Shown piece after piece: positions 1-64,000 of a stretch of DNA of 64,000 nucleotides; position 1 is the first letter of the stretch, and each line of letters starts with the position of its first letter. The stretch spans positions 1-64,000 of the forward strand of contig SISS01000015.1 of the NCBI GenBank assembly GCA_004332335.1, written 5' to 3'. This DNA comes from Methanoregulaceae archaeon UXB-2016. GTDB taxonomy: Archaea; Halobacteriota; Methanomicrobia; Methanomicrobiales; Methanospirillaceae. A program made the position numbers and the translations under genes. The notes under the pieces are model-generated. The model saw only the letters and a program-made list of their open reading frames with translations. It did no database searches and was not told where the DNA came from.

Positions 1-87
1 ACCCCGACCCGCTCACCCGGGTTCGGTGCGGTTGTCGCGCTCGTCGGCCTCGGTGCCGTTGCGGTGCTCGTCCTCCGCCGGAACTGA
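1..87 (+). CDS. C-terminal tail of a PGF-CTERM surface protein (5' end outside window)
   Basis: Frame 1 from the first base reads ...TRSPGFGAVVALVGLGAVA..., then a hydrophobic stretch, LRRN and a TGA stop at 85-87. Pro-Gly-Phe, one transmembrane segment and a short basic tail are the signature of PGF-CTERM, the sorting signal cut by archaeosortase A and replaced by a lipid anchor at the archaeal cell surface. Only 28 codons are visible, so the identity of the parent protein cannot be given. It is probably an S-layer or other exported glycoprotein; that is inference from the family. A T-rich run follows within 15 bp of the stop. Confidence 0.85.
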   Translation, partial: TPTRSPGFGAVVALVGLGAVAVLVLRRN

Positions 88-100
88 TCCCCCACTAAAC

Positions 101-115
101 CTCTTTCTTTTTTTT
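101..115 (+). terminator. T-rich archaeal terminator after the PGF-CTERM gene
   Basis: A pyrimidine-rich tract ending in eight consecutive T (108-115) begins 14 bp after the stop codon at 85-87. Oligo-T without a stem is a usual archaeal termination signal. Confidence 0.6.
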
Positions 116-570
116 AAGACCGCTCTGCGGCTCGCTTCACTCGAGTGCATCTCGTCGCAGTCCTCGTTCGTATCTGCCGGGCTCATCGACGATACGTCTC
201 CATCCCGGACGACGGGCAGAACGGCCGCGCCACTGGATTAAAAATTTTCTGATTTCTCCGTCCACGCGGCGTCCGAGTCTGTTTTCCCATGGGTCTTTTT
301 CCGCAGAACAAGCATCCGCGCGCAGAAATGGAGTCCCACCGCCCTGATCGACCCCGGGCTCTGTATCCCGGGGGGAGGGAGATCTCCCGGTTATGCCTCC
401 CATGAATATCTGTCAGGGTAGGAACTGGGCCTGGTATCGAAGGAACCTCCTCCCTTTGATGAGGATTCGGCGTGCTGTCCGTCACTAAAAACACAAAGGT
501 GTATATGAACTTACGCAATATTTTCCCCCGGAATTCAGGCCAATTATTACCTTCGGAAATATCACAACTG
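116..570. other. Long non-coding stretch between surface-protein genes
   Basis: About 450 bp with no ORF that looks like a real gene: the short open frames on both strands have no recognisable domain and no convincing start signal. AT-rich patches occur at 240-252, at 501-508 (TATA-like) and at 571-576 (TTTTAA). The last lies about 27 bp before the ATG at 602 and could be its promoter. I see no tRNA, no C/D box set and no repeat array. The region may hold the promoter and leader of the next gene or an unrecognised RNA. Confidence 0.4.
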
Positions 571-601
571 TTTTAAGGGGTGACCTTCTAGTTTAGAACT
601 A

Positions 602-2257
602 ATGAAGTGCAGCCTTTTTTTCAAGATAGGTCTTTTTGCGCTGGCCACCATGATCGTTGCACCGATCGTGTCGGCAGCGCCAGTTCAGATCAACGGTCCG
701 ACGGTGATCTCAATTCCGGGAACCTACGTTCTGGGACAGGACATCAGTACGACCCAGGGCACGGCCATCAAGATCCAGTGCTCGAACGTGGTCCTCGACG
801 GCAACGGGCACACCATTGACGGCGTCGATGCCAACGGGTCGTTCGGAATCCTGGTCAACAGCAACAGCGGACTCCTCTCGGGCGTCACGATCAAGAATGT
901 CCGGCTGAACGATTGGTACGACGGCCTCTACTTCAAGGGAGTGAACGGCGGACGGATCGAGTCCGTGACGGCCACGAACAACCTGAGGGCGGGGATCAGC
1001 CTCCGCTGCTCGAACGACAACGTCATCACCGGGTGCACGGCGACCGGGAACGGACAGGGATTCTATGTCTGGTCCGAGTGCTCGAGAAACAGAATCGAGT
1101 CCTGCACGATCTCCGACAACAAGGAGATGGGGCTCTGGCTCGCCTCGACCGGGAGGACTGCGAGCGGCATTGTCTACGACTCGACGGGCAACCAGGTCGT
1201 CGGGAACAACGCGATCGGCAACGGCCGGATGGGCCTCTACGTGGACTTCTCCGATGGGAACATCCTCTCGAACAACAAGGTCACCTCCAATAGCGCCTTC
1301 GGAATCTTCATCGACTACTCCTCCAGGACCCGGGTCGAGTCGAACACGGTCTCCGGAGGGTCCGAACAGGCCGTCTATCTCTACGATGCGGACAGCACCG
1401 AGCTGATTGGCAACACCGTCACGGGAGCGGCCGACTATGGAATCTGGATATCATCGTCGAGCGGCAACACCATCAGGTCCAACACGGTCTCGCGGAACGG
1501 CAAGGGGGGCATCGTCCTGAACGGCGAAGAGACCATCCCGACGAACAACAACAGCGTCACCTCGAATACTGTCCGGGACAACGGTGAGATCGGTATCTAC
1601 CTCTGCCGGTCGAGCGGCAATACCGTGACGAACAACCACTTCTCGAACCCCGTGAACGCGCGCTACGGCGGCTCCTGCGGGCCGAGCGTCTGGTCGACGG
1701 AACGGCGCTCGGGGACCTCGATCACGGGCGGCAGCACCCTCGGCGGCAACTACTGGGCCCACCCGGCGGGAACGGGTTTCTCTGAGACGAGCTCCGACGG
1801 CGATCGTGACGGTATCTGCGACCGACCCTTCATGATCAACTCCGCCAACTCGGACCCCCTTCCCCTGGCGAAGACAAATGCCTCGATCTCAGCCGTTCCC
1901 ACGTCGACCCTGACGCCGACGCCGACCGTAACTCCGGTGGGTACGATCCCCACCATCCCCCTCCCCCCGGAGGTCTCACCGTCGGCGACCCCGACCCCGA
2001 ACTCCACCCCTGTCCTGGGGGGAAAGGGAGAGCCCCTCACGCCGCTTCCCGGTGCATCCGGTTCACCCTGTGACAATGACGGCGATGGCCGGTACGAGGA
2101 TGTCAACGGCAACGGACGGAGCGACTTCGCCGATGTCGTCCTCCTCTTCAACAACCTGGACTTCGTGGGCGGCGCCTACCCCGGCTCGACCTTCGACTTC
2201 AACCAGAATACCCGAATCGATTACGGGGATGTCACAGTTCTCTATCAGCGGCTCTGA
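602..2257 (+). CDS. Secreted parallel beta-helix (NosD/CASH-type) protein with C-terminal dockerin-like domain
   Basis: 551 aa. Residues 1-25 form a signal peptide (basic start, hydrophobic core, ending VSAAP). Residues about 70-370 carry the repeating N-x-V/I, G-I and N-T-V turns of a right-handed beta-helix (NosD, periplasmic copper-binding-type repeats), a fold common in carbohydrate-binding or surface proteins. A Thr/Pro-rich linker (about 420-485) leads to a dockerin-like pair of calcium loops at about 490-551, with DVNGNGRSDFADVV and a second loop FDFNQNTRIDYGDV. The ATG at 602 is the first in-frame start after an in-frame stop at 581-583. TTTTAA at 571-576 suggests a leaderless start; the GGGGTGA at 577-583 is rather far away to act as a Shine-Dalgarno. 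The protein at 35729 has the same C-terminal domain. Enzymatic activity is unknown. Confidence 0.85.
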   Translation: MKCSLFFKIGLFALATMIVAPIVSAAPVQINGPTVISIPGTYVLGQDISTTQGTAIKIQCSNVVLDGNGHTIDGVDANGSFGILVNSNSGLLSGVTIKNVRLNDWYDGLYFKGVNGGRIESVTATNNLRAGISLRCSNDNVITGCTATGNGQGFYVWSECSRNRIESCTISDNKEMGLWLASTGRTASGIVYDSTGNQVVGNNAIGNGRMGLYVDFSDGNILSNNKVTSNSAFGIFIDYSSRTRVESNTVSGGSEQAVYLYDADSTELIGNTVTGAADYGIWISSSSGNTIRSNTVSRNGKGGIVLNGEETIPTNNNSVTSNTVRDNGEIGIYLCRSSGNTVTNNHFSNPVNARYGGSCGPSVWSTERRSGTSITGGSTLGGNYWAHPAGTGFSETSSDGDRDGICDRPFMINSANSDPLPLAKTNASISAVPTSTLTPTPTVTPVGTIPTIPLPPEVSPSATPTPNSTPVLGGKGEPLTPLPGASGSPCDNDGDGRYEDVNGNGRSDFADVVLLFNNLDFVGGAYPGSTFDFNQNTRIDYGDVTVLYQRL

Positions 2258-2308
2258 GGCGGCACCCACTTTTTAATAGCTGGAACACCTCCCCCCTTCT
2301 GAAGTGCC

Positions 2309-2953
2309 ATGAAGAATGTGCTCATAGTCTACGCCGCGCCCGAACCGAAGTCGCTGAACGGTGCGATGCTGGCTGCGGCCATCTCGACTCTCAAGGGGGG
2401 AGGGATGAACGTCGAGATCTCGGACCTGTACGGCATGGATTTCAAGGCCGTGCTCGACGCCCGGGACTTTCCCGATCGCCGCGATACCGTGGTCTTCGAT
2501 CCGGCAGCCGAACAGATGCATGCAATCGCGACCGGGACCATCGCTCCGGACATCGCGGCCGAGATCGAGAAGGTCCGCCGGGCCGACCTGCTGATCATCC
2601 AGTTCCCGATCTGGTGGACCTCGATGCCCGCGATCCTCAAGGGCTGGTTCGACCGCGTCTTTGCCCCGGGGTTCGTGGTCAATCTCCAGAAGGGCCAGGT
2701 CTACGGCAACGGCCTCCTGCGTGGAAAGAAGGCGATGGTCGTCGTGACGGCGGGCTCGTCGGCAGAACTCTACTCGCCCGCGGGGCCGCACGGCGACCTG
2801 CACCAGCACCTCCGCGCCCTGACGCACAACCTGCTCGAGTTCTGTGGTCTCGAGGTCCTCCAGACACACGTGGTCTACGGTGCGGTTGGCATCGCCCCCG
2901 AGGATGCGGACCGCGAGATCGAGCGATACGTGGATCGACTTCTCGCTCTCTGA
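2309..2953 (+). CDS. NAD(P)H dehydrogenase (quinone)-type flavoprotein, flavodoxin fold
   Basis: 214 aa, matching the flavodoxin-like-fold family of NQO1, MdaB and KefF-type oxidoreductases. The N-terminus VLIVYAAPEPKSLNGAML is the FMN/FAD phosphate-binding strand-loop. FPIWWTSMPAILKGWFDRVF (about residues 99-118) is the highly conserved core motif of this family. It is expected to be a soluble flavoenzyme reducing quinones or other acceptors with NAD(P)H; the real acceptor in this organism cannot be read from sequence. The start ATG is at 2309, shortly after an AT-rich TTTTTAATAG stretch at 2270-2279 that may be its TATA box and would make it nearly leaderless. AMMECR1 follows on the same strand. 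Confidence 0.85.
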   Translation: MKNVLIVYAAPEPKSLNGAMLAAAISTLKGGGMNVEISDLYGMDFKAVLDARDFPDRRDTVVFDPAAEQMHAIATGTIAPDIAAEIEKVRRADLLIIQFPIWWTSMPAILKGWFDRVFAPGFVVNLQKGQVYGNGLLRGKKAMVVVTAGSSAELYSPAGPHGDLHQHLRALTHNLLEFCGLEVLQTHVVYGAVGIAPEDADREIERYVDRLLAL

Positions 2954-2976
2954 GTGGAGAGGCTTATGAATCGCGA

Positions 2977-3552
2977 ATGCATATGGTATGGACCATGACG
3001 CAGCTCTCTGATGAGGAGGGGCGCCTGGGCATGGCCCTAGCCCGACAGGCGGTCGAGGCCGCGGTCCGACGCCAGCGGCCTGCCCAGGCCCCGCTGCCTC
3101 CCGTCTTCTCCGAGCCCCGGGGTGTCTTTGTCACCCTGACTCGGAACGGAGAACTGCGGGGCTGTATCGGCCTGCCGTATCCGGTAGCGCCGCTTGCCAA
3201 GGCGATCGTCGAGGCCGGGACCTCAGCAGCGCTCCAGGACCCGAGGTTCCCTCCGGTACAGCCGTCGGAGCTCGCCTCGATCAGGGTCGAGCTGACCGTG
3301 CTCACGATGCCGGCGCCGATCGGCGGGCCGGCCGAGTCGCGGGCAGGACAGGTCGAGGTCGGGCGGCACGGACTGATCGTGCGTGGTCATGGCACGAGCG
3401 GCCTTCTTCTGCCGCAGGTTGCGACCGAGTACGGCTGGGCCGCTCTCGAGTTCCTCGACCAGACCTGCCGGAAGGCCGGGCTGCAGGCCGGGTGCTGGCG
3501 ACGACCGGAGGTCGAGGTCAGCCTCTTCGAGGGACAGATCTTTCACGAATAG
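2977..3552 (+). CDS. AMMECR1 domain protein
   Basis: About 191 aa covering the whole AMMECR1 domain, including the hallmark LRGCIG motif ([11 protein letters not shown]), the region [12 protein letters not shown] before it, and [12 protein letters not shown] after it. AMMECR1 proteins are universal in archaea and eukaryotes; in prokaryotes they often accompany Memo and radical SAM proteins, and the reaction is unknown. The start is uncertain: in-frame ATGs lie at 2977, 2983 and 2995. The only SD-like sequence (GGAGAGG, 2956-2962) fits 2977 best. The open frame extends upstream into the preceding gene, but that part is not homologous. The stop is 8 bp before tgtA, so the two are likely co-transcribed. 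Confidence 0.85.
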
Positions 3553-3560
3553 GTGTTGAC

Positions 3561-5015
3561 ATGGTGTTCGGGTTCGAGGTGCTACACAAGGATGTCGCCG
3601 GCCGTATCGGCCGGCTCAGGATCGGATCGAAGACTGTTCGGACCCCGGCACTGCTGCCGGTGATCAACCCCCATCTCCAGATCGTCACGCCGAACGAGAT
3701 GCACGAGATGGGAGTCGAGGCCCTGATCACGAACGCCTACATCTTCTATCGGAGCGAGCGGTTCTACGAGGCCGCGCTCGAGCGGGGGCTCCACGCGGTC
3801 CTGGACTTTCCCGGGGTGATCATGACCGACTCGGGCTCGTTCCAGCTCTCGGTCTACGGCGATGTCGAGGTCGGCAATCGCGACACCCTCGAGTTCCAGC
3901 AGCGGATCGGCTCGGAGATCATCGTGCCCCTCGACCTGCCGACCCCTCCATCTGCCGACCGTGAGCGGGCCGAGGCCGAGCTCGAGGTCACGCTCGCCCG
4001 GATCGACGAGGCCTGCGGCCTTGTCGGGGAGAACTCGGTGCTCGCGGCCCCTGTCCAGGGCGGCATCTTCGAGGACCTTCGCGAGCGGGCCGGCCGGGAG
4101 GTGAGCGAGCGCGGGTGCGTGATTACCCCGATCGGTGCGGTCGTCCCCTTGATGGAGAACTACCGCTACCGCGACCTGGTCCGGGTGGTGCTCGCGGCCA
4201 AGCGCGGACTCTCGCCGGGCGCCTGCGTCCACCTCTTCGGCGCGGGCCATCCGGCCATGCTCGCGCTCGCGGTCGCGATGGGCTGCGACCTCTTCGACTC
4301 GGCCGCGTACGCCCTCTATGCGAAGGAGGGTCGGTACCTCACGGTCCACGGCACCCTCTTCCTCGGCGAGCTGACCGAGCTCCCCTGCTCCTGTGCGATC
4401 TGCCGATCGCACACGCCGGACACGCTCCGCCGCTCCCCCGAGAGCGAGCGCCTCCTCGCGCTCCACAACCTCCACGTCACCCTCGGCGAGCTCGCCCGGA
4501 TCCGCCAAGCGATCATGGACGGCACCCTCTGGGAGCTCGTCGACGAGCGCTGCCGGTCGCACCCGCGCCTCCTCGAGGGCTACCGCGAGCTCCTCCGCGC
4601 CTCCCCCTCGCTCGAGCTCTTCGACCGGAGCACCAAGCGACGGTTCTTCTACCGGGGGGACGAATCCTGCCAGCGGACCGAGGTCGTCCGCTATCACCGC
4701 GACCTCGCCAGGTTCGACATGGCCGGGCGGGTGCTGATCTCGTTCTTCGGGCAACCCGAGCCCGGTTTTGACCGGTGCCTCGCCTTCCGCCCGCCCTTCG
4801 GCCCCTACCCGCCCGCTCTCGCCGAGACCTTTCCCATCGGCCAGTGCGAGATCCCGTCCTGGGACGAGACGATGGTCAGGTCCGGGTGCCGGGGCATCGC
4901 GGCCCTGGTCGAGGCGAACCCGGACGCAGAGTTCACGGTTCGCTGCGAGCCGCGGTGGGCGGAGCTCGTCGCCTGTGAAGCCCCCGGGGTCCAGGTGATC
5001 TCCCATGAAGATTGA
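3561..5015 (+). CDS. tgtA: Archaeosine tRNA-guanine transglycosylase
   Basis: 484 aa. It exchanges guanine-15 in the tRNA D-loop for preQ0, the first tRNA-level step of archaeosine synthesis. The TIM-barrel catalytic domain shows the substrate-site Asp in MTDSGSFQ (about residue 90) and the archaeal motif [18 protein letters not shown] zinc site follows ([10 protein letters not shown], about residues 277-286), then C-terminal domains to 484. No PUA domain is apparent at the end; the partner ArcS carries it. ATG 3561 is preceded by AGGTG (3551-3555). An open frame extends further upstream but overlaps AMMECR1 and lacks homology. The last 11 bp overlap arcS, implying translational coupling. Confidence 0.95.
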
Positions 5016-6642
5016 GATCCGCTCTCGCGACGGCCTTGCCCGCGCGGGCGTCCTGGTCCACGGCGACCTCTCGTTCCCATGCCCGGGCGTGACCGAGGTC
5101 GACGCGGTCTTTCCGTCGCTCCTCGCCCGGGCCTACGAGAACGTCCCCATCTCGGCCGACGAGGCGTTCGTTGCGGCCTGGCTCGTCTCTGGCGAGGAGC
5201 CGCACACGGTCCACCCGGCCTATCACGAGCCGGTCTCCGCCGGAGAGGCCGTCATGGTCGCGAACTGGCAGACGGTCCTGGCCGATCCGGGGGCATATGT
5301 CCGGCATCTCGTGCCGCTCATCGAGTCGCTCCCGCCGGACGCGCCCCGGTATGCGCCGGCCGCCGCCACCCCCCTGAACGCAGCTCTCCTCGCCTGGACC
5401 GGGTTCGACCTCTTCGACTACGCAGCGACCGACCTGGCCGCTGCCCGGGGCCGTTTCCTCCTCCCCGAAGGGGAGCTCGGTGCCGATGCGCTTGAGAGCG
5501 GGGTCTGTGCATGCGAGGGATGCGTGGCCGGCGACCTCCGGCGCCACAATCGGCTCACGCTCGAGCGGGAACTCGCGCTGGTCCGGAGTTTCGTCCAGGA
5601 CGGACGGCTGCGTGACCTGGTCGACTCCCGCTGCCGGCTCGACGCCGCGGCCGTCGGCGTCCTCCGCCTGCTTGATCGCCGGTACCCGTTCATCGAGCGG
5701 TGGACGCCCGTGACGGGCCCGACCCCGATGCGGGCGAACTCGGCCGAGGCCCTCGGGCGGCCCGAGGTCCGCCGCTTTGCCGAGCGGGTGCTCAAGCGGT
5801 ACCGACCGTCTCGGACCGACACGGTCGTGCTCCTGCCGTGCTCGGCACGCAAGCCCTACGCCCTCTCGCAGAGCCATCGCCGCTTCGCCAGCGTCATCCG
5901 TGACCGGGCCCACGAACTGATCGTCACCTCGCCCCTCGGCATCGTCCCGCGCGAGCTCGAGCTCTGCTATCCCGCGGCGCACTACGACGTGCCCGTGACA
6001 GGATACTGGGACGCGGAGGAGGTCGCAGTCATAGCGGCTACCCTCGGCGCCTACCTCGAGCGCCACGCGTTCGGACGCGTCATCGCCCATCTCGAGGGCG
6101 GAGCCCTCCGCGTGGCAGAGGTGGCCGCGGCCGGGGCCGGGTGCACGCTCGAACGGACGGTCGCGGACGGCCGTCCCACCTCTGAGGCATCGCTGGGAGA
6201 GCTTGAGGCGGCCCTCGACGGGAGCCGCCGGCGGCTCGAAGACCCGCTCCGCGGCCTCGCCCTCTACCAGTTCGACCACGAACTCGACCTCTCGTGCCTC
6301 CGGAGCCGGGGGCGCTACCCGAGGCTGCAGTACCTCCGGGGGAAGACGCCCCTCTTTGGGATCGACGTGGATGCGGGCCTCCTCCGCCCGACCTTCGAGG
6401 GCTGGCGCCGCCTGGGCGAGGGCTACCGGGTCACGATCGACGCCTTTGTGCCGCAGGGCGATGTCCTCGCCCCCGGAGTGCTCGACGCCGACCCCCGGAT
6501 CAGGCCGGGAGACGAGGTCCTCGTGGTCGGCACGCTCGCGCTCGCAACCGGCCGGGCCGCGATGTCGGCCGCAGAGATGTGCGCCTCCACCCGTGGGGTC
6601 GCGGTGAGAAGGCGTAAGGTAATGAAACTGGAGCACAAATAA
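5005..6642 (+). CDS. arcS: Archaeosine synthase ArcS (TgtA2), lysine transferase to preQ0-tRNA
   Basis: 545 aa. It acts on preQ0-15 tRNA to complete archaeosine formation (lysine addition; a radical SAM partner, RaSEA, cleaves the adduct in many archaea). The N-terminal half is a degenerate TGT-like barrel. The ArcS signature [14 protein letters not shown] lies near residues 276-290, with the following region [28 protein letters not shown]-binding domain occupies roughly residues 470-545 ([15 protein letters not shown]... GDEVLVVG). ATG 5005 overlaps the tgtA stop by 11 bp. No separate RaSEA gene is seen in this window. Confidence 0.92.
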
Positions 6643-6676
6643 TACGACGAACCCCCCGGGTTCGGAGGCAGTCAGA

Positions 6677-7525
6677 GTGTACAGTGTGGTGAAGGCCGAG
6701 CAGCTGGCCGATAGAGTGCACGAGCTCGTGGTCGAGGCGCCACATGTGGCCCGACATGCGAAGGCCGGGCAGTTTCTGATCGTCCGCGTCGACCCGGATG
6801 GCGAGCGAATTCCGCTCACGATCTCTCGGGCAGAGGGCGACCTCGTCCGCGTCATCTTCATGACCATCGGCGCGACCACGTATCGGCTCGCCGAGCTGCG
6901 TGCTGGCGACTCGATTCTGGACGTGGCGGGTCCTCTCGGGCGACCGAGCGGGATCCCGCAGAATGCGACCTGCGTGGTCGTCGGAGGCGGTGTCGGGATC
7001 GCCTCCTGTCCGATCATCGCCCGGACCCTGCGAGGCGCCGGAAACCGTGTGATCGGGATCATCGGTGCGAGGAATGCGGACCTCATGATCCTCGAGGACG
7101 AGATGCGGCAGGCCTGTGACGAGCTGCACGTCACGACCGACGACGGCTCGATGGGACGGCACGGGTACGCGGCCGACGTCCTGAAGGAGGTGATCGAGGC
7201 CGAGCCGGTCGATCAGGTCTGGGTCATCGGCCCTGCGATCATGATGAAGGTCACCAGCGCCGTGACCCGGCCGAAGGGGATCCGGACCTGGGTCAGCCTG
7301 AACCCGATCATGGTCGACGGCACGGGCATGTGCGGCTCGTGCCGCGTGGTCGTGAACGGCGAGACGAAGTTCGCCTGCGTGGACGGCCCGGAGTTCGATG
7401 CCCACCAGGTGGACTTCGACCGGTTGATGCAGCGCCAGCGGATCTACCCGGAGGAGGAGCGCGAGGCCCTCGAGCGGCATCATGCCTCTCATTGCGGGTG
7501 TGAGCCGGGGGCGCGACATGGCTGA
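6677..7525 (+). CDS. sudB: NfnA/SudB-type FAD/[2Fe-2S] subunit of ferredoxin:NADP oxidoreductase (sulfide dehydrogenase beta)
   Basis: 282 aa, the size of NfnA/SudB. The ferredoxin-reductase FAD domain (IPLTISRAEGDLVRVIF) is followed by a nucleotide-binding domain (VVVGGGVGIASCPIIARTL, about residues 95-115). A C-terminal Cys cluster, GMCGSCRVVVNGETKFACVDGPEFDAH, ligates a [2Fe-2S] centre in NfnA. The start is GTG 6677 with GGAGG at 6664-6668, 8 nt away. The partner subunit overlaps its 3' end. In bacteria and Thermococcales the pair transfers electrons between NADPH, ferredoxin and NADH; in methanogens it is usually annotated as sulfide dehydrogenase, and which role applies here is unresolved. 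Confidence 0.85.
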   Translation: MYSVVKAEQLADRVHELVVEAPHVARHAKAGQFLIVRVDPDGERIPLTISRAEGDLVRVIFMTIGATTYRLAELRAGDSILDVAGPLGRPSGIPQNATCVVVGGGVGIASCPIIARTLRGAGNRVIGIIGARNADLMILEDEMRQACDELHVTTDDGSMGRHGYAADVLKEVIEAEPVDQVWVIGPAIMMKVTSAVTRPKGIRTWVSLNPIMVDGTGMCGSCRVVVNGETKFACVDGPEFDAHQVDFDRLMQRQRIYPEEEREALERHHASHCGCEPGARHG

Positions 7526-8870
7526 ACGCGCGTCGACCGTGCGCGTGCACGACTTCGGCGAGGTCGACCTCGGTCTCTCGCCGGACCAGGCCCAGGCCGA
7601 AGCCGACCGGTGCCTGCAGTGCAAGAAGCCGGCCTGCGTGACCGGCTGCCCCGTCGGCGTCGATATTCCGGCCTTCGTCCTTGCGATCGCCGAGGGCCGA
7701 TTCGGGGAGGCCCGGACCGGGATCCTCGAGGCGAACCTGCTGCCCGCCGTCTGCGGCCGGGTCTGTCCGCAGGAGACGCAGTGCGAGGGGGCCTGCGTCC
7801 TCTCGGGGAAGGATCGGGCGATCAACATCGGCGCGCTCGAGCGGTTCGCGGCCGACTTGGGTGGCCTCGAGGGCGAGGCTCCCGTCGCACGGGCTCCCGC
7901 GACCGGGCGGCGCGTTGCTGTCGTCGGCTCCGGACCGGCCGGCCTGACAGCGGCGGCCGAGCTCGCTCGGCGCGGCCACGCGGTCACGCTCTACGAGTCG
8001 CTCCACGAGCCGGGCGGCGTCCTCCTCTACGGTATCCCCGAGTTCCGCCTTCCCAAGGCCGTGGTGCGTGAGGAGATCGAGCGCGTGCTCGCCCTCGGCG
8101 TGGAGCTCCGGACGAACATGCTCGTGGGCCAATCCCTCCCGGTCGAGGAGCTGCTCGCCTATGACGCGGTCTTCATCGCGACCGGTGCGGGGCTCCCGTC
8201 GTTCATGGGCATCCCGGGCGAGGAGGTGAACGGGGTCTACTCGGCGAACGAGTTCCTGACCCGGGTCAACTTGATGCATGCCGACCGGTTCCCGGACTCC
8301 GGCACGCCGGTCAAGCGCGGGAGCAGGGTCGTTGTCACGGGCGGGGGGAATGTCGCGATGGACGCGGCCCGCGTGGCTCGTCGCCTTGGGGCGCGGGTCT
8401 CGCTCGTCTACCGGCGACGCGAGGAGGACCTTCCCGCCCGCCGCGAGGAGGTCCGCCATGCACGCGAGGAAGGGGTCGAGTTCATGACCTGCGCCGCACC
8501 CGTGCGCATCCTCGGCGAGCCCTGCGTGACCGGGGTCGAGTGCGTCCAGATGGAGATGTGCGCCCTCGACGAGAGCGGGCGACCCGCGCCCCGGGAATGC
8601 GAGGGTTCATCCTTCGTGATCGATGCCGACACCGTGATCCAGGCGATCGGGACCAGCCCGAACCCTCTGCTGGTCCGGCTCCTGCCGGGAGCCGAGACTG
8701 GGCGGAAGGGGAACCTGGTCGTGGACGAGGACGGGCGCACCTCGATCCCCCGCGTCTACGCGGGGGGCGACATCGCGACCGGGGCGGCAACGGTCATCCT
8801 CGCGATGGGTGCGGGCAAGCGGGCCGCGGCCGCGATCGATGCCGACCTCCGGAGCGGCATCGCTCCCTGA
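7482..8870 (+). CDS. sudA: NfnB/SudA/GltD-type NADP-dependent flavoprotein subunit
   Basis: 462 aa. The N-terminal iron-sulfur domain has ADRCLQCKKPACVTGCPVGV and CGRVCPQETQCEGACV (about residues 42-110). Two Rossmann folds follow: VVGSGPAGLTAAAELARRG (about 145) for FAD and VVTGGGNVAMDAARVARR (about 285) for NAD(P). The family includes GltD, SudA and NfnB. Length and pairing with the 282-aa SudB-like gene favour Nfn/Sud over glutamate synthase. ATG 7482 overlaps sudB by 44 bp and gives an N-terminus like characterised NfnB proteins; ATG 7518 (8-bp overlap) is the alternative. T-rich terminators follow the stop. Confidence 0.85.
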   Translation: MPLIAGVSRGRDMAERASTVRVHDFGEVDLGLSPDQAQAEADRCLQCKKPACVTGCPVGVDIPAFVLAIAEGRFGEARTGILEANLLPAVCGRVCPQETQCEGACVLSGKDRAINIGALERFAADLGGLEGEAPVARAPATGRRVAVVGSGPAGLTAAAELARRGHAVTLYESLHEPGGVLLYGIPEFRLPKAVVREEIERVLALGVELRTNMLVGQSLPVEELLAYDAVFIATGAGLPSFMGIPGEEVNGVYSANEFLTRVNLMHADRFPDSGTPVKRGSRVVVTGGGNVAMDAARVARRLGARVSLVYRRREEDLPARREEVRHAREEGVEFMTCAAPVRILGEPCVTGVECVQMEMCALDESGRPAPRECEGSSFVIDADTVIQAIGTSPNPLLVRLLPGAETGRKGNLVVDEDGRTSIPRVYAGGDIATGAATVILAMGAGKRAAAAIDADLRSGIAP

Positions 8871-8887
8871 AAACTGCGCTTCCTTTT

Positions 8888-8916
8888 TACGCTTCTGTTT
8901 TTACCCGAATTCCGGG
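8888..8916 (+). terminator. Paired oligo-T terminators after sudA
   Basis: Two T runs (TTTTT near 8884-8888 and near 8900-8904) lie within 40 bp of the sudA stop and before the promoter of the next gene. Oligo-T is the usual archaeal termination signal; placement is approximate. Confidence 0.45.
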
Positions 8917-8976
8917 CGATTCCGCCCACCCGGATTCGACAGGTTTAACCGTACCCGAGAGAACAGTACCTAGTTT

Positions 8977-9765
8977 ATGGCAAAAAATGCTCTGCTGCTG
9001 GCCCTGGTAGCGGTGCTGGTCGGTGGCCTGCTCGTCGCCGGGTGCATGACGAGCGCCCCCGGCACGAATACGACCGCCACCTCCACGCCTGCCACGACGA
9101 CTGTTGCGACCACTGAACCGGTCACGACCGAGATGCCGGTGACCGTCGGGACGACCGAGATCGTCTCCACGACACCTGCGGAAACGACGGCACCGAATGC
9201 GACCGCGAACGTCACACCGACTGCAAATACGACCGTAAAGGCCACCGCGACCCGAACCTCGTACATGGAGCAGGACTCGGGGTCGTCGAGCGACCCCATC
9301 ACGCTTCGGACGACCCAGCCCACCTCGGTCGTCACGACGGTCCTGCCGTCCGTCTCCATGACGATTCCGACAGCCCCCACCACGGTTGCGCCAACCCTCA
9401 CGGTCCAGCCGACGGACTCACAGCCCACGGTCGAGCCGACCACCACGGTCGTGACCACGGCCCCGACATCGCAGCCGACATCGCAGCCGACGACCACAGT
9501 GAAGACCACGGCTCCGACATCGCAGCCGACGACCACGGTGAAGACCACGGCCCCGACATCGCAGCCGACGACCACAGTGAAGACCACGGCTCCGACGACG
9601 AAGCCGACGACTACGGTGAAGACCACGGCTCCGACGACGAAGCCGACGACTACGGTGAAGACCACGGTCCCGACGCCGAACCCGACCAAGACAACGCAGA
9701 CACCGCCGCCCACCCCGTTCCCGGTGACGCAGACCACGGTCCCCCTGCCCTCGATGGGTTTCTGA
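8977..9765 (+). CDS. Thr/Pro-rich lipoprotein with tandem 13-residue repeats
   Basis: 262 aa. Residues 1-23 are a lipoprotein signal peptide ending in a lipobox (LLVAGC, Cys24). The rest is low-complexity Thr, Pro, Ala and Val, with a 13-residue unit of the form TTVKTTAPTSQPT repeated about six times (residues about 150-240). It is predicted to be anchored to the outer face of the membrane and probably heavily O-glycosylated; no domain is recognised. TTTAA at 8944-8948 lies about 30 bp before the ATG, which suggests a leaderless transcript. The exact 39-bp DNA repeat makes copy number likely to vary between strains. On the opposite strand the same segment reads as a spurious Val/Gly-rich ORF. 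Confidence 0.75.
   Translation: MAKNALLLALVAVLVGGLLVAGCMTSAPGTNTTATSTPATTTVATTEPVTTEMPVTVGTTEIVSTTPAETTAPNATANVTPTANTTVKATATRTSYMEQDSGSSSDPITLRTTQPTSVVTTVLPSVSMTIPTAPTTVAPTLTVQPTDSQPTVEPTTTVVTTAPTSQPTSQPTTTVKTTAPTSQPTTTVKTTAPTSQPTTTVKTTAPTTKPTTTVKTTAPTTKPTTTVKTTVPTPNPTKTTQTPPPTPFPVTQTTVPLPSMGF
9450..9695 (+). repeat. 39-bp in-frame tandem repeat inside the Thr-rich lipoprotein gene
   Basis: The 10-mer GAAGACCACG recurs at exactly 39-bp steps: 9501, 9540, 9579, 9618 and 9657. A diverged first copy at 9450 is longer by one 12-bp (TSQP) duplication. Copies three and four switch from ACATCGCAG to ACGACGAAG, so two subtypes exist. Confidence 0.9.
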
Positions 9766-9837
9766 CCGGAATACCTTTTTTAAAATAGATAGGTGACCGC
9801 GTCGCCGCGGCCGATTCTTAGCTGCTTCTTCGATGAC

Positions 9838-10917
9838 TTAGTCGTCGAGATACTTGACCACGACCCCCGTGTTGTCGACGGCGGTCTCGATCGCGATCTC
9901 GAGCCCGAGGGGCACAATCGCCGCTTCGAGCTCCGGGCGCGGCCGCGTGGTTATGACCGCGATCGAGGGGCCGACCGAGGACATCCCCACGAACTCGAAC
10001 CCGGCCTCGCGAAGCCGGCTCATGTATGTGTAGATAGCGAAGGTGTGGTGCTCGATCTCGGCCCGCTTCGACCCTCGAAACTCGAGCTCCCAGAGCACGT
10101 CGCCGACCTTGCAGAGGTCGCCCCGCTCGAGGGCCGGGATCAGGTCCATGAGGAGCAGGTAGGCCTTGAGCTCGCGATCCTGGTAGTCCAGGGTCCGCGC
10201 CCGGTTCATCAGCAGGTCGAACTCCTTTGCGCCGGCCGACGAGATGTCGGAGGAAGGGATGATCACGTAAACCGACTCTCTCTCGGCGAACGGGTGCTGA
10301 TACACCAGGGTCAGCCGGTCCCCCATCACGGCCATCCCGCCGTACGTGCTGACGGCCGGTCCGACTCCGGTCTCGAAGCCGTATGCGATCTCGCCCTCGT
10401 CGGTCTCTTCGACGTAGTTGTGTCCCAGGAGGAGCCGGAGCTGGTCGTCGCTGAAGGGGGAGCCGACCGCGGCGTTCAGGGCGTGGGCAAGCGCGATCAG
10501 GACCGTGCTCGTCGACCCGAGCCCGACATGTGGATAGGCGTGGTCCTCGACGACGACCGAGAAACCGCCCTCGTACCCGCTCGCGCGGCGGAAGACCTCG
10601 AGGAAGTGACAGATGATCGGCTGGCGCACCGACCGAATCTCATCGGAGCCGTCGACGCACCGGAGGGAGATCGTCACGGGGAGCGCGATCGCGAACCCGA
10701 CTCCCCCGCCGCCCGGCTGTTCGGGGGCGAACCTGTTCATGTCCAGGACCGTGAGATGGATGCGCGAGGGAGCACTGACCCGGATGGTCCCTGCGTATAG
10801 TTGCAGATCGCATGTCCTTTCGAGATCGAGGGTGTGGATGTTCTCGCCAGGGGCGAATGGGCGGAAGTCGTACTCGACGAGGTCGAGGTCGCCGCCGCGG
10901 ATCTTCATGACCGGCAT
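9838..10917 (-). CDS. GHMP-family protein, probable beta-ribofuranosylaminobenzene 5'-phosphate (beta-RFAP) synthase
   Basis: 359 aa. VSAPSRIHLTVLDMN (about residues 47-61), the glycine stretch GGGGVGFAI, and HVGLGSTSTVLIALAHAL (about residues 134-151) are GHMP-superfamily motifs. They match the arrangement in archaeal beta-RFAP synthase, which condenses PRPP with 4-hydroxybenzoate (or pABA) as the first committed step of methanopterin synthesis. An N-terminal extension of about 45 residues precedes the usual start. ATG 10917 follows GGTGAG at good spacing. The gene lies 6 bp downstream of the DUF2148 gene, likely co-transcribed. Another GHMP enzyme, such as a sugar or mevalonate-pathway kinase, is less likely but not excluded. 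Confidence 0.65.
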   Translation of the reverse strand: MPVMKIRGGDLDLVEYDFRPFAPGENIHTLDLERTCDLQLYAGTIRVSAPSRIHLTVLDMNRFAPEQPGGGGVGFAIALPVTISLRCVDGSDEIRSVRQPIICHFLEVFRRASGYEGGFSVVVEDHAYPHVGLGSTSTVLIALAHALNAAVGSPFSDDQLRLLLGHNYVEETDEGEIAYGFETGVGPAVSTYGGMAVMGDRLTLVYQHPFAERESVYVIIPSSDISSAGAKEFDLLMNRARTLDYQDRELKAYLLLMDLIPALERGDLCKVGDVLWELEFRGSKRAEIEHHTFAIYTYMSRLREAGFEFVGMSSVGPSIAVITTRPRPELEAAIVPLGLEIAIETAVDNTGVVVKYLDD

Positions 10918-10923
10918 GGTATC

Positions 10924-11475
10924 TCACCGCCTCCGGTCGAAGAAGATGTTCTTGCCCGTCGCCGAGACCGGGATGCCGCAGGCGACCGTGCAGTCGGGGA
11001 GCCACCCCAGGACGAGCCCGGCCGCGCCGGCCGTGTACATGACCCGGTTGTCCAGGTTCAGGAGCGAGGCGGTCTTGACGGCCGAACCGATCGCGATCCC
11101 GAGGTCCAGGACCTTCAGGACGCAGTTCGGGGCGCCGTACGCGGTGGTCTCGGGCCCGGCCGATGTGGCGGCCTCGCGCATGGCCGCACAGTCCGGATAG
11201 CCGCACCCACCGCAGTCGACCCCGACCGGTTCGCGGCCCCGGATGCCGAGCAGGAGGCAGGCCGCACCGGCGGCGACATTCCCGGCATCCCGCTCGAAGA
11301 TCCGGGCTCTCTCGCCCTCAGCCGCCTTCCGCATCGTGTCGGCCAGCCGGTCGAGTTCGCCCTCCGAGACGATTCGGATCACGAGGGAGTCCTCGCCCTT
11401 TCCCTTCGGCGCTGTGCGGGCCGCAAGGGCCATCAGGTCGCAGGCCATCCCGGCGACCCGGGACTTGTCGTTCAT
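10924..11475 (-). CDS. DUF2148 ferredoxin-like domain protein
   Basis: About 183 aa. The Cys motif DCGGCGYPDCAAM (about residues 92-104) is the signature of DUF2148 proteins, which are predicted to bind an iron-sulfur cluster; their function is unknown. The C-terminal half has alternating Ala/Gly-rich segments (TAGAAGLVLGWLPDCTVACGIP). I prefer ATG 11475, which sits about 27-30 bp after TTTTAT at 11502-11507 (leaderless). An in-frame GTG at 11499 would add eight residues but overlaps the promoter. First gene of a probable two-gene unit with the GHMP protein. Confidence 0.75.
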   Translation of the reverse strand: MNDKSRVAGMACDLMALAARTAPKGKGEDSLVIRIVSEGELDRLADTMRKAAEGERARIFERDAGNVAAGAACLLLGIRGREPVGVDCGGCGYPDCAAMREAATSAGPETTAYGAPNCVLKVLDLGIAIGSAVKTASLLNLDNRVMYTAGAAGLVLGWLPDCTVACGIPVSATGKNIFFDRRR

Positions 11476-11542
11476 GGAGAGCTGATTTGCCCCCCGCACA
11501 GATAAAACCGGGAGAGATGGGGGCGGCAGAAGAGAGGGGAGG

Positions 11543-13174
11543 TCAGGACTGCTGCCGGAGCAGCTGCCCGAGGCGTGGGACGAAGTCCTTCTTGCGGCTC
11601 ATCACGTCCTTCAGGAGGAGGGGCGCTCCCTCGAGCTCGAGCCGGGCGAGCCAGACCTCGTCGACCGCGGCGAAAAAGGCGAGGGAGGCGTTCTCGAAGA
11701 CCGAGGTGTAGAGCGCGACCGCCAGGTCGGCGCGGTGGCTCGCTCGGAGCCTCCCGAGTTCGCGCCGGATCTCGGGGCCGTGCGCCTCGGGAAACGCGAA
11801 CGACGGGACCATCACCTGGGCGATCACGACGTTTCGGCCGAAGAGTGCGTAGGACTTGCTGTCGCGCCGGAGCTGCTCCTCGATCGGGACGTCGTCCACG
11901 GCCATGCCCTTCTCGATCAGGGTCGTGCCGAGGGCGAGAGGATCGCGGCCGACGAGCCCGGCCAGGTACTCCACGGCCCGATGGTCGAGCGAGGTCGTGG
12001 TCGACATCCGGAGCACGAGCGTGTCCGAGAGGATCCCGCAGAGGAGGAGCCCGGCCGTGGCGGGCGAGGGGTCGCGCCCGGCCTCCATGAACCGGGTCGT
12101 GATGATCGTGCAGGTCGAGCCGACCGGATCGTTCAGGAACCGGACCGGCTTCAGGGTCGAGATCACGCCGAGCCTGTGGTGATCGATGATCTCCAGGATG
12201 TCCGCATTCTCGATCCCGTCCACGGCCTGGGCCGGCTCGTTGTGATCGAGCAGGATCACGGCCTTCTGGATCTCCTGCATCAGCGAGGTCCTCGAGAGGA
12301 GCCCGAGGTACCGGCCCTCGTCGTCGACGACACAGGCCGTCCGGAACTTCGAGGTCGAGACCAGGTGCTTGGCCCGCTCGAGCGAGTCGTCGAGCGTGAC
12401 CGTCGGGACGTCGGTCTCCATGATCATGCCCGCCGGGGCCGAGAGGTGGAGGCGTTTGCCGACGCTGAACGCGTCGAGGTCGGTTGAGAGGATCGTGACC
12501 CCCTGGGCCCGGGCCGCATTCAGGACCCGGTCGCCGACCGGGGCGCCGTCGGCCACGATCATCGCGGCGATCCCGGCCGAGATCAGGGTCAGCTGCGCCG
12601 GCTCGTTGTCGCCCACGATCGCGACGTCGTGCGCGGTCAGGCGCGAGAGCGTGACGTGGAGCGCGTCGATCGCGGTGTAGACCCGGCCCTCGAGGTGGTC
12701 GTGGGCGCCCACGAGCACGGTTGCGAAGAGGATCCGGGCCAGATCCTCGAGCCGGATCGGCGGGACGGTCAGGGCCTCCTCCCGCTGCCCGGTCACGTAG
12801 GCCCGGGCCAGGCCGTACTCGGAGACGAGCCCTGCGAGCCGGCCGGCCGCGTCCACGATCGGGATGTTCCGCATGTCGTACTGGTCCATCAGGGACGCTA
12901 CGTCCACGGTCGGGACATCGGTCCGGGCCGAACGAGTGTCGATGTACGGGATATCCGCGATCCCGGGCTCGACCGACTCGATGTAGACTGGCGGCTCCGC
13001 CCGGAACTCCGAGAGGGCCCATCGGGTCTCGGCCGTGCAGTCGCCGCACCGGGCCGGGATGTAGACCCCGGGCTCGTCCATGTTCAGTAGCTCAGCATAC
13101 GCGATCACGCTGCAGATCGAGTCGGTATCGGGCTGTCGATGCCCGATCACGTAGACGCTGTTCATACCCGCCAT
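11543..13174 (-). CDS. ppaC: Family II (Mn-dependent) inorganic pyrophosphatase with CBS-DRTGG-CBS regulatory insert
   Basis: 543 aa, far longer than the ~310-aa minimal enzyme because of a regulatory insert. The DHH catalytic core begins VYVIGHRQPDTDSICSVIAYAELL and resumes with ILLDHNEPAQAV, EIIDHHRLG and the C-terminal DHHA2 domain (STCTIITTRFMEAGR...). Between them (about residues 75-310) are two CBS domains (TVDVASLMDQYDMRNIPIVD and TVTLDDSLERAKHLVSTSKFRTACVVDDEGRYLG) flanking a DRTGG domain. In bacterial relatives this insert binds adenine nucleotides and controls PPi hydrolysis. ATG 13174 or ATG 13165 could be the start; ACATAAG at 13205-13211 is a possible TATA element. Divergent from uvrA. 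Confidence 0.92.
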   Translation of the reverse strand: MAGMNSVYVIGHRQPDTDSICSVIAYAELLNMDEPGVYIPARCGDCTAETRWALSEFRAEPPVYIESVEPGIADIPYIDTRSARTDVPTVDVASLMDQYDMRNIPIVDAAGRLAGLVSEYGLARAYVTGQREEALTVPPIRLEDLARILFATVLVGAHDHLEGRVYTAIDALHVTLSRLTAHDVAIVGDNEPAQLTLISAGIAAMIVADGAPVGDRVLNAARAQGVTILSTDLDAFSVGKRLHLSAPAGMIMETDVPTVTLDDSLERAKHLVSTSKFRTACVVDDEGRYLGLLSRTSLMQEIQKAVILLDHNEPAQAVDGIENADILEIIDHHRLGVISTLKPVRFLNDPVGSTCTIITTRFMEAGRDPSPATAGLLLCGILSDTLVLRMSTTTSLDHRAVEYLAGLVGRDPLALGTTLIEKGMAVDDVPIEEQLRRDSKSYALFGRNVVIAQVMVPSFAFPEAHGPEIRRELGRLRASHRADLAVALYTSVFENASLAFFAAVDEVWLARLELEGAPLLLKDVMSRKKDFVPRLGQLLRQQS

Positions 13175-13250
13175 ATCGATTGGAGGTAGGTTTGCCCTAC
13201 GGGTTCTTATGTCTGGGGGTGATCGTATGCACTACGTTGACAGTAAAGAA

Positions 13251-13260
13251 GGCTCTATAT
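13251..13260 (+). promoter_or_regulatory. TATA box of the uvr operon
   Basis: CTCTATATGG is about 40 bp before the uvrA ATG (13294), placing transcription start near 13282 and leaving a short leader with the SD GGAGG (13285-13289). A second AT-rich stretch, CTTTATAAAC (13272-13281), is too close to the ATG to serve unless a downstream start is used. Confidence 0.5.
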
Positions 13261-13293
13261 GGTCTGATGACCCCTTTATAAACAGGAGGGATT

Positions 13294-16088
<2,795 letters not shown>

Positions 16089-16092
<4 letters not shown>

Positions 16093-17651
16093 CTGAGCCG
16101 CCGATCGACCTCTCGACCCTCCCCGAGCTCCCCGGGTGCTACCGCTACTACGATGCATCCGGGGTCGTCATCTACGTGGGCAAGGCCAAGAACCTCCGGC
16201 GGCGGGTCTCGTCGTACTTCACCAGGCGCGACCTGGATCCCAAGACCGCGGCCCTCGTGGCCCACATCGCGCGTCTCGACTTCATCGTCACCTCGAACGA
16301 GGTAGAGGCCCTGATCCTCGAGAACACCCTGATCAAGGAGCACTGGCCTCGGTACAACATCAACCTCAAGGACTCCAGGACCTATGCCTACATCCTCCGG
16401 ACGGACGATGCATTCCCGCGCCTCGTGGTCGCGAGGAAGAAGGGAGGCGAAGGGACCTACTACGGCCCCTTCGTCTCGGGCCTCGAGCGCGACCAGCTCG
16501 TCAAAGGCCTCAGGCGGACCTTCCGCCTCCGGAGCTGCCGCACGCTCCCGAAACGCGCCTGCCTCCGGTACCACATGAACTCCTGCTCGGGGCCGTGCGT
16601 GGGTGCGGTCACCGAGACGGAGTACGGCGAGCAGGTGCGGCGTGCCGAGGAGATCCTCAGGGGGCGCGACCGCGAGCTCCTGGGCACGCTCCGCGAGGAG
16701 ATGGCCGCGTACTCGGCCGGACAGCTGTTCGAGCAGGCCCTCGCCCGGCGCGAGCAGATTCGGGCGATCGAGGGGCTCGCCGAGCGGCAGCGGATGGACC
16801 GGCAGAAGGCCTACGACGAGGACATCCTGAACTACATCGTGGTCGAGGGGACGGTCTACCTCTCTCTCTTCAAGATCCATCTCGGGACCCTGACCGGCCG
16901 GCAGGAGTTCGTCTTCGACCACCGCGAGGAGTTCCTGCCCGAGTTCCTGGTCCAGTACTACGCCGAGCAGGCGGTGCCGAAAGAGGTCGTGCTGCCCGAG
17001 GAGGTCGACCCGGCGATCGCCGACTACCTCTCGCGCCTGAAGGGGCGGCGCGTGCATGTCACGGTCCCGCAGCGCGGCGACCGACGGCACCTGCTCGACC
17101 TGGTGAAGCTCAACCTCGAGACCTCGTTCTTCGGCGACCGGATCAAGGTCGAGGCCCTGCGCGAGGCCCTGCGCCTGCCCGCCCCGCCCGAGGTGGTCGA
17201 GTGCTTCGACATCTCGCACCTGGCCGGCACCTCGACCGTGGGGGTCATGGTCCAGTTCCGGGGCGGGCGGCCCGACAAGCGGAACTACCGGCGCTTCCGG
17301 ATCCGGACCGTGGAGGGGGTCGACGACTTCGCCTCGATCGCCGAGGTGGTCCGGCGGCGGTACGCCCGGCTCAAGAAGGACGGGGGCGAGCTCCCCGACC
17401 TCGTCGTGATCGATGGCGGGCGCGGGCAGCTCTCGGCCGCGAAGGGCGTGCTCGACGAACTTGGGCTCCGGATCCCCGTGGTCGCGCTGGCCAAGCGCGA
17501 GGAGGAGGTCTGGGTGCCCGGGCTCTCGTTCCCGCTCCCGCTCGACCGGAAGGCGAAGGGGAGCCTCTATCTCCAGGAGGTCCGGGACGAGGCCCATCGC
17601 TTCGCGATCACCTACAACCGAAGTCTACGCAAGAAGGCGGTGCTCCAGTGA
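16089..17651 (+). CDS. uvrC: Excinuclease ABC subunit C
   Basis: 520 aa, somewhat short for UvrC (about 600 in E. coli). It makes both incisions flanking a lesion. The N-terminal GIY-YIG nuclease domain reads PELPGCYRYYDASGVVIYVGKAKNLRRRVSSYF. A UvrBC (UVR) interaction helix follows, around residues 205-235. The RNase-H-like endonuclease domain has ECFDISHLAGTSTVGVMVQFRGGRPDKRNYRRF and LPDLVVIDGGRGQLSAAKGVL. The protein ends about 20 residues after the RNase H fold (YNRSLRKKAVLQ), so the C-terminal tandem helix-hairpin-helix DNA-binding domain of bacterial UvrC is missing. Start ATG overlaps uvrA by 4 bp; the stop overlaps uvrB by 4 bp. Confidence 0.95.
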
Positions 17652-19639
17652 CCGATCAACGATTCGAACTCGTCGCCCCGTTCTCGCCTGCGGGCTCCCA
17701 GCCCCAGGCGATCGCCTCGCTCGTCGAGGGAGTCCGCGCGGGTGAGGAGCGGCAGACCCTGCTCGGGGTCACGGGCTCGGGCAAGACCTACACGATCGCG
17801 AACGTGATCGAGCAGGTCCAGCGCCCGACCCTCGTGATCGCGCACAACAAGACCCTCGCGGCCCAGCTCTACAACGAGTTCCGGGACTTCTTCCCGAAGA
17901 ACCGCGTCGAGTACTTCGTCTCGTACTACGACTACTACCAGCCCGAGTCCTACATCCCCCAGCGAGATATGTACATTGAGAAGGACATGGCGATCAACCC
18001 GAAGATCGAGCAGATGCGGCTCGCGACCACGGCCTCGGTCCTCTCGCGCCGGGACACGATCGTCGTGGCCTCGGTCTCGTGCATCTACGGTCTGGGCAAC
18101 CCCGTGAACTTCCGCGACATGGGCTTCGAGCTCAAAGTCGGCGACCGGTTCAAGCGGAGCGACCTCCTCCGACAGCTCGTGGAGATCCAGTTCGAGCGCA
18201 ACGACCTCGAGCTCATGCCCGGGCGGTTCCGTGTGCGTGGCGATACGGTCGACATCGTGCCCGGATACTTCAACAACATCATCCGGGTCGAGAGCTTCGG
18301 CGACAAGATCGAGCGGATCCTGGAGGTCGACCGGATGACCGGCCTCGCCAAGGAGCGGATGGAGTACTTCTACGTCTACCCGGCCCGCCACTACGTGATC
18401 CCGGCCCACACCCGGGCCAAGGCGATCGAGTCGATCCGCGAGGAGCTCGACCGGCGACTCCCCGAGCTCGGCCTTCTCGAGGCGCACCGGCTCCAGCAGC
18501 GGACCCTCTACGACATCGAGATGATCGAGGAGACGGGCAGCTGCAAAGGGATCGAAAACTACTCGCGCCACTTCGACTTCCGGAAGCCCGGGGAGAAGCC
18601 GTACTGCCTGCTCGACTACTTCCCGAAGGACTTCATGATGGTGATCGACGAGTCCCACCAGACGATCCCTCAGGTCCACGGGATGTACAAGGGCGACCGG
18701 TCTCGAAAGTCCAACCTCATCGACTACGGCTTCCGTCTACCGTCGGCCTACGATAACCGCCCCCTCAAATGGGAAGAGTTCCGCGAGTATATGCGGCAGG
18801 TGGTCTTCGTCTCGGCCACGCCCGGCGAGTACGAGCGCCGCGTCTCGGCGCGCCTGGTCGAGCAGATCATCCGCCCGACCGGGCTCGTGGACCCGCCCGT
18901 CGAGGTCCGGCCGATCGCGGGCCAGACCCTCGACGTGATCGAGGAGGTCAAAAAGACGATCGAGAAGGGCGAGCGGGCGCTCGTCACCACGCTCACCAAG
19001 AAACTCTCTGAGGAGCTCTCCGAGTGGCTGGCCGAGCGCGGGATCAAGACCCGCTATCTCCACTCAGAGATCGATACGATCGAGCGGACCGAGATCATCC
19101 GGCAGCTCCGCCTCGGCAGGTTCGACGTCCTGGTCGGGATCAACCTGCTCCGCGAGGGCCTGGACATCCCCGAGGTCGGGTTCATCGGGATCCTGGACGC
19201 GGACAAGGAGGGGTTCCTGCGCGACGCCCGCTCCCTGATCCAGACGATCGGGCGCGCGGCCCGGAACGCCGAATCGCACGTGGTCCTCTACGCGGACCGG
19301 ATGACGGACTCGATCAAGATCGCGCTCGCCGAGACCGAACGCCGCCGGCAGATCCAGCTCGAGTTCAACCGGGTCCACGGGATCGTGCCGCAGACGATCG
19401 TCAAGCCGATCCGCGAGCAGGAGGCGGACCTCAAGGACGCCAAGCACGTGCCCACGCGCGAGATACCGGCCCTGGTGATCGAGCTCGAGGCCGAGATGCG
19501 AAAGGCGGCCGAGGAGCTCGACTTCGAGCGGGCGATCGCTCTCCGCGAGCGCGTCCGCCAGCTCCAGCAGAAGGCCGGGGGAAAGGCGGAAGAAGAGGAG
19601 CCCGTCCCCCGGAAGAAGCGGGCCCGAAAGAAGATCTGA
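17648..19639 (+). CDS. uvrB: Excinuclease ABC subunit B
   Basis: 663 aa. The damage-verifying helicase of excision repair. Walker A is GVTGSGKTYT; the beta-hairpin region YFVSYYDYYQPESYIPQRDMYIEKD inserts between DNA strands in UvrB. The DEAD-like box is MVIDESHQT. Motifs V/VI are GINLLREGLDIPEVGFIGILDADKEGFLR and QTIGRAARN. A C-terminal UVR domain binds UvrC (LEAEMRKAAEELDFERAIALRERVRQL, about 620-646). The start is GTG 17648 in a GTGA overlap with the uvrC stop. Gene order uvrA-uvrC-uvrB with two 4-bp overlaps implies one translationally coupled transcript. Confidence 0.97.
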   Translation: MTDQRFELVAPFSPAGSQPQAIASLVEGVRAGEERQTLLGVTGSGKTYTIANVIEQVQRPTLVIAHNKTLAAQLYNEFRDFFPKNRVEYFVSYYDYYQPESYIPQRDMYIEKDMAINPKIEQMRLATTASVLSRRDTIVVASVSCIYGLGNPVNFRDMGFELKVGDRFKRSDLLRQLVEIQFERNDLELMPGRFRVRGDTVDIVPGYFNNIIRVESFGDKIERILEVDRMTGLAKERMEYFYVYPARHYVIPAHTRAKAIESIREELDRRLPELGLLEAHRLQQRTLYDIEMIEETGSCKGIENYSRHFDFRKPGEKPYCLLDYFPKDFMMVIDESHQTIPQVHGMYKGDRSRKSNLIDYGFRLPSAYDNRPLKWEEFREYMRQVVFVSATPGEYERRVSARLVEQIIRPTGLVDPPVEVRPIAGQTLDVIEEVKKTIEKGERALVTTLTKKLSEELSEWLAERGIKTRYLHSEIDTIERTEIIRQLRLGRFDVLVGINLLREGLDIPEVGFIGILDADKEGFLRDARSLIQTIGRAARNAESHVVLYADRMTDSIKIALAETERRRQIQLEFNRVHGIVPQTIVKPIREQEADLKDAKHVPTREIPALVIELEAEMRKAAEELDFERAIALRERVRQLQQKAGGKAEEEEPVPRKKRARKKI

Positions 19640-19645
19640 GGGCGC

Positions 19646-20518
19646 CTAGATCAGGGGCGTCGGTGACCGCCCCGCATCCTCTGGGAGCGGGCCGCCCTTG
19701 ACCAGGAGCGGCATGGTGGTGGCCGAGAGCTTGGTCATCACGAGCGCCTTGCCCCGCGGCGTCAGGGCGAAGATCGGGACCCCGGTCCCGCCCTGGACGA
19801 GCGCCCTTGTCCGTGCGGCCGCGCGGACCGTGCCCGAGGCGCAGGCCGTCGTGATGTCCGCCACCGTGACGAGCCGCTCGGCCTCCTCGGGGGTCAGGCC
19901 CGTGGTGTGCACGGCGATGATCAGGGCGTCGGGGGCCGCCGCCCGGACCGCCTCGACCATCGCGGGCCCGGCGATGGTCACGGCGATCCGCGAGAATCCG
20001 TGTTCGAGCGCATAGCGTGCTCCGCCGGCCTGGTCCATCGCCGCTGTCTCGGGGTAGACCACGTGCCCACCCGCCTCCCGGATCCGGGCGATCACGGACG
20101 GGTAGGGGGTGGTTGAGACGAGTCCCGACATTCTACCGCCGATCCCCTGGACCAGGGACGGCGACGAGACGACCACCGTGCCCGCGCCATCGCAGGCGAG
20201 CACGGCGCCGTCGAGGAGTCCCGCTCGGAGCCCCTCCATCATCAGCTCGGAGGCGCCGAAGAGGACGAAGTCGGTCTCGGAGACGACCTCGCGGTCGGGC
20301 GTGCACATCCCGAAGCCCCGGATCCGGGCCTCCATGTTGGCGCGGATCGCGTCGGGCGACATCTCCGTGACCGGCACGGCGAACCGCCGAGCGAGCGGGC
20401 AGTCCTCGATCACGGGCAGACCGACCTCGACCACGCACCCGTTGCGGATCACGACGCGTGTCTTTCCGATCGCCTCGATCACGTGCTCGTCCCCGACGGG
20501 GTACTCTGTCTCCTCCAT
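19646..20518 (-). CDS. Methanogenesis marker 8 family protein (DUF2099)
   Basis: 290 aa. The sequence (GDEHVIEAIGKTRVVIRNGCVVEVGLPVIEDCPLARRF at the N-terminus, GFGMCTPDREVVSETDFVLFGASELMMEGL near residue 75) matches the family known as methanogenesis marker protein 8, found in methanogens and of unknown reaction. Conserved Cys residues (DCPLARR, GMCTPDR, ACDGAGT, TTACASGT) could ligate metal; that is inference. ATG 20518 is chosen because homology begins there. The open frame continues upstream, but with Pro-rich, non-homologous residues reading into the divergent promoter region. Convergent with uvrB: the stops are 6 bp apart. Confidence 0.75.
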   Translation of the reverse strand: MEETEYPVGDEHVIEAIGKTRVVIRNGCVVEVGLPVIEDCPLARRFAVPVTEMSPDAIRANMEARIRGFGMCTPDREVVSETDFVLFGASELMMEGLRAGLLDGAVLACDGAGTVVVSSPSLVQGIGGRMSGLVSTTPYPSVIARIREAGGHVVYPETAAMDQAGGARYALEHGFSRIAVTIAGPAMVEAVRAAAPDALIIAVHTTGLTPEEAERLVTVADITTACASGTVRAAARTRALVQGGTGVPIFALTPRGKALVMTKLSATTMPLLVKGGPLPEDAGRSPTPLI

Positions 20519-20550
20519 ATTCAACAGGTAGGGACGCAATAGGGTATTGA

Positions 20551-21360
20551 ATGATGGGTGGAGGAAGTTCGGTGGGGGAGGGTATCCGGGCCGTGGCCGC
20601 CCATCTCCGCGGTCCGGCCGCTCCGGCACGGCGCACGGCTCGCCTACCCGAGGTCGACCTCGTCCGCGCGATCGCGCTCCTGATGATGCTTCTCTACCAC
20701 CTCCTCTTCGACCTCTGGTTCATGGGGATGGCGGCTGTGGAGGTCCTCACCGGGTTCTGGCGGGCCTTCGCCTACGTCACCGCGAGCCTCTTCGTCGTGA
20801 TCGCCGGCCTCTCCCTGACCCTGGCAGAGTCGGCAGGGCGCCGCCGCGGCGCGACCTCGGGGGAGATCGCCCGGATGATCGGTCGCCGCGGTCTCGAGCT
20901 GATCGGCTGGGGGCTTGTGATCACGGTCGTGACCGAGGTCGCGTTCGAGCAGGGGACGATCCTCTTCGGGATCCTCCACCTGATCGGAGTGGGCACGATC
21001 CTGGCGATCCCGCTCCTGCGGCACCCGCGAGCCGCGTTCGTCCTCGGCAGCACCTGCGTCCTCCTCGGCCCCGTCGCGGCGGCCGTGCGCGGGCCGATCT
21101 GGCTCGCCTGGCTCGGGTTCCACCCGCCCGACTTCGTCTCGTTTGACTACGTCCCGGTCTTGCCCTGGTTCGGGGTCCTGCTGATCGGTGTCGCCTTCGG
21201 CCGGCTGCTCTACCCCGAGGGTGAACGCCGCTTCGTCCTCGACGACCCCCCGAACTGGACCCGGCCCCTCGCCTGGCTCGGGCGGCACACCCTCGCGGTC
21301 TACCTGCTCCACCAGCCGGTCTTTGTGGGCCTGCTCCTCCTCTGGAAGCAGCTCGCCTAG
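20551..21360 (+). CDS. Heparan-alpha-glucosaminide acetyltransferase-like (DUF1624) integral membrane protein
   Basis: 269 aa with about seven to eight transmembrane helices after a 30-residue cytoplasmic tail. The HGSNAT/DUF1624 signature is clear: EVDLVRAIALLMMLLYHLLFDLWF (Asp and the conserved YHxxFD), then LFVVIAGLSLTL and a C-terminal WLGRHTLAVYLLHQPVF. Members transfer acyl groups across membranes to sugars or act in surface polysaccharide modification; the substrate here is unknown. The stop overlaps by 4 bp the stop of the convergent gene at 21357. Confidence 0.8.
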   Translation: MMGGGSSVGEGIRAVAAHLRGPAAPARRTARLPEVDLVRAIALLMMLLYHLLFDLWFMGMAAVEVLTGFWRAFAYVTASLFVVIAGLSLTLAESAGRRRGATSGEIARMIGRRGLELIGWGLVITVVTEVAFEQGTILFGILHLIGVGTILAIPLLRHPRAAFVLGSTCVLLGPVAAAVRGPIWLAWLGFHPPDFVSFDYVPVLPWFGVLLIGVAFGRLLYPEGERRFVLDDPPNWTRPLAWLGRHTLAVYLLHQPVFVGLLLLWKQLA

Positions 21361-21740
21361 TCCTCGCCCTCGATCGCCAGGAGGAGCGCCTTGCGGAGCA
21401 TGAACTCCGTGTATCCCCCGGCGGCCCTCGCCTCGTCCTCGGCGAGCGGGTGCCGAATGGCCGCTATCTCCTCCCGGCGCGACCGGGCGCGGCAGTAGAG
21501 GTGCCCCTCGCGGACCCGCTCCAGGATCTCCTCGAGGTCCCGGCCGTTCACCTCCACGCCCCCGTCGCCCGAGGTCATCTCCTCCCGCACCGTGACGCGG
21601 ACTCCGGCGGCCTCGAGCGCCGGCCGGATCGCCTCGACCACCTCCTGGACCGAAAGGCCCGTATCGGTCGCGACGAGTCCGCCCTGTACGGCCCCCGGGC
21701 CATGACGCCAGGCCAGATCGAGGGTGAGCGCCTCTCCCAT
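21357..21740 (-). CDS. Conserved hypothetical protein (DUF2703-like)
   Basis: 127 aa, soluble. The layout LDLAWRHGPGA...GLSVQEVVEAIRPALEAAGVRVTVRE...VEVNGRDLEEIL resembles the thioredoxin-like DUF2703 family of methanogens and sulfate reducers (strand, long helix, then an 'INGKPLEEIL' turn), but the Cys residues typical of that family are mostly absent; one Cys (LYCRAR) remains. I do not assign a function. It starts 6 bp after the msrB stop on the same strand, so is probably co-transcribed with it. Confidence 0.55.
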   Translation of the reverse strand: MGEALTLDLAWRHGPGAVQGGLVATDTGLSVQEVVEAIRPALEAAGVRVTVREEMTSGDGGVEVNGRDLEEILERVREGHLYCRARSRREEIAAIRHPLAEDEARAAGGYTEFMLRKALLLAIEGED

Positions 21741-21746
21741 CTCCTC

Positions 21747-22196
21747 CTACTCCTCCACGAATCGGAGGGAGGCGGAGTTCATGCAGTACCGGCGGCCAGT
21801 CGGCGGCGGGCCGTCGTCAAAGACATGCCCGAGATGGGCGTCACAGCGCCGGCAGAGGACCTCGGTCCGCTCCATGCCGTACGCGCGGTCCGCCTCCTCG
21901 TAGACGTTCGTAGAGGCCACGGGGCGCGAGAAGCTCGGCCACCCCGTCCCCGACTCGATCTTGTCGGCCGAGCTGAAGAGGTCGATGCCACAGGAGGCGC
22001 ACCGGTAGATCCCGGGCCGCTTGTTTGCGTGGTATTCGTTCTGGAAGGCCACCTCTGTCCCCTTCTTCCGGGCGACGCTGTACTGCTCGGGGGTCAGGCG
22101 TCGCCGCCACTCCTCGTCCGGGAGGTGGCAGCGCCGCATGGGTACGGTCCGCCCCTCCGAGACCACGTAGATCGGGACCTCGTCCTCGGGCTCCAT
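21747..22196 (-). CDS. msrB: Peptide-methionine (R)-S-oxide reductase
   Basis: 149 aa. It reduces methionine-R-sulfoxide in oxidised proteins. Zinc ligands are CASCG (about residue 67) and CRRCDAHLGHVF (about 114); the catalytic Cys is in RRYCMNSASLRF near the C-terminus. The substrate-binding signature SGTGWPSFSRP is intact. The N-terminus carries about 20 residues before the usual WRRRLTPEQY motif. It sits between the TPR gene and the hypothetical gene on the minus strand, likely one transcript. In an anaerobe it is presumably a repair enzyme for oxygen exposure. Confidence 0.95.
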   Translation of the reverse strand: MEPEDEVPIYVVSEGRTVPMRRCHLPDEEWRRRLTPEQYSVARKKGTEVAFQNEYHANKRPGIYRCASCGIDLFSSADKIESGTGWPSFSRPVASTNVYEEADRAYGMERTEVLCRRCDAHLGHVFDDGPPPTGRRYCMNSASLRFVEE

Positions 22197-22233
22197 GCGT
22201 GAGGGATGGGGCGCTCCCTACTTTAAGGGATCG

Positions 22234-22818
22234 TCAGAGCCCGAGCTTCCCGGCCGTCTCGCGGCAGAGCCCGGCCTCCTCGGGCCTCCCGAGGGCCTCC
22301 ATCACCTCGGCCGTCAGTGCCCACGCGGTCGCACGCTGGGGGTCGAGATCGAGCGACCGCTCGAGAGAGAAGAGGGCGTCCTCGCACCGGTCGAGCGACT
22401 TCTCCATCATCCCTCGCATCAGCCACGCGGTCGGGTCGTCGGGCTTGATCTCGATCGCTGCCTCGAAGCACCAGCAGGCCTCCGCGTGCTGTTCGCCGTC
22501 GATCAGCTCGAACCCCTTCTTGAGCCAGTGATCGAACCGGGCGATGCCGATCATGGAGGCGCGCTCGATCCGCTCGAACGCCTCCTTCTCCCGTCCAAGG
22601 TGATGAAGCGCCTTTGCCGAGGCCCTGAGGGCCGGGCAGTTCTCGGGCTCGCGCTCGGTCGCCGTCTCGAAGCACCAGAGCGCGCGAGCGTACTCGCCGG
22701 CCTCGATCTGGGCCTGGCCGCGGCGGAGCCATTCGACCGCAGTGTCCCCGTCGCCGGGGTGCTCCCCCCCGTCGATCAGGGAGCCATAAATCTTCGAGTA
22801 CTCGATGCTCGTTCCCCC
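22234..22818 (-). CDS. TPR-repeat protein; start codon unresolved (possible 5' lesion)
   Basis: The open frame runs from a TGA at 22821-22819 to the stop at 22234. It encodes at least four tetratricopeptide helical pairs, including GEYARALWCFETATEREPENCPALRASAKALHHLGREKEAFER upstream of, and HAEACWCFEAAIEIKPDDPTAWLMRGMMEKS downstream of, the first ATG at 22554. TPR homology clearly begins before that ATG, yet the upstream 264 bp contain no in-frame ATG, GTG or TTG. An ATC at 22806-22804 lies a few bases after a G-rich SD-like run and differs from ATG by one base. A seven-base C run (22764-22770) is another place where an indel could hide. The real start may be mutated, non-canonical, or sequence error. 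Function: protein-protein scaffold. Confidence 0.6.
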   Translation of the reverse strand, partial: GGTSIEYSKIYGSLIDGGEHPGDGDTAVEWLRRGQAQIEAGEYARALWCFETATEREPENCPALRASAKALHHLGREKEAFERIERASMIGIARFDHWLKKGFELIDGEQHAEACWCFEAAIEIKPDDPTAWLMRGMMEKSLDRCEDALFSLERSLDLDPQRATAWALTAEVMEALGRPEEAGLCRETAGKLGL

Positions 22819-22925
22819 TCAGAGATCGTACGAGACCTGCCTAGAAAAACCTGATCCTGCAATCCGATGCCTTTATCCGATCTGCATACAAGGGTCCCGT
22901 CCATGAGCATGACGGAGATGTGGTG

Positions 22926-23708
22926 ATGCAACTCGTACACCGTGTAGCACTCGTGACAGGTGCGGGGTCCGGGATCGGCCGGGCCACGGCCCTGCTCTTT
23001 GCCCGGGAGGGCGCCAAGGTGGCCGCCCTCGGCCATACCGCCGACGAGATCGAACAGGTCGTCGCGGATATCCACGAGCAGGGCGGCGTGGCCCTGTCGA
23101 TCGTGGCGGACGTCGCGCATGCAAGCCAGATGCGCGACGCGATCTCGGCGATCGAGGCCCAGTGGGGCCGGCTCGATGTGGTCTTCGCCAACGCCGGGAT
23201 CAACGGGGTCTGGGCCCCGATCGACGAGCTCGAGCCGGGAGACTGGGACCAGACGATCAACGTAAACCTGCGCGGCACGTTTCTGACGATCAAGTACGCA
23301 GTGCCGCTGATGCGGAGCACGGGGGGTTCGATCATCGTGAACTCGTCCGTGAACGGCACCAGGATCTTCTCGAATACGGGGGCGACCGCGTACTCCGTCT
23401 CGAAGGCCGGTCAGGTCGCGCTCGCGAAGATGCTCGCGTTCGAACTGGCCAGGGACCGGATCCGGGTGAACGTCGTCTGCCCGGGCGCGATCTCGACCGA
23501 GATCGACAACAACACCGTGGAGCGCGACCTCGACGAGGTCCGCGAGCCCGTCATCTTCCCCGAGGGGAAGATCCCCCTGACCGACGGGCGCCCGGGCATG
23601 TCCGAGCAGGTCGCGGCGCTCGTCCTCTTCCTCGCCTCGGACGTCTCGTTCCTGATCACCGGGACCGAGGTCTGGGTCGACGGGGGCGAGTCTCTCCTTC
23701 AGGGGTGA
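22926..23708 (+). CDS. Short-chain dehydrogenase/reductase (classical SDR)
   Basis: 260 aa. The Rossmann motif is TGAGSGIGRA (about residues 12-21). ANAGING marks the NAG strand, the active-site Ser is in VNSSVNG, and Tyr/Lys are in AYSVSKAG. The C-terminus is GTEVWVDGGESL, as in glucose-1-dehydrogenase/FabG-type SDRs. NAD(P)-dependent oxidation or reduction of an alcohol or ketone; substrate unknown. ATG 22926 is preceded by GGAG (22914-22917); two in-frame GTG codons (22920, 22923) directly upstream are alternatives. Its 3' end overlaps the convergent MFS gene by 10 bp. Confidence 0.85.
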   Translation: MQLVHRVALVTGAGSGIGRATALLFAREGAKVAALGHTADEIEQVVADIHEQGGVALSIVADVAHASQMRDAISAIEAQWGRLDVVFANAGINGVWAPIDELEPGDWDQTINVNLRGTFLTIKYAVPLMRSTGGSIIVNSSVNGTRIFSNTGATAYSVSKAGQVALAKMLAFELARDRIRVNVVCPGAISTEIDNNTVERDLDEVREPVIFPEGKIPLTDGRPGMSEQVAALVLFLASDVSFLITGTEVWVDGGESLLQG

Positions 23709-25117
23709 GCCGTCCGAGAGGCCTGGCGCCCGCGCAGGGCCGAGAGGGCCGCGGAGACCGCGGCCAAGCCGGCCCCGACAAGGATGATCAGGCCGATCAC
23801 GTGGGCGATCAGGGCGGGTTCGGCCTCGAGGACCGGACCCGGGTGGCCCCCGGCGATGAGAAGGGCGTTGAGCAGGATCGAGCCGATCGAGACGCCGAGG
23901 GACATCCCCAGGTTCCTCCCGGCCGCAGTGACCGCGGAGGCCAGACCGAGCCAGCGGCGAGGGACCGAGCTCATCTGGTCCGTGTTGTTCGGGGCCTGGA
24001 AGAGCGCCGACCCGAACCCCATCACGACGAATGCTGCGAGGATCGGCGTGAGGAGGCCGGCCGGGGCTGCGAGACCGGCCGCGGCATACCCGATGGCGAC
24101 AAGGGCCATCCCGACGGCGGCGAGGTACGGGAACCGCGAGCGGTCGTAGAGCCAGCCGGCCACGGGCGCGGTCACGGCCATCATCCCGGGCAGCACCAGG
24201 AAGACGAGTCCGACCGTCGCGGGCGAGAGGTCCATCACCCGTTCGAAGTAGAACGGGCCGACCAGGTTCAGCATGAAGCTCGCCACGAAGAAGAGGACCA
24301 TGGCGCCGACCGGGAGGACGTACAGGGGCTCGGCGAGTAGGCCCAGGTCGACGAGCGGGTCCTTCCGCCCCCGCTCGACCAGGACAAACACGGCCGTTGC
24401 GGTGAGGGCAACGAGCCCGTATACCGCCCCCAGGGGATCGAGCGACGGATTGTCGGCGAGTCGTCCGAGAAAGAGCATCAGGCCCGCAAGCCCGATGCCG
24501 AGCGTCACGGCGCCGGGCAGGTCGAGCCGGAATTGTTCGGGCCGGGTGTGTGCCCGCGGCAGGATCCGGAGTGCGCCGGCCATGACCACGGCGCCGATCG
24601 GGAGGTTGATGAAGAAGATCGACTTCCAGCCGAACGCCTCGACCAGGAAGCCGCCGAGCACGGGGGCCGCGATCGAGGCGATCGCGACCGTGGACCCGAG
24701 ATAGCCGAGGGCCCGGCCCCGTTCGGCGAGCGGGAATGCGTCGAAGATGAGGGCATTCGAGATCGAGAAGACCATCGCGCCCCCGACCGCCTGGACCATT
24801 CGCGCCGCGATCAGGTACGGCAGGGTCGGCGCGAGGCCGCAGGCCCCCGAGGCCAGGGTGAAGAGGAGGAGCCCACCGATGAAGAGGGGAGTTCGCCCGA
24901 TGTACTCCGAGATGCGGCCCGCCGGGAGGAGCAGGACCGTCATGGTCAGGAGATAGGCTGTGATCACCCACTGCGTGGTATCGAGGTCGACGCCGAACTG
25001 ACCGGTGATCGTCGGGAGGGCGATCGCGACCACCACGCCGTCGATGACGGCCATGAAGACTCCGGCAAGCACGACCGCCAGGAGCAGGTACCGGTTCGGC
25101 GCGCCGCGGGGCTCCAT
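23699..25117 (-). CDS. MFS drug:H+ antiporter-type transporter (DHA2, 14 TM)
   Basis: 472 aa with about fourteen hydrophobic helices. Motif D1 (LAGVFMAVIDGVVVAIALPTI), motif A (GRISEYIGRTPLFIGGLLLF), motif C region (LGYLGSTVAIASIAAPVLGGFLVEAFGWKSIFFINLPIG) and the long C-terminal half fit the EmrB/QacA (DHA2) family of multidrug exporters. It acts in the cytoplasmic membrane, using the proton gradient. The substrate cannot be deduced. A Cys-free TM core and an Ala/Gly-rich composition match the neighbours, so there is no sign of recent transfer. It could be natural export of metabolites rather than drug resistance. Confidence 0.88.
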   Translation of the reverse strand: MEPRGAPNRYLLLAVVLAGVFMAVIDGVVVAIALPTITGQFGVDLDTTQWVITAYLLTMTVLLLPAGRISEYIGRTPLFIGGLLLFTLASGACGLAPTLPYLIAARMVQAVGGAMVFSISNALIFDAFPLAERGRALGYLGSTVAIASIAAPVLGGFLVEAFGWKSIFFINLPIGAVVMAGALRILPRAHTRPEQFRLDLPGAVTLGIGLAGLMLFLGRLADNPSLDPLGAVYGLVALTATAVFVLVERGRKDPLVDLGLLAEPLYVLPVGAMVLFFVASFMLNLVGPFYFERVMDLSPATVGLVFLVLPGMMAVTAPVAGWLYDRSRFPYLAAVGMALVAIGYAAAGLAAPAGLLTPILAAFVVMGFGSALFQAPNNTDQMSSVPRRWLGLASAVTAAGRNLGMSLGVSIGSILLNALLIAGGHPGPVLEAEPALIAHVIGLIILVGAGLAAVSAALSALRGRQASRTAHP

Positions 25118-25207
25118 ATCACAGTATCAGTCGCCGGTTCTTCGGATAAGCCTGTTTCAGCCATCGACGCGGTAAATGTTACCCCTTCTCGCGACAGACA
25201 TCGGTAC

Positions 25208-25873
25208 ATGGCGTCAGGTGGCTGGGACGAGGACTATCGGCAGCGCGGGCGGCTGTACAGGGGAGAGGTCCGGCTGCCGCCCATCCCCCGTGGCGGGCGC
25301 ATCCTCGACATCGGGTGCGGCGACGGACGCACGCTCCAGGCGCTCGGGGCCCATGCGTGCACCGCTGTCGGGATCGATACGGCCCGGTCGGCGCTCGCGC
25401 TCTGCCGTGCCGGAGCCCGGGAGCCGGCGCCGGTACTCGCGCTCGCCGACGCCGGATCTCTGCCTTTTCGGGATGGATCGTTCGACCAGGTCCTGATGTT
25501 CCACGTGATCGGGCATGGATACAGCGACGACCGGCACCGGCTCGCGGCCGAGGCCGAGCGCGTCACCGCTCGCGGGGGCACGGTGCACCTCCGCGTCTTC
25601 TCGCACGAGGACCTTCGTGCCGGCTCAGGCGAACCGGTCGAGGACGGGTCACGGCTCCGCCGCAACGGTCTGCTCACGCACTACTTCACCGAGGAGGAGG
25701 TCGGAGCTCTCTTCCCCTCCATGCTACCGGTCCGAATCGATACAGTCCGATGGCACCTCCGCGTCCGCGGCGAACGCCTTCCCCGGGCAGAGGTCGAGGC
25801 GGTCTTCCGGCGCCCGGCCCCTCCGGAATCGTCTGGTCCGCCCTTCGATTCGGAGATGAATCATAATACATAA
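25208..25873 (+). CDS. SAM-dependent class I methyltransferase
   Basis: 221 aa. Motif I ILDIGCGDGRTLQAL (about residues 31-45), motif II VGIDTARSAL, then LALADAGSLPFRDGSFDQVLMFHVIGH (motifs III/IV) place it in the Methyltransf_11 family of SAM-dependent methyltransferases. The substrate is unknown. ATG 25208 is supported by the homology start; the open frame upstream overlaps the divergent transporter gene. The last residues are polar and probably disordered. Confidence 0.85.
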   Translation: MASGGWDEDYRQRGRLYRGEVRLPPIPRGGRILDIGCGDGRTLQALGAHACTAVGIDTARSALALCRAGAREPAPVLALADAGSLPFRDGSFDQVLMFHVIGHGYSDDRHRLAAEAERVTARGGTVHLRVFSHEDLRAGSGEPVEDGSRLRRNGLLTHYFTEEEVGALFPSMLPVRIDTVRWHLRVRGERLPRAEVEAVFRRPAPPESSGPPFDSEMNHNT

Positions 25874-25889
25874 ATGCCTGATCCGAGCA

Positions 25890-25899
25890 ATTTTTATAG
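25890..25899 (+). promoter_or_regulatory. TATA box for the sequon-rich lipoprotein gene
   Basis: ATTTTTATAG lies about 47 bp before the ATG at 25942. It predicts a transcript starting near 25921 with a 20-nt leader holding the SD GGAG (25934-25937). Confidence 0.55.
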
Positions 25900-25941
25900 C
25901 GATGCCTCCTGCAGCCAGCGGGAGGCACCGGATGGAGAGCT

Positions 25942-26271
25942 ATGTCACTCAATAACCGTATGATCCTCTGCCTCGTCTGCCTTGCAGCCGTGGGAATGCT
26001 CTGCGTGGCCGGATGCACGAGCCAGGCCCCGGCCGGGAACGCGACCAAGGCGCCCAACGCGACCGCCGCGCCGACCATGAACAACACGATCCTCAAGATC
26101 AACAACAACCAGGCGCCGAACCTGAGCGCAAACGCGACCGCCGCCCCGACGGCAGGTGCGCCCGCAGTCACGACCACGGTAGCCGGGAACGTAACGATCC
26201 CGGGCATCAACGCGACCCTGCCAGCCCTCAACGTGACCGTGCCGGCGATCAACGTCTCGATCCCGAAGTAA
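25942..26271 (+). CDS. Small lipoprotein dense in N-glycosylation sequons
   Basis: 109 aa. The signal peptide ends in a lipobox (LCVAGC, Cys at about residue 28). The mature part has no recognisable domain and consists of Ala, Asn, Thr, Pro and Val. It carries about nine N-x-S/T sequons (NAT, NNT, NLS, NVT, NVS) in roughly 80 residues. Predicted to be membrane-anchored outside the cell and heavily N-glycosylated. SD GGAG sits 4 nt before the ATG. The closest parallel in the window is the Thr-rich lipoprotein at 8977, although the two repeats are not homologous. Confidence 0.75.
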   Translation: MSLNNRMILCLVCLAAVGMLCVAGCTSQAPAGNATKAPNATAAPTMNNTILKINNNQAPNLSANATAAPTAGAPAVTTTVAGNVTIPGINATLPALNVTVPAINVSIPK

Positions 26272-26336
26272 GGCCGCCGGACCGGTGACGGCAACGGCCT
26301 GAGGCCGACGGCACCCGTCCCCCTGTTTTCTGGAAA

Positions 26337-26346
26337 TCTTTATACC
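26337..26346 (+). promoter_or_regulatory. TATA box of the phosphoribosyltransferase gene
   Basis: TCTTTATACC is centred about 30 bp before the ATG at 26372, so transcription should start only a few bases upstream of the start codon (near-leaderless mRNA). Confidence 0.6.
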
Positions 26347-26371
26347 CCCTGCGCCCTTTGGGACAGGCAGG

Positions 26372-27070
26372 ATGGTATCTATCATCCACGACCCGGCACT
26401 GTCCGGACGACGCGGCATCTTCCGGGACCGAGCCGAGGCGGGTGTGGTCTGCGCGGAGCTCATGCAGGAGCACGAAGACCTGGTGTCGAACGCGCTCTGC
26501 GGCGCCATTCCGTCCGGCGGGGTCGCGGTCGCCGGGCCGATCGCACGGCGGCTGGGCCTGCCCTTCACGCTCCTGGTCGCCCGGAAGGTCCAGGTGCCGG
26601 GCAACACCGAGTTCGGCATGGGTGCCGTGGCCTGGGACGGACGCGTTATTCTCGACCGGCCCCTGATCGCCGCGCTCTCCCTCGACCCCCCGGAGGTTGA
26701 GGAGGCCGTGCGGCGGGCCCGGGCCTCGGTCGAGGAGCGCCTCGTCTCATTCTTCGGGTCGAAGCGAATGCCGGAGGTCCGAGGTCGACGCGTGCTCGTC
26801 GTGGACGACGGGCTCGCCGGCGGGTCCACGGCGCTCGTGGTCGTGGCCGCCCTTCGGGCAGCGGGGGCCGTTCCGATCGTCGTGGTGGTCCCGACCGGGC
26901 ACGACCGGACCGTCATCCTCGTGGCCGAGGCGGCCGATGCGGTCGTTTGCGCCAATATCCGTTCGGGGGACCGGTTCGCAGTGGCCGAGGCGTATCGCCA
27001 CTGGCGGGACCTTGAGGAGCCCGAGGTGCTCGCGCTCTTGAGAGAGCTCGAAGACGAAGGGATCTTCTGA
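26372..27070 (+). CDS. Type I phosphoribosyltransferase domain protein
   Basis: 232 aa. The PRPP-binding loop is VLVVDDGLAGGSTALVVVAALRAAG (about residues 147-171: two acidic residues, then Gly-rich loop). The N-terminal region AIPSGGVAVAGPIARRLGLPFTLLVARKVQVPGNTEFGMGAVAWDG is the usual PRTase opening with the Arg-Lys hood. Such archaeal proteins are annotated simply as phosphoribosyltransferases; the base they use is not known. Followed after 4 bp by the EamA transporter gene on the same strand, which suggests a shared transcript. Confidence 0.85.
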   Translation: MVSIIHDPALSGRRGIFRDRAEAGVVCAELMQEHEDLVSNALCGAIPSGGVAVAGPIARRLGLPFTLLVARKVQVPGNTEFGMGAVAWDGRVILDRPLIAALSLDPPEVEEAVRRARASVEERLVSFFGSKRMPEVRGRRVLVVDDGLAGGSTALVVVAALRAAGAVPIVVVVPTGHDRTVILVAEAADAVVCANIRSGDRFAVAEAYRHWRDLEEPEVLALLRELEDEGIF

Positions 27071-27074
27071 TCCC

Positions 27075-27953
27075 ATGCTGGTCTGGATCCCGCTCTCGCT
27101 CGTCTCGGCGGTTGCCAACGCGAGCTATCTCTTCGGGCTCAAGCGCCTGATCGAGCCGCACGGCCAGGACCTGATCGCGGGGGGGATCCATCTCTCGGCC
27201 TCAGTGCTGCTCCTCCTCACCGCGGTCGCGGTCGGGCTCCCCGCGCTCGGGCCGCTCTTTCTACCGTCCGTGGTCGCGACCACCGCCCTGAACGCGGTCG
27301 CCACGTACCTGACCCTTCGTGCCTTCCGGGTCACGGACCTCTCGATCGCGGTCCCGATGCTCTCGTTCACCCCGGCCGCGCTCCTCCTGACCTCACCGAT
27401 CTTCGAAGGGGCGGTCCCGCCCCCTCTCGGGGTCCTCGGCATCGCCCTGATCGTCACGGGCTCGTACGTCCTGAACCTGACCGCGCGCTGCCGCTCGCCC
27501 CTCGAGCCGCTCCGGGCGCTCGGGCGCGACCCGGGCGTCCGGGCCATGCTCGGCGTCGCGATGATCTACGCGCTCACCTCGCAGTTCGACAAGGTCGTGG
27601 TCCAGCAGTCCGACCCCTTCATCGGTTCGGCGCTCGTGACCCTGCTGATCGGGGCATTTTTTCTTGCCCGCGCTCTGGCTGCGCGGCGGGTCAGGGGGTC
27701 TTCGCCCGTGCCGTGGCGGGACCGCGGGGCGATCGTCGGGCTCGGTGCCCTGCTCGCGGTCGAGGTGGTCTCGATCAACGCGGCCTTTCTCTTCGTGACA
27801 GTCCCGTACGCGGTCGCGCTCAAGCGGACCAGCGCGGTCTTCTCGGTCTTCTACGGGTGCGTGCTCGCAGGCGAGAGCGGCCTGCGCCAGCGCGCGGCCG
27901 GTGCGGGCCTGATGGTGCTCGGCGCCGCGGTCGTGATCCTCTCCTCGACCTAG
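27075..27953 (+). CDS. EamA/DMT-family transporter
   Basis: 292 aa with ten predicted TM helices arranged as two five-helix repeats. The first ends in GLKRLIEP...VPMLSFTPAALLLTSPIFEG...GSYVLNLTA and the second in SINAAFLFVTVPYAVALKRTSAVFSVFYGCVLAGE, both typical of EamA domains. It is a membrane exporter or importer of a small metabolite; the substrate is unknown. It begins 4 bp after the PRTase stop. Its stop overlaps the convergent adenine deaminase stop by 4 bp. Confidence 0.85.
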   Translation: MLVWIPLSLVSAVANASYLFGLKRLIEPHGQDLIAGGIHLSASVLLLLTAVAVGLPALGPLFLPSVVATTALNAVATYLTLRAFRVTDLSIAVPMLSFTPAALLLTSPIFEGAVPPPLGVLGIALIVTGSYVLNLTARCRSPLEPLRALGRDPGVRAMLGVAMIYALTSQFDKVVVQQSDPFIGSALVTLLIGAFFLARALAARRVRGSSPVPWRDRGAIVGLGALLAVEVVSINAAFLFVTVPYAVALKRTSAVFSVFYGCVLAGESGLRQRAAGAGLMVLGAAVVILSST

Positions 27954-29608
27954 AAGAGAAGCGGCATGTCGGACCATGCCCCGGTATCGAAGACTCCGCG
28001 CTCGGTCAGGCGTCGCTCGGGGATCACAGTCAGGGCGAGGAACGAGAGGTGCATGAAGGCCTGATCGCAGGCCCCGAGGGCAGCCGCGTGGTCATGGAGC
28101 CGATCGAGCCCCGCGACGACCTCGTCGAACGGACGATCGGACATCAGGCCCGCGACCGGAAGCGGCAGGGCCGTGGTCTCTCCCGCGCCGACCGCGGCGA
28201 GCCCGCCCCCCGACGAGATCACCGTCTCCACCGCGGCGACGATCGCCTCCGGCTCGGCACCGACTGCCACCACATGGTGCGCGTCGTGCGCAACCGATCC
28301 CGCGATCGCCCCGGTCCGGAGGCCGAATCCGCGGACCAGACCGATCCCGGAGCCAGTGCCCCGATAGGCGTCGCAGACCACTCCGACGAGCAGGTCCGAG
28401 GTCGGGTCGGGCACCGTGCCGCCGTGGAGAGGAAGGTCCAGTGCCCTGGTCCGGATCTGGCCCGGGACCAGCTCGATCACGCGCGCCGTGCCTTCGAGCG
28501 TCAGGGCAAGGTCCGTCGCCTTCGGTGGACGGCAGCGCATGGGCCGGGGGGGCGGCGGCACCGGGGCGGGGACCGACCCCCGGTCGACCACCTCGGCGCC
28601 GGCCCGGAAGGTTCTGGCCACCCGGAACTCCCGGCCGGGCTCGAGGACGCAGAGGTCGGCCCGGCGGCCGGGGGAGAGCGCACCGCGGTCGAGAAGGCCG
28701 AACCGGTCGGCGGCCGAGAGTGTGGCCATGCGAAGGGCCAGCTCAGGCTCGAGCCCGGCCTCGACGGCCTGGCGGACACAGTCGTCGATGCTTCCGGCCC
28801 GCACCAGCAGGTCGGCATGCCGGTCGTCCGTGCAGAAGGCAGCGCGGGGCGCGGTGGCGGGAGTGACGAGGGGAAGGAGAGCCCGGAGGTTTCGTTCGGT
28901 CGACCCTTCCCGGAGAAAGAGCCACATTCCGCGGGCGAGCCGGTCCCTCCCCTCTCCGGCTGTGGTAGACTCGTGGTCGCTCTGGACCCCCGAGAGGATG
29001 TACGCGTTCAGGGCGTGGCCTGCAAGCCCGGGGGCGTGCCCGTCGACCAGGTCGAACCCCGCGAGCTTGGCGACCAGGTCTGGGTCCTGCCCGAGGAGGC
29101 CGGGCACGTTCATCACCTCTCCGAGTCCGAGCACTCCCTCCCTCCCGGCGAACGCGAGAAGCACATCGGCGTCGAGGACCGCGCCCCCGCGGTCGAGGGG
29201 CGTGGCCGGCACGCAGGACGGAAGCATCAGGAGGAGGTCGACCGGAAGGTGGGGCCGGCAGGCGAGTACGTACTCGATCCCCGGTTCCCCGAGCACGTTC
29301 GCGATCTCATGCGGATCGGCGATCACGGTCGTGGTCCCGTGGGCCGCGGCCAGGCGGGCGTACTCGAACGGGGAGAGCAGGGACGACTCGATATGCACGT
29401 GCGCGTCGATCAGGCCGGGCACGACCCGGGCCCCCCGCAGGTCGATCTGTTCTCGCGCCCGGTACGGACCGGGCCCTAGGACCCGACCCGCGTGGATGCC
29501 GAGGTCGGTCTCCTCCCACTCGCCCAGGAACGGGTTGAAGATGCACGCGTTCAGCAGGGCCAGATCCGGCCGCAGATCGCCGAGGGCCGCCCGCACGCGC
29601 TCATCCAC
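27950..29608 (-). CDS. ade: Adenine deaminase
   Basis: 552 aa. It converts adenine to hypoxanthine in purine salvage. Amidohydrolase metal motif GLIDAHVHIESSLLSP (about residues 65-80) and ADPHEIANVLG (about 96) are exactly those of Ade. The C-terminal adenine deaminase domain contains RGFGLRTGAIAGSVAHDAHHVVAVG and SSGGGLAAVGAG. The start overlaps by 8 bp the stop of the upstream lipoprotein gene on the same strand. Cytosolic enzyme, Mn/Fe dependent in known members. Confidence 0.93.
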   Translation of the reverse strand: MDERVRAALGDLRPDLALLNACIFNPFLGEWEETDLGIHAGRVLGPGPYRAREQIDLRGARVVPGLIDAHVHIESSLLSPFEYARLAAAHGTTTVIADPHEIANVLGEPGIEYVLACRPHLPVDLLLMLPSCVPATPLDRGGAVLDADVLLAFAGREGVLGLGEVMNVPGLLGQDPDLVAKLAGFDLVDGHAPGLAGHALNAYILSGVQSDHESTTAGEGRDRLARGMWLFLREGSTERNLRALLPLVTPATAPRAAFCTDDRHADLLVRAGSIDDCVRQAVEAGLEPELALRMATLSAADRFGLLDRGALSPGRRADLCVLEPGREFRVARTFRAGAEVVDRGSVPAPVPPPPRPMRCRPPKATDLALTLEGTARVIELVPGQIRTRALDLPLHGGTVPDPTSDLLVGVVCDAYRGTGSGIGLVRGFGLRTGAIAGSVAHDAHHVVAVGAEPEAIVAAVETVISSGGGLAAVGAGETTALPLPVAGLMSDRPFDEVVAGLDRLHDHAAALGACDQAFMHLSFLALTVIPERRLTERGVFDTGAWSDMPLLF

Positions 29609-30005
29609 GGCTCCTCTCCCCGGGCACGGTCAGCTCCCGGATCACGGCCGCCCGTCGTTCATCCCCTTCATGGAGGTGAAGATAGCACCGGTAGGTGCCC
29701 GGAGGAAGCTCGAGCCGGTAGGTGTATCGATTGGTCCCAGCGGCGATATCCACATATCGCGCTTCGGCAAAGACCTCGCGCTGCCCGAGCGGATCAAGGG
29801 CGGAGACGGCCACCTGCAGACTGGCGTGCGCTATCGGGGCGTCGGTGACGACGGTCACGTTGAGTTCTGCCTGTCCGTATTCTATGGGTCCGAAGCCCGG
29901 CTCGCTTGCAGTGCAGCCCGCAATCGAGACGAGGGCGACGAGGCAGAGGAGGGCGTGACGCCGGGAAGCGAACATCTCGTGGTCATTGGTACGTACGCCG
30001 GCCAT
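29601..30005 (-). CDS. Small exported lipoprotein, unknown function
   Basis: 134 aa. A signal peptide with an unusually long n-region leads to a lipobox (VSIAGC, Cys about residue 31). The mature part looks like one beta-sandwich (AELNVTVVTDAPIAHASLQVAVSAL...TYRLELPPGTYRCYLHLHEGDE), of the kind seen in small Ig-like or CARDB-type modules, but no family is certain. TTTAAAAT at about 30027-30034 lies about 25 bp before ATG 30005, suggesting a leaderless start there; ATG 29975 is the alternative and gives a more normal signal peptide. It overlaps ade by 8 bp. Confidence 0.6.
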   Translation of the reverse strand: MAGVRTNDHEMFASRRHALLCLVALVSIAGCTASEPGFGPIEYGQAELNVTVVTDAPIAHASLQVAVSALDPLGQREVFAEARYVDIAAGTNRYTYRLELPPGTYRCYLHLHEGDERRAAVIRELTVPGERSRG

Positions 30006-30036
30006 AATAAATAGGATATGATTTTAAACGCGCGAA

Positions 30037-30047
30037 CTCATATATTC
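30037..30047 (+). promoter_or_regulatory. TATA box upstream of the receiver-domain gene
   Basis: CTCATATATTC is the strongest TATA-like element between the divergent genes; it predicts a start near 30072 and a leader of about 50 nt before ATG 30123. Confidence 0.5.
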
Positions 30048-30122
30048 ACCAAATCAGCGTGATCCGCGGAGGCTCCCCTGTCTCCGCCTCATCTGCGGGC
30101 TGATGGAGACGGTGCTTTACCC

Positions 30123-30527
30123 ATGCCAGAACCGATCCCGAGCGCTGGGCCCCACGGTCGGGTCCTTCTCATGGACGATGAAGAGAGCATCCTTGAGATC
30201 ATGAGCCAGATGCTGCGCCGGCGTGGCTTTGATGTCTCCTGCGCCCGGGACGGCGCCGAGGCCGTGGCTGCACACCGGGACGCCATGGCGGCCGGCGCCC
30301 GTTTCGACACGGTGGTGATGGACCTGACCATTCCGGGCGGCGTGGGCGGCCGGGAGGCGATACATCAACTCCTCGCGATCGACCCCGGAGTACGCGCCGT
30401 GGTCTCGAGCGGTCACTCGAACGACCCGGTGATGGCCAGACCGATGGAGCACGGGTTCGTGGGCGCACTCCCGAAGCCCTACAGCATCGCCGAACTCGTG
30501 GCCGCGCTGCAGCGCGCGCTGGCGTGA
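30123..30527 (+). CDS. Stand-alone response-regulator receiver protein (CheY-like)
   Basis: 134 aa, a single receiver domain with no output domain. The acidic pair is in VLLMDDEES (about residues 15-19). The phospho-acceptor Asp is in TVVMDLTIPGG (about residue 64), the conserved Ser/Thr in AVVSSGHSND, and Lys-Pro in ALPKPYSIAEL. It is the first gene of a plus-strand run of ParA, PAS-CheW and CheR, so a chemosensory or signalling role is inferred. No histidine kinase is encoded in the window; the phosphodonor must be elsewhere. Confidence 0.85.
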   Translation: MPEPIPSAGPHGRVLLMDDEESILEIMSQMLRRRGFDVSCARDGAEAVAAHRDAMAAGARFDTVVMDLTIPGGVGGREAIHQLLAIDPGVRAVVSSGHSNDPVMARPMEHGFVGALPKPYSIAELVAALQRALA

Positions 30528-30582
30528 CAAGGGCTTTCTTTCAGCGTGACCATACCATTTTTTACCTCCAGACGAGTACCGT

Positions 30583-31485
30583 TTGATTACGGGTGGTAAT
30601 ATCTCCTGCATCACCTTCTCCCATCACAAGGGCGGCACGGGCAAGACGACTTCGTGCCTGAACGTCGCCGGTTTTCTCGCCCTGGCCGGGAAGAGGGTAC
30701 TCGTCGTGGACGCCGATCCGCAGGCAAACGCGACCATGGGTCTCGGCATCTACCCCGACTCCCGGCGACGGCACATGTACGACGTCTTCATGTCGGTCTT
30801 CGAGGGCTTTCCCAATGTCCCGATCACCGAGGTGATCACGAAGACCGAGGCAGGGATCGATCTCGCCCCTTCGAACCTGGACCTGGTCGGGGTCGAGCCT
30901 TCGCTCTACATGATCGACGACCGTGCGGGCATACTTCGCGACCTGCTCGAACCGGTGCGGCATGCCTACGACTACATCCTGATCGATACGCCCCCTTCGA
31001 TGGGGCAGTTTGTGATCAACGGCCTGGTCGCCGCGGACCACATCGTCGTGACCATCGATGCCGGCATCTTCGCCCTGCGCGGGATCGATGGGCTCGAGAC
31101 GATCTTCGCCGATATCGGCGAGATCGTCGGTCACCGGGTGACGGCGGACCTCGCCGTCCTGACGCGCTGGGAGGAGGCGCCTCCCCTGATGTCGGAGCCC
31201 TCCGTGCGCCCCGGGCTGGCAGGTCTCCTCTCCCGACTCTTCAAGCGCGGCGCTCCGCAGATCCCGGCAGCTGAGCCCCTGTCTCAGGGCGGTGCGACGG
31301 AGGCCGAACGGAGGGCCCGGATCGAGGCCGAGGTGAAGCGCAGGTTCGGACGGGTCGAGACCGTGCCGTTCTCGCGCGAGGTCTACGAAGCGCAGCAGCG
31401 GGGCCTCCCAATTGCCCAGTACGCTCCCGACTCCCCGGCCGGCCTCGCATACCGGCGGATCGCCGAGGGGGTCCTCGCATGGTGA
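30583..31485 (+). CDS. ParA/MinD-family ATPase in a chemosensory-like locus
   Basis: 300 aa. Deviant Walker A HHKGGTGKTTSCLN (about residues 13-26), Walker A' VLVVDADPQANATMGLG, and Walker B YDYILIDTPPS identify a ParA/Soj-type ATPase. The C-terminal 80 residues contain an insertion-like charged segment (LLSRLFKRGAPQ...EAERRARIEAEVKRRFGR). The only in-frame start before the motif is TTG 30583, bounded by a stop at 30547-30549. TTTTTTA at 30557-30563 is a plausible TATA box for a near-leaderless transcript. It overlaps the CheW gene by 7 bp. In bacteria, ParC/PpfA-type ATPases position chemosensory arrays; plasmid partition is unlikely with no ParB nearby. Confidence 0.85.
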   Translation: MITGGNISCITFSHHKGGTGKTTSCLNVAGFLALAGKRVLVVDADPQANATMGLGIYPDSRRRHMYDVFMSVFEGFPNVPITEVITKTEAGIDLAPSNLDLVGVEPSLYMIDDRAGILRDLLEPVRHAYDYILIDTPPSMGQFVINGLVAADHIVVTIDAGIFALRGIDGLETIFADIGEIVGHRVTADLAVLTRWEEAPPLMSEPSVRPGLAGLLSRLFKRGAPQIPAAEPLSQGGATEAERRARIEAEVKRRFGRVETVPFSREVYEAQQRGLPIAQYAPDSPAGLAYRRIAEGVLAW

Positions 31486-33887
31486 TGGAAGGGGGCCGGG
31501 AACCCAAGGGACGCCGCACGGGCGGAGACCGCGAGCCCGACGAACGCCCAGGCCGCCGGGCCCTCTTCACACCGGCGACGCCGCCCACCCGGAAGGCACG
31601 CCCGCCACAACCGGCCCCGGAGCCGACGGTCGAGGTCCAGGAGCCTGCGGTCCCCGGTCCCGACCCGGCCTCGCTGGCCGCTGCAATCCAGCAGGCCCTC
31701 GACGACCGGGTCCCCCTGATGCCCGATGCGTTCGGAGAGGCGTACGCGCCCGTGGCAGCCGCCGTGGGTCGCCTCCTGAGCGAGCTCGAGGGCGCGCGGT
31801 CCCGCCTGGATCAGGCGGCAGCCGATGCGGCAAGGCACGTACTCGTCGAGGCAGAGACCGCTGCCGCATCCCGGCGCCCCGTCCCGACCGTCCGGGACGT
31901 GCCGCTCCCGGCCCTGGTGCTCGGGCCGGATCTCACGTTCCGCGAGGCGAACGAGGGTCTTCTCGCGCTCGTCGGGGTTCCTGCAGGAGCACTCCACGGC
32001 ACACCCCTCTCGCAGTTCGTCCGCCGGCGTGACGGGGACCCGCCCGTCCTCGCGCTTCGCCGGAAGGCATCCATCCGCGCCGAGGTCACCCTGGACCTCC
32101 CCGCGGGCGAGGCCCGATTCACGGAGTACGTCAGCCCCATCAGCGGGGAGGGAGGCGACGTGGAGGGGCTCGTGGTGGTCTATGTCCCCGAGACGGTGCC
32201 GCCTGTGCCGGAGGACGACGGGTATGCACGCCTCTTCGGAGCGCTGATGCAGGAGGCCCCGCTCTCGATCGCGCTCCTTGACGCCTCGTTCCGCGTCCTT
32301 GACCATACCCCTGCCCTCGAGATCCTCCTGGGCTGCGACGCGGCGTGGCTCTCGACCCATCCCCTGACCGAGCTGCCCCTGCTCGAAGAGGTCGGCCAGG
32401 GCCTCGAGGAGATCGCCGACGGGGGGGAAGAGGCGTTCGGCGAGGTCGTGATCGAGGTCGACGCCACCCGGCACCGGCTCGAACGCTACGTCCTGCCCGT
32501 GCGCGACGCGGAGGGTCGCCTCTTCCGGCTGCTGGTGACCTTCACCGACCGGACCGAGGGTTTCGAGCAGGCGCACCGGATCGTCGCGCTCGAGCAGTAT
32601 GCTGCCGAGCTGCGGCAGGAGGCCGGGGAGAGTCTGGCCGAGCTGGAGCAACGTGCGGCGGAGAGACAGCGGCGGGCCGAGGAGGGCATGGCTGCGTTCG
32701 AACAGCGGGCGGGGGATCAGCAGCGAGAGATCGCCGAGGGCACGGCCGCGCTCCAGCTCGCCCTCTCCCGTCTCGCTGAGGGAGACTTGCAGCACCGGCT
32801 CGACCCGGGGCAGGGGCCGCTCGCGGCCGTCCGCGCGGCCTACAACCACGCAGCCGAGGCCCTTGACGAGCGGTTCGAGGCCGCAGCCGTCCCTGTGGCG
32901 GAGCCTGCACCAGCCGCCCCCGAGGCCGACGGGATGGTCCTGGTGAGCGCCGCCGAGATCACGGGCCTCCTCCTCGGCGCCCTCGCAGGAGAACGGGGCG
33001 AGCGCCTTCTCCTCGACGAGGACGATCCGCTCATGCCCCTCCGGGCCGAGGTGAACGAGGCCCTCGAGCGCCTCGAGGCGACATGGAGCGAGCCGTCGAA
33101 CACGGATGCAGAGTCTTCGGATGAAGCGACAGCGCGCGCACCGCCGGATCGCGAGAGCCAGAACCCCACAGAGATCGTCGCGCTCGAGCCCAGCATCCCT
33201 CCGGCCGTCGACCTGGCAGTCATGCCAGCTGAAGGCCCGGAGGCCGAGTTCGAACCCGCAGCAGAGGAGATCAGCCTGCCCGACAGTATCGTGGAGCCCG
33301 GATTCCCGTCACCGCTGGTGGTGACGGTCGCACCGACCGAGGAGACCGTAGGCCCGAAGGATGTGGCGGAGCCGTCCGACCTTGAGACCCACCGCGCCTC
33401 CGCCGCGGACCTCGGCGCCTATGTGGAGGTGGTCACCTTCGAGATGGCAGGTCAGCAGTACGCACTCGATATCCGCCTCGCCCGTGAGATCGTGGAGATG
33501 ATCCCGATCACCCCGATCCCGAGGTCCCCGTCCCACATCACGGGGATCATCAACCTGCGCGGTGAGATCACGACGATCCTGAACCTGTACCGGCTCCTCG
33601 GGCTGCCGGACCCGGGCCCGGGCGAGGGACAGAAGATCGTGGTGCTCGTGCCCGAGGCGGCCGAAGGGTCGAACGTCGGGATCATCGTCGACAACGTGCA
33701 CTCGGTCAACCAGGTTCCGTCAAGCCGCATCGAACTCAAGGGCGAGGACTCCTCGGCCGACTACACCGGGTTCGTCCGCGGGATCATACGCCAGGACAGC
33801 GCCGAGATCGTGGAGGGGAACCGAAACCTCGTGATCTGGATCGACATGCCCGCGATCCTGGAGGGGCTGATCGCCCAGTCCCCGTGA
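31479..33887 (+). CDS. PAS-PAS-coiled-coil-CheW fusion protein
   Basis: 802 aa, soluble, very acidic. Order: disordered Pro/Arg-rich head (1-60); helical segment (60-120); PAS-like domain (about 140-230); second PAS (about 250-365); charged coiled coil (370-430) running into a HAMP-like segment (ALSRLAEGDLQHRLD, about 425-465); long acidic linker; and a complete C-terminal CheW domain (EVVTFEMAGQQYALDIRLAREIVEMIPITPIPRSPSHITGIINLRGEI onward, about 650-800). There is no TM segment and no MCP signalling hairpin. Start ATG 31479 or 31485; the gene overlaps parA by 7 bp and cheR by 4 bp. Inferred role: cytoplasmic sensor-coupler linking a ligand or redox signal to a CheA encoded elsewhere. Confidence 0.85.
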   Translation: MVMEGGREPKGRRTGGDREPDERPGRRALFTPATPPTRKARPPQPAPEPTVEVQEPAVPGPDPASLAAAIQQALDDRVPLMPDAFGEAYAPVAAAVGRLLSELEGARSRLDQAAADAARHVLVEAETAAASRRPVPTVRDVPLPALVLGPDLTFREANEGLLALVGVPAGALHGTPLSQFVRRRDGDPPVLALRRKASIRAEVTLDLPAGEARFTEYVSPISGEGGDVEGLVVVYVPETVPPVPEDDGYARLFGALMQEAPLSIALLDASFRVLDHTPALEILLGCDAAWLSTHPLTELPLLEEVGQGLEEIADGGEEAFGEVVIEVDATRHRLERYVLPVRDAEGRLFRLLVTFTDRTEGFEQAHRIVALEQYAAELRQEAGESLAELEQRAAERQRRAEEGMAAFEQRAGDQQREIAEGTAALQLALSRLAEGDLQHRLDPGQGPLAAVRAAYNHAAEALDERFEAAAVPVAEPAPAAPEADGMVLVSAAEITGLLLGALAGERGERLLLDEDDPLMPLRAEVNEALERLEATWSEPSNTDAESSDEATARAPPDRESQNPTEIVALEPSIPPAVDLAVMPAEGPEAEFEPAAEEISLPDSIVEPGFPSPLVVTVAPTEETVGPKDVAEPSDLETHRASAADLGAYVEVVTFEMAGQQYALDIRLAREIVEMIPITPIPRSPSHITGIINLRGEITTILNLYRLLGLPDPGPGEGQKIVVLVPEAAEGSNVGIIVDNVHSVNQVPSSRIELKGEDSSADYTGFVRGIIRQDSAEIVEGNRNLVIWIDMPAILEGLIAQSP

Positions 33888-34690
33888 CCATGGAGAGCGA
33901 GGATTTTGAGACTCTGAAACGGGTCATCGAGAAGACACTCCGCATCAAGTGTCAGAACTACAAGGAGGCCTATATTCGCCGTCGCCTCCTCTCGCGCATG
34001 CGATCGACCGGGGCCGAGACCTACGAGGCCTATCTTCGATACCTCCGTGAACACCCGGCCGAGTTCGAGCTCCTTCGAAACGCCCTGACCATCAACGTCA
34101 CGGAGTTCTTCCGCGACCCCGAGGTCTTCGAGATCATTCGGTCCGACCTGCTTCCGGCCATCCTGAAGGACCGGGGCCGGGTCCGCCTCTGGTGTGCGGG
34201 CTGCTCCTCGGGAGAGGAGGCCTACACCCTTGCGATCCTCCTGACCGAGACCCTCGGCATGACCGGCACGCGGAATGCCATGATCTACGCGACCGATATC
34301 GACGAGGTCGTGCTCGGGCGGGCCAGGGAAGGGGTCTACGAGGAGAAGGCGCTTCAGAAGGTCCCCGAGGCGCTCGTCCGCAAGCACTTCATCCGACGTG
34401 AGGATGGGAACTACGAGGTTCGGCCACACCTCCGAAGCATGGTCCGGTTCAGCCGGCACGACCTGATGACGGATCAGCCGATCGTACGCTTCCTGGACCT
34501 GATCTCCTGCCGGAACGTCACGATCTACTTCACCGAGGGGCAGAAGAACGACCTGGCCCGGCTCTTTCACGGAGCCCTCTCTCCGGGAGGATACTACGTG
34601 ATGGGCAAGACCGAGTACCTCGCGCGCGAGGTCGAGCACCTCTTCTGCACTCACAACTCGATCCAGAAGGTCTTTGTGCGGAGCGCCTGA
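33884..34690 (+). CDS. cheR: Chemotaxis protein methyltransferase CheR
   Basis: 268 aa. The helical N-terminal CheR domain reads KQ-like CQNYKEAYIRRRLLSRMRSTG...LRNALTINVTEFFRDPEVFE. The SAM domain shows VRLWCAGCSSGEEAYTLAILL (motif I), YATDIDEVVLGRAREGVY, and LDLISCRNVTIYFT. Known members methylate glutamates of chemoreceptors. GTG 33884 overlaps the CheW gene's TGA (GTGA); ATG 33890 is an alternative. With no receptor in the window, its target may be the PAS-CheW protein's partner or an unlinked MCP. Confidence 0.92.
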   Translation: MTMESEDFETLKRVIEKTLRIKCQNYKEAYIRRRLLSRMRSTGAETYEAYLRYLREHPAEFELLRNALTINVTEFFRDPEVFEIIRSDLLPAILKDRGRVRLWCAGCSSGEEAYTLAILLTETLGMTGTRNAMIYATDIDEVVLGRAREGVYEEKALQKVPEALVRKHFIRREDGNYEVRPHLRSMVRFSRHDLMTDQPIVRFLDLISCRNVTIYFTEGQKNDLARLFHGALSPGGYYVMGKTEYLAREVEHLFCTHNSIQKVFVRSA

Positions 34691-34696
34691 TCCAGG

Positions 34697-34951
34697 CTAA
34701 CTCCCCGGCGGAAGGAGTTGCTGCGACTCCGTCTCGTCGGTCGCCGAGAGCTCGCGCATCAGCGCCTGCCGGTTCGTATGCGTCCGGATCTCGCCGATCA
34801 GGGTCCACAGGTTGACCCCGGTCACGACGATCACGAGCATCAGGCTGACCCAGAGCATGATGCCGTTGACCGAGAGGAAGACCGCCCAGAGCAATACGAC
34901 GAACGAGATCAGGTAATAGATGACCCATGTTCGGAGGCCCGGGATCTCCAT
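34697..34951 (-). CDS. Small membrane protein with two TM helices
   Basis: 84 aa. Two hydrophobic helices (WVIYYLISFVVLLWAVFLSV and IMLWVSLMLVIVVTGVNLWTLI) are followed by a polar tail rich in Thr, Glu and Gln. No family is recognised. TTTATATTC at about 34977-34985 lies about 30 bp upstream on the minus strand, giving a nearly leaderless start at ATG 34951. It is convergent with cheR (stops 6 bp apart). The frame continues upstream as a long non-coding shadow opposite the surface-protein gene. Confidence 0.6.
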   Translation of the reverse strand: MEIPGLRTWVIYYLISFVVLLWAVFLSVNGIMLWVSLMLVIVVTGVNLWTLIGEIRTHTNRQALMRELSATDETESQQLLPPGS

Positions 34952-35041
34952 CTCAGTGATGATCAGCCGCGCCCGAATATAAAGGTTGGAGAGCGCCTGG
35001 CAGGAAAACCCATTTCTCATCCGGACTCCCATCTTGATCCG

Positions 35042-35683
35042 ATGAAGACGAGGAGCATTGGTGCGATCGCCGCGGGGATCCTGGCGGTCGTCCTGATCGC
35101 CCTGATCCTCAGGCCCCCGGGCGCGATCCTCGCGCTCGTCTCGCCCACTCCGACCCCGACGCCGACACCTTATGCAACCCTTCCGACCATACCGACGCCC
35201 GTGCCGACCACGATCCCGACCCCGATCCGGCTGCCGGCCCCGACCAGCGAGCAGATCGAGACCCGTGCCATCGGCTTCACGGACCATCCCTGGGAGTACC
35301 CGCTCTTCCGCATGCCGACCAACTTGGAGATCTACGGCGCCTCGGACCCGCCATGGCGTTTCAACGATTCCATCACCTTCGCTTATGTCAACGGCACCCG
35401 CGGCGGGGTGAGCGAGCGCTTCTCTGTCCCGTACCAGACCTGGAAACTCGTCTGCCGGAGTTCGAGCGCCGCCTGGCCTGAGCATGCCCGCCTCAGGCTG
35501 GCCCTCGTGGAGAACGCGACCGGGCAGGTGCTCACGGGCATGGACCTGCAGTACCCGGGCACGGCCTCCCGCGTTCTCCGGACCTACAACCGGGAGTTCT
35601 ACCTGATCGTCGCGCCCGAGCACCTTGACCGCTACACGATCACCCTCGAGGCCCCGACCGAACTGATCGGGCGATTGGCATGA
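35042..35683 (+). CDS. Membrane-anchored extracellular protein, unknown function
   Basis: 213 aa. An N-terminal signal anchor (IGAIAAGILAVVLIALIL) is followed by a Thr-Pro linker (about residues 34-68) and a single beta-rich extracellular domain (FTDHPWEYPLFRMPTNLEIYG...). Similar proteins recur in Methanomicrobiales, but I cannot name a family. There is no lipobox. ATG 35042 starts about 58 bp after the AT-rich element at 34977-34985. The neighbouring downstream gene is also a surface protein, 45 bp away, so both may be expressed together. Confidence 0.6.
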   Translation: MKTRSIGAIAAGILAVVLIALILRPPGAILALVSPTPTPTPTPYATLPTIPTPVPTTIPTPIRLPAPTSEQIETRAIGFTDHPWEYPLFRMPTNLEIYGASDPPWRFNDSITFAYVNGTRGGVSERFSVPYQTWKLVCRSSSAAWPEHARLRLALVENATGQVLTGMDLQYPGTASRVLRTYNREFYLIVAPEHLDRYTITLEAPTELIGRLA

Positions 35684-35728
35684 TTTTATGGTTATCCCGG
35701 GCCACTCATACCTGTGCAGGAGATCGTC

Positions 35729-38065
35729 ATGAGATTGCGGCGCATACTTCCGATCCTGCTCCTCCTCGGAGCGCTTCTCGTACCCCTGGCCGGCGCGGTC
35801 ACGCTCGTGGTCGCGGCGAAGGACGCGACCCCCGCAGAGCGGGCCGCCGCCGATCTCCGGTGCGATGGGGTCGACGACCAGCGCGACATCAACAACGCGT
35901 TCAACCGCCTGCCGATCGACGGCGGCACGGTCCGGCTGACGGCCGGGACCTTCAACTGCTCGGAGAGCATCTTTCCGAACGAGAAGACGACCCTGCTCGG
36001 CGCCGGGCCCGGGCAGACGAAGATCGTGGTGATCAACGCCGTGAGCCCGTACAAGCCGGTCAGCGTGACCGTGCCCGACGTCCGCCTCCGGGGCTTCTCG
36101 CTCTACGGAAGCGGCGGGGTCATGATCAAGGAGAGCCGGGTCGTGGTCGAGGAGGTGACCGCGACGAGCCGCGGGCCCGACGGCTCTCTCTACAAGGCCG
36201 GCGGGAACGGCATGTTCTATATCTGGGCCGACGGTGAGACGATCGAAGACATCGCGTTCATCGATTGCACGGCCGAGGACGCGCACACCCACGGGTTCAA
36301 CCTGAACGCGATCAACTCTCCGCACGAGACGCGGAACATCCGGTTCATCAACTGTGTGGCCAGGAAATGCGGCTACGGCCTCGCCGGCGGATCCAGGTCC
36401 GAGTGGATGACCGGCTTCGACATCCAGGAGGACAACGACCTCTACGATGTCCAGGTGATCGACTGTCGGGCCGAGGACAACTGGCAGTCGGGCTTCCACT
36501 TCGAGCCCGGTGAGGACAAGGGCACGATCAAGAAGGCGATCACCTTCACCCGCTGCATCGCCTCCCGGAACGGGCAGCGCAATCCGGCCGCCTATCCCTA
36601 CACCTCGACCTTCCTCTCGGGGTTCTACGTCCACTTCAACGCGGTCGTGACCGACTGCCAGTCGATCGACAACAAGAATGCCGGCTTCTATGTCGAGGGC
36701 GGGGACCAGGTCGTCTTCACGCGCTGCACGGACCGGAACTCGACCTACGGCTGGAAGATCGTCAAGAACGCCCGGAACATCCGCCTCGAGGACTGCGCGA
36801 GCTACGGCGCTGAGGAGTGGGCCCTCTGGTCGGCGTTCGCCTCGAACGTCACGCTTGCCCGGTTTCGGCAGGTCGACGCAACCGGAGGGCGCGGATACCA
36901 GTCGATCCTCGGGTGGTACTACGACAACCCGAACTACCAGCTGCCCGTGACCGGGTCCTCGTTCGAGATCATGGCCTCGGGCAACCGCTCGCTTCCGATC
37001 ATCAACCAACCGGTCGGGAACATCTACCAGCTCTCCTGGGAGGGTGACGTCACCACCCTGCCGACCACGCCGCCCGTGACGACCCCGCCGGTGACGCCGA
37101 GCCCGGGAGCGCCGGTCGCGGCGTTCGAGCTCTCGCCCTCGCAGGGGAGGCCGCCCCTGAACGTCTCGTTCACGGATCGCTCTACCGGGGTTCCGAGGGC
37201 CTGGATCTGGGAGTTCGGGGACGGGAGCGTCTCGACCGAGCAGCACCCGAGCCACATCTACACCTCGGATGGGCTCAAAACCGTGAACCTGACCGCAATC
37301 AACGACCTCGGGTCGAACACCACCGTCGGGTACGTAACTGTCGGATCGGCGCCGTTCGCTGCGTTCTCGGCGACCCCGCGGACGATCGGCGCTGGGAGAT
37401 CGGTCGCATTCACGGACCGCTCGCTGGGCACCCCCACGGCCTGGGCCTGGGAGTTCGGCGACGGCACCCGCTCGACCGAGCGCAGCCCGGTGCACGTCTA
37501 CGTGCGCTCGGGCCTGTACACAGTGCGGCTGACCGCGTCCTATACGGGTTCGAGCGACGTGGAGCAGAAGACTGACTACATCCGGGTCGTGCCCGACGCA
37601 AACTTCGCCGCCGACCTCACGAGCGGCACCGCACCACTCACGGTCCAGTTCGTTGACCTCTCGACGGGCACACCGACCGGATGGTCCTGGAACTTCGGCG
37701 ACAACGGCACCTCGGGCCAGCAGCACCCGGTCCACGTCTATACGGCTCCCGGGACATACAACGTCACCCTTTCCGTGCGGAACGCCTGGGGCGCGATGAA
37801 CCTCACGCGCACGGCCTATGTCACGGTGGCGTTCTCACGCCCGCTGACCCCCTTCCCGGGCCAGGCCAGCATGCCGCGCGACCTCGACGGCGACGGCCTG
37901 TACGAGGACGTGAACGGCAACGGCCGGCAGGACTTCGCTGACGTCGTGCTCTTCTTCAACAACCTCGAATGGTGCGGAGCGAGCGAGCCGGTCGAGGCCT
38001 TCGACATCAACCGGAACGGCCGGATCGACTTTGCGGACGTGGTCGCGCTCTTCAACCGGATCTGA
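35729..38065 (+). CDS. Secreted beta-helix protein with three PKD domains and C-terminal dockerin-like domain
   Basis: 778 aa. The signal peptide is MRLRRILPILLLLGALLVPLAGA. A pectate-lyase-like right-handed beta-helix (about residues 40-420, opening with a pectate-lyase-3 style VDDQRDINNAFNRLPIDGGTVRLTAGTFNCSE) is followed by three PKD domains (each with WxFGDG or WNFGDN and an SFTDRSTG/DLSTG strand, about 460-700). The last domain is dockerin-like (DLDGDGLYEDVNGNGRQDFADVV and FDINRNGRIDFADVV). ATG 35729 has GGAG (35719-35722) 6 nt upstream; the GTG at 35714 is less well placed. It is probably a large adhesin or glycan-binding surface protein. The C-terminal domain matches that at 2.1 kb almost motif for motif. 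Confidence 0.88.
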   Translation: MRLRRILPILLLLGALLVPLAGAVTLVVAAKDATPAERAAADLRCDGVDDQRDINNAFNRLPIDGGTVRLTAGTFNCSESIFPNEKTTLLGAGPGQTKIVVINAVSPYKPVSVTVPDVRLRGFSLYGSGGVMIKESRVVVEEVTATSRGPDGSLYKAGGNGMFYIWADGETIEDIAFIDCTAEDAHTHGFNLNAINSPHETRNIRFINCVARKCGYGLAGGSRSEWMTGFDIQEDNDLYDVQVIDCRAEDNWQSGFHFEPGEDKGTIKKAITFTRCIASRNGQRNPAAYPYTSTFLSGFYVHFNAVVTDCQSIDNKNAGFYVEGGDQVVFTRCTDRNSTYGWKIVKNARNIRLEDCASYGAEEWALWSAFASNVTLARFRQVDATGGRGYQSILGWYYDNPNYQLPVTGSSFEIMASGNRSLPIINQPVGNIYQLSWEGDVTTLPTTPPVTTPPVTPSPGAPVAAFELSPSQGRPPLNVSFTDRSTGVPRAWIWEFGDGSVSTEQHPSHIYTSDGLKTVNLTAINDLGSNTTVGYVTVGSAPFAAFSATPRTIGAGRSVAFTDRSLGTPTAWAWEFGDGTRSTERSPVHVYVRSGLYTVRLTASYTGSSDVEQKTDYIRVVPDANFAADLTSGTAPLTVQFVDLSTGTPTGWSWNFGDNGTSGQQHPVHVYTAPGTYNVTLSVRNAWGAMNLTRTAYVTVAFSRPLTPFPGQASMPRDLDGDGLYEDVNGNGRQDFADVVLFFNNLEWCGASEPVEAFDINRNGRIDFADVVALFNRI

Positions 38066-38110
38066 ACTCTTTTTCCGAACGTTGATGCATCGAGCCGTCG
38101 AAGCTCGTGC

Positions 38111-38983
38111 ATGGACCTCCCGTTCTCTCTCTCAACCAGGCCGCCCGTGACGGTCCGGCCGATGTCCCGGGACGACCTGGAGATCGCGATCGACTGGGCG
38201 GCGGCCGAGGGCTGGAACCCGGGCCTTCACGATGCCGCAACCTTCTACGGTGCCGACCCCGGGGGATTCTTCGCGCTGGAGCACAACGGGCGGGTGGTCG
38301 GGACCGTATCCGTTGTCCGCTACGGCGACGCCTTCGCGTTCGGCGGGCTCTACATCCTCCGGCCCGAGTATCGCGGGCACGGGATCGGGTATGCGCTCCA
38401 GGAGGAGTTCACGCTCCCGTTCGCTGGCACGCGCAACCTCGGGATCGACGGCGTCTTCGAGATGCAGCCGCGGTACGCCCGCGCCGGCTTCCGCTTCTCC
38501 CATCGGAACATCCGGTTCGAGGGGTGCGGCGGCGGCGGCGCGGCACCGGACGGCGTCGTACCGCTTGAGGACGTACGGTTCGAGGCGCTCGCCGCGTACG
38601 ACCGGCCGTTCTTTCCGGGACCGCGCGAGAATTTCCTCCGGGGGTTCCTGGCGCAGCCCGAGGGGGTCGGCGCGGTCATGCTCGACGAGTACGATCAGGT
38701 GGCCGGCTACGGACTGGCCCGTCCCTGCCGGGTCGGGCACAAACTCGGGCCGCTCTTCGCCGACTCTCCGGCGATCGCCGAGCGCCTGTTCGGGGCGCTG
38801 CTCGCACAGCTCCCGGCCGAACCCGTCTATCTCGACGTGCCCGAGCCGAACCGGGTGGCGCTTGCGCTGGCAGAAGCACAGGGGATGGTCCCGGTCTTCG
38901 GGACGGCCCGCATGTACTCACGTCGCATTCCGACCCTGCCCCTGGACCGCACCTACGGGATCACGACCTTCGAGCTCGGCTGA
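38111..38983 (+). CDS. Tandem GNAT-family N-acetyltransferase
   Basis: 290 aa. The N-terminal GNAT domain has FALEHNGRVVGTVSVVRYGDAFAFGGLYILRPEYRGHGIGYALQEEF, with the RGHGIG acetyl-CoA pyrophosphate loop (about residues 91-96). A C-terminal second GNAT-like domain (Acetyltransf_18 type, residues about 165-280) contains VMLDEYDQVAGYGLARPCRVGHKLGPLFAD. The acceptor is unknown. It starts 45 bp after the dockerin gene; an AT-rich patch between (CTCTTTTTCC) could be a terminator for the upstream gene. Confidence 0.8.
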   Translation: MDLPFSLSTRPPVTVRPMSRDDLEIAIDWAAAEGWNPGLHDAATFYGADPGGFFALEHNGRVVGTVSVVRYGDAFAFGGLYILRPEYRGHGIGYALQEEFTLPFAGTRNLGIDGVFEMQPRYARAGFRFSHRNIRFEGCGGGGAAPDGVVPLEDVRFEALAAYDRPFFPGPRENFLRGFLAQPEGVGAVMLDEYDQVAGYGLARPCRVGHKLGPLFADSPAIAERLFGALLAQLPAEPVYLDVPEPNRVALALAEAQGMVPVFGTARMYSRRIPTLPLDRTYGITTFELG

Positions 38984-38986
38984 ACC

Positions 38987-39355
38987 TCAGCAGGCGACGC
39001 CCCCCCGCCGTAGCTCAGCCGCCTTCTCGGTCGAGCAGGCCTCGCAGCGGAACTTCGGGGCCTGGTCCCGGGACCGGTCGTACCGGCCTGCGCGCACGAG
39101 GCGGTATCCGCGGCAGAGCGTGCCGCAGTCCGCGCACCGGACCTCCTCCCGGATCTCCCACTCGGGCCCGATCGCCTGGGAGGTGAAGATGAACCGGTCG
39201 ACCCAGAAGAAGATCAGGCCGCCGATCAGGTTCGCGACGACCGTCGCAGCGAGCGGGCCGAGCGACGCGAGCCAGACGAGGGTGACCGCGAGCAGCGGGG
39301 TGGAGAGCTGCCAGCGCACCAGGTAGAGCGCGTACCGACGAAGCGAGACGTCCAT
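38987..39355 (-). CDS. Membrane protein with C-terminal zinc-ribbon
   Basis: 122 aa. Two TM helices near residues 14-58 (LSTPLLAVTLVWLASLGPLAATVVANLIGGLIFFWVDRFIF) match GtrA-like or small flippase-type membrane proteins of archaea. A cytoplasmic tail carries two Cys pairs, RCADCG and RCEACS, separated by about 30 residues, consistent with a zinc-ribbon. ATG 39355 is chosen because the membrane domain begins there; upstream residues are unrelated. Function unknown. Confidence 0.65.
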   Translation of the reverse strand: MDVSLRRYALYLVRWQLSTPLLAVTLVWLASLGPLAATVVANLIGGLIFFWVDRFIFTSQAIGPEWEIREEVRCADCGTLCRGYRLVRAGRYDRSRDQAPKFRCEACSTEKAAELRRGGVAC

Positions 39356-39404
39356 TATCGAGAGCGTCGGTTCTGTTCGGTAATAATGGAACGGATCGGG
39401 GAGG

Positions 39405-39911
39405 TCACCCGAGCCGTCGCAAGGACGCCGCGACGAAGGTCGGGATGTCCTCCGGCTTCCGGCTCGAGACGATGTTCCCATCCTCGACCACCTCGGCGTC
39501 GATGTACTCGGCGCCGGCGTTCTCGATATCTACCGCGAGTGAGGGCCAGCCCGCAATCCGCCGTCCCTTGAGAACCCGGGCGTTGATCAGGAGCTGGGGC
39601 GCGTGACAGATCGCGAAGACCAGCTTGCCGCTCTCCACGTACTGCCGCACGAACTCGACCGCGCGCGGATCGACCCGGAGGTGGTCGGGGGAGTACCCGC
39701 CGGGGATGAAGAGGGCGTCGAACTCGTCAACCCCGGCGTTGCTGACCGCCCGCTGAATCTCGAGCGGTGTGGCGTGCTTGCCCTTGATCTCATGCCCGGC
39801 CCGAAGGCCGACGGTGACGACCGTGTGCCCGGCCTTCCGGAAGGCCGCGGCTGGCTCGGTGTACTCGACATCCTCAAAGCCCTCTCCGACCAGGGCCGCT
39901 ATGGTGCTCAT
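39405..39911 (-). CDS. DJ-1/PfpI family protein
   Basis: 168 aa. It begins STIAALVGEGFEDVEYTEPAAAFRKAG. FDALFIPGGYSPDHLRVD precedes the nucleophile elbow AICHAPQLLI, with Cys at about residue 103 and adjacent His, as in PfpI/YhbO proteases and deglycases. The known family comprises cysteine peptidase, glyoxalase and protein deglycase activities. Cytosolic. The neighbouring minus-strand genes are not obviously related in function. Confidence 0.9.
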   Translation of the reverse strand: MSTIAALVGEGFEDVEYTEPAAAFRKAGHTVVTVGLRAGHEIKGKHATPLEIQRAVSNAGVDEFDALFIPGGYSPDHLRVDPRAVEFVRQYVESGKLVFAICHAPQLLINARVLKGRRIAGWPSLAVDIENAGAEYIDAEVVEDGNIVSSRKPEDIPTFVAASLRRLG

Positions 39912-39953
39912 GCCCTCCTCCTGCGGCCCTGACCTGTTAAGGGTTTTGGCTGG

Positions 39954-40757
39954 CTACCGCCCCTTCTCGACGATCCTGAGATCGGACGAGAGATTCTGCG
40001 AGAGGTTCGTGCGCGTGAAGTCCGTGCCGACCGGGATCTGGACCGTGAACGACGAGAGCTCGTCGAGGCTCGCGGTGGTCTCGGCACGGGTCGTGATCTC
40101 CAGGATATGGCCGCCCCGGCGCCGGTCGGTCGAGATGAAGTGGAGGTGCCATCCGGGGATCGCCACTCCGGCCGTGTACGGCGGGCTGTAGGTCCCGACG
40201 ACCGTGCCCTGGACATGGCGCAGCTCGCTCACGTGCTGCTTGGCCAGCGCGTCCACGAGCCGGGGGTAGGGCTTCTCCTGCGCGGGCGGGGCCCGTACCT
40301 TCACGTAGTCAAAGGTTCCGTCCACCCTGACCATGGTGAAGAGATTCGGGGTGGTGAGGAGACCGTCGAGGCGCTGCTCCAGGATTGAGAAGTTCTGAAC
40401 CGGGCCGAGCGGGGTCGTGCGATCGGCCCTGAACCAGCTCACGGACGCGAACGGGGTCGTCTCGTTCGAAGGGGCCGGGACCATCTCTCCCGTGGCGAGG
40501 GCCTGGTACACGACGCCGTCGAGCATCACCAATTCGCCGTCGAGCCTGTCGAAGGTTCCGACCCCCGTGTCGCCCTCGCGTTCGAGCGCCTCGACCGTCA
40601 CGGTCCCGTCGTACACCCCCTGCATGAGCGCATCGATCGTCGAGACCACGTAGAGTCGGTCGTATGCCGGCGCGGTCGGGACTCCGGTCATGGCAGCGAA
40701 CCCGATCACGATCGCGATCAGGACGGCGCCTCCGGCAAGGAGCAGCTTGGGTTGCAT
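39954..40757 (-). CDS. budA: Exported acetolactate decarboxylase
   Basis: 267 aa. After an N-terminal signal/anchor helix (LLLAGGAVLIAIVIGFAAM) the whole alpha-acetolactate decarboxylase fold is present: YDRLYVVSTIDALMQGVYDGTVTVEAL, DRLDGELVMLDGVVYQ, and GWHLHFISTDRRRGGHIL with zinc-binding His residues. The enzyme makes acetoin from acetolactate. The exported position is found in some bacterial members (AlsD of Brevibacillus); in a methanogen it is unexpected. It lies downstream of the Co/Ni transporter genes on the same strand with a 47-bp gap, so is perhaps not part of that operon. Confidence 0.88.
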   Translation of the reverse strand: MQPKLLLAGGAVLIAIVIGFAAMTGVPTAPAYDRLYVVSTIDALMQGVYDGTVTVEALEREGDTGVGTFDRLDGELVMLDGVVYQALATGEMVPAPSNETTPFASVSWFRADRTTPLGPVQNFSILEQRLDGLLTTPNLFTMVRVDGTFDYVKVRAPPAQEKPYPRLVDALAKQHVSELRHVQGTVVGTYSPPYTAGVAIPGWHLHFISTDRRRGGHILEITTRAETTASLDELSSFTVQIPVGTDFTRTNLSQNLSSDLRIVEKGR

Positions 40758-40804
40758 GGTTCCTCGATCGATATGGCACGCACGCCTGGGTAAAGGTTGG
40801 CGCC

Positions 40805-41053
40805 TCAGAGGGGGTGGCGGCGGAGCAGGAGCAGGGCGCCCCCACCGAGGATGCCCAGGGCCGCGACGTAGAGCAGGAGGTTCCCCTCGATCGGTCCCCC
40901 CTCATCGTGGTCGCCTTCGCCATCGACGCCGAGGGCATGCGAGAACCGCTCCTCGATCCCCAGGTCCCCGGTCAGGGCCCAGGCGGCCGCGGCACCGATG
41001 CCGGCGAGCACGAGGACGGCGGCCAGGAGGAGCGTGGCCTCCGGCCTATTCAT
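40805..41053 (-). CDS. CbiN/PDGLE-like small membrane component of the Co/Ni transporter
   Basis: 82 aa. Two TM helices (LLLAAVLVLAGIGAAAAWAL and LLLYVAALGILGGGALLLL) are joined by an extracellular acidic/His-containing loop (GDLGIEERFSHALGVDGEGDHDEGG). This is the arrangement of CbiN, NikN and PDGLE proteins, which partner CbiM/NikM for metal uptake. ATG 41053 overlaps the cbiM stop by 8 bp; ATG 41062 is an alternative but lacks an SD. The acidic/His loop may collect metal ions; that is inference. Confidence 0.7.
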   Translation of the reverse strand: MNRPEATLLLAAVLVLAGIGAAAAWALTGDLGIEERFSHALGVDGEGDHDEGGPIEGNLLLYVAALGILGGGALLLLRRHPL

Positions 41054-41705
41054 TCGGGCCATCCCCCATCCTGCCCAGGATCTCGGGCCGCACCCGTCCA
41101 ATGTAGGCGAGGAGGTACCCGGTCATGATCGCCTCCACGGCCCCGACGCCCATGTTGATCGCGCCGATCACGGCCAGCCCGGCCGCCGTGGCGGCTGTCC
41201 CCTGGGAGACGCCCTGTATCCCCGAGACGAGCACGATCCCGATCATGGCGACGTTCCCCAGGAAGAGGGCGACGAAGGTCGCGGCCGCACCGCGGATCAC
41301 GATGGAGTCGACCCGCCGCGCGGCCCCGTGGTAGACCGCGTAGGCGGTCACGATCTCGACGGCGTTCACGAGCAGGTTGGCCCCGATCAGGCCCCAGCCC
41401 CCGTGCCCGATCGCAGCCGAGAAAATGTTCACGACCAGCGCGACCACGGGGCCGAGGAACGGGCCGAGCAGGATGCCTACGAGCGGCATCAGCGAGAGGT
41501 GGACGCCGCCGAAGATCGGGATGCTGATCTGGAAGAGTGCGAAGACCGTGGCCGTACAGAGGGCGGCGAGCGTGATGCGGTTCGGCTCGAGCCGTTGCCT
41601 CCGGAGGCGTAATAGGCAGACGGCGAGGAGTGCGAACGAGAGGGCCCACCAGAGCGCGAGCCATATGAGCGGGAGTGAGCCGTCCTGAAGGTGGATGTGT
41701 GCCAT
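41046..41705 (-). CDS. cbiM: Substrate-binding membrane component CbiM/NikM of a cobalt/nickel ECF transporter
   Basis: 219 aa with about six TM helices. The N-terminus MAHIHLQDGSLPLIW is the CbiM/NikM start, where the first residues chelate the metal. HLSLMPLVGILLGPFLGPVVALVVNIFSAAIGHGGWGLIGANLLVNA is the conserved core with further His. Family knowledge: binds Co2+ or Ni2+ and delivers it through CbiQO. The extra Ala after Met means that Met removal would leave Ala-His-Ile, restoring His at position two. Same operon as cbiO and cbiQ. Confidence 0.9.
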   Translation of the reverse strand: MAHIHLQDGSLPLIWLALWWALSFALLAVCLLRLRRQRLEPNRITLAALCTATVFALFQISIPIFGGVHLSLMPLVGILLGPFLGPVVALVVNIFSAAIGHGGWGLIGANLLVNAVEIVTAYAVYHGAARRVDSIVIRGAAATFVALFLGNVAMIGIVLVSGIQGVSQGTAATAAGLAVIGAINMGVGAVEAIMTGYLLAYIGRVRPEILGRMGDGPNE

Positions 41706-41719
41706 GAAGTTCCGTCTCC

Positions 41720-42622
41720 TCAGACTTGGGTTTCGCTGTGATACATGTTTGATATTCCTCCTGCTCGTTCCCGGAGTGCCGTGATCAGCTCCTCCTCCGT
41801 GACCGGGCGTGGCTCGGGAGCACCATCTCCCTCCGGGCTGAGTGCACGCCAGATCCGCACGATACCCGGCTCGACCAGGCCGGAGGCTGTCAGGAGAGCC
41901 TGGTCGTAGAAGATCTCGCGCGGCGTGCCCTCGGCGATCACCGAGCCAGCGCGGACGATGCAGACCCGGTCGGCGATCCGAGCGGCAAGGTCGAGGTCGT
42001 GGGTCGAGAGGACGAGCGCGAGGGTCCCCTGCCGGCGAAGTTCCCGGATCAGGGACTCAATGCGCCCTGCGTGGATCGGATCCAGGTCCGAGGTTGGCTC
42101 GTCGAATGCGATCACCTCGGGGTGCATGGCGAGCACGCCCGCGATCGCGGCAAGCCTCTTCTGCCCGCCGCTCATGTAAGCCGGGATCTTCTCCACGAGC
42201 TCCGCGGCACCGACGGCCTCGAGGGCTGCGAGCGCTTCACGCCGCGCCTCGGCCGGGACAAGGCCGAGGTTGACCGGTCCGAAGGCCACGTCCTCTAGCA
42301 CCGTCGGCGCGAAGAGCTGGGTGTCTGCGTCCTGAAAGACCACGCCCACGGTCCGCCAGAGCTCGCGCCGGCGCTCGTCGTCGACGCGCTGGCCGTGCAC
42401 CTCGATCCGCCCGTCCGCCGGGACGAGGGTGCCGTTCAGGTGCTCGATCAGGGTGGATTTGCCCGAGCCGTTCGCGCCGCAGACCACCACCACCTCTCCC
42501 TTTCGGACACTGAAGCACATCTCGTGCAGTCCGACCGAGCCGTCGGGGTAGACGTGGCTCGCACAGTCGACATGGATCACGGCCGAAGTGTCTGCGGCAC
42601 AGCGGCGGTCCTGCCCGATCAT
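41720..42622 (-). CDS. cbiO: Energy-coupling ATPase CbiO
   Basis: 300 aa. ABC ATPase: Walker A GANGSGKST (about residues 54-62), Q-loop VVFQDADTQLF, signature YMSGGQKRLAAIAGVLAM, Walker B VIAFDEPTSDLDP, and switch His STHDLDL. The FQDADTQLF and GPVNLGL features are typical of ECF (CbiO/EcfA) ATPases. ATG 42622 overlaps the cbiQ stop (ATGA). Residues after about 230 form the ECF C-terminal extension (ALLTASGLVEP...). Confidence 0.93.
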   Translation of the reverse strand: MIGQDRRCAADTSAVIHVDCASHVYPDGSVGLHEMCFSVRKGEVVVVCGANGSGKSTLIEHLNGTLVPADGRIEVHGQRVDDERRRELWRTVGVVFQDADTQLFAPTVLEDVAFGPVNLGLVPAEARREALAALEAVGAAELVEKIPAYMSGGQKRLAAIAGVLAMHPEVIAFDEPTSDLDPIHAGRIESLIRELRRQGTLALVLSTHDLDLAARIADRVCIVRAGSVIAEGTPREIFYDQALLTASGLVEPGIVRIWRALSPEGDGAPEPRPVTEEELITALRERAGGISNMYHSETQV

Positions 42623-43434
42623 GAAGCACCCCCGCCGAACCCGGGCAGCCCGGCCCATGCCGCGAATGCCAGGCCGAGGAACGCGGCCCCGATCACAATC
42701 GCCTGGAACGCGGGGAGGCGGGGGAAGGGCTGGGACGGCGCAAGCTGCCCCCGGTATCCCCGGGCGCTCATGGCGCGGCCGACGCGGTCCGCCCGGTCAT
42801 AGGCGCGGATGAACGAGAGTGCGAAGACCGCAGCAAAGAGGCGCGACCGGGTCAGCATCCCGCGCACGAGCCCGCCCCCACGGGAGCGGACGGCGAGCAT
42901 GAGGTCGCCGACCATCCCTGTGGTCGTGAAGAGAAACCGATACGAGAGGAGACAGACCTGGTCGAGCGGGTTCGGCAGGACCGTCGAGGCGAGTCGGGCC
43001 AGGTGGGCGTAGCGCGTGGTCATGAGCAGGGTCAGGGTGAAGGTGACGGTGGCAAGGGCCCGAGATATGAGGGAGAGGGCGAGCAGGAGTCCGCCGTCGG
43101 TCAGGACCAGGCCGCCGGCCGCGACGAGCGGCCGACCGGGCTCGCCCCAGATGAGCAGAATGACGAGGGAGACGACGAAGAGGGCCGGCACCGTATACCA
43201 GCGGACGAGCTCGCGCAGGGGCAGTCCCGCCGCCCGGTAGACCAGGATCGTGCCCGCCCAGACCGCGACGAGCAGCCAGGCCGACCGGGCGAGCGTGACC
43301 AGGAGGACGAGCCAGACGAGCACGGCCGCCTTGAACCGGGGGTCGAGGCGGTGGATCATCGAGCCGCCACGCTCCGCGTACAGGGTGATCAGGTGCGGAT
43401 CCGGGATGTGCCCCGTGAGCTGTGTGGAACGCAT
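42619..43434 (-). CDS. cbiQ: Transmembrane coupling protein CbiQ
   Basis: 271 aa with five to six TM helices. It begins with a cytoplasmic segment ending in HRLDPRFKAAVLVWLVLLVTL (CbiQ family). Coupling-helix Ala-Arg-Gly motifs are SRGGGLVRG and MSARGYRGQ, the latter matching the A-R-G signature that contacts the ATPase. SD GGAG lies within the regulator's last codons (43446-43450), 12 nt before the ATG. Together with CbiM, CbiO and the small subunit it makes a complete Co/Ni ECF uptake system. Confidence 0.92.
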   Translation of the reverse strand: MRSTQLTGHIPDPHLITLYAERGGSMIHRLDPRFKAAVLVWLVLLVTLARSAWLLVAVWAGTILVYRAAGLPLRELVRWYTVPALFVVSLVILLIWGEPGRPLVAAGGLVLTDGGLLLALSLISRALATVTFTLTLLMTTRYAHLARLASTVLPNPLDQVCLLSYRFLFTTTGMVGDLMLAVRSRGGGLVRGMLTRSRLFAAVFALSFIRAYDRADRVGRAMSARGYRGQLAPSQPFPRLPAFQAIVIGAAFLGLAFAAWAGLPGFGGGAS

Positions 43435-43441
43435 CGTCGCT

Positions 43442-43876
43442 TCACTCCTGTTCGGTCGAGCAGCAGGCCCGGTCGCGGGCGATCACGCCGCAGGTCGAAC
43501 AGGACGGGTGGCCGAGGGCCGCGCAGATCGTGTTGATCACGTCGCGCGGGATGTGCGCTTCGCACTGGGTCGCCTGTTCGCAGGCGATCGCCGGGTCGAC
43601 CCCCAGGCGTGAGAATGCCAGGGAGAGGAGGCGGTGGCGACGGAGCAGGAACTCGGCACAGCGCCGTCCCTGTTCGGAGAGGCCGATCCCCTGATACGGC
43701 GCGTGTTCGACCAGGCCCGCATCGACGAGCAACCGGACCGTCTTGGTGCAGGTGGACGGGTCCACCGAGAAGCGGGCCGCGATCTCGGCGTTGGTCACGG
43801 GCCCTTCCCGTTCGAGCAGGAACTTCAGGTACTCGATCCTCCTTGGCGTCAGCACACTGTTCCCGGCAGCACTCAT
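43442..43876 (-). CDS. DtxR/MntR-family metal-dependent regulator with C-terminal Cys cluster
   Basis: 144 aa. The winged helix-turn-helix EYLKFLLEREGPVTNAEIAARFSVDPSTCTKTVRLLVDAGLVEHAPYQGIGLSEQGRR is followed by the DtxR dimerisation helices (LLRRHRLLSLAFSRLGVDPAIACEQATQCEAHIPRDVINTICAALGHPSCSTCG). The Cys-rich tail CSTCGVIARDRACCSTEQE is unusual and may bind metal. ATG 43876 is chosen because DtxR homology starts soon after; the longer open frame runs through the promoter. Eight bp upstream of cbiQ, so it heads the operon. A palindrome at 43907-43930 sits in the promoter, suggesting autoregulation by Ni, Co, Mn or Fe. Regulator-metal identity is not readable. Confidence 0.82.
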   Translation of the reverse strand: MSAAGNSVLTPRRIEYLKFLLEREGPVTNAEIAARFSVDPSTCTKTVRLLVDAGLVEHAPYQGIGLSEQGRRCAEFLLRRHRLLSLAFSRLGVDPAIACEQATQCEAHIPRDVINTICAALGHPSCSTCGVIARDRACCSTEQE

Positions 43877-43906
43877 GCCCGGTTCTCTTCGTGGTCGGAC
43901 GAGATA

Positions 43907-43930
43907 ATATTTTGGGGCGGTACCAAATAT
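43907..43930. promoter_or_regulatory. Candidate operator palindrome in the DtxR-cbi promoter
   Basis: Left arm ATATTTTGG (43907-43915) and right arm CCAAATAT (43923-43930) form an imperfect inverted repeat around a 7-bp GC-rich spacer. It lies 31-54 bp before the regulator's ATG (43876) and overlaps the AT-rich TATA region on the minus strand. Position and symmetry fit a DtxR-family dimer site controlling its own operon. This is inference; no binding motif for this regulator is known to me. Confidence 0.45.
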
Positions 43931-44109
43931 GACGCCTCTCCCTGTCGAGCTCGGAATCGAAGGACTTGTACTCACAGAGTTCTCATGCGATTCCGCGTGT
44001 CGACGGGGCTCCGGTGTCGAGCCGGCAGGCAGAGTCCGGACGGCATTGCATTTTAAAATTTTTTTTCAGAATTGTAAATGCTGCACCAGTCACGGGCCAT
44101 CCCCGAAGC

Positions 44110-44120
44110 AAATATTTATG
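44110..44120 (+). promoter_or_regulatory. TATA box of the secreted protease gene
   Basis: AAATATTTATG is centred about 27 bp before the GTG at 44142, so the transcript should be leaderless or nearly so. Confidence 0.55.
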
Positions 44121-44141
44121 CATTGGAACTGGCATTAGGTA

Positions 44142-46856
44142 GTGATCAGACCCGGGGACACCACCGGACGGTGGAGGTCGGCCCTGGCGGAGGCGGCGTT
44201 GGGCGTGACCGTTGGACTGGATCGTCGGTTTCTTTTACTCTTACTTGGGATGCTCCTGCTCGCGGCATTCCTGGCTTCGGGCGCGGCCGCAGAGTCCGAC
44301 AATATCCGTCCGGACGCGCTGCCGATCATGCAGCCGAGCGATCAGGAGCTGGTCCGGCAGATCGCCGCCTATGACGCAGTCCCCACGATCGAACCATCGC
44401 CTCCCCTCTTTAGGGGGACGGAGACGACGGCCCGCTCGCGCAGCCTGGTCGGTCAGATAGACTACGTCCCGGCAGAGCGAAACCAGCAGCCGACCGGCAA
44501 CTGCTGGGTCTGGGCCGGCAACGGTCTTCTCGAGATCGCCCACTCGGTTCAGAACGGCGTTAGGGACGGGCTCTCGGTCCAGTACGTCGACTCGAACTAC
44601 AACAGGGGAGAGGGGCAGTACTGGGCTGGGAACGGCGGGACACTCTCCGACCTCGTTCGGTTCTACCGCGAATCGGGACGAGCCGTCTCGCGGTCGAACC
44701 GGAACGCCTCGTTCCAGGACGGTCGGATCTGGTGCGTCGAGCACAATCGGGCCTGGGTCCCGGCCTCCTTGGTCGCGACCGACCCGCACTACGCGATCAC
44801 ACGGCTTGACGAACGCCGCATCTCGACACGGGGGGTCTCGAAGGCGACCGCGATCGCCCGGGTCCGGGCGGTCCTCGACCAGGACCGCGGTGTGTATATG
44901 ACCTTCCGTCTCCCGAACGAGGCGGCCTGGACCGACTTCAACCGGTTCTGGATGGACCGGAGCGAGGACGCGGTCTTCGACCTCTCGCCTTATGCCGGCC
45001 AGTCCTGGGAGCCATGGACCAGCGGGGCCCACGCAGTCCTCTGCGTCGGGTACGATGAGAAGGACCGGAGCTGGCTCATGCTCAACTCGTGGGGCACAGC
45101 CCAGGGGAACCGCCCGCACGGCCTCTTCCGGTTCCGGATGGACCTCAACTACAGTGCCGTCTATCCGTACTCGGTCGAGGTGCCGGTGACCGAGTGGGAG
45201 ACGGTCGACGTAGCCTTCGAGTCGTCCGCGGCTCCGACCCCCGGGGCGTATGTCAACCATCTGCTCCCGTGTCGGATCGAGGCCGAGGACTACGACCTCG
45301 GCGGCGCGAACGCTGCATTCCTGGATACCACGCCGGGCAATGCGGGCGGCCGATACCGGGCCGACGACGTGGATATCGAGCCCCTCTCGAGCGGGTCGGG
45401 CTTCGCCGTCGCGTACACGCGCACCGGGGAGTGGCTCCGGTACACGGTCTCGGCCACGGAGCCGGGCCCCTACGATCTCGTCCTCCGCGTCTCGTCGCCG
45501 TACGAGGGCTCTCTGATGGAGGTCTCGATCGACAACGGGCTCTGGTACGTCTTCGGCGTCCCCGATACGGGCTCGTTCCAGGCTTACGCCCTCCTCTCGG
45601 TCCCGGTCGAGATTGCGGCCGGCGAGCATACGGTCCGGCTCCGGTTCACGGGGCCCGGGCAGAACTGCGACTATCTCGAGTTTGTCCAGCGGCCGGACGG
45701 CGGCGCCACGGTTCCCGGCGGCGCCATCCAGGCCGAGTCTTCCCCCTCGGGGGCGTCGGTCTTCCTCGACGGCGCGATCGTCGGGCTCACGCCCATGACC
45801 CTTCGCGACGTGATCCCTGGGGTCCATCGGCTCCAGCTCACCAAGCGGGGGTGGGAGAGCACTACCGTCTCCTGCCGGGTAGACGACAACTCGACCCTCC
45901 AGCTCAATCTCACGCTCGGGAGGCTGGTCCCGGCCCCATATCGGAACGCGACCCTGCCGTGCTCGATCGAGGCGGAGGACTACAACCTGGGCGGCGAGGG
46001 GATCGGGTTCCACGACGTGGACTGGTGGAACCTTGGGGGCCAGTACCGGAACGAGGGGGTCGACATCGAATCGGCTCCCGGTTCGGGTAACTTCAAGGTT
46101 GCCTGGATCCGCGATGGCGAATGGCTTGGATATACGATCCGGAACCCGGTGGCCGGCCGATACCGCCTGGGACTGGTCGGTTGCGCCCTTGCCTCGGGGG
46201 CATCGGTCCAGGTCCACCTCGGGGATGAAGAGGGGCCCATCCTCCGACTGCCCATGAGCACGGGCTATGACCGGTTCGATCGGGCCGAGGCCGAACTCGA
46301 GATCCCGGAGGGCGTCCACGTGCTTCGTCTGACCTTTGTAGGCCGGCAGAACCTCGATCGCATGGACCTCGTCTGGACGGGCGCGATACCGATGGTCACG
46401 CCGGTATCGGCGATCTCCCTACCGGCCCGGATTGAGGCGGAGGACTACGATGCCGGCCTCGATGGGGAGGCCTACCACGACCTGACTCCCGGAAACCAGG
46501 GCGGCGTCTACCGGAACGACTCGGTGGACGTCCTCCGCCTTGCTCCCGGTGCGAGCCCGGTGGTCTCAGCCACGGAGACCGGGGAGTGGCTCCGCTACAC
46601 GGTCGCGGTCAATGCCTCAGGCCTCTACCGCTGCACGTTCCGATTCGCGGGAACGGGGATGCCGGCCGGCCTCGCCCTCGCCGTCGACGACCAGCCGCTC
46701 GTGCGGATCGCGGCCCCGTTGAACGGGACGGCGACCGGTTTCTCAACGCACACACGCACCATCGGGCTCTCGTCGGGGATACACCGGCTCAACCTCTCGT
46801 TTGACGGCAATCTCTCGCTCGACTACATCGAGTTCCGGCCCCCAGTGACGGTGTAG
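44142..46856 (+). CDS. Secreted papain-like (C1A) cysteine protease with CBM6-like modules and a PEGA domain
   Basis: 904 aa. A long N-region precedes a signal peptide (RRFLLLLLGMLLLAAFLASGAAA, about residues 28-50). The peptidase domain has the catalytic triad: Cys121 in PTGNCWVWAGNG, His297 in GAHAVLCVGYDE, Asn315 in LMLNSWGTAQG. Then follow a CBM6-like beta-sandwich (IEAEDYDLGG...TGEWLRYTV, about 375-525), a PEGA domain (ESSPSGASVFLDGAIVGLTPMTL, about 530-600), and two more CBM6-like modules (about 605-740 and 755-900), each opening with IEAEDYD or IEAEDYN. GTG 44142 is chosen from the TATA spacing. The protein is probably extracellular, cutting glycoproteins or peptides while attached to glycans. 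Substrate and localisation are inference. Confidence 0.88.
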   Translation: MIRPGDTTGRWRSALAEAALGVTVGLDRRFLLLLLGMLLLAAFLASGAAAESDNIRPDALPIMQPSDQELVRQIAAYDAVPTIEPSPPLFRGTETTARSRSLVGQIDYVPAERNQQPTGNCWVWAGNGLLEIAHSVQNGVRDGLSVQYVDSNYNRGEGQYWAGNGGTLSDLVRFYRESGRAVSRSNRNASFQDGRIWCVEHNRAWVPASLVATDPHYAITRLDERRISTRGVSKATAIARVRAVLDQDRGVYMTFRLPNEAAWTDFNRFWMDRSEDAVFDLSPYAGQSWEPWTSGAHAVLCVGYDEKDRSWLMLNSWGTAQGNRPHGLFRFRMDLNYSAVYPYSVEVPVTEWETVDVAFESSAAPTPGAYVNHLLPCRIEAEDYDLGGANAAFLDTTPGNAGGRYRADDVDIEPLSSGSGFAVAYTRTGEWLRYTVSATEPGPYDLVLRVSSPYEGSLMEVSIDNGLWYVFGVPDTGSFQAYALLSVPVEIAAGEHTVRLRFTGPGQNCDYLEFVQRPDGGATVPGGAIQAESSPSGASVFLDGAIVGLTPMTLRDVIPGVHRLQLTKRGWESTTVSCRVDDNSTLQLNLTLGRLVPAPYRNATLPCSIEAEDYNLGGEGIGFHDVDWWNLGGQYRNEGVDIESAPGSGNFKVAWIRDGEWLGYTIRNPVAGRYRLGLVGCALASGASVQVHLGDEEGPILRLPMSTGYDRFDRAEAELEIPEGVHVLRLTFVGRQNLDRMDLVWTGAIPMVTPVSAISLPARIEAEDYDAGLDGEAYHDLTPGNQGGVYRNDSVDVLRLAPGASPVVSATETGEWLRYTVAVNASGLYRCTFRFAGTGMPAGLALAVDDQPLVRIAAPLNGTATGFSTHTRTIGLSSGIHRLNLSFDGNLSLDYIEFRPPVTV

Positions 46857-46874
46857 GCTCGCTCCGGCATTCCT

Positions 46875-48230
46875 CTATCGTCGGTCAACCAGCCTCTTCG
46901 GCCGCCCCTTGACCGCATGGAGCTCCAGGCCGCCGGGGTTCGTGAACGAGAAGATCACCCGGAACTCGCCTCCCGCATGGGCGGCGGCCAGGGGCCGGTT
47001 GTGGGCCAGGAGGGTCCCGAGGATCCGTTCGCCGATCCCCTCGCGGTCGCAGGCGGGGGCGCGGCGGCACTCGAGGCCGATCCTGAGGACGGCTCCCCGG
47101 TCGCCCTCTCCGTACAGGAACGCCTCGTACTCTCCGTTAAGCTCGGTCATGTTCTCGGGCGAGAAGACGCCCCGCTCGATCTCGATTCGTTCGAGCCGTG
47201 CCTCGCCGATCGCGACGCCGTCGGTCTCGCGGCCAGGGGGGCGGATCCGGAGATGCGTCCGGCCGCAGGCGCAGGTGTCGCGGGAGACGATAGCGGTCGT
47301 GTCCTCGCTGTCGTAGTTCAGGAGGACCATCCCGCTTCGCTCCCCGACCGGGAGTAGGTGAGAGAGGACGATCCGACCGGGCTGGCCATCCGGCACGAAC
47401 GCCTGCAGGCCCGGGTCGTAGAGGTCGAGGTGGACCAGATCCTCGGGGACGTGGAGTCCGTCCTGGACCTGACACTCGCCGCACATCGTGCCCTCGGTCG
47501 AGCCGTAGGTGTTGTAGACGGGGCAGTCATAGCGCTCGGCAAGGTAGGTGCGCGCCTCCTCGGCAAAGGACTCCCCTCCGACGATCAGCCGCCGGAGTCC
47601 CGACTTGCGGGGGTCGATACCCTCGGCCTCGAGCCGGTCGGCCAGTCGGAGGAGCTTGAAGACCGAGCCCACGATCGCGGTCGGGCGGTAACTCGTGATC
47701 ACCCGGAGGGGGAAGGTGCACTTGCCCGCGGGGATGATCGTCATGTGAAGGCGGTGTGCGGCGACGGTCATGGTGTTCCCGCCGACGTTCATGCCGTACG
47801 AGGTGCAGACCACGAGCCGGTCGCCGTGCCCGAGGCCCTGGCTGGCAAAGGTCCGTGCGTACTTCTCGGCGTACCGCGACCAGTCGTCCCAGGTCAGGAA
47901 GAAGGCCTTCGGGACGCCCGTGGTGCCGCTCGTCTCGTGGATGGTGAAGATCTCCTCGAGCGGTGCGGAGAGGAACCCGAACTCGGGGGAGACCGGCGGC
48001 TGGTGGGCCCGGATCGTCTGACCCGAGAGGATCGGGAGCTCGAGCAGATCCTCGTGGGTCCGGATATCGCGTGCCGCGATGCCGTGCGAGGCGAACCAGT
48101 GCCTGTAGAAGTTCGAGTGCTCCTCGGCGTACCGGACCGTGTACCGGATCCGCTCCTCGGAGAGGGCATCGAGATCGCCGCGGCTCATGGTCTCTATCGC
48201 AGGACTCCGCATCGGAGGACGCGCCGTCAT
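46875..48230 (-). CDS. Coenzyme F390 synthetase-like AMP-forming ligase
   Basis: About 451 aa. It belongs to the phenylacetate-CoA-ligase-like AMP-binding family that includes coenzyme F390 synthetase, which adenylylates coenzyme F420 upon oxygen stress. SPAIETMSRGDLDALSEERIRYTVRYAEEHSNFYR is the family's N-terminus; the ATP loop is TIHETSGTTGVPKAFFLTWDDW; YNTYGSTEGTMCGECQVQDGLHVPED carries the adenylate motif plus a Cys pair; and CACGRTHLRIRPPGRETD has another. ATG 48230 lies about 25 bp after a TATTATC element (48255-48261); ATG 48212 and ATG 48188 are alternatives. A plain phenylacetate-CoA ligase is less likely in a methanogen. Confidence 0.8.
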   Translation of the reverse strand: MTARPPMRSPAIETMSRGDLDALSEERIRYTVRYAEEHSNFYRHWFASHGIAARDIRTHEDLLELPILSGQTIRAHQPPVSPEFGFLSAPLEEIFTIHETSGTTGVPKAFFLTWDDWSRYAEKYARTFASQGLGHGDRLVVCTSYGMNVGGNTMTVAAHRLHMTIIPAGKCTFPLRVITSYRPTAIVGSVFKLLRLADRLEAEGIDPRKSGLRRLIVGGESFAEEARTYLAERYDCPVYNTYGSTEGTMCGECQVQDGLHVPEDLVHLDLYDPGLQAFVPDGQPGRIVLSHLLPVGERSGMVLLNYDSEDTTAIVSRDTCACGRTHLRIRPPGRETDGVAIGEARLERIEIERGVFSPENMTELNGEYEAFLYGEGDRGAVLRIGLECRRAPACDREGIGERILGTLLAHNRPLAAAHAGGEFRVIFSFTNPGGLELHAVKGRPKRLVDRR

Positions 48231-48308
48231 AAGGATGAATGAGCAGGGGCGGCAGATAATACCGATCCGCCCCCATTGCGGTCCTGTCCGCGGCGGTGAG
48301 ACCGTGCC

Positions 48309-48318
48309 TTTTTTATGG
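48309..48318 (+). promoter_or_regulatory. TATA box of tRNA-Gly
   Basis: TTTTTTATGG lies about 40 bp before the tRNA 5' end; a second TCTTTTAGAG at 48331-48340 is closer and could be the active element. Both are on the plus strand. Confidence 0.4.
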
Positions 48319-48357
48319 TTGTTCGATCCATCTTTTAGAGCGCAATGCACGATGCGT

Positions 48358-48429
48358 GCGCGGATAGTGTAGTGGTTATCACTAGGCGTTGCCAACGCCT
48401 AAACCCGGGTTCGAGTCCCGGTCCGCGCA
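48358..48429 (+). tRNA. tRNA-Gly (GCC)
   Basis: The acceptor stem GCGCGGA (48358-48364) pairs with TCCGCGC (48422-48428), with discriminator A at 48429. The D-arm is TAGTGTAGTGGTTATCACT-like; the anticodon arm is AGGCG-TTGCCAA-CGCCT with anticodon GCC. The T-arm CCGGG-TTCGAGT-CCCGG is intact. CCA is not encoded. No intron. It reads GGC/GGU glycine codons. Confidence 0.97.
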
Positions 48430-48462
48430 TCCGTTTTTGAGGCTGGATCCCCGACCTTCAGT

Positions 48463-48473
48463 CTTTATATTTG
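48463..48473 (+). promoter_or_regulatory. Orphan strong TATA box downstream of tRNA-Gly
   Basis: CTTTATATTTG is one of the best TATA matches in the window but no gene follows it. Transcription would start near 48493, about 35 bp before a perfect palindrome and T-run (48510-48532). Confidence 0.45.
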
Positions 48474-48509
48474 ACCCCGCACCTCTGTGCGCGTGCAAAT
48501 CCCAAAAAT

Positions 48510-48532
48510 GATCGCGACGCGATCGTATTTTT
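48510..48532 (+). terminator. Palindrome plus oligo-T (intrinsic-terminator-like)
   Basis: GATCGCG-A-CGCGATC (48510-48524) is a perfect inverted repeat with one central base, followed 4 bp later by five T. The loop is tight, so the RNA hairpin would open one or two pairs. Confidence 0.4.
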
Positions 48533-48785
48533 CACCACCAGCGCCGCGCCGGCATGAGAATCGGAGACCACGTTCCTGAGGTGACACGGCTCAGTCAACC
48601 TGACCTCGGTGCGTGACCGCAGGAGATTATGGCGTTCCCGGAACGGTTATGCGGGAACCTTTTCAATGTTGTTGAATGCTTTCGACGATACCTCCCCTTC
48701 CGGCGCATATTGCAGCGATCGGCGCTCCAGCCCTGCACGGCAATAGCGAAAGGAGAGCGCCGCCTGGCTCCGGCGGATAGATAGA

Positions 48786-48965
48786 TCAGTGGTTCGTCGT
48801 ACGGTAAAAGGCCCGCTTAACGCCCTCGGCCGCGACGACGTAGAGCTGCGTGATTCCCCACCTATCGCTCCGAGGATGGGGATCGGAAGGGTCATGAGCC
48901 CGAGGGACCGCGCCAGCGGCGAATAGGGAAGGGCCAGCGTGATGACCACGAGCACGATCAGGGCG
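48786..48965 (-). pseudogene. C-terminal remnant of a cation-transporting P-type ATPase
   Basis: Read on the minus strand, 48955-48857 gives LVVITLALPYSPLARSLGLM followed by TLPIPILGAIGG. After a one-base frameshift at the GGTGGGG run (about 48855), the other frame continues ITQLYVVAAEGVKRAFYRTTNH and stops at 48786. This is the usual end of cation P-type ATPases (two TM helices, then a VKRxFYR tail). The rest of the roughly 800-residue protein is absent. The remnant abuts the MBL-fold pseudogene on the other strand at about 48965. Confidence 0.55.
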
Positions 48966-49448
48966 GCAGAGATTAGACGGGCGACCGGTGCCGAGATCGC
49001 GATCCACGCGGCGGATGTGGACTACCTCGCGGGCAGACTGACGATGCCGCCGCTCGGAGGGCTTCGCGGCCGGCTCCTCGGCCCTCTGCTCTCGCTCTGG
49101 CCGACCGAATCCGTGGAGCCCCGGGCGCCAGCTCTCCGACGGCGACCGGGTCGGCGGACTCGAGTGCATCCACACCCCGGGCCATACGCCCGGCAGTATC
49201 TGTCTCTACGACCGACCCTCCGGGCGGTTCTCTGCGGCGACGCCCTTGTTACGAGGAAGGGAGCCGTGGGCGGTCTGCTGCCGTCCGCGACCCTGGACAT
49301 GGTGGAGGCGATGCGCTCCGTTCGCAGGCTCGCGGACCTCGACTTCGACGTCCTCCTTTCCGGACACGGCGAGCCGATCGTGACCGAGGCGTCGAGGCGG
49401 ATCGGCGAGTTCTGCAGGAGCACCGATCGAACCGGCGCCCTGCCATAA
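48966..49448 (+). pseudogene. Degenerate metallo-beta-lactamase-fold hydrolase
   Basis: Frame A reads AAEIRRATGAEIAIHAADVDYLAGRL then about 30 more residues to about 49125. Frame B then reads LSDGDRVGGLECIHTPGHTPGSICLYD to about 49220. Frame A resumes with VLCGDALVTRKGAVGG and DFDVLLSGHGEPIV to the stop at 49448. Put together this is the C-terminal two-thirds of an MBL-fold hydrolase (HTPGHTPGS, CGDAL and GHGEPI motifs). The N-terminal HxHxDH metal motif is missing and two compensating frameshifts interrupt the gene. It is not expected to be functional unless the indels are sequencing errors. Confidence 0.65.
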
Positions 49449-49625
49449 ACCAGCCAGTCGATCGCCCCGCAGGGAGCACTCGGCCCTTTTCGTCTCGGCG
49501 AGGAGTAAGCCGACGAATAGTCGGTCTCGCGCCGACGCAGTTCTCGCCAGAGGGGCGCCGTTCGACTGGAGGCAGTTCGAAGAAAAGCTAAAACAATTAT
49601 CCCCTCTCACCACAAACGAGAGGCC

Positions 49626-50474
49626 ATGTTCGAACGGATCTCGCGCAGTATCGCGCTCGTGAAGATGAGCTGGCGCATCCTGATGGAGGATAAAAAGCTC
49701 CTGGTATTTCCCGTACTGTCGGGGCTCGTCATGCTGCTCGTGATCGCCACGTTCATCCTGCCGCTGATCTTCTCGAACGGTGCGCTCTCCCTCTCGACCG
49801 AGTCGGTCACCGGGATCGTCCTCCTCTTCCTCTTCTACCTCCTCAGCTCCTTTGTCGTGATCTTCTTCAACGTCGGTCTGATCAGCAGCGTCTATGCGAA
49901 GCTGCAGGGGAGAGATATGACCGTCGGAGAGGGGCTCTCCGCACCCGTCGCGCACCTCGGCTCCATCCTCGCATGGGCGTTCATCGCCGCCACGGTGGGC
50001 CTGGTCCTTCGCCTGGTCGAGGACCGTGCAGGGGGCGTCGGGCAGATCGCGGGGGGGTTGGTCGGCGGTGTCTGGAGCCTCGTCACCATGTTCGTCCTCC
50101 CGGTGCTGGTCTTCGAGGAGAAAGGCGTGGTCGATGCGATGAAGGAGTCGCTCGGGCTGTTCAAGAGGACCTGGGGCGAGAACTTCGTGGGCAGCCTCTC
50201 CATCGGGCTCGTCTTCTTTGCCATCGGTATCGTCGGGTTCCTGCTCGTGCTCGCCACCCTGCTCCTGGGTGATATCCTCGTCTTCTATGCCGCGGTCGTC
50301 CTCTTCATCGTGCTCGTGGCAGCCCTTGCCATCCTCGCAACGGCAATGCAGGGGATCTTCGTGGTGGCCCTGTACACCTATGCAAAGACCGGCCGGGTGC
50401 CGGCCGCCTTCGACCGCGAACTGGTGGAGGGCGCATTCGCTCCGAGGGTTCAGAAGTTCGGCGGAAATATCTGA
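49626..50474 (+). CDS. DUF6159 family integral membrane protein
   Basis: 282 aa with about six TM helices. It starts MFERISRSIALVKMSWRILMEDKKLLVFPVLSGL, the characteristic amphipathic lead of this family; LPVLVFEEKGVVDAMKESLGLFKRTWGENFVG is the conserved cytoplasmic segment. Function unknown. An AT-rich element (AAGCTAAAACAATTAT) lies about 30-45 bp before the ATG. The gene borders the pseudogene region on its left and a CTCTTTTTCC terminator on its right. Confidence 0.82.
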   Translation: MFERISRSIALVKMSWRILMEDKKLLVFPVLSGLVMLLVIATFILPLIFSNGALSLSTESVTGIVLLFLFYLLSSFVVIFFNVGLISSVYAKLQGRDMTVGEGLSAPVAHLGSILAWAFIAATVGLVLRLVEDRAGGVGQIAGGLVGGVWSLVTMFVLPVLVFEEKGVVDAMKESLGLFKRTWGENFVGSLSIGLVFFAIGIVGFLLVLATLLLGDILVFYAAVVLFIVLVAALAILATAMQGIFVVALYTYAKTGRVPAAFDRELVEGAFAPRVQKFGGNI

Positions 50475-50558
50475 ACTCTTTTTCCGACGCTCTCCGCTCC
50501 CGGTTCGGACGAACCGGGTCTCCGGGCACGCGCTATGGGATTCGACTCTCCCGAGTTC

Positions 50559-51071
50559 TTATTCCATGCCCGGGACGAAGACCGCGAGGAGGAAGACATC
50601 CTCTGAGTCCGCGATCACCGTGTGCCGGGTCTGCGGTGGCGTAGTAAAGGTGTCGCCCGGCCTGAACGTGGAGGTCTCGTCCCCGAGGATGAGCGTCCCG
50701 TGGCCGGCGAGCACCATGTTCCATTCCCACTGGTCCTCGTGGAGGTGGTCCGATACCTCCGAGCCCTGCGCAATCCTCGCGATGAGAGAGCTGAAGCGCC
50801 CGCCCGTCGCCGCAGAGGCGGCGAGGTCCCTGAGTAAGACGCCATCGCACCCGGGTAGCGGGTTCCAGGCCGGCGCCGGTCCGGATCCAGAGCCGGGCAG
50901 GATGAGCCCCTCATCGATCATGCGGAGGATGTATCGAGCACTCGCATGCCCATCACCACAGTCAGCATCCGTGCCCGGAGATCGCTCGGTCATGGTGATT
51001 CGATACGTTCGCTCTGGAGATATCCGTGCCGGGGTGTCCGGGGTGAGGGTTCGATCGTCCTCCATCCTCAT
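50559..51071 (-). CDS. Cupin-domain protein
   Basis: 170 aa. The single cupin barrel shows DHLHEDQWEWNMVLAGHGTLILGDETSTFRPGDTFTTPPQTRHTV, i.e. cupin motif 1 (H-x-H...E-like) and motif 2 (PP...RH). It is expected to bind a metal. The N-terminal 50 residues are not conserved; ATG 51071 is preceded by CCAGGAA, while ATG 50993 would give a shorter protein beginning MTERSPGT. Regulatory or small-molecule-binding role; substrate unknown. Divergent from the ZIP transporter. Confidence 0.75.
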   Translation of the reverse strand: MRMEDDRTLTPDTPARISPERTYRITMTERSPGTDADCGDGHASARYILRMIDEGLILPGSGSGPAPAWNPLPGCDGVLLRDLAASAATGGRFSSLIARIAQGSEVSDHLHEDQWEWNMVLAGHGTLILGDETSTFRPGDTFTTPPQTRHTVIADSEDVFLLAVFVPGME

Positions 51072-51169
51072 TTCCTGGATGCGCCCATCGGCCTGCCGGC
51101 CCCACGGCTCTGCTCGAGGGAACCCGTCTCAAGAAGGGGCATCCCGGCCCCTCGTTTTCCGGGCGAAAC

Positions 51170-51180
51170 ACTATAAATCC
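51170..51180. promoter_or_regulatory. TATA-like element between cupin and ZIP genes
   Basis: ACTATAAATCC on the plus strand predicts a start near 51203 for the ZIP gene; read on the minus strand as GGATTTATAGT it could also serve the cupin gene. Confidence 0.45.
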
Positions 51181-51237
51181 GAAACGGGCGAACCGATCAG
51201 CTGTCGCGGGTCGGTCTCAGCGACGTCGGGTCTTGTT

Positions 51238-51993
51238 GTGTTTCCGCAGTGGGCGCTGGCAGGGGGGTGGGGAGTTCTTGCTGGCTCCGCGCTTCTCCTG
51301 GGAGCCGTGGCTGGCTACTACATCGCCATTCCGCAGCGGATTGTCGCCTCTGTGATGGCCTTCGGCTCGGGAGTCCTTTTGTCCGCGATCTCGTTCGAGC
51401 TCCTCGATGAGGCTTTCGCACTGGGCGGCGTGGAACATGTGATCGCGGGTCTCTTTGCGGGCGGCCTCGTCTTCACGGTGGCGAACGTCCTCCTGGCCCG
51501 GAGCGGCGCGAAGCACCGGAAGCGATCGGACTCCACCGTGATCGCGCGTGACGATTTCGAGAGCAGCGGCCTGGCGATCGCGGTGGGATCGATCATCGAC
51601 GGTATTCCTGAGTCCATCGCCATCGGTCTGACTCTGCTCAGCGGGGCGGCCGTGAGTATTCCGACGGTCGTCGCCATCTTCCTCTCCAACATCCCCGAGG
51701 GGCTCTCGAGCTCCGCGGGCCTGAAGTCCCGGGGATGGCGGGCCGCGCCCGTCTTCATCCTCTGGACCGGGATCGCCGTCAGTAGCGGCGCAGCCTCCCT
51801 CGCCGGATACGCGTTCTTCAGTCAGTTCGGACCCGGTGTCAACGCCCTGGTCCTGGCATTCGCTGCGGGCGGTGTACTGGCCATGGTCGTGGACACGATG
51901 ATCCCCGAGGCGTTCTCGGAGGCGCACAGCCTCTCGGGCATGATGACCGTGCTCGGCTTCATGCTCTCGGTTCTCCTGTCCAAGGCCCTGTAG
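51238..51993 (+). CDS. ZIP-family metal transporter
   Basis: 251 aa with about eight TM helices. TM4 and TM5 contain the ZIP metal-binding motifs AVGSIIDGIPESIAIGLTLL and VVAIFLSNIPEGLSSSAGL (D/N-x-x-P-E). It imports Zn, Fe or related divalent metals in known members. GTG 51238 is the likely start: the hydrophobic sequence begins directly after it and no ATG lies nearby in frame. The long open frame upstream has no similarity and crosses the cupin gene. Confidence 0.88.
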   Translation: MFPQWALAGGWGVLAGSALLLGAVAGYYIAIPQRIVASVMAFGSGVLLSAISFELLDEAFALGGVEHVIAGLFAGGLVFTVANVLLARSGAKHRKRSDSTVIARDDFESSGLAIAVGSIIDGIPESIAIGLTLLSGAAVSIPTVVAIFLSNIPEGLSSSAGLKSRGWRAAPVFILWTGIAVSSGAASLAGYAFFSQFGPGVNALVLAFAAGGVLAMVVDTMIPEAFSEAHSLSGMMTVLGFMLSVLLSKAL

Positions 51994-52040
51994 CCGGCAG
52001 GGGTTCGGCGACCTACAGCGAGATCCCCCTCGTCGATCCC

Positions 52041-53294
52041 TCACCTCAAAAAGAAGAGCGCGGCGAAGATGCCGCCCGCGAGGGTCGCGGTCAGGTTCGT
52101 GCCCGAGTTGCCGATCAGGCCCCGGTTCTCGAAGACGGCCCCGACCAGCGAGTCCGCGTTCGTCCCCACGAACCCTGCCGCCACGGTCACGAGCATCATC
52201 TCGGGGGTGGCCACGCCGATGAGCAGGGCCACGAGCCCGATCACGAACGCAGCGGCCGTCGCGACCGCCTCGCCCACGAGTGTGACTCCACCGTTCGTCC
52301 CGGGCCGGACCCGCTCGAAGGTCGTGATCAGGTAGGGCGTCTTCCCCGTCACCCCGATCTCGGAGGCGACCGTGTCCGCGGCCGCCGTGGCGACCGCGCC
52401 GAGGAAGAGCGCGATACAGGCCGGGTGCTGGGTCACGCCGTAGAGGACTGCAGCCGCGGCGGCCACGATCCCGTTCGCGAAGACGTTCCGGTAGCCGCGC
52501 ACGCCGCTCTTGCCCTCCTCGACCCCGAGCCGCCGCTTGTAGTCGAACCTGTACCGGGTTGTGCCCGCTCCGAGCGCGAAGAAGAGCAGGAGCACGACGA
52601 ACCAGCGCACGTCCGCGAAGACGATCAGGAGGATCCCCACGAGCGCCCCGGAGAAGAGGCCCGAGAGGTCCATGGCCCGGGCCCGGTAAGCGAAGTACCC
52701 GAACGAGAACGCGAGGACCGCGGCCGCGATCAGGTTCAGCACGTTGACCGTGAAGTCGAGGTCGTCGAAGAGGTAGATCGTCATGGCGACCCCAAGCACC
52801 TCGACCAGGAACGCGTCCTCCCGGTCCTCGAGGATCGCCTTGAGGAGGAGCGCGACGGTCACGCCCATCAGGACCAGCAGAGGGTCCGTATGCCCCAGCG
52901 CCCCCGAGACCACGAGCCCTGCCACGAGCGAGACTCCGGTGAACCAGAGGTAGGCCGGCGGGATCTCCCCGGCCGAGAGCCGGCGCTTCTCCTCTGTCTG
53001 GCGCCGGCGGCGGGTATAGAGCGTGCCGTCCGCATACCGGGCCGCGAGCTCGCCCGAGAGCATGATCGCGAGGGTGAGCGCGAAGACCAGGAGCGGGATC
53101 ACCTGCAGGCCGAAGAGCACGGCCAGCGCCATGATCGGCGCGGTCGGGTACGGCTCGCGAAAGACGGTGAGCACGGCGAGGCAGGCCAGGATGACCGCGC
53201 CGGCCAAGACCCAGCCTGGGGAGACGAACGGAGCGGCCGCGATCGCAAGAAGGCCGATCGCGGTGCCGAGCAGGGTGCCCGTCTGCCTCATCAT
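52041..53294 (-). CDS. DUF92 (VTE6-like) integral membrane protein
   Basis: 417 aa with about twelve TM helices. The C-terminal half is a complete DUF92 domain: DLSGLFSGALVGILLIVFA, GTTRYRFDYKRRLGV, ADTVASEIGVTGKTPYLITTFERVRPGTNGGVTLVGE and FVGTNADSLVGAVFENRGLIGNSGTNL. In plants and cyanobacteria VTE6 is a phytyl-phosphate kinase; archaeal members may act on prenyl phosphates, by inference. The N-terminal half is a second hydrophobic domain typical of the longer archaeal forms. Divergent from valS. Confidence 0.85.
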   Translation of the reverse strand: MMRQTGTLLGTAIGLLAIAAAPFVSPGWVLAGAVILACLAVLTVFREPYPTAPIMALAVLFGLQVIPLLVFALTLAIMLSGELAARYADGTLYTRRRRQTEEKRRLSAGEIPPAYLWFTGVSLVAGLVVSGALGHTDPLLVLMGVTVALLLKAILEDREDAFLVEVLGVAMTIYLFDDLDFTVNVLNLIAAAVLAFSFGYFAYRARAMDLSGLFSGALVGILLIVFADVRWFVVLLLFFALGAGTTRYRFDYKRRLGVEEGKSGVRGYRNVFANGIVAAAAAVLYGVTQHPACIALFLGAVATAAADTVASEIGVTGKTPYLITTFERVRPGTNGGVTLVGEAVATAAAFVIGLVALLIGVATPEMMLVTVAAGFVGTNADSLVGAVFENRGLIGNSGTNLTATLAGGIFAALFFLR

Positions 53295-53381
53295 TCTCCA
53301 ATGATTCGCGCCCGATTATGAAGAAACTTCGGTTCCGACGTTCGATACTGTAATGTCGGTTCAGACGAAAGATCTCTCCCG

Positions 53382-55979
53382 ATGTCGATCCATCCCGAAC
53401 TGCCGAAGGCCTACGACGCATGTGCGGTCGAAGAGCGGTGGCAGGCGCATTGGCGCGATGAGGACCACTACTTCTCCCGGGACTCGGACCGGCCCCGGTT
53501 CATCATCGACACCCCGCCGCCGTACCCGACCGGCAACTTCCACATCGGCAACGCCCTGAACTGGTGCTACATCGACTTCCTGGCCCGGTTCCGGCGCATG
53601 CAGGGCTACAACGTGATGTTCCCCCAGGGGTGGGACTGCCACGGCCTTCCGACCGAGGTCAAGGTCGAAGAACAGCAGGGGATCACCAAGAACGACGTCC
53701 CGCGCGAGGAGTTCCGCCGCCTCTGCCGCGAGCTGACGGTTCAGAACATCGACCTGATGCGAAAGACCATGCGCCGCATGGCCTTCTCGATCGACTGGTC
53801 GAACGAGTACGTCACCATGCTCCCGGCCTACTACCGGAAGACCCAGGCCTCGTTCCTCCGCATGCTCCACGAGGGGTACATCTACCGCTCGGAGCACCCG
53901 GTCAACTTCTGCACCCGCTGCGAGACCGCGATCGCGTTCGCCGAGGTCCAGTACGAGGGGCGGACCACGAAGCTCAACTTCTTCGACTTCGATGGGGTCG
54001 AGATCGCGACCTCGCGCCCCGAGCTCCTCGCGGCCTGCGTCGCGGTCGCGGTCCACCCCGAGGACGAGCGCTACACCCCCTTAGAGGGCAAGCGCCTCCG
54101 GGTCCCGCTCTTCGGCCACGACGTGCCCGTGGTCCGCGACGAGGCCGTCGACCCGGCCTTCGGCTCTGGGGCCGTGATGATCTGCACCTTCGGCGACAAG
54201 CAGGATGTCGTCTGGTGGAAGACGCACAACCTCGACCTCCGCCCCGCGATCGACGCGACCGGGCACATGACCGGCCTCGCCGGTCAGTACGAGGGGATGA
54301 CCGCGCCCGAGTGCCGCGAGGCGATCCTGGGCGCGATGGCCTCGGCGGGGATCCTGAAGCGGCAGCAGCCCCTCGAGCAGCGGGTCGGGACCTGCTGGCG
54401 CTGCAAGACCCCGATCGAGATCCTCTCCGCGCGGCAGTGGTTCGTCCGGGTCGACCCCCAGGCGATCCTGCAGGCGGCCCGCGAGCTTCGCTGGGTCCCC
54501 GAGCACATGCTCCTCAGGATGGAGGACTGGGTCGGCAAGATGGAGTGGGACTGGTGCATCTCGCGCCAGCGGATCTTCGCGACCCCGATCCCGGTCTGGT
54601 TCTGCAAGGACTGCGGCGAGATGATGGTGCCGAGCCAGGCCGACCTGCCGATCGACCCGACCGTGGATAAGCCCGGGGCCCCGTGCCCGGCCTGCGGCTC
54701 GACCCGGTTCGAGGGCGAGACCGACGTGCTCGATACCTGGATGGACTCCTCGATCTCGGTCCTGAACGTGACCGGCTGGGATGGTGTCGCTGCGCGCCCG
54801 CCGTTCTTCCCCGCACAGATCCGACCGCAGGGCCACGACATCATCCGGACCTGGGCCTTCTACACGATCCTGCGCTCGCTCGCCCTGACCGGCGAGAAGC
54901 CCTGGGAGCAGATTCTGGTCAACGGCATGGTGCTCGGCGAGGACGGGTTCAAGATGTCCAAGTCCCGCGGCAACATCATCGCTCCCGAGGAGATCCTGGG
55001 CCAGCACGGGGCCGACGCCCTCCGCCAGTGGGCTGCGGCCGGCGCCGCGACCGGGTCGGACATCCAGTTCAACCGGAACGACGTAGTCGCGGCCTCGCGC
55101 TTCCAGACCAAGCTCTGGAACATCGCGCGCTTCGCCCTGCTCCAGATCCGGAAGGGGGAACCCGTCGGGGATGCGGCGCCAACGGTCCTGGCGGACCGCT
55201 GGCTCCTTGCCCGCCTCTCGAACTGCGTGACCGAGGTGACGGCCGCGATGGAGGCGTATCAGTTCGACCGCGGCCTCAAGGCGATCCGCGAGTTCGCGTG
55301 GGAGGTGCTCGCGGACGAGTACATCGAGCTCGCCAAGGGCCGGCTCTACGGCGAGGGCGAGGCCCGGGCCGGCGCGGTCCGGACCCTCGAGACCACGCTC
55401 GACCTCCTCTGCCGTCTCCTCGCACCGTTCATCCCGTCCTTTGCCGAGGAGGTCTACTCCCAGCTCGGCCGCGGCTCGGTCCACGTTCAGGCCTGGCCAG
55501 AGTTTGTCTTCGAGGACGAGCAGGCGCTTGAGGACGGCGAGCTCGTGGCCCGGATTGTGGCCGAGCTCCGGCGGTTCAAGCACGAGCAGGGGATGGCCCT
55601 GAACGCGCCCCTCGGCGAGGTCACGGTCATGGCTCCCCGCCTGATCGACGACGGCGGGGACGCGGGCCGCGCCCTGAACGCGACCGTGCACTGGCAGGTC
55701 GGGACCAGCGGCCTGACACGCGATCTCGTGGATGTGAAGTTCGACATGGCCGTGGTCGGCAGGACCCTGAGAAAGGACGTGCCGGCCTTCATGGCCGCCG
55801 TGCGGGCGCTCCCGAAGGAGACGCTTGCGACACCGGTCGGAAGCGTGGTCGTGAACGATACTGAGGTTCCGGTCCCCGAGGGGGCCTACGCCCCGGTCTA
55901 CGCCTCGCTCGTCGGGGGCGAGCAGGTGGACGTGGTCACGGTCGGCGACGTGCTCGTGACCGTGCGACGGTCTCCCTGA
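53382..55979 (+). CDS. valS: Valyl-tRNA synthetase (archaeal type)
   Basis: 865 aa. Class I synthetase charging tRNA-Val. The HIGH motif is in [18 protein letters not shown] (about residues 45-62, HIGN variant usual in archaeal ValRS) and the KMSKS loop in [15 protein letters not shown] (about 522-536). The editing domain contains the TSRPE-type motif [22 protein letters not shown]. Zinc-binding Cys pairs appear at CTRCE, CWRCK, CKDCG and CPACG. The anticodon-binding helical domain fills residues 600-790. The last 44 bp overlap the convergent tmk gene. Confidence 0.96.
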
Positions 55980-56559
55980 TCCCTGACTCGACGAACTCCC
56001 GGATCTCCCTCTTCTCTTTTGTCGCGTCCACGAGGACGAAGCGCCAGGGCTCGGCCTCCGCAAGCGCCATGTACGCGGCCTGGACTCGCTCGAGGACCTC
56101 GGTCTGCTCGAAGTGCTCGCGCCGGCCGTGGTTGCCGCCGAGCCGCCGCATGGCCTGGTCGACGGGGAGGACCAGGAGGAAGGTCTGGTCGGGGGGGATG
56201 GTCCAGCCGTCGTGGAGGGTCCGGAGCCAGGCCAGAGGCTCGGGCATGTGTCTGTCGAGCACGACCGACTGGTACGCGTACCGCGAGTCCGAGTACCTGT
56301 CCGAGAGCACGGTCCGGCCCTCGGCGAGCGCGGGCCTGACCACGGTCGCAAGGTGGGCTGCGTGGTCCGCGGCGAAGAGAAGGGCCTCGGCGATCGGGTC
56401 GACCTCCTCGGCGATCCCGCGCCGGACGGCCCGCCCAGTCCAGGCCGTGGTCGGCTCGCGCGTGAAGACCGGCTCGATATCGGCGAGCCGATGCTGGAGC
56501 TGCGTGACCAGCGTGGTCTTGCCCGAGCCGTCGATCCCCTCGAGGGTGATCAGGACCAT
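55936..56559 (-). CDS. tmk: Thymidylate kinase
   Basis: 207 aa. It phosphorylates dTMP to dTDP. P-loop [16 protein letters not shown] (residues 6-21), DR(Y/F) motif [13 protein letters not shown], and a lid region with GRREHFEQ. The convergent overlap with valS covers the last 14 codons. The start overlaps the end of the HisA/F-like gene by 10 bp, indicating co-transcription from the upstream promoter. Confidence 0.93.
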
Positions 56560-57221
56560 CGGCCGCTCCTGACCGCGTCGAGCGGCACGGTGCCCCGGTG
56601 TACCGCGGTCGCGACGATCGCGCCGTCGAAGCCCTTATCCCGGAGGAGGTCGAGGTCGTCGCTCGTCCGAACGCCCCCGCCGTAGAGGAGAGGCAGGTCC
56701 GAGGCGGCCCTGAGTCGGTCCAGTAGGGCGCTGTCAAGGCCCCGCTCGGTCCCGACCGCCCCTACGTCGAGGAGGAGGTGCCCGCCGACCGCGAGGGAGC
56801 GGACCCGCTCGAGGAACTGGACCGGTTCCTCGCCCCACGGCGTGACGAGCCCGTCGCGACAGTCGAGCGAGAGGAGGCCTCCGGGGCAGTCGCCGATCGC
56901 GTCGCCGGCGGTCTCGGTCCCGAGGACCGGGACGAACCCCGAGGCCTCCCGGCACTCGCCGGCCGAGCGATAGCCCGCGTCCACGTAGCAAGCCTCGACT
57001 CCGCGGGCGAGGCCGGCGATCGTAGCGGCGTGGTCGCCGGTCCTGCAGATCCGGTCGAGGTCGGCGATATAGAGGTGCCGGGGCCGGAGGGCCGCGAGGT
57101 AGGACTGCGGCTCGGCCGAGGCCGAGAGGCCCCAGTCGAGGGGGCGGTAGGTCTCGCGGGCCCCTGATCGCCCGTGGACGACGAGCCCTCCCTTCAGATC
57201 AACTGCGAGGATCAGGTTCAT
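56550..57221 (-). CDS. HisA/HisF-related TIM-barrel protein of methanogens
   Basis: 223 aa. It looks like a HisA-type barrel: LILAVDLKGGLVVHG at the first strand, LYIADLDRI, and the C-terminal phosphate site LPLLYGGGVRTSDDLDLL and GAIVATAVH. It corresponds to the hisA/hisF-related family shared by methanogens and some methylotrophs rather than true HisA: the catalytic Asp pair of HisA is only partly kept. ATG 57221 has the SD GGAGGA 8-10 nt upstream. It faces mfnB divergently, suggesting, but not proving, a role in C1-carrier biosynthesis. Confidence 0.75.
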   Translation of the reverse strand: MNLILAVDLKGGLVVHGRSGARETYRPLDWGLSASAEPQSYLAALRPRHLYIADLDRICRTGDHAATIAGLARGVEACYVDAGYRSAGECREASGFVPVLGTETAGDAIGDCPGGLLSLDCRDGLVTPWGEEPVQFLERVRSLAVGGHLLLDVGAVGTERGLDSALLDRLRAASDLPLLYGGGVRTSDDLDLLRDKGFDGAIVATAVHRGTVPLDAVRSGRWS

Positions 57222-57334
57222 GCGTGCGTTCCTCCTGATCGATCTGGCGTTCTGTGCTATGATTCCTCCGGAGACCCCCATAAAAAACCGGCAGATTCGG
57301 AACCGCTATTAATGGGTGCGTGTATAACAGCTCT

Positions 57335-58021
57335 ATGCAACTGCTTGTCAGCCCGAGCAGCCTTGAAGAGGCCGGACGCGCGCTCGCCGCCGATATCATC
57401 GACGTCAAGCGACCGGCCGAGGGGTCGCTCGGCGCGAACTTCCCCTGGGTCATCCGGGCAATCACAGAGATGACCGACAAGCCGGTCTCGGCCGCGATCG
57501 GGGACTTTGACAACAGGCCTGGCGGCGCCGCCCTCACCGCCCTTGGGGCTGCCGCGGCCGGCGCGGACTATATCAAGTGCGGGCTGATGGTCGCGGGCGA
57601 GGACCAGGCCCGGGGTCTGATCGAGGCCGTGGTCCGGGCGGTCAAGGACGACTACCCCGAGAAGAAGGTCGTGATCGCGGCCTACTCCGACTTCGAGCGG
57701 CTCGGGACAGTCTCGCCGTTCGCGGTGATCCCGCTCGCGGCAGAGGCCGGTGCGGACCTCGTCATGGTTGACACGGGCAAGAAGGACGGGCGCTCCACCT
57801 TCGAGTTCATGGACGAGCAGACGCTGACGCGCTTCGTCGCGCTCGGCCACGAGGCCGGGCTCGGGGTCGCGCTCGCGGGCTCCCTCGTCTTCGACGACCT
57901 GCCGGCACTCCGCCGGATCGCGCCCGAGATCATCGGGGTCCGCGGGATGGTCTGCGGGGGCGACCGGACGGCGATGCTGAAAGAGGAACTTGTGCATGCG
58001 GCCATGGCTGCGATCAGGTGA
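57335..58021 (+). CDS. mfnB: (5-formylfuran-3-yl)methyl phosphate synthase
   Basis: 228 aa. It makes 4-HFC-P from two glyceraldehyde-3-phosphate molecules, the first step of the furan ring of methanofuran. Motifs: IIDVKRPAEGSLGANFPWVIRAI (Schiff-base region), AAGADYIKCGLM, VMVDTGKKDGRSTFEFMD and the phosphate loop GVALAGSLVFDDL. ATG 57335 lies about 27 bp after TATTAAT (57307-57313), consistent with a leaderless mRNA. The GTG at 57320 is in frame but upstream of the expected transcript start. guaB follows 3 bp downstream. Confidence 0.94.
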   Translation: MQLLVSPSSLEEAGRALAADIIDVKRPAEGSLGANFPWVIRAITEMTDKPVSAAIGDFDNRPGGAALTALGAAAAGADYIKCGLMVAGEDQARGLIEAVVRAVKDDYPEKKVVIAAYSDFERLGTVSPFAVIPLAAEAGADLVMVDTGKKDGRSTFEFMDEQTLTRFVALGHEAGLGVALAGSLVFDDLPALRRIAPEIIGVRGMVCGGDRTAMLKEELVHAAMAAIR

Positions 58022-58024
58022 GTC

Positions 58025-59500
58025 ATGTTCGCACGAAAATTCGAGGAAGCACCCCTGGCTCTGACCTTTGACGACGTCCTGCTCGAGCCCGCGGCCTCGC
58101 GGGTCGAGCCCGACCAGGCCGATGTCGCCTCCCGCTTCTCGCGGCGGATTCCACTGAACATCCCCCTCGTCTCGGCCGCGATGGATACCGTGACAGAGGC
58201 CGCGATGGCGATCGCGATCGCCCGCGAGGGTGGGATCGGCGTGATTCACCGGAACCTGACGGTCGAGGAGGAGTGCCGGCAGGTGGTGCTCGTCAAACAG
58301 GCCGAGGAGCTGATCGAGCGCCAGGTGCAGTCGGTCGGAACCGACGCGACCGTGGCCGAGGTCGAGGAACTGATGAGCCGGCACGGGATCGGGGGTGTCC
58401 CGGTCGTGGACGCCGACAACTGCGTGATCGGGATCGTCTCCCGCCGCGACGTCCGCGCGATCGTGAATCGGCGGGGCCGGGAGTCGATCCGGGCGATCAT
58501 GACGCCGTCCCCGATCACGGCCGACGAGTCGTTCACCATGGAGGACGCCCTCGAGACCATGTACTCGAACAAGGTCGAGCGGCTGCCTGTCACGGACGAG
58601 AAGGGCTGCCTGATCGGGATCATCACCATGCAGGACGTGCTCGAGAAGCACCAGTATCCGCGTGCGGTCCGGGACCGCGACGGCAACCTCCGCGTGGCGG
58701 CCGCGGTCGGTCCGTTCGACCACCCGCGCGCGATGGCCCTGGCCGAGGCCGGCGTGGATGCGCTCGTCGTCGACTGCGCCCACGGCCACAACCTGAACGT
58801 GGTCCGCGGGGTCGGCGAGATCAAGGGCTCGGTCGATATCGACGTCGTGGCTGGAAATATCGCCACCCGTGCCGCGGCCAGCGACCTCGTCGGGATCGTG
58901 GACGGGCTCAAGGTCGGGATCGGGCCGGGCTCGATCTGCACGACCCGGATCGTGGCCGGGGTCGGCGTGCCCCAGATCAGCGCCATCTCCGCGGTTGCCG
59001 ACGTGGCCGTGCCGGCCGGGATCCCGGTCTGCGCCGACGGCGGCGTCCGGTTCTCGGGCGACATCGCTAAGGCGATCGCGGCCGGGGCCGAATCGGTCAT
59101 GCTCGGCTCGCTCCTGGCCGGGACGGACGAGTCCCCCGGCCGGATCGTCGCGATCAAGGGACGGCGGTACAAGCAGTACCGCGGCATGGGCTCGCTCGGC
59201 GTGATGACCACGGGCCAGTCCTCGGACCGCTACTTCCAGAAGAAGGATATCGGCCGGACCAAGTTCGTCCCCGAAGGCGTCGAAGGAGCCACGCCGTACG
59301 TCGGGAAGGTCTCGGACACGATTTACCAGCTCATCGGCGGCCTCAAGTCGGCCATGGGCTATACGAACTCTGCCACGATCTCCGAGCTCCGCGACGGCGG
59401 CCGGTTTGTCCGGATCACGGCCGCAGGCTTCGGCGAGAGCCACCCGCACAACATCCTGATCACGGACGAAGCGCCGAACTACCGGATGTTCGAACAGTAA
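58025..59500 (+). CDS. guaB: IMP dehydrogenase
   Basis: 491 aa. It oxidises IMP to XMP in GTP synthesis. The barrel opens LTFDDVLLEPAASRVEPDQADV; two CBS domains (about residues 95-215) are inserted (VGTDATVAEVEELMSRHGIGGVPVVD and TADESFTMEDALETMYSNKVERLPVTD). The catalytic loop is GIGPGSICTTRIVAGVGVPQ with Cys at about residue 305. The flap region SSDRYFQKKDIGRTKFVPEGVEG and K+ site are intact. Co-transcribed with mfnB. Confidence 0.96.
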   Translation: MFARKFEEAPLALTFDDVLLEPAASRVEPDQADVASRFSRRIPLNIPLVSAAMDTVTEAAMAIAIAREGGIGVIHRNLTVEEECRQVVLVKQAEELIERQVQSVGTDATVAEVEELMSRHGIGGVPVVDADNCVIGIVSRRDVRAIVNRRGRESIRAIMTPSPITADESFTMEDALETMYSNKVERLPVTDEKGCLIGIITMQDVLEKHQYPRAVRDRDGNLRVAAAVGPFDHPRAMALAEAGVDALVVDCAHGHNLNVVRGVGEIKGSVDIDVVAGNIATRAAASDLVGIVDGLKVGIGPGSICTTRIVAGVGVPQISAISAVADVAVPAGIPVCADGGVRFSGDIAKAIAAGAESVMLGSLLAGTDESPGRIVAIKGRRYKQYRGMGSLGVMTTGQSSDRYFQKKDIGRTKFVPEGVEGATPYVGKVSDTIYQLIGGLKSAMGYTNSATISELRDGGRFVRITAAGFGESHPHNILITDEAPNYRMFEQ

Positions 59501-59536
59501 CCCTCTTCTATTTTTAGGACTAACCTGAAGTGAATA

Positions 59537-60160
59537 ATGCTTGAGCACGACGACCTCTCCCGCTTCCTCGATCTGCTCGGCAACAGGAATCGACGGCGGA
59601 TCCTGGACCTGCTGCACCAGAAGCCCTGCTATGTGACCGAGATCGCGGACCGGCTGATCCTCTCGCCGAAGGTCGTGATCGAGCATCTGGCCCTGCTCGA
59701 ACGCGAGCGGCTGATCGGGTTCAACCTGGACGAACGCCGGCGGAAGTACTACTACCTCTACCAGGAGCTCGAGGTCTCGATCGCGGTCCGCGTGACCAGC
59801 GTCGAACGGCCCGTTGCACCTCCGCTGGGCCGCACGGCCCTGATGGCCCACCGCCTCCGGCAGCTCCGGCAGCTCCTCGAGACCCGCGACGGCGTCCTCG
59901 CCAACCTCGACGCGATCGATCGCGAGATCGAACAGAAGCTGACCGATCTCATTAAGTGTAGTGAAGGGGTAATCGAGACCGAGACCGATGTTGATCTCCT
60001 GCTCGCCCTCTCGCTCGGGGCACCGACCGTCGAAGCCCTTCTCGAACTGACCGGGCTCCCGGTCCATGAACTGAACAGCCGTCTGGCATACCTCCAGGGG
60101 ATGGGGGTCGTCCGGGCGGAAGGATCCCAGTACCGGCTGTGTGGTGCTGATGCCAAGTAA
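59537..60160 (+). CDS. ArsR-type winged-helix transcriptional regulator
   Basis: 207 aa. The N-terminal wHTH (LLGNRNRRRILDLLHQKPCYVTEIADRLILSPKVVIEHLALLERERLI, residues 12-60) is of the ArsR/archaeal HTH_20 type. A helical middle (RLRQLRQLLETRDGVLANLDAIDREIEQKL) suggests dimerisation. A second, shorter helix-turn-helix-like C-terminal segment follows (APTVEALLELTGLPVHELNSRLAYLQGMGVV). The start ATG 59537 is about 30 bp after CTATTTTTAG. It overlaps the next gene by 11 bp, a stable pairing in methanogens as far as I can recall. Target genes unknown. Confidence 0.82.
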   Translation: MLEHDDLSRFLDLLGNRNRRRILDLLHQKPCYVTEIADRLILSPKVVIEHLALLERERLIGFNLDERRRKYYYLYQELEVSIAVRVTSVERPVAPPLGRTALMAHRLRQLRQLLETRDGVLANLDAIDREIEQKLTDLIKCSEGVIETETDVDLLLALSLGAPTVEALLELTGLPVHELNSRLAYLQGMGVVRAEGSQYRLCGADAK

Positions 60161-60542
60161 TACCGACGACGAGATCTACCGGAATCTGGCACGATTGCTC
60201 GAACATCTGCTCCGGAGCCTGCCGCAGCCCGAGCCGGGCCAGGTGGTCGGGTTCACGGTCATGACCGGGGCTGCCCCAGTCGAGCCCCAGCTCTATACCT
60301 ACGAGGAAGACGACAGCGTCATCGACTACGAGTGCGTCGAGGGGCGCGAGGAGGTCTACGTGACCGCACGGGTCCCCGCCGATCTCCGGACCGCACCCTA
60401 TGTCGACATTCAGACGCAGCAGATCCGGATCGTGATGGACGACCGGGTCGCCGAGATCGACCTGCCGGTCGCGATCGATATCCGGCACAGTTACTACCAG
60501 GTCCGGCACGGCGTCATGGACGTCTCGTGCCGGAAGCGGTAA
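60150..60542 (+). CDS. Hsp20/CS-domain-like small protein
   Basis: 130 aa. After a helix (DDEIYRNLARLLEHLLRSLP) comes a beta-sandwich: YTYEEDDSVIDYECVEGREEVYVTARVPADLRTAPYVDIQTQQIRIVMDDRVAEIDLPVAIDIRHSYYQVRHGVMDVSCRK. This layout resembles the alpha-crystallin/CS-domain family and related gas-vesicle GvpH-like proteins. ATG 60150 overlaps the ArsR gene by 11 bp; GTG 60141 is an alternative. It is coupled to the regulator, so may act as its partner or in the same stress response. Convergent with mch. Confidence 0.65.
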   Translation: MPSNTDDEIYRNLARLLEHLLRSLPQPEPGQVVGFTVMTGAAPVEPQLYTYEEDDSVIDYECVEGREEVYVTARVPADLRTAPYVDIQTQQIRIVMDDRVAEIDLPVAIDIRHSYYQVRHGVMDVSCRKR

Positions 60543-60558
60543 TCCCTTTTTAAAAAGT

Positions 60559-61506
60559 TCAGAGAAGTCCGAAGGACTTCAGGGTTACATCGGGGTTGAC
60601 TGCGCCCACGTGATAGACGACGCCCTCGTCGAGCTCGTTGATCACGACCTCGGCCGGGCTGAAGAGCGAGGTGTCGATCTGGTAGAAGTCGAAGTTCGCC
60701 TCCTTGAAGATCTCGTAGAACGGCTTGCCGTAACCCTTGGACTTGCTCGACGGCAGTCGGTCGAGGTAGTCCTTGATCTCGGGCGCGCGCATGGTCAGCA
60801 TGATCCGGCCGTGGTAGATGGTAGCGTCGTTCGTCGTCCCCATCGCCTGCGTCGCGTCCTTCTTGACCGGCGGCACGGGCGCCGTGCCGATCGCGGACGA
60901 GATCTTGGTCGTGTCGAACCCGAGCTCGTTCAGCTTGTAGATCGCGGTCTCGACGCAGCGGCCCGAGACCTGGATCGAGCCGACCAGCGAGGCCGTCGGC
61001 GCGACCACGGCGCAGACGTTCCCGACGTCGACGTGGCACTCGTTCGCGATCTTCTCCATCACCTCGCCGTTCGGCAGGTGATCGGACTCGAGTGCGATCA
61101 CGGCCGAGTCGAAGTCGTCCTCGTACCCGATCACCTCGTAGGTGTGCTTCGGCTTGAGCGAGAGCGCTCGCGCCGGGCCCGAGCCCATCGCGAAGTAGTT
61201 CCCGACCTTCACGGTCCAGCCGGCCTTCTGCGCGCCAAGACAGGCGATCGACGGAAAGTCGGTGTTGACCTGGATGAAGGGCATCGGAATTCCCTTGATC
61301 TCTCCCATTGAGAAGTCGACCTCGCCGAGTCCGCCCATGCAGATCTCGGTGAAGGCGCGGCCCGCGGCGTATCCGCCCGTCGTGCTGACTCCGCAGTCGA
61401 CGATACGGGCCCCGTTACCGAGTTCGTGGTAGGCGGCGTTGAACTCCTCCGCGAACTCGGCCAGGTTCTCAAATATCTCCAATGCCAGTTCATTTACGCT
61501 GAGCAC
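60559..61506 (-). CDS. mch: Methenyltetrahydromethanopterin cyclohydrolase
   Basis: 315 aa. It converts 5-formyl-H4MPT to methenyl-H4MPT in methanogenesis from CO2. Signature stretches include GARIVDCGVSTTGGYAAGRAFTEICMGGLG, VNTDFPSIACLGAQKAGW, and KKDATQAMGTTNDATIYHGR. The start is GTG 61506, preceded by AAGGGGG at about 8-nt spacing. The long open frame on the upstream side belongs to the cdc6 shadow and is not coding. A TTATCTCTTTT element about 40 bp upstream may be the TATA box. The gene is expected to be highly expressed. Confidence 0.96.
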   Translation of the reverse strand: MLSVNELALEIFENLAEFAEEFNAAYHELGNGARIVDCGVSTTGGYAAGRAFTEICMGGLGEVDFSMGEIKGIPMPFIQVNTDFPSIACLGAQKAGWTVKVGNYFAMGSGPARALSLKPKHTYEVIGYEDDFDSAVIALESDHLPNGEVMEKIANECHVDVGNVCAVVAPTASLVGSIQVSGRCVETAIYKLNELGFDTTKISSAIGTAPVPPVKKDATQAMGTTNDATIYHGRIMLTMRAPEIKDYLDRLPSSKSKGYGKPFYEIFKEANFDFYQIDTSLFSPAEVVINELDEGVVYHVGAVNPDVTLKSFGLL

Positions 61507-61574
61507 AAAAAGAACCCCCTTATGCCAATAAGGACGGCTGCAAAAGAGATAAGACTTGCCAATATTTTCGGCTC

Positions 61575-62705
61575 CTATGTAAGTCGGGTGAGGATCTGTT
61601 CGGGCTCGTACCGGAGCGTGATCACCCGCGAGCGCCCGCGGCCCGAGCGGTACTGGACATCGATCAGGCGCATGGACTCGAGCTTGGTCACGATCTCGTA
61701 GTACCGCGTGTACCCGAGCGGGAGCGCCTCTTTGATCCGCTCGTAGAACTCGCCGCCCGTGATCTCGGCCCCCTCGGTCTGGGTCTCGGCAAGAAGCCTG
61801 AGCAGGGTCCGCTCCTCGTCTCTGAGCGTCCGGATCACCGCATCGAGGTGGAGGTAGCGCGAGGCCGCGTGGGCCCGGCAGATGTCCTCCTCCTCGATCC
61901 GGCGGCGCCCGTCCATCTCGGCCGCGATCCCGGCCCGCTTCAGCAGGTCGATCCCGACCCGGAGGTCGCCGCCATTCATGGTCTGGTCGACCACGAGCGA
62001 GAGCATCTCGGAGGGGAGCACGCCGGGGTAGAAGCCCTGCTTCGCGCGCTCGTCCAGGATCGTCTCGACCTCGGATGCCGAGTACGGGCTGAAGTAGACC
62101 TCGCCCGGGCGGAAGACCGAGTGGACCCGCACATCGAGCCGCTCGGGGAGGTTGACCGCGAGGTCCGAGAGGATCACGATCACCCCGATCTTGGTGCCCG
62201 GGTAGACCTCGTGGGTCCGCAGGAGCGAGTAGAGGACCCGGTTCAGCTCGTTCTCGTATAGGAGGTAGTTCGCGTCGTCGAGCGCGACCACGAGGATCCT
62301 CTGCTCGCGCTCGAGGATTCGTGCGACTCCGTCGAAGACTTTCTTGGTCGAGGTGCCCGACGCGCGGGGCAGGTGGCCCGAGAGCTGGTGGTAGACCTCG
62401 GAGATAATCCCGAAGGTCGTGTTGTCGATCTGGCAGTTGACATAGACCGGCACGAGCGACTTCGTCGTCTCCTCGATCTCGCCGAAGAGCTTGCGGACGG
62501 TCGTGGTCTTGCCCGTGCCGGGGAGACCGCGGCAGACCGTGTTCATGGGGCGCGCGCCCTGGAGCCCAGGACGGAGCTGGAAGGCCAGCTCCTTCAGCTG
62601 CTCTTCGCGAAAGTTGAACTGTTCGGGGACGAAGTCGGGGTCGAAGACTTCGGGGTCGCGAAAGAGGGTCTCGTCCCACTTGAGCAGATGGCGTGTCACG
62701 GGCAC
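61575..62705 (-). CDS. cdc6: Orc1/Cdc6 replication initiator
   Basis: 376 aa. AAA+ ATPase: Walker A GLPGTGKTTTVRK (about residues 59-71), Walker B ILVVALDDANYLL, sensor I VIVILSDLAVNLP, arginine-containing SVFRPGEVYFSPYSASEV, and a C-terminal winged helix (EISTGEF-like AEITGGEFYERIKEALPLGYTRYYEIVTKLESMRLIDV). It begins with GTG 62705; the upstream gene stops 13 bp earlier, so the pair is probably one transcript. I looked for origin recognition boxes or an AT-rich unwinding region beside it and found none; an origin here is not supported. Confidence 0.94.
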   Translation of the reverse strand: MPVTRHLLKWDETLFRDPEVFDPDFVPEQFNFREEQLKELAFQLRPGLQGARPMNTVCRGLPGTGKTTTVRKLFGEIEETTKSLVPVYVNCQIDNTTFGIISEVYHQLSGHLPRASGTSTKKVFDGVARILEREQRILVVALDDANYLLYENELNRVLYSLLRTHEVYPGTKIGVIVILSDLAVNLPERLDVRVHSVFRPGEVYFSPYSASEVETILDERAKQGFYPGVLPSEMLSLVVDQTMNGGDLRVGIDLLKRAGIAAEMDGRRRIEEEDICRAHAASRYLHLDAVIRTLRDEERTLLRLLAETQTEGAEITGGEFYERIKEALPLGYTRYYEIVTKLESMRLIDVQYRSGRGRSRVITLRYEPEQILTRLT

Positions 62706-62718
62706 CGCGGTTTATCCT

Positions 62719-63327
62719 TTAGAGGTTCTGGATGCAGCGCTTGCAGAGAGTCTTCGAGACAAAGAGCCGGCTGGTCTTCTCCTCGGCGGCGGTCACGGGC
62801 GCTCCGCACTCCTCGCATACAGCACCCGTGGGGGACGGAGCCGGGGCCTTCGCAGCCGGCTTTGCTGCGGGCTTCGGTGTGGGTACGGCCGGCGCCGGTG
62901 CGGGTGGTGCGGGTGCAGGCTCGGCCGGGGCTCTGGGGGCGGCAGGCTCGGGCACGGGCGCGGGCTCCTCTGGCGGCGCTGCCGGTTCCAGCGGGGCTGC
63001 TACCGGCTCGGGGGCCGCCGGCGGCGGCGTGGGCGCGGCGGGTTTCGGAGGAGCCGCCTTCGGTGCCGCGGGCTTCAGGGTCGGAGCGGGGGCGGTCGGG
63101 GCCGACGCGGGAGAGAGGGCGCTCTCGAGGACGCGGCGGCGGTAGTGGGCGATCAGCTCTTCGGTCTCGGCATTTCCCCGGCCGAAGAGGGCGAGGGTCT
63201 GGTCGAGGAACTGCGTGAGCGCGAGGACGTCCTCCTCGCTCTCGACCTCGTCCGAGATCTCGAGCCGGAAGCTCTCGTAATTCTTCAGGTTGACCGTGAC
63301 GCCGATGGTCAGGTTCCGCTTGGACAT
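62719..63327 (-). CDS. Zinc-ribbon protein with long Pro/Ala linker, upstream of cdc6
   Basis: 202 aa. The N-terminal ~65 residues form a small conserved domain (KRNLTIGVTVNLKNYESFRLEISDEVESEEDVLALTQFLDQTLALFG). A linker of about 100 residues is almost wholly Ala and Pro. The C-terminal zinc-ribbon is VCEECGAPVTAAEEKTSRLFVSKTLCKRC. I do not recognise a named family. ATG 63327 is chosen; ATTAATAA at about 63363-63370 is a likely TATA box. It sits 13 bp before cdc6, so a role in replication or DNA metabolism is possible by context only. Confidence 0.65.
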   Translation of the reverse strand: MSKRNLTIGVTVNLKNYESFRLEISDEVESEEDVLALTQFLDQTLALFGRGNAETEELIAHYRRRVLESALSPASAPTAPAPTLKPAAPKAAPPKPAAPTPPPAAPEPVAAPLEPAAPPEEPAPVPEPAAPRAPAEPAPAPPAPAPAVPTPKPAAKPAAKAPAPSPTGAVCEECGAPVTAAEEKTSRLFVSKTLCKRCIQNL

Positions 63328-63455
63328 GGTACTCACTCAGTGTCACATTGCCGCAATGCGGCTTATTAATGCGTCGGTTGAACTTCGATACTGAGGTCGG
63401 CAGGAGATTCTCTCCGCTCATTCCCGCCGAGGCCGGATGTTTCCCATTTTCTTGG

Positions 63456-63600
63456 AATTTATAATACAAAAACCGTGGCGGATTGAGCCCGGCACGATCG
63501 TCCGTGCCCCGGTGCCGGGGACGGCCCGCGGTGGCCTCTTCATCTCCCGGCTCCGGAACCGATCCGGAGCGCCGTCCGGGAAAAAATCAATAGCCCGGAA
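63456..63600 (+). other. Promoter-like element and GC-rich hairpins; candidate structured RNA
   Basis: ATTTATAATAC (63457-63467) is a strong TATA-like sequence with no protein gene after it. Downstream come a stem of about 10 bp (63502-63512 with 63515-63524, one bulge, tight loop) and a second hairpin CCGGA...TCCGG before an A-rich run near 63580. No convincing ORF. It could be an unrecognised RNA or a regulatory stretch. The remaining bases from 63328 to 63640 hold only the promoter of the zinc-ribbon gene. Confidence 0.3.
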
Positions 63601-63640
63601 CCCCGTATTATTGCGTATCCCTTCCGCGGCGGACCCGCGG

Positions 63641-63703
63641 TGACGGCAGATGATGAAAGTTACCCCCACTGATGCGTGATGATGCAGGGGGCTGATGCCG
63701 TTA
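63641..63703 (+). ncRNA. C/D box guide sRNA
   Basis: All four boxes are present in order: C ATGATGA (63650-63656), D' CTGA (63669-63672), C' GTGATGA (63676-63682), D CTGA (63692-63695). The C'-to-D' spacer is only 3 nt, as in compact archaeal sRNAs. A terminal stem TGACGGCA (63641-63648) pairs with TGCCGTTA (63696-63703), eight pairs including one G-U. The D' guide AAGTTACCCCCA would pair with TGGGGGTAACTT; GGGGGTAACT is, from memory, in archaeal 23S rRNA helix 69. The D guide is 9 nt, TGCAGGGGG, target unknown. A TATA-like GTATTATTG (63605-63613) is 30-ish bp upstream. The 3' stem overlaps the convergent apgM stop. Confidence 0.8.
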
Positions 63704-64000
63704 CCTCTTTGCTCCGCCGAGGATGAGCGGCAGCAGCGCCGTCGCCTCGAGCCGCCCGAGGTCTCCTTTCTCCGCCTCCCGCTCGGAAAAGCGGGTTGTT
63801 GTATCTCTCCCGAGCCCCCGCACCGCGACCGGCACCGGGACGCGCGTATGGGTCCGGATCCGGATCGGGGTCGCGTGGTCCGGCAGGACCGCGATCACGC
63901 CATCGAACCCGGCCATGAGCTGTCCGAGCATGTCGTCTACGCGCTCGATGGCACGGACCTTCTCCTCGATCGAGCCGAGGTGCCCGGCCTCGTCCGGGGC
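63701..64000 (-). CDS. apgM: Cofactor-independent phosphoglycerate mutase, archaeal type (C-terminal part; rest outside window)
   Basis: Frame from the right edge (APDEAGHLGSIEEKVRAIERVDDMLGQLMAGFD...) to the TAA at 63703-63701. This is the C-terminal ~99 residues of the archaeal alkaline-phosphatase-superfamily mutase: EKVRAIERVDDMLGQL, VIAVLPDHATPIRIRTHTRVPVPVAV with the metal-binding Asp-His and His, and GRLEATALLPLILG. It interconverts 2- and 3-phosphoglycerate. The 5' end lies beyond base 64000. Its stop codon sits in the terminal stem of the convergent C/D box sRNA. Confidence 0.88.
   Translation of the reverse strand, partial: APDEAGHLGSIEEKVRAIERVDDMLGQLMAGFDGVIAVLPDHATPIRIRTHTRVPVPVAVRGLGRDTTTRFSEREAEKGDLGRLEATALLPLILGGAKR

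Follow-up and report, generated by a model that had tools for sequence, protein, structure and literature searches.

A candidate ParA-based module for placing cytoplasmic chemosensory arrays in Methanomicrobiales

Why would a ParA-type ATPase be encoded among chemosensory genes in a cluster that has no CheA, MCP or CheB? We addressed this question at a four-gene cluster of Methanoregulaceae archaeon UXB-2016 (GCA_004332335.1), reading as our window the whole 64,000-nucleotide stretch at positions 1–64,000 of the forward strand of contig SISS01000015.1; coordinates refer to this window, and all features described lie on its + strand. ORF calls and Pfam identify a single-domain receiver of 134 amino acids (30123..30527; Response_reg, 2.9e-18), a ParA/Soj-family ATPase of 300 amino acids with a TTG start (30583..31485; AAA_31/ParA, 2.1e-46), a PAS-PAS-CheW protein of 802 amino acids (31479..33887; CheW and, in two stretches, PAS_4) and the receptor methyltransferase CheR, of 268 amino acids (33884..34690; CheR, 3.1e-57). 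The receiver and ParA genes are separated by 55 bp, the ParA and CheW-fusion genes overlap by 7 bp, and the CheW-fusion and cheR genes overlap by 4 bp. An earlier, sequence-only reading had assigned these domains to four same-strand genes, the last three overlapping by 4–7 bp and ParA lying between receiver and CheW; Pfam and the ORF coordinates agree on both counts.

That reading had offered two functions, positioning with output to a CheA encoded elsewhere or a use of CheW and CheR outside taxis. The former is strongly supported by the gene order, a ParB-like peptide on the partner of ParA, the co-occurrence of ParA with CheA, and a lone CheA encoded with archaellum genes. On sequence grounds, the module probably serves to position a chemosensory array in the cytoplasm, to partition it, or both, with the CheW fusion as its cargo adaptor.

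The PAS-PAS-CheW protein and its N-terminal peptide

The proposed adaptor has a first PAS domain at residues 140–235 (31896..32183; PAS_4) and a second at approximately residues 262–357 (32262..32549; PAS_4), the limits of the latter being drawn with moderate confidence from the AF2 strand pattern. A helical, HAMP-like linker at about residues 358–536 (32550..33086) was assigned from low-confidence AF2 helices and alignment to the homologue at locus L050. The CheW domain (residues 650–795; 33426..33863; Pfam 8.4e-28), the putative array-binding end, matches solved CheW structures (best 8.9e-17) and clusters with the operon's own small CheWs. Pfam found no MCPsignal match in the 802-residue protein and alignment agrees, bearing out the earlier claim that it has no MCP signalling hairpin; this absence rests on Pfam and alignment because the AF2 model of the adaptor is unusable (mean pLDDT 44, 5 sequences). 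The accompanying claim of two PAS domains and a HAMP-like segment held for the PAS domains; HAMP is not significant in the protein itself and appears only as a sub-threshold match (4.6e-4) in the aligned stretch of the L050 homologue. Residues 486–504, inside the HAMP-like segment, are moderately hydrophobic (19-residue mean 1.83), and we do not read them as a membrane span. A CheV-like adaptor, in which receiver and CheW are fused, was rejected because the two lie on separate genes, with the receiver upstream of ParA.

Residues 22–30 of the adaptor (31542..31568) read ERPGRRALF, which family conservation marks as a ParB-like, putative ParA-binding peptide. Across the family the partner N-terminus carries a near-invariant (K/R)PGRKALF, with G-R-K-A-L-F near-invariant in 58 distinct ParA partners, and besides the CheW domain this peptide is the best-conserved part of the fusion. 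In DNA, the PGRKALF pattern occurs in 48 of 120 sampled Methanomicrobiales genomes, all 48 of which have the ParA, an association counted without regard to the relatedness of the genomes. Matches fell at a ParA locus in 48 of 52 cases, with none for a reversed-pattern control, and the four matches elsewhere, checked for a second cargo, revealed no protein with an N-terminal motif. The same peptide is also present in Methanophagales.

Proteins that activate ParA/MinD ATPases carry a short, basic N-terminal peptide on an interaction domain (PMC7993993), and RPGRRALF is likewise short, basic, conserved and N-terminal. In Myxococcus ParB, the arginine and hydrophobic residues of such a peptide bind and activate ParA (PMC12462528). 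The ParB N-termini at 66 of 67 control loci carry a similar peptide, LGRGLxALI; the module peptide falls short of this motif by two residues. The module ParA does not conserve Myxococcus E117, an acidic pocket residue (alignment to 8ray), or L152. The best reading is that the adaptor peptide would serve as the ATPase activator of ParA.

The ATPase and its family

Both sequence and structure matches place the ATPase, the proposed positioning motor, closer to ParA/Soj than to MinD, with the AF2 model (pLDDT 84) finding its best PDB matches among Soj/ParA. Its deviant Walker A motif, KGGTGKT (residues 16–22; 30628..30648), is invariant in 39 aligned family members. In a tree that included six ParB-linked ParAs and left out the Vibrio ParC and Rhodobacter PpfA sequences, module-type ParAs formed a clade separate from those six with support of 100/100. 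By alignment and AF2, residues 200–240 (31180..31302) form an insert, not present in ParB-linked control ParAs, in place of the Soj DNA-binding segment. This insert contains an internal amphipathic stretch, LAGLLSRLFKR (residues 211–222), in a region where AF2 gives low confidence and a short helix at 213–219. The stretch is reminiscent of the MinD membrane-targeting helix (E. coli MinD segment KGFLKRLFGG, quoted in PMC5471200); the C-terminus of the ParA is Soj-like and has no MinD-style amphipathic membrane-targeting helix. Only 4 of 46 family ParAs have a basic residue at the position of Soj PRNVR, so that the Soj DNA-binding arginine is mostly lost. With this loss and the MinD-like insert, nucleoid and membrane are both possible tracks for the ATPase. 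We suggest, tentatively and as something we somewhat doubt, an archaeal ParA–MinD hybrid, a Soj-fold ATPase in which binding to the nucleoid gave way to an internal membrane helix like that of MinD. Such a hybrid would fasten a free-floating array near the archaellum, to membrane or pole, by way of a ParB-like peptide that evolution moved between receptor and CheW adaptor.

A single-copy orthologue of the ParA, approximately 50–60% identical, is present in 67 of the 120 sampled Methanomicrobiales genomes; CheA is encoded in 66 of these 67 and also in 24 genomes without a module-type ParA, again in counts that ignore relatedness. The order ParA, PAS/HAMP-MCP or PAS-CheW, (CheW), CheR is kept in 38 loci, and in almost all loci read the gene after ParA encodes a PAS protein whose C-terminal part is an MCP hairpin or a CheW domain, and cheR comes after it. 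Conservation of the four-gene order across Methanomicrobiales, which the sequence-only reading had raised, therefore extends to ParA, partner and CheR and not to the receiver, found upstream of ParA only in the nearest relatives (L050 and L087). Its description of the module as lacking a receptor likewise fits the UXB-2016 variant and fails for most family members, in which the slot after ParA holds a true cytoplasmic PAS-MCP. The peptide protein is the sole MCP in two genomes (G004, G019), while in two others (G101, G023) the sole MCP is without the peptide and a CheW fusion carries it. ParA does not go strictly with cytoplasmic receptors; there is only a trend, with exceptions (G077, G008, G014).

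Chemosensory genes elsewhere and the proposed mechanism

The sequence-only reading had called for cheA, MCP and archaellum genes to be sought elsewhere in the UXB-2016 genome, a draft of 92.7% completeness. The genome has one CheA, on a separate contig (C24), in an archaellum/CheF operon that also contains CheB and CheD and no CheR. The module CheR is the sole stand-alone CheR, other CheR matches being CheB–CheR fusions, and all four MCPs are without membrane spans. A soluble MCP and a CheW are encoded about 37–39 kb downstream on the module's own contig (C12:71496-73510), beyond the 64-kb window. The module has no CheA-containing che operon next to it; the sequence-only reading had named a complete che operon just outside the window, with these genes in it, as evidence against itself.

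In the mechanism we propose, the span-less receptors, CheA and CheW, whose genes are all present, would build a cytoplasmic array; such arrays have been reported for Methanoregula formicica, as cited in PMC7534058. The PAS-PAS-CheW protein would use its CheW domain to join the base plate of CheA and CheW, while ERPGRRALF, judging from its motif, adjacency and conservation, would bind ATP-loaded ParA dimers and trigger hydrolysis as the ParB N-terminus does. Cycling of ParA on the nucleoid or membrane would move or anchor the array, giving it a position with respect to the archaellum and securing its inheritance when the cell divides. CheR would methylate receptors on behalf of the unlinked che operon and, more speculatively, docking or kinase output may be tuned by metabolic or redox state through the PAS domains.

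The adaptor might instead serve chiefly for input, standing in for a receptor and tuning CheA via CheW, with ParA only aiding its assembly. The paired PAS domains and the HAMP-like linker suit that role, as does the receptor that fills the same slot in most relatives, but the ParA-side peptide is retained when CheW replaces MCP as the output domain, whereas the PAS region is strongly divergent among partners, and without an MCP hairpin there is no known route from PAS signals to CheA; we regard this explanation as unlikely. The adaptor tail is also Arg-rich (GRR, GRR, RKAR) and could bind the nucleoid directly, leaving ParA some other job, as in Myxococcus FrzCD, a cytoplasmic receptor that clusters on the nucleoid and binds DNA directly via a basic N-terminal tail (PMC5716589). 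FrzCD, however, conserves charge alone and not sequence (PMC5716589), whereas here the exact G-R-K-A-L-F, hydrophobic residues included, is conserved and nearly always at a ParA locus, making such a tether quite improbable.

A non-taxis chemosensory pathway, with CheW and CheR serving another output, would fit the absence of CheA, MCP and CheB from the cluster and its private receiver gene. This second function offered by the sequence-only reading is not supported, because the module supplies the only stand-alone CheR of a genome with one CheA, and that CheA sits in an archaellum/CheF operon without a CheR; at four loci (L061, L092, L198, L208), moreover, the ParA gene adjoins a che operon or forms part of one. 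We consider it very improbable. The nearest solved structures, chromosomal Soj/ParA, would be expected of an ordinary chromosomal or plasmid ParA found here by chance. Yet no ParB adjoins the gene, whose neighbours are the receiver, CheW fusion and CheR, che genes accompany it in nearly all loci read, it falls outside the ParB-linked ParAs in the tree, and its presence tracks CheA, so that chance placement is extremely improbable.

Relation to known positioning systems

The best reading of the positioning module is that it would work like PpfA–TlpT and ParC–ParP but as a distinct archaeal version. In Rhodobacter sphaeroides, the ParA homologue PpfA acts on a cytoplasmic receptor cluster, and TlpT, which has a basic N-terminal extension, is the suggested ATPase activator (PMC7993993, PMC6829392). 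Most relatives share this layout, having a cytoplasmic MCP partner with a basic N-terminal peptide, whereas the UXB-2016 partner ends in CheW. The archaeal family differs further in conserving a precise peptide, and its ParA mostly lacks the Soj-type DNA-binding arginine, whereas PpfA uses nucleoid DNA. In Vibrio, a ParA-like ATPase, ParC, adjoins an adaptor, ParP, with a C-terminal CheW-like (AIF) domain that enters the array (PMC7534058); in UXB-2016 the ATPase gene similarly lies beside that of an adaptor ending in CheW. ParP, for which no PAS domains are mentioned, binds the LID domain that CheA carries between its P2 and P3 domains; the UXB-2016 adaptor has two PAS domains, and its CheA has no LID domain, only a charged linker of about 42 amino acids between P2 (ending at residue 239) and P3 (starting at 282). 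In Vibrio the arrays are attached to the membrane and located at the pole through HubP, and parC and parP lie inside the cheA operon, whereas UXB-2016 has cytoplasmic receptors and an unlinked CheA.

ParA–ParB segregation shares the ATPase family and the same kind of activating peptide on the partner N-terminus; unlike it, the archaeal module has no ParB fold or DNA cargo, and its ParA belongs to a separate clade. In Haloferax volcanii, the ParA/MinD ATPases MinD2 and MinD4 affect placement of chemosensory arrays and archaella, but these are MinD-type rather than Soj-type, and the available part of that source mentions no partner, whether CheW or receptor, that bears an activating peptide (PMC11588486). 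Beyond these MinD effects, the literature searched yielded no archaeal ParA system for placing or inheriting chemosensory arrays. The module provides candidate genes for array placement across a methanogen order and in Methanophagales, which are ANME-1 relatives. It also presents a natural domain swap, in which the same ParA and peptide are paired with a receptor in some cases and a CheW adaptor in others, linking the PpfA–TlpT and ParC–ParP layouts.

The module and the taxis genes of its genome

The four genes of the module lie on the same strand (+) with tight or overlapping spacing, as the sequence-only reading had described them: a receiver (30123-30527), ParA (30583-31485), the 802-aa PAS-PAS-CheW protein (31479-33887), in which no MCP hairpin was found, and CheR (33884-34690). 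The window also encodes, at 35714-38065 (+), a 783-aa archaeal protein that combines a right-handed beta-helix with three PKD domains and ends in a dockerin type I domain.

That reading had proposed a search for cheA, MCP and archaellum genes elsewhere, and all were found in the draft assembly (2.37 Mb, 45 contigs, 92.7% complete); here and in the other genomes, statements of absence depend on draft sequence. The single CheA gene, on contig C24, belongs to an operon that also encodes CheF, CheY, CheB, CheC and CheD, with no CheR or stand-alone CheW. Directly upstream are archaellum-type genes, interpreted as FlaH-FlaI-FlaJ, whose products are a KaiC-like ATPase, a T2SSE ATPase and a large membrane protein. 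The CheR in the window is the only stand-alone copy in the genome, the two other CheR matches being CheB-CheR-PAS fusions of around 1000 aa (L018 538-3573 and L019 13-2970). There are five CheW matches, including the CheA C-terminus, and four MCPs, none with a qualifying membrane span in a 19-residue Kyte-Doolittle scan (one is interrupted by a contig end). The sole CheA accompanies archaellum genes in an operon without CheR, and a stand-alone CheR is encoded nowhere but in the module. The module is therefore a detached portion of the taxis system and not a separate pathway; the earlier suggestion that CheW and CheR could be used outside taxis is not supported.

Two further sets of genes were observed. 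At L011 10695-13510 (C12:70695-73510), beyond the window end, a gene lies immediately before those for a soluble PAS-MCP and a CheW; by eye it is probably of an acetate-transporter family, and the set is possibly an acetate-taxis unit. Contig C16 (10.8 kb) carries two near-duplicate small CheWs (L012 6171-6770 and 10187-10735), with no MCP between them.

A conserved locus and a shared N-terminal peptide

ParA was found in 67 of the 120 genomes sampled from Methanomicrobiales, nearly always as a single copy, with full-length matches at 49-62% identity. CheA is also present in 66 of these 67; of the remaining genomes, 24 have CheA alone and 29 lack both (Fisher's test, 3e-12, which overstates independence as the genomes are related). 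In 38 fetched loci, contig permitting, ParA is followed by at least one PAS/HAMP protein ending in MCPsignal or CheW, often a small CheW, and then CheR. An uncultured Methanomicrobiales (L087) has the same four genes (78, 85, 55 and 79% identity), and the upstream receiver is retained in the closest relatives only (L050, L087).

By Pfam, the partners of ParA fall into two classes, PAS-(HAMP)-MCP without a membrane span and PAS-PAS-CheW, the latter found in the window, L087 and others in Methanoregulaceae and Methanospirillum relatives. The CheW class requires around three changes on the ParA tree, of which strongly supported branches demand only one. The fused CheW domains cluster with the small CheW encoded in their own operons, apart from the other CheWs of the genome (quick tree, moderate support).

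Listing the genes after ParA, with no motif presupposed, revealed one feature common to nearly all of them, an N-terminal (K/R)PGRKALF(T/V/A)G. Six loci (L050, L052, L058, L086, L092 and L210) have a different gene after ParA; there the protein encoded immediately before CheR bears the motif. Among 58 distinct sequences, G, R and L never vary, K, A and F hardly do, and conservation ends abruptly at both flanks. As these core positions belonged to the search pattern behind the set, the independent evidence is that of the flanking K/R (54 of 58) and P (45 of 58), together with a degenerate DNA pattern for PGRKALF run on all 120 genomes. This pattern matched in 48 genomes, all with ParA, and 48 of its 52 matches are at the ParA locus; the reversed pattern had no match in the 120 genomes. 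Methanophagales have the same peptide 3' of ParA (IRKPGRKALFED), and in another family (L208), where ParA heads a che operon, the MCP after ParA bears the variant RRAGRKVLF. The L208 operon (5054-8237), from a distant family of the phylum, reads ParA-MCP-CheW-CheY-CheB-CheA-CheC-CheD.

Possible ParA activation and the track of ParA

In 67 ParA loci from other organisms, retrieved by the same search, the gene after ParA is ParB-like, judged by its start, and in 66 the N-terminal region contains G(R/K)GLxALI or a similar sequence. The archaeal peptide aligns with this motif as G-R-(two residues fewer)-A-L-F. In Myxococcus ParB, ParA binding involves L11, L15, L18 and I19, and ATP hydrolysis is driven by R13 (PMC12462528). 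Myxococcus ParA Y81/E82 correspond to Tyr66/Asp67, invariant in the module's ParA family, and the counterpart of D110 is Asp100, which hardly varies; the E117 equivalent shows no conservation there, and pocket residue L152 is Gln in every member of the order in the alignment. Activators of ParA/MinD ATPases, among them TlpT, as a rule present a short basic peptide at the N-terminus, on cargo domains that are unrelated to one another (PMC7993993).

The track of ParA is about equally likely to be the nucleoid or the membrane. Six ParB-linked control ParAs have the Soj segment TM(F/Y)(D/N)xR or nearly so, and most also have a basic residue in IPRNVR; in the che-ParAs of the order a 30-50 residue insert replaces the segment, and only 4 of 46 have the basic residue. 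Myxococcus ParA R238 is required for DNA binding (PMC12462528) and, by residue counting, would belong to this Soj DNA-binding element. The insert, modelled by AF2 with low confidence, holds an amphipathic stretch (LLSRLFKR in the window, FLKRLFG in L024) resembling KGFLKRLFGG of MinD; 30 of 46 match a pattern for this stretch against 7.9 expected from shuffles, although the pattern is crude and was written after inspection.

Known systems and proposed array placement

Most relatives of the module resemble PpfA-TlpT in working layout and the window module resembles ParC-ParP, but the CheA of its genome lacks a LID-sized insert and lies outside the module operon, unlike in ParC-ParP, and its partner is not a receptor, unlike in PpfA-TlpT; we therefore assign the module to neither. 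Cyanobacterial ParAs beside che genes join the che-ParA clade and not the ParB-linked clade (100/100, with a long-branch warning). In UBA8803 (L096 3616-8579) ParA is beside CheA, CheW and CheR; in Trichodesmium (L097 7711-10850) it precedes an MCP-like gene whose product starts MTIPKKRNSGLQVFFEDTE, a likeness to the peptide that is suggestive only. Searches of mostly open-access literature on related systems found no ParA-MCP or ParA-CheW system described for archaea, so novelty is provisional.

In two genomes (G004, G019) the sole MCP is cytoplasmic and bears the peptide, whereas in two others (G101, G023) the sole MCP lacks it and the CheW fusion carries it. The peptide thus appears to go with the array, whichever protein bears it; this and all functional steps proposed for the module are inferred from sequence. 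At least one membrane-spanning MCP was seen in 1 of 11 examined genomes with ParA versus 10 of 12 with CheA but without ParA (p = 0.0006, uncorrected for relatedness; larger MCP sets were read in part), a contrast that fits a need for placing arrays that the membrane does not anchor.
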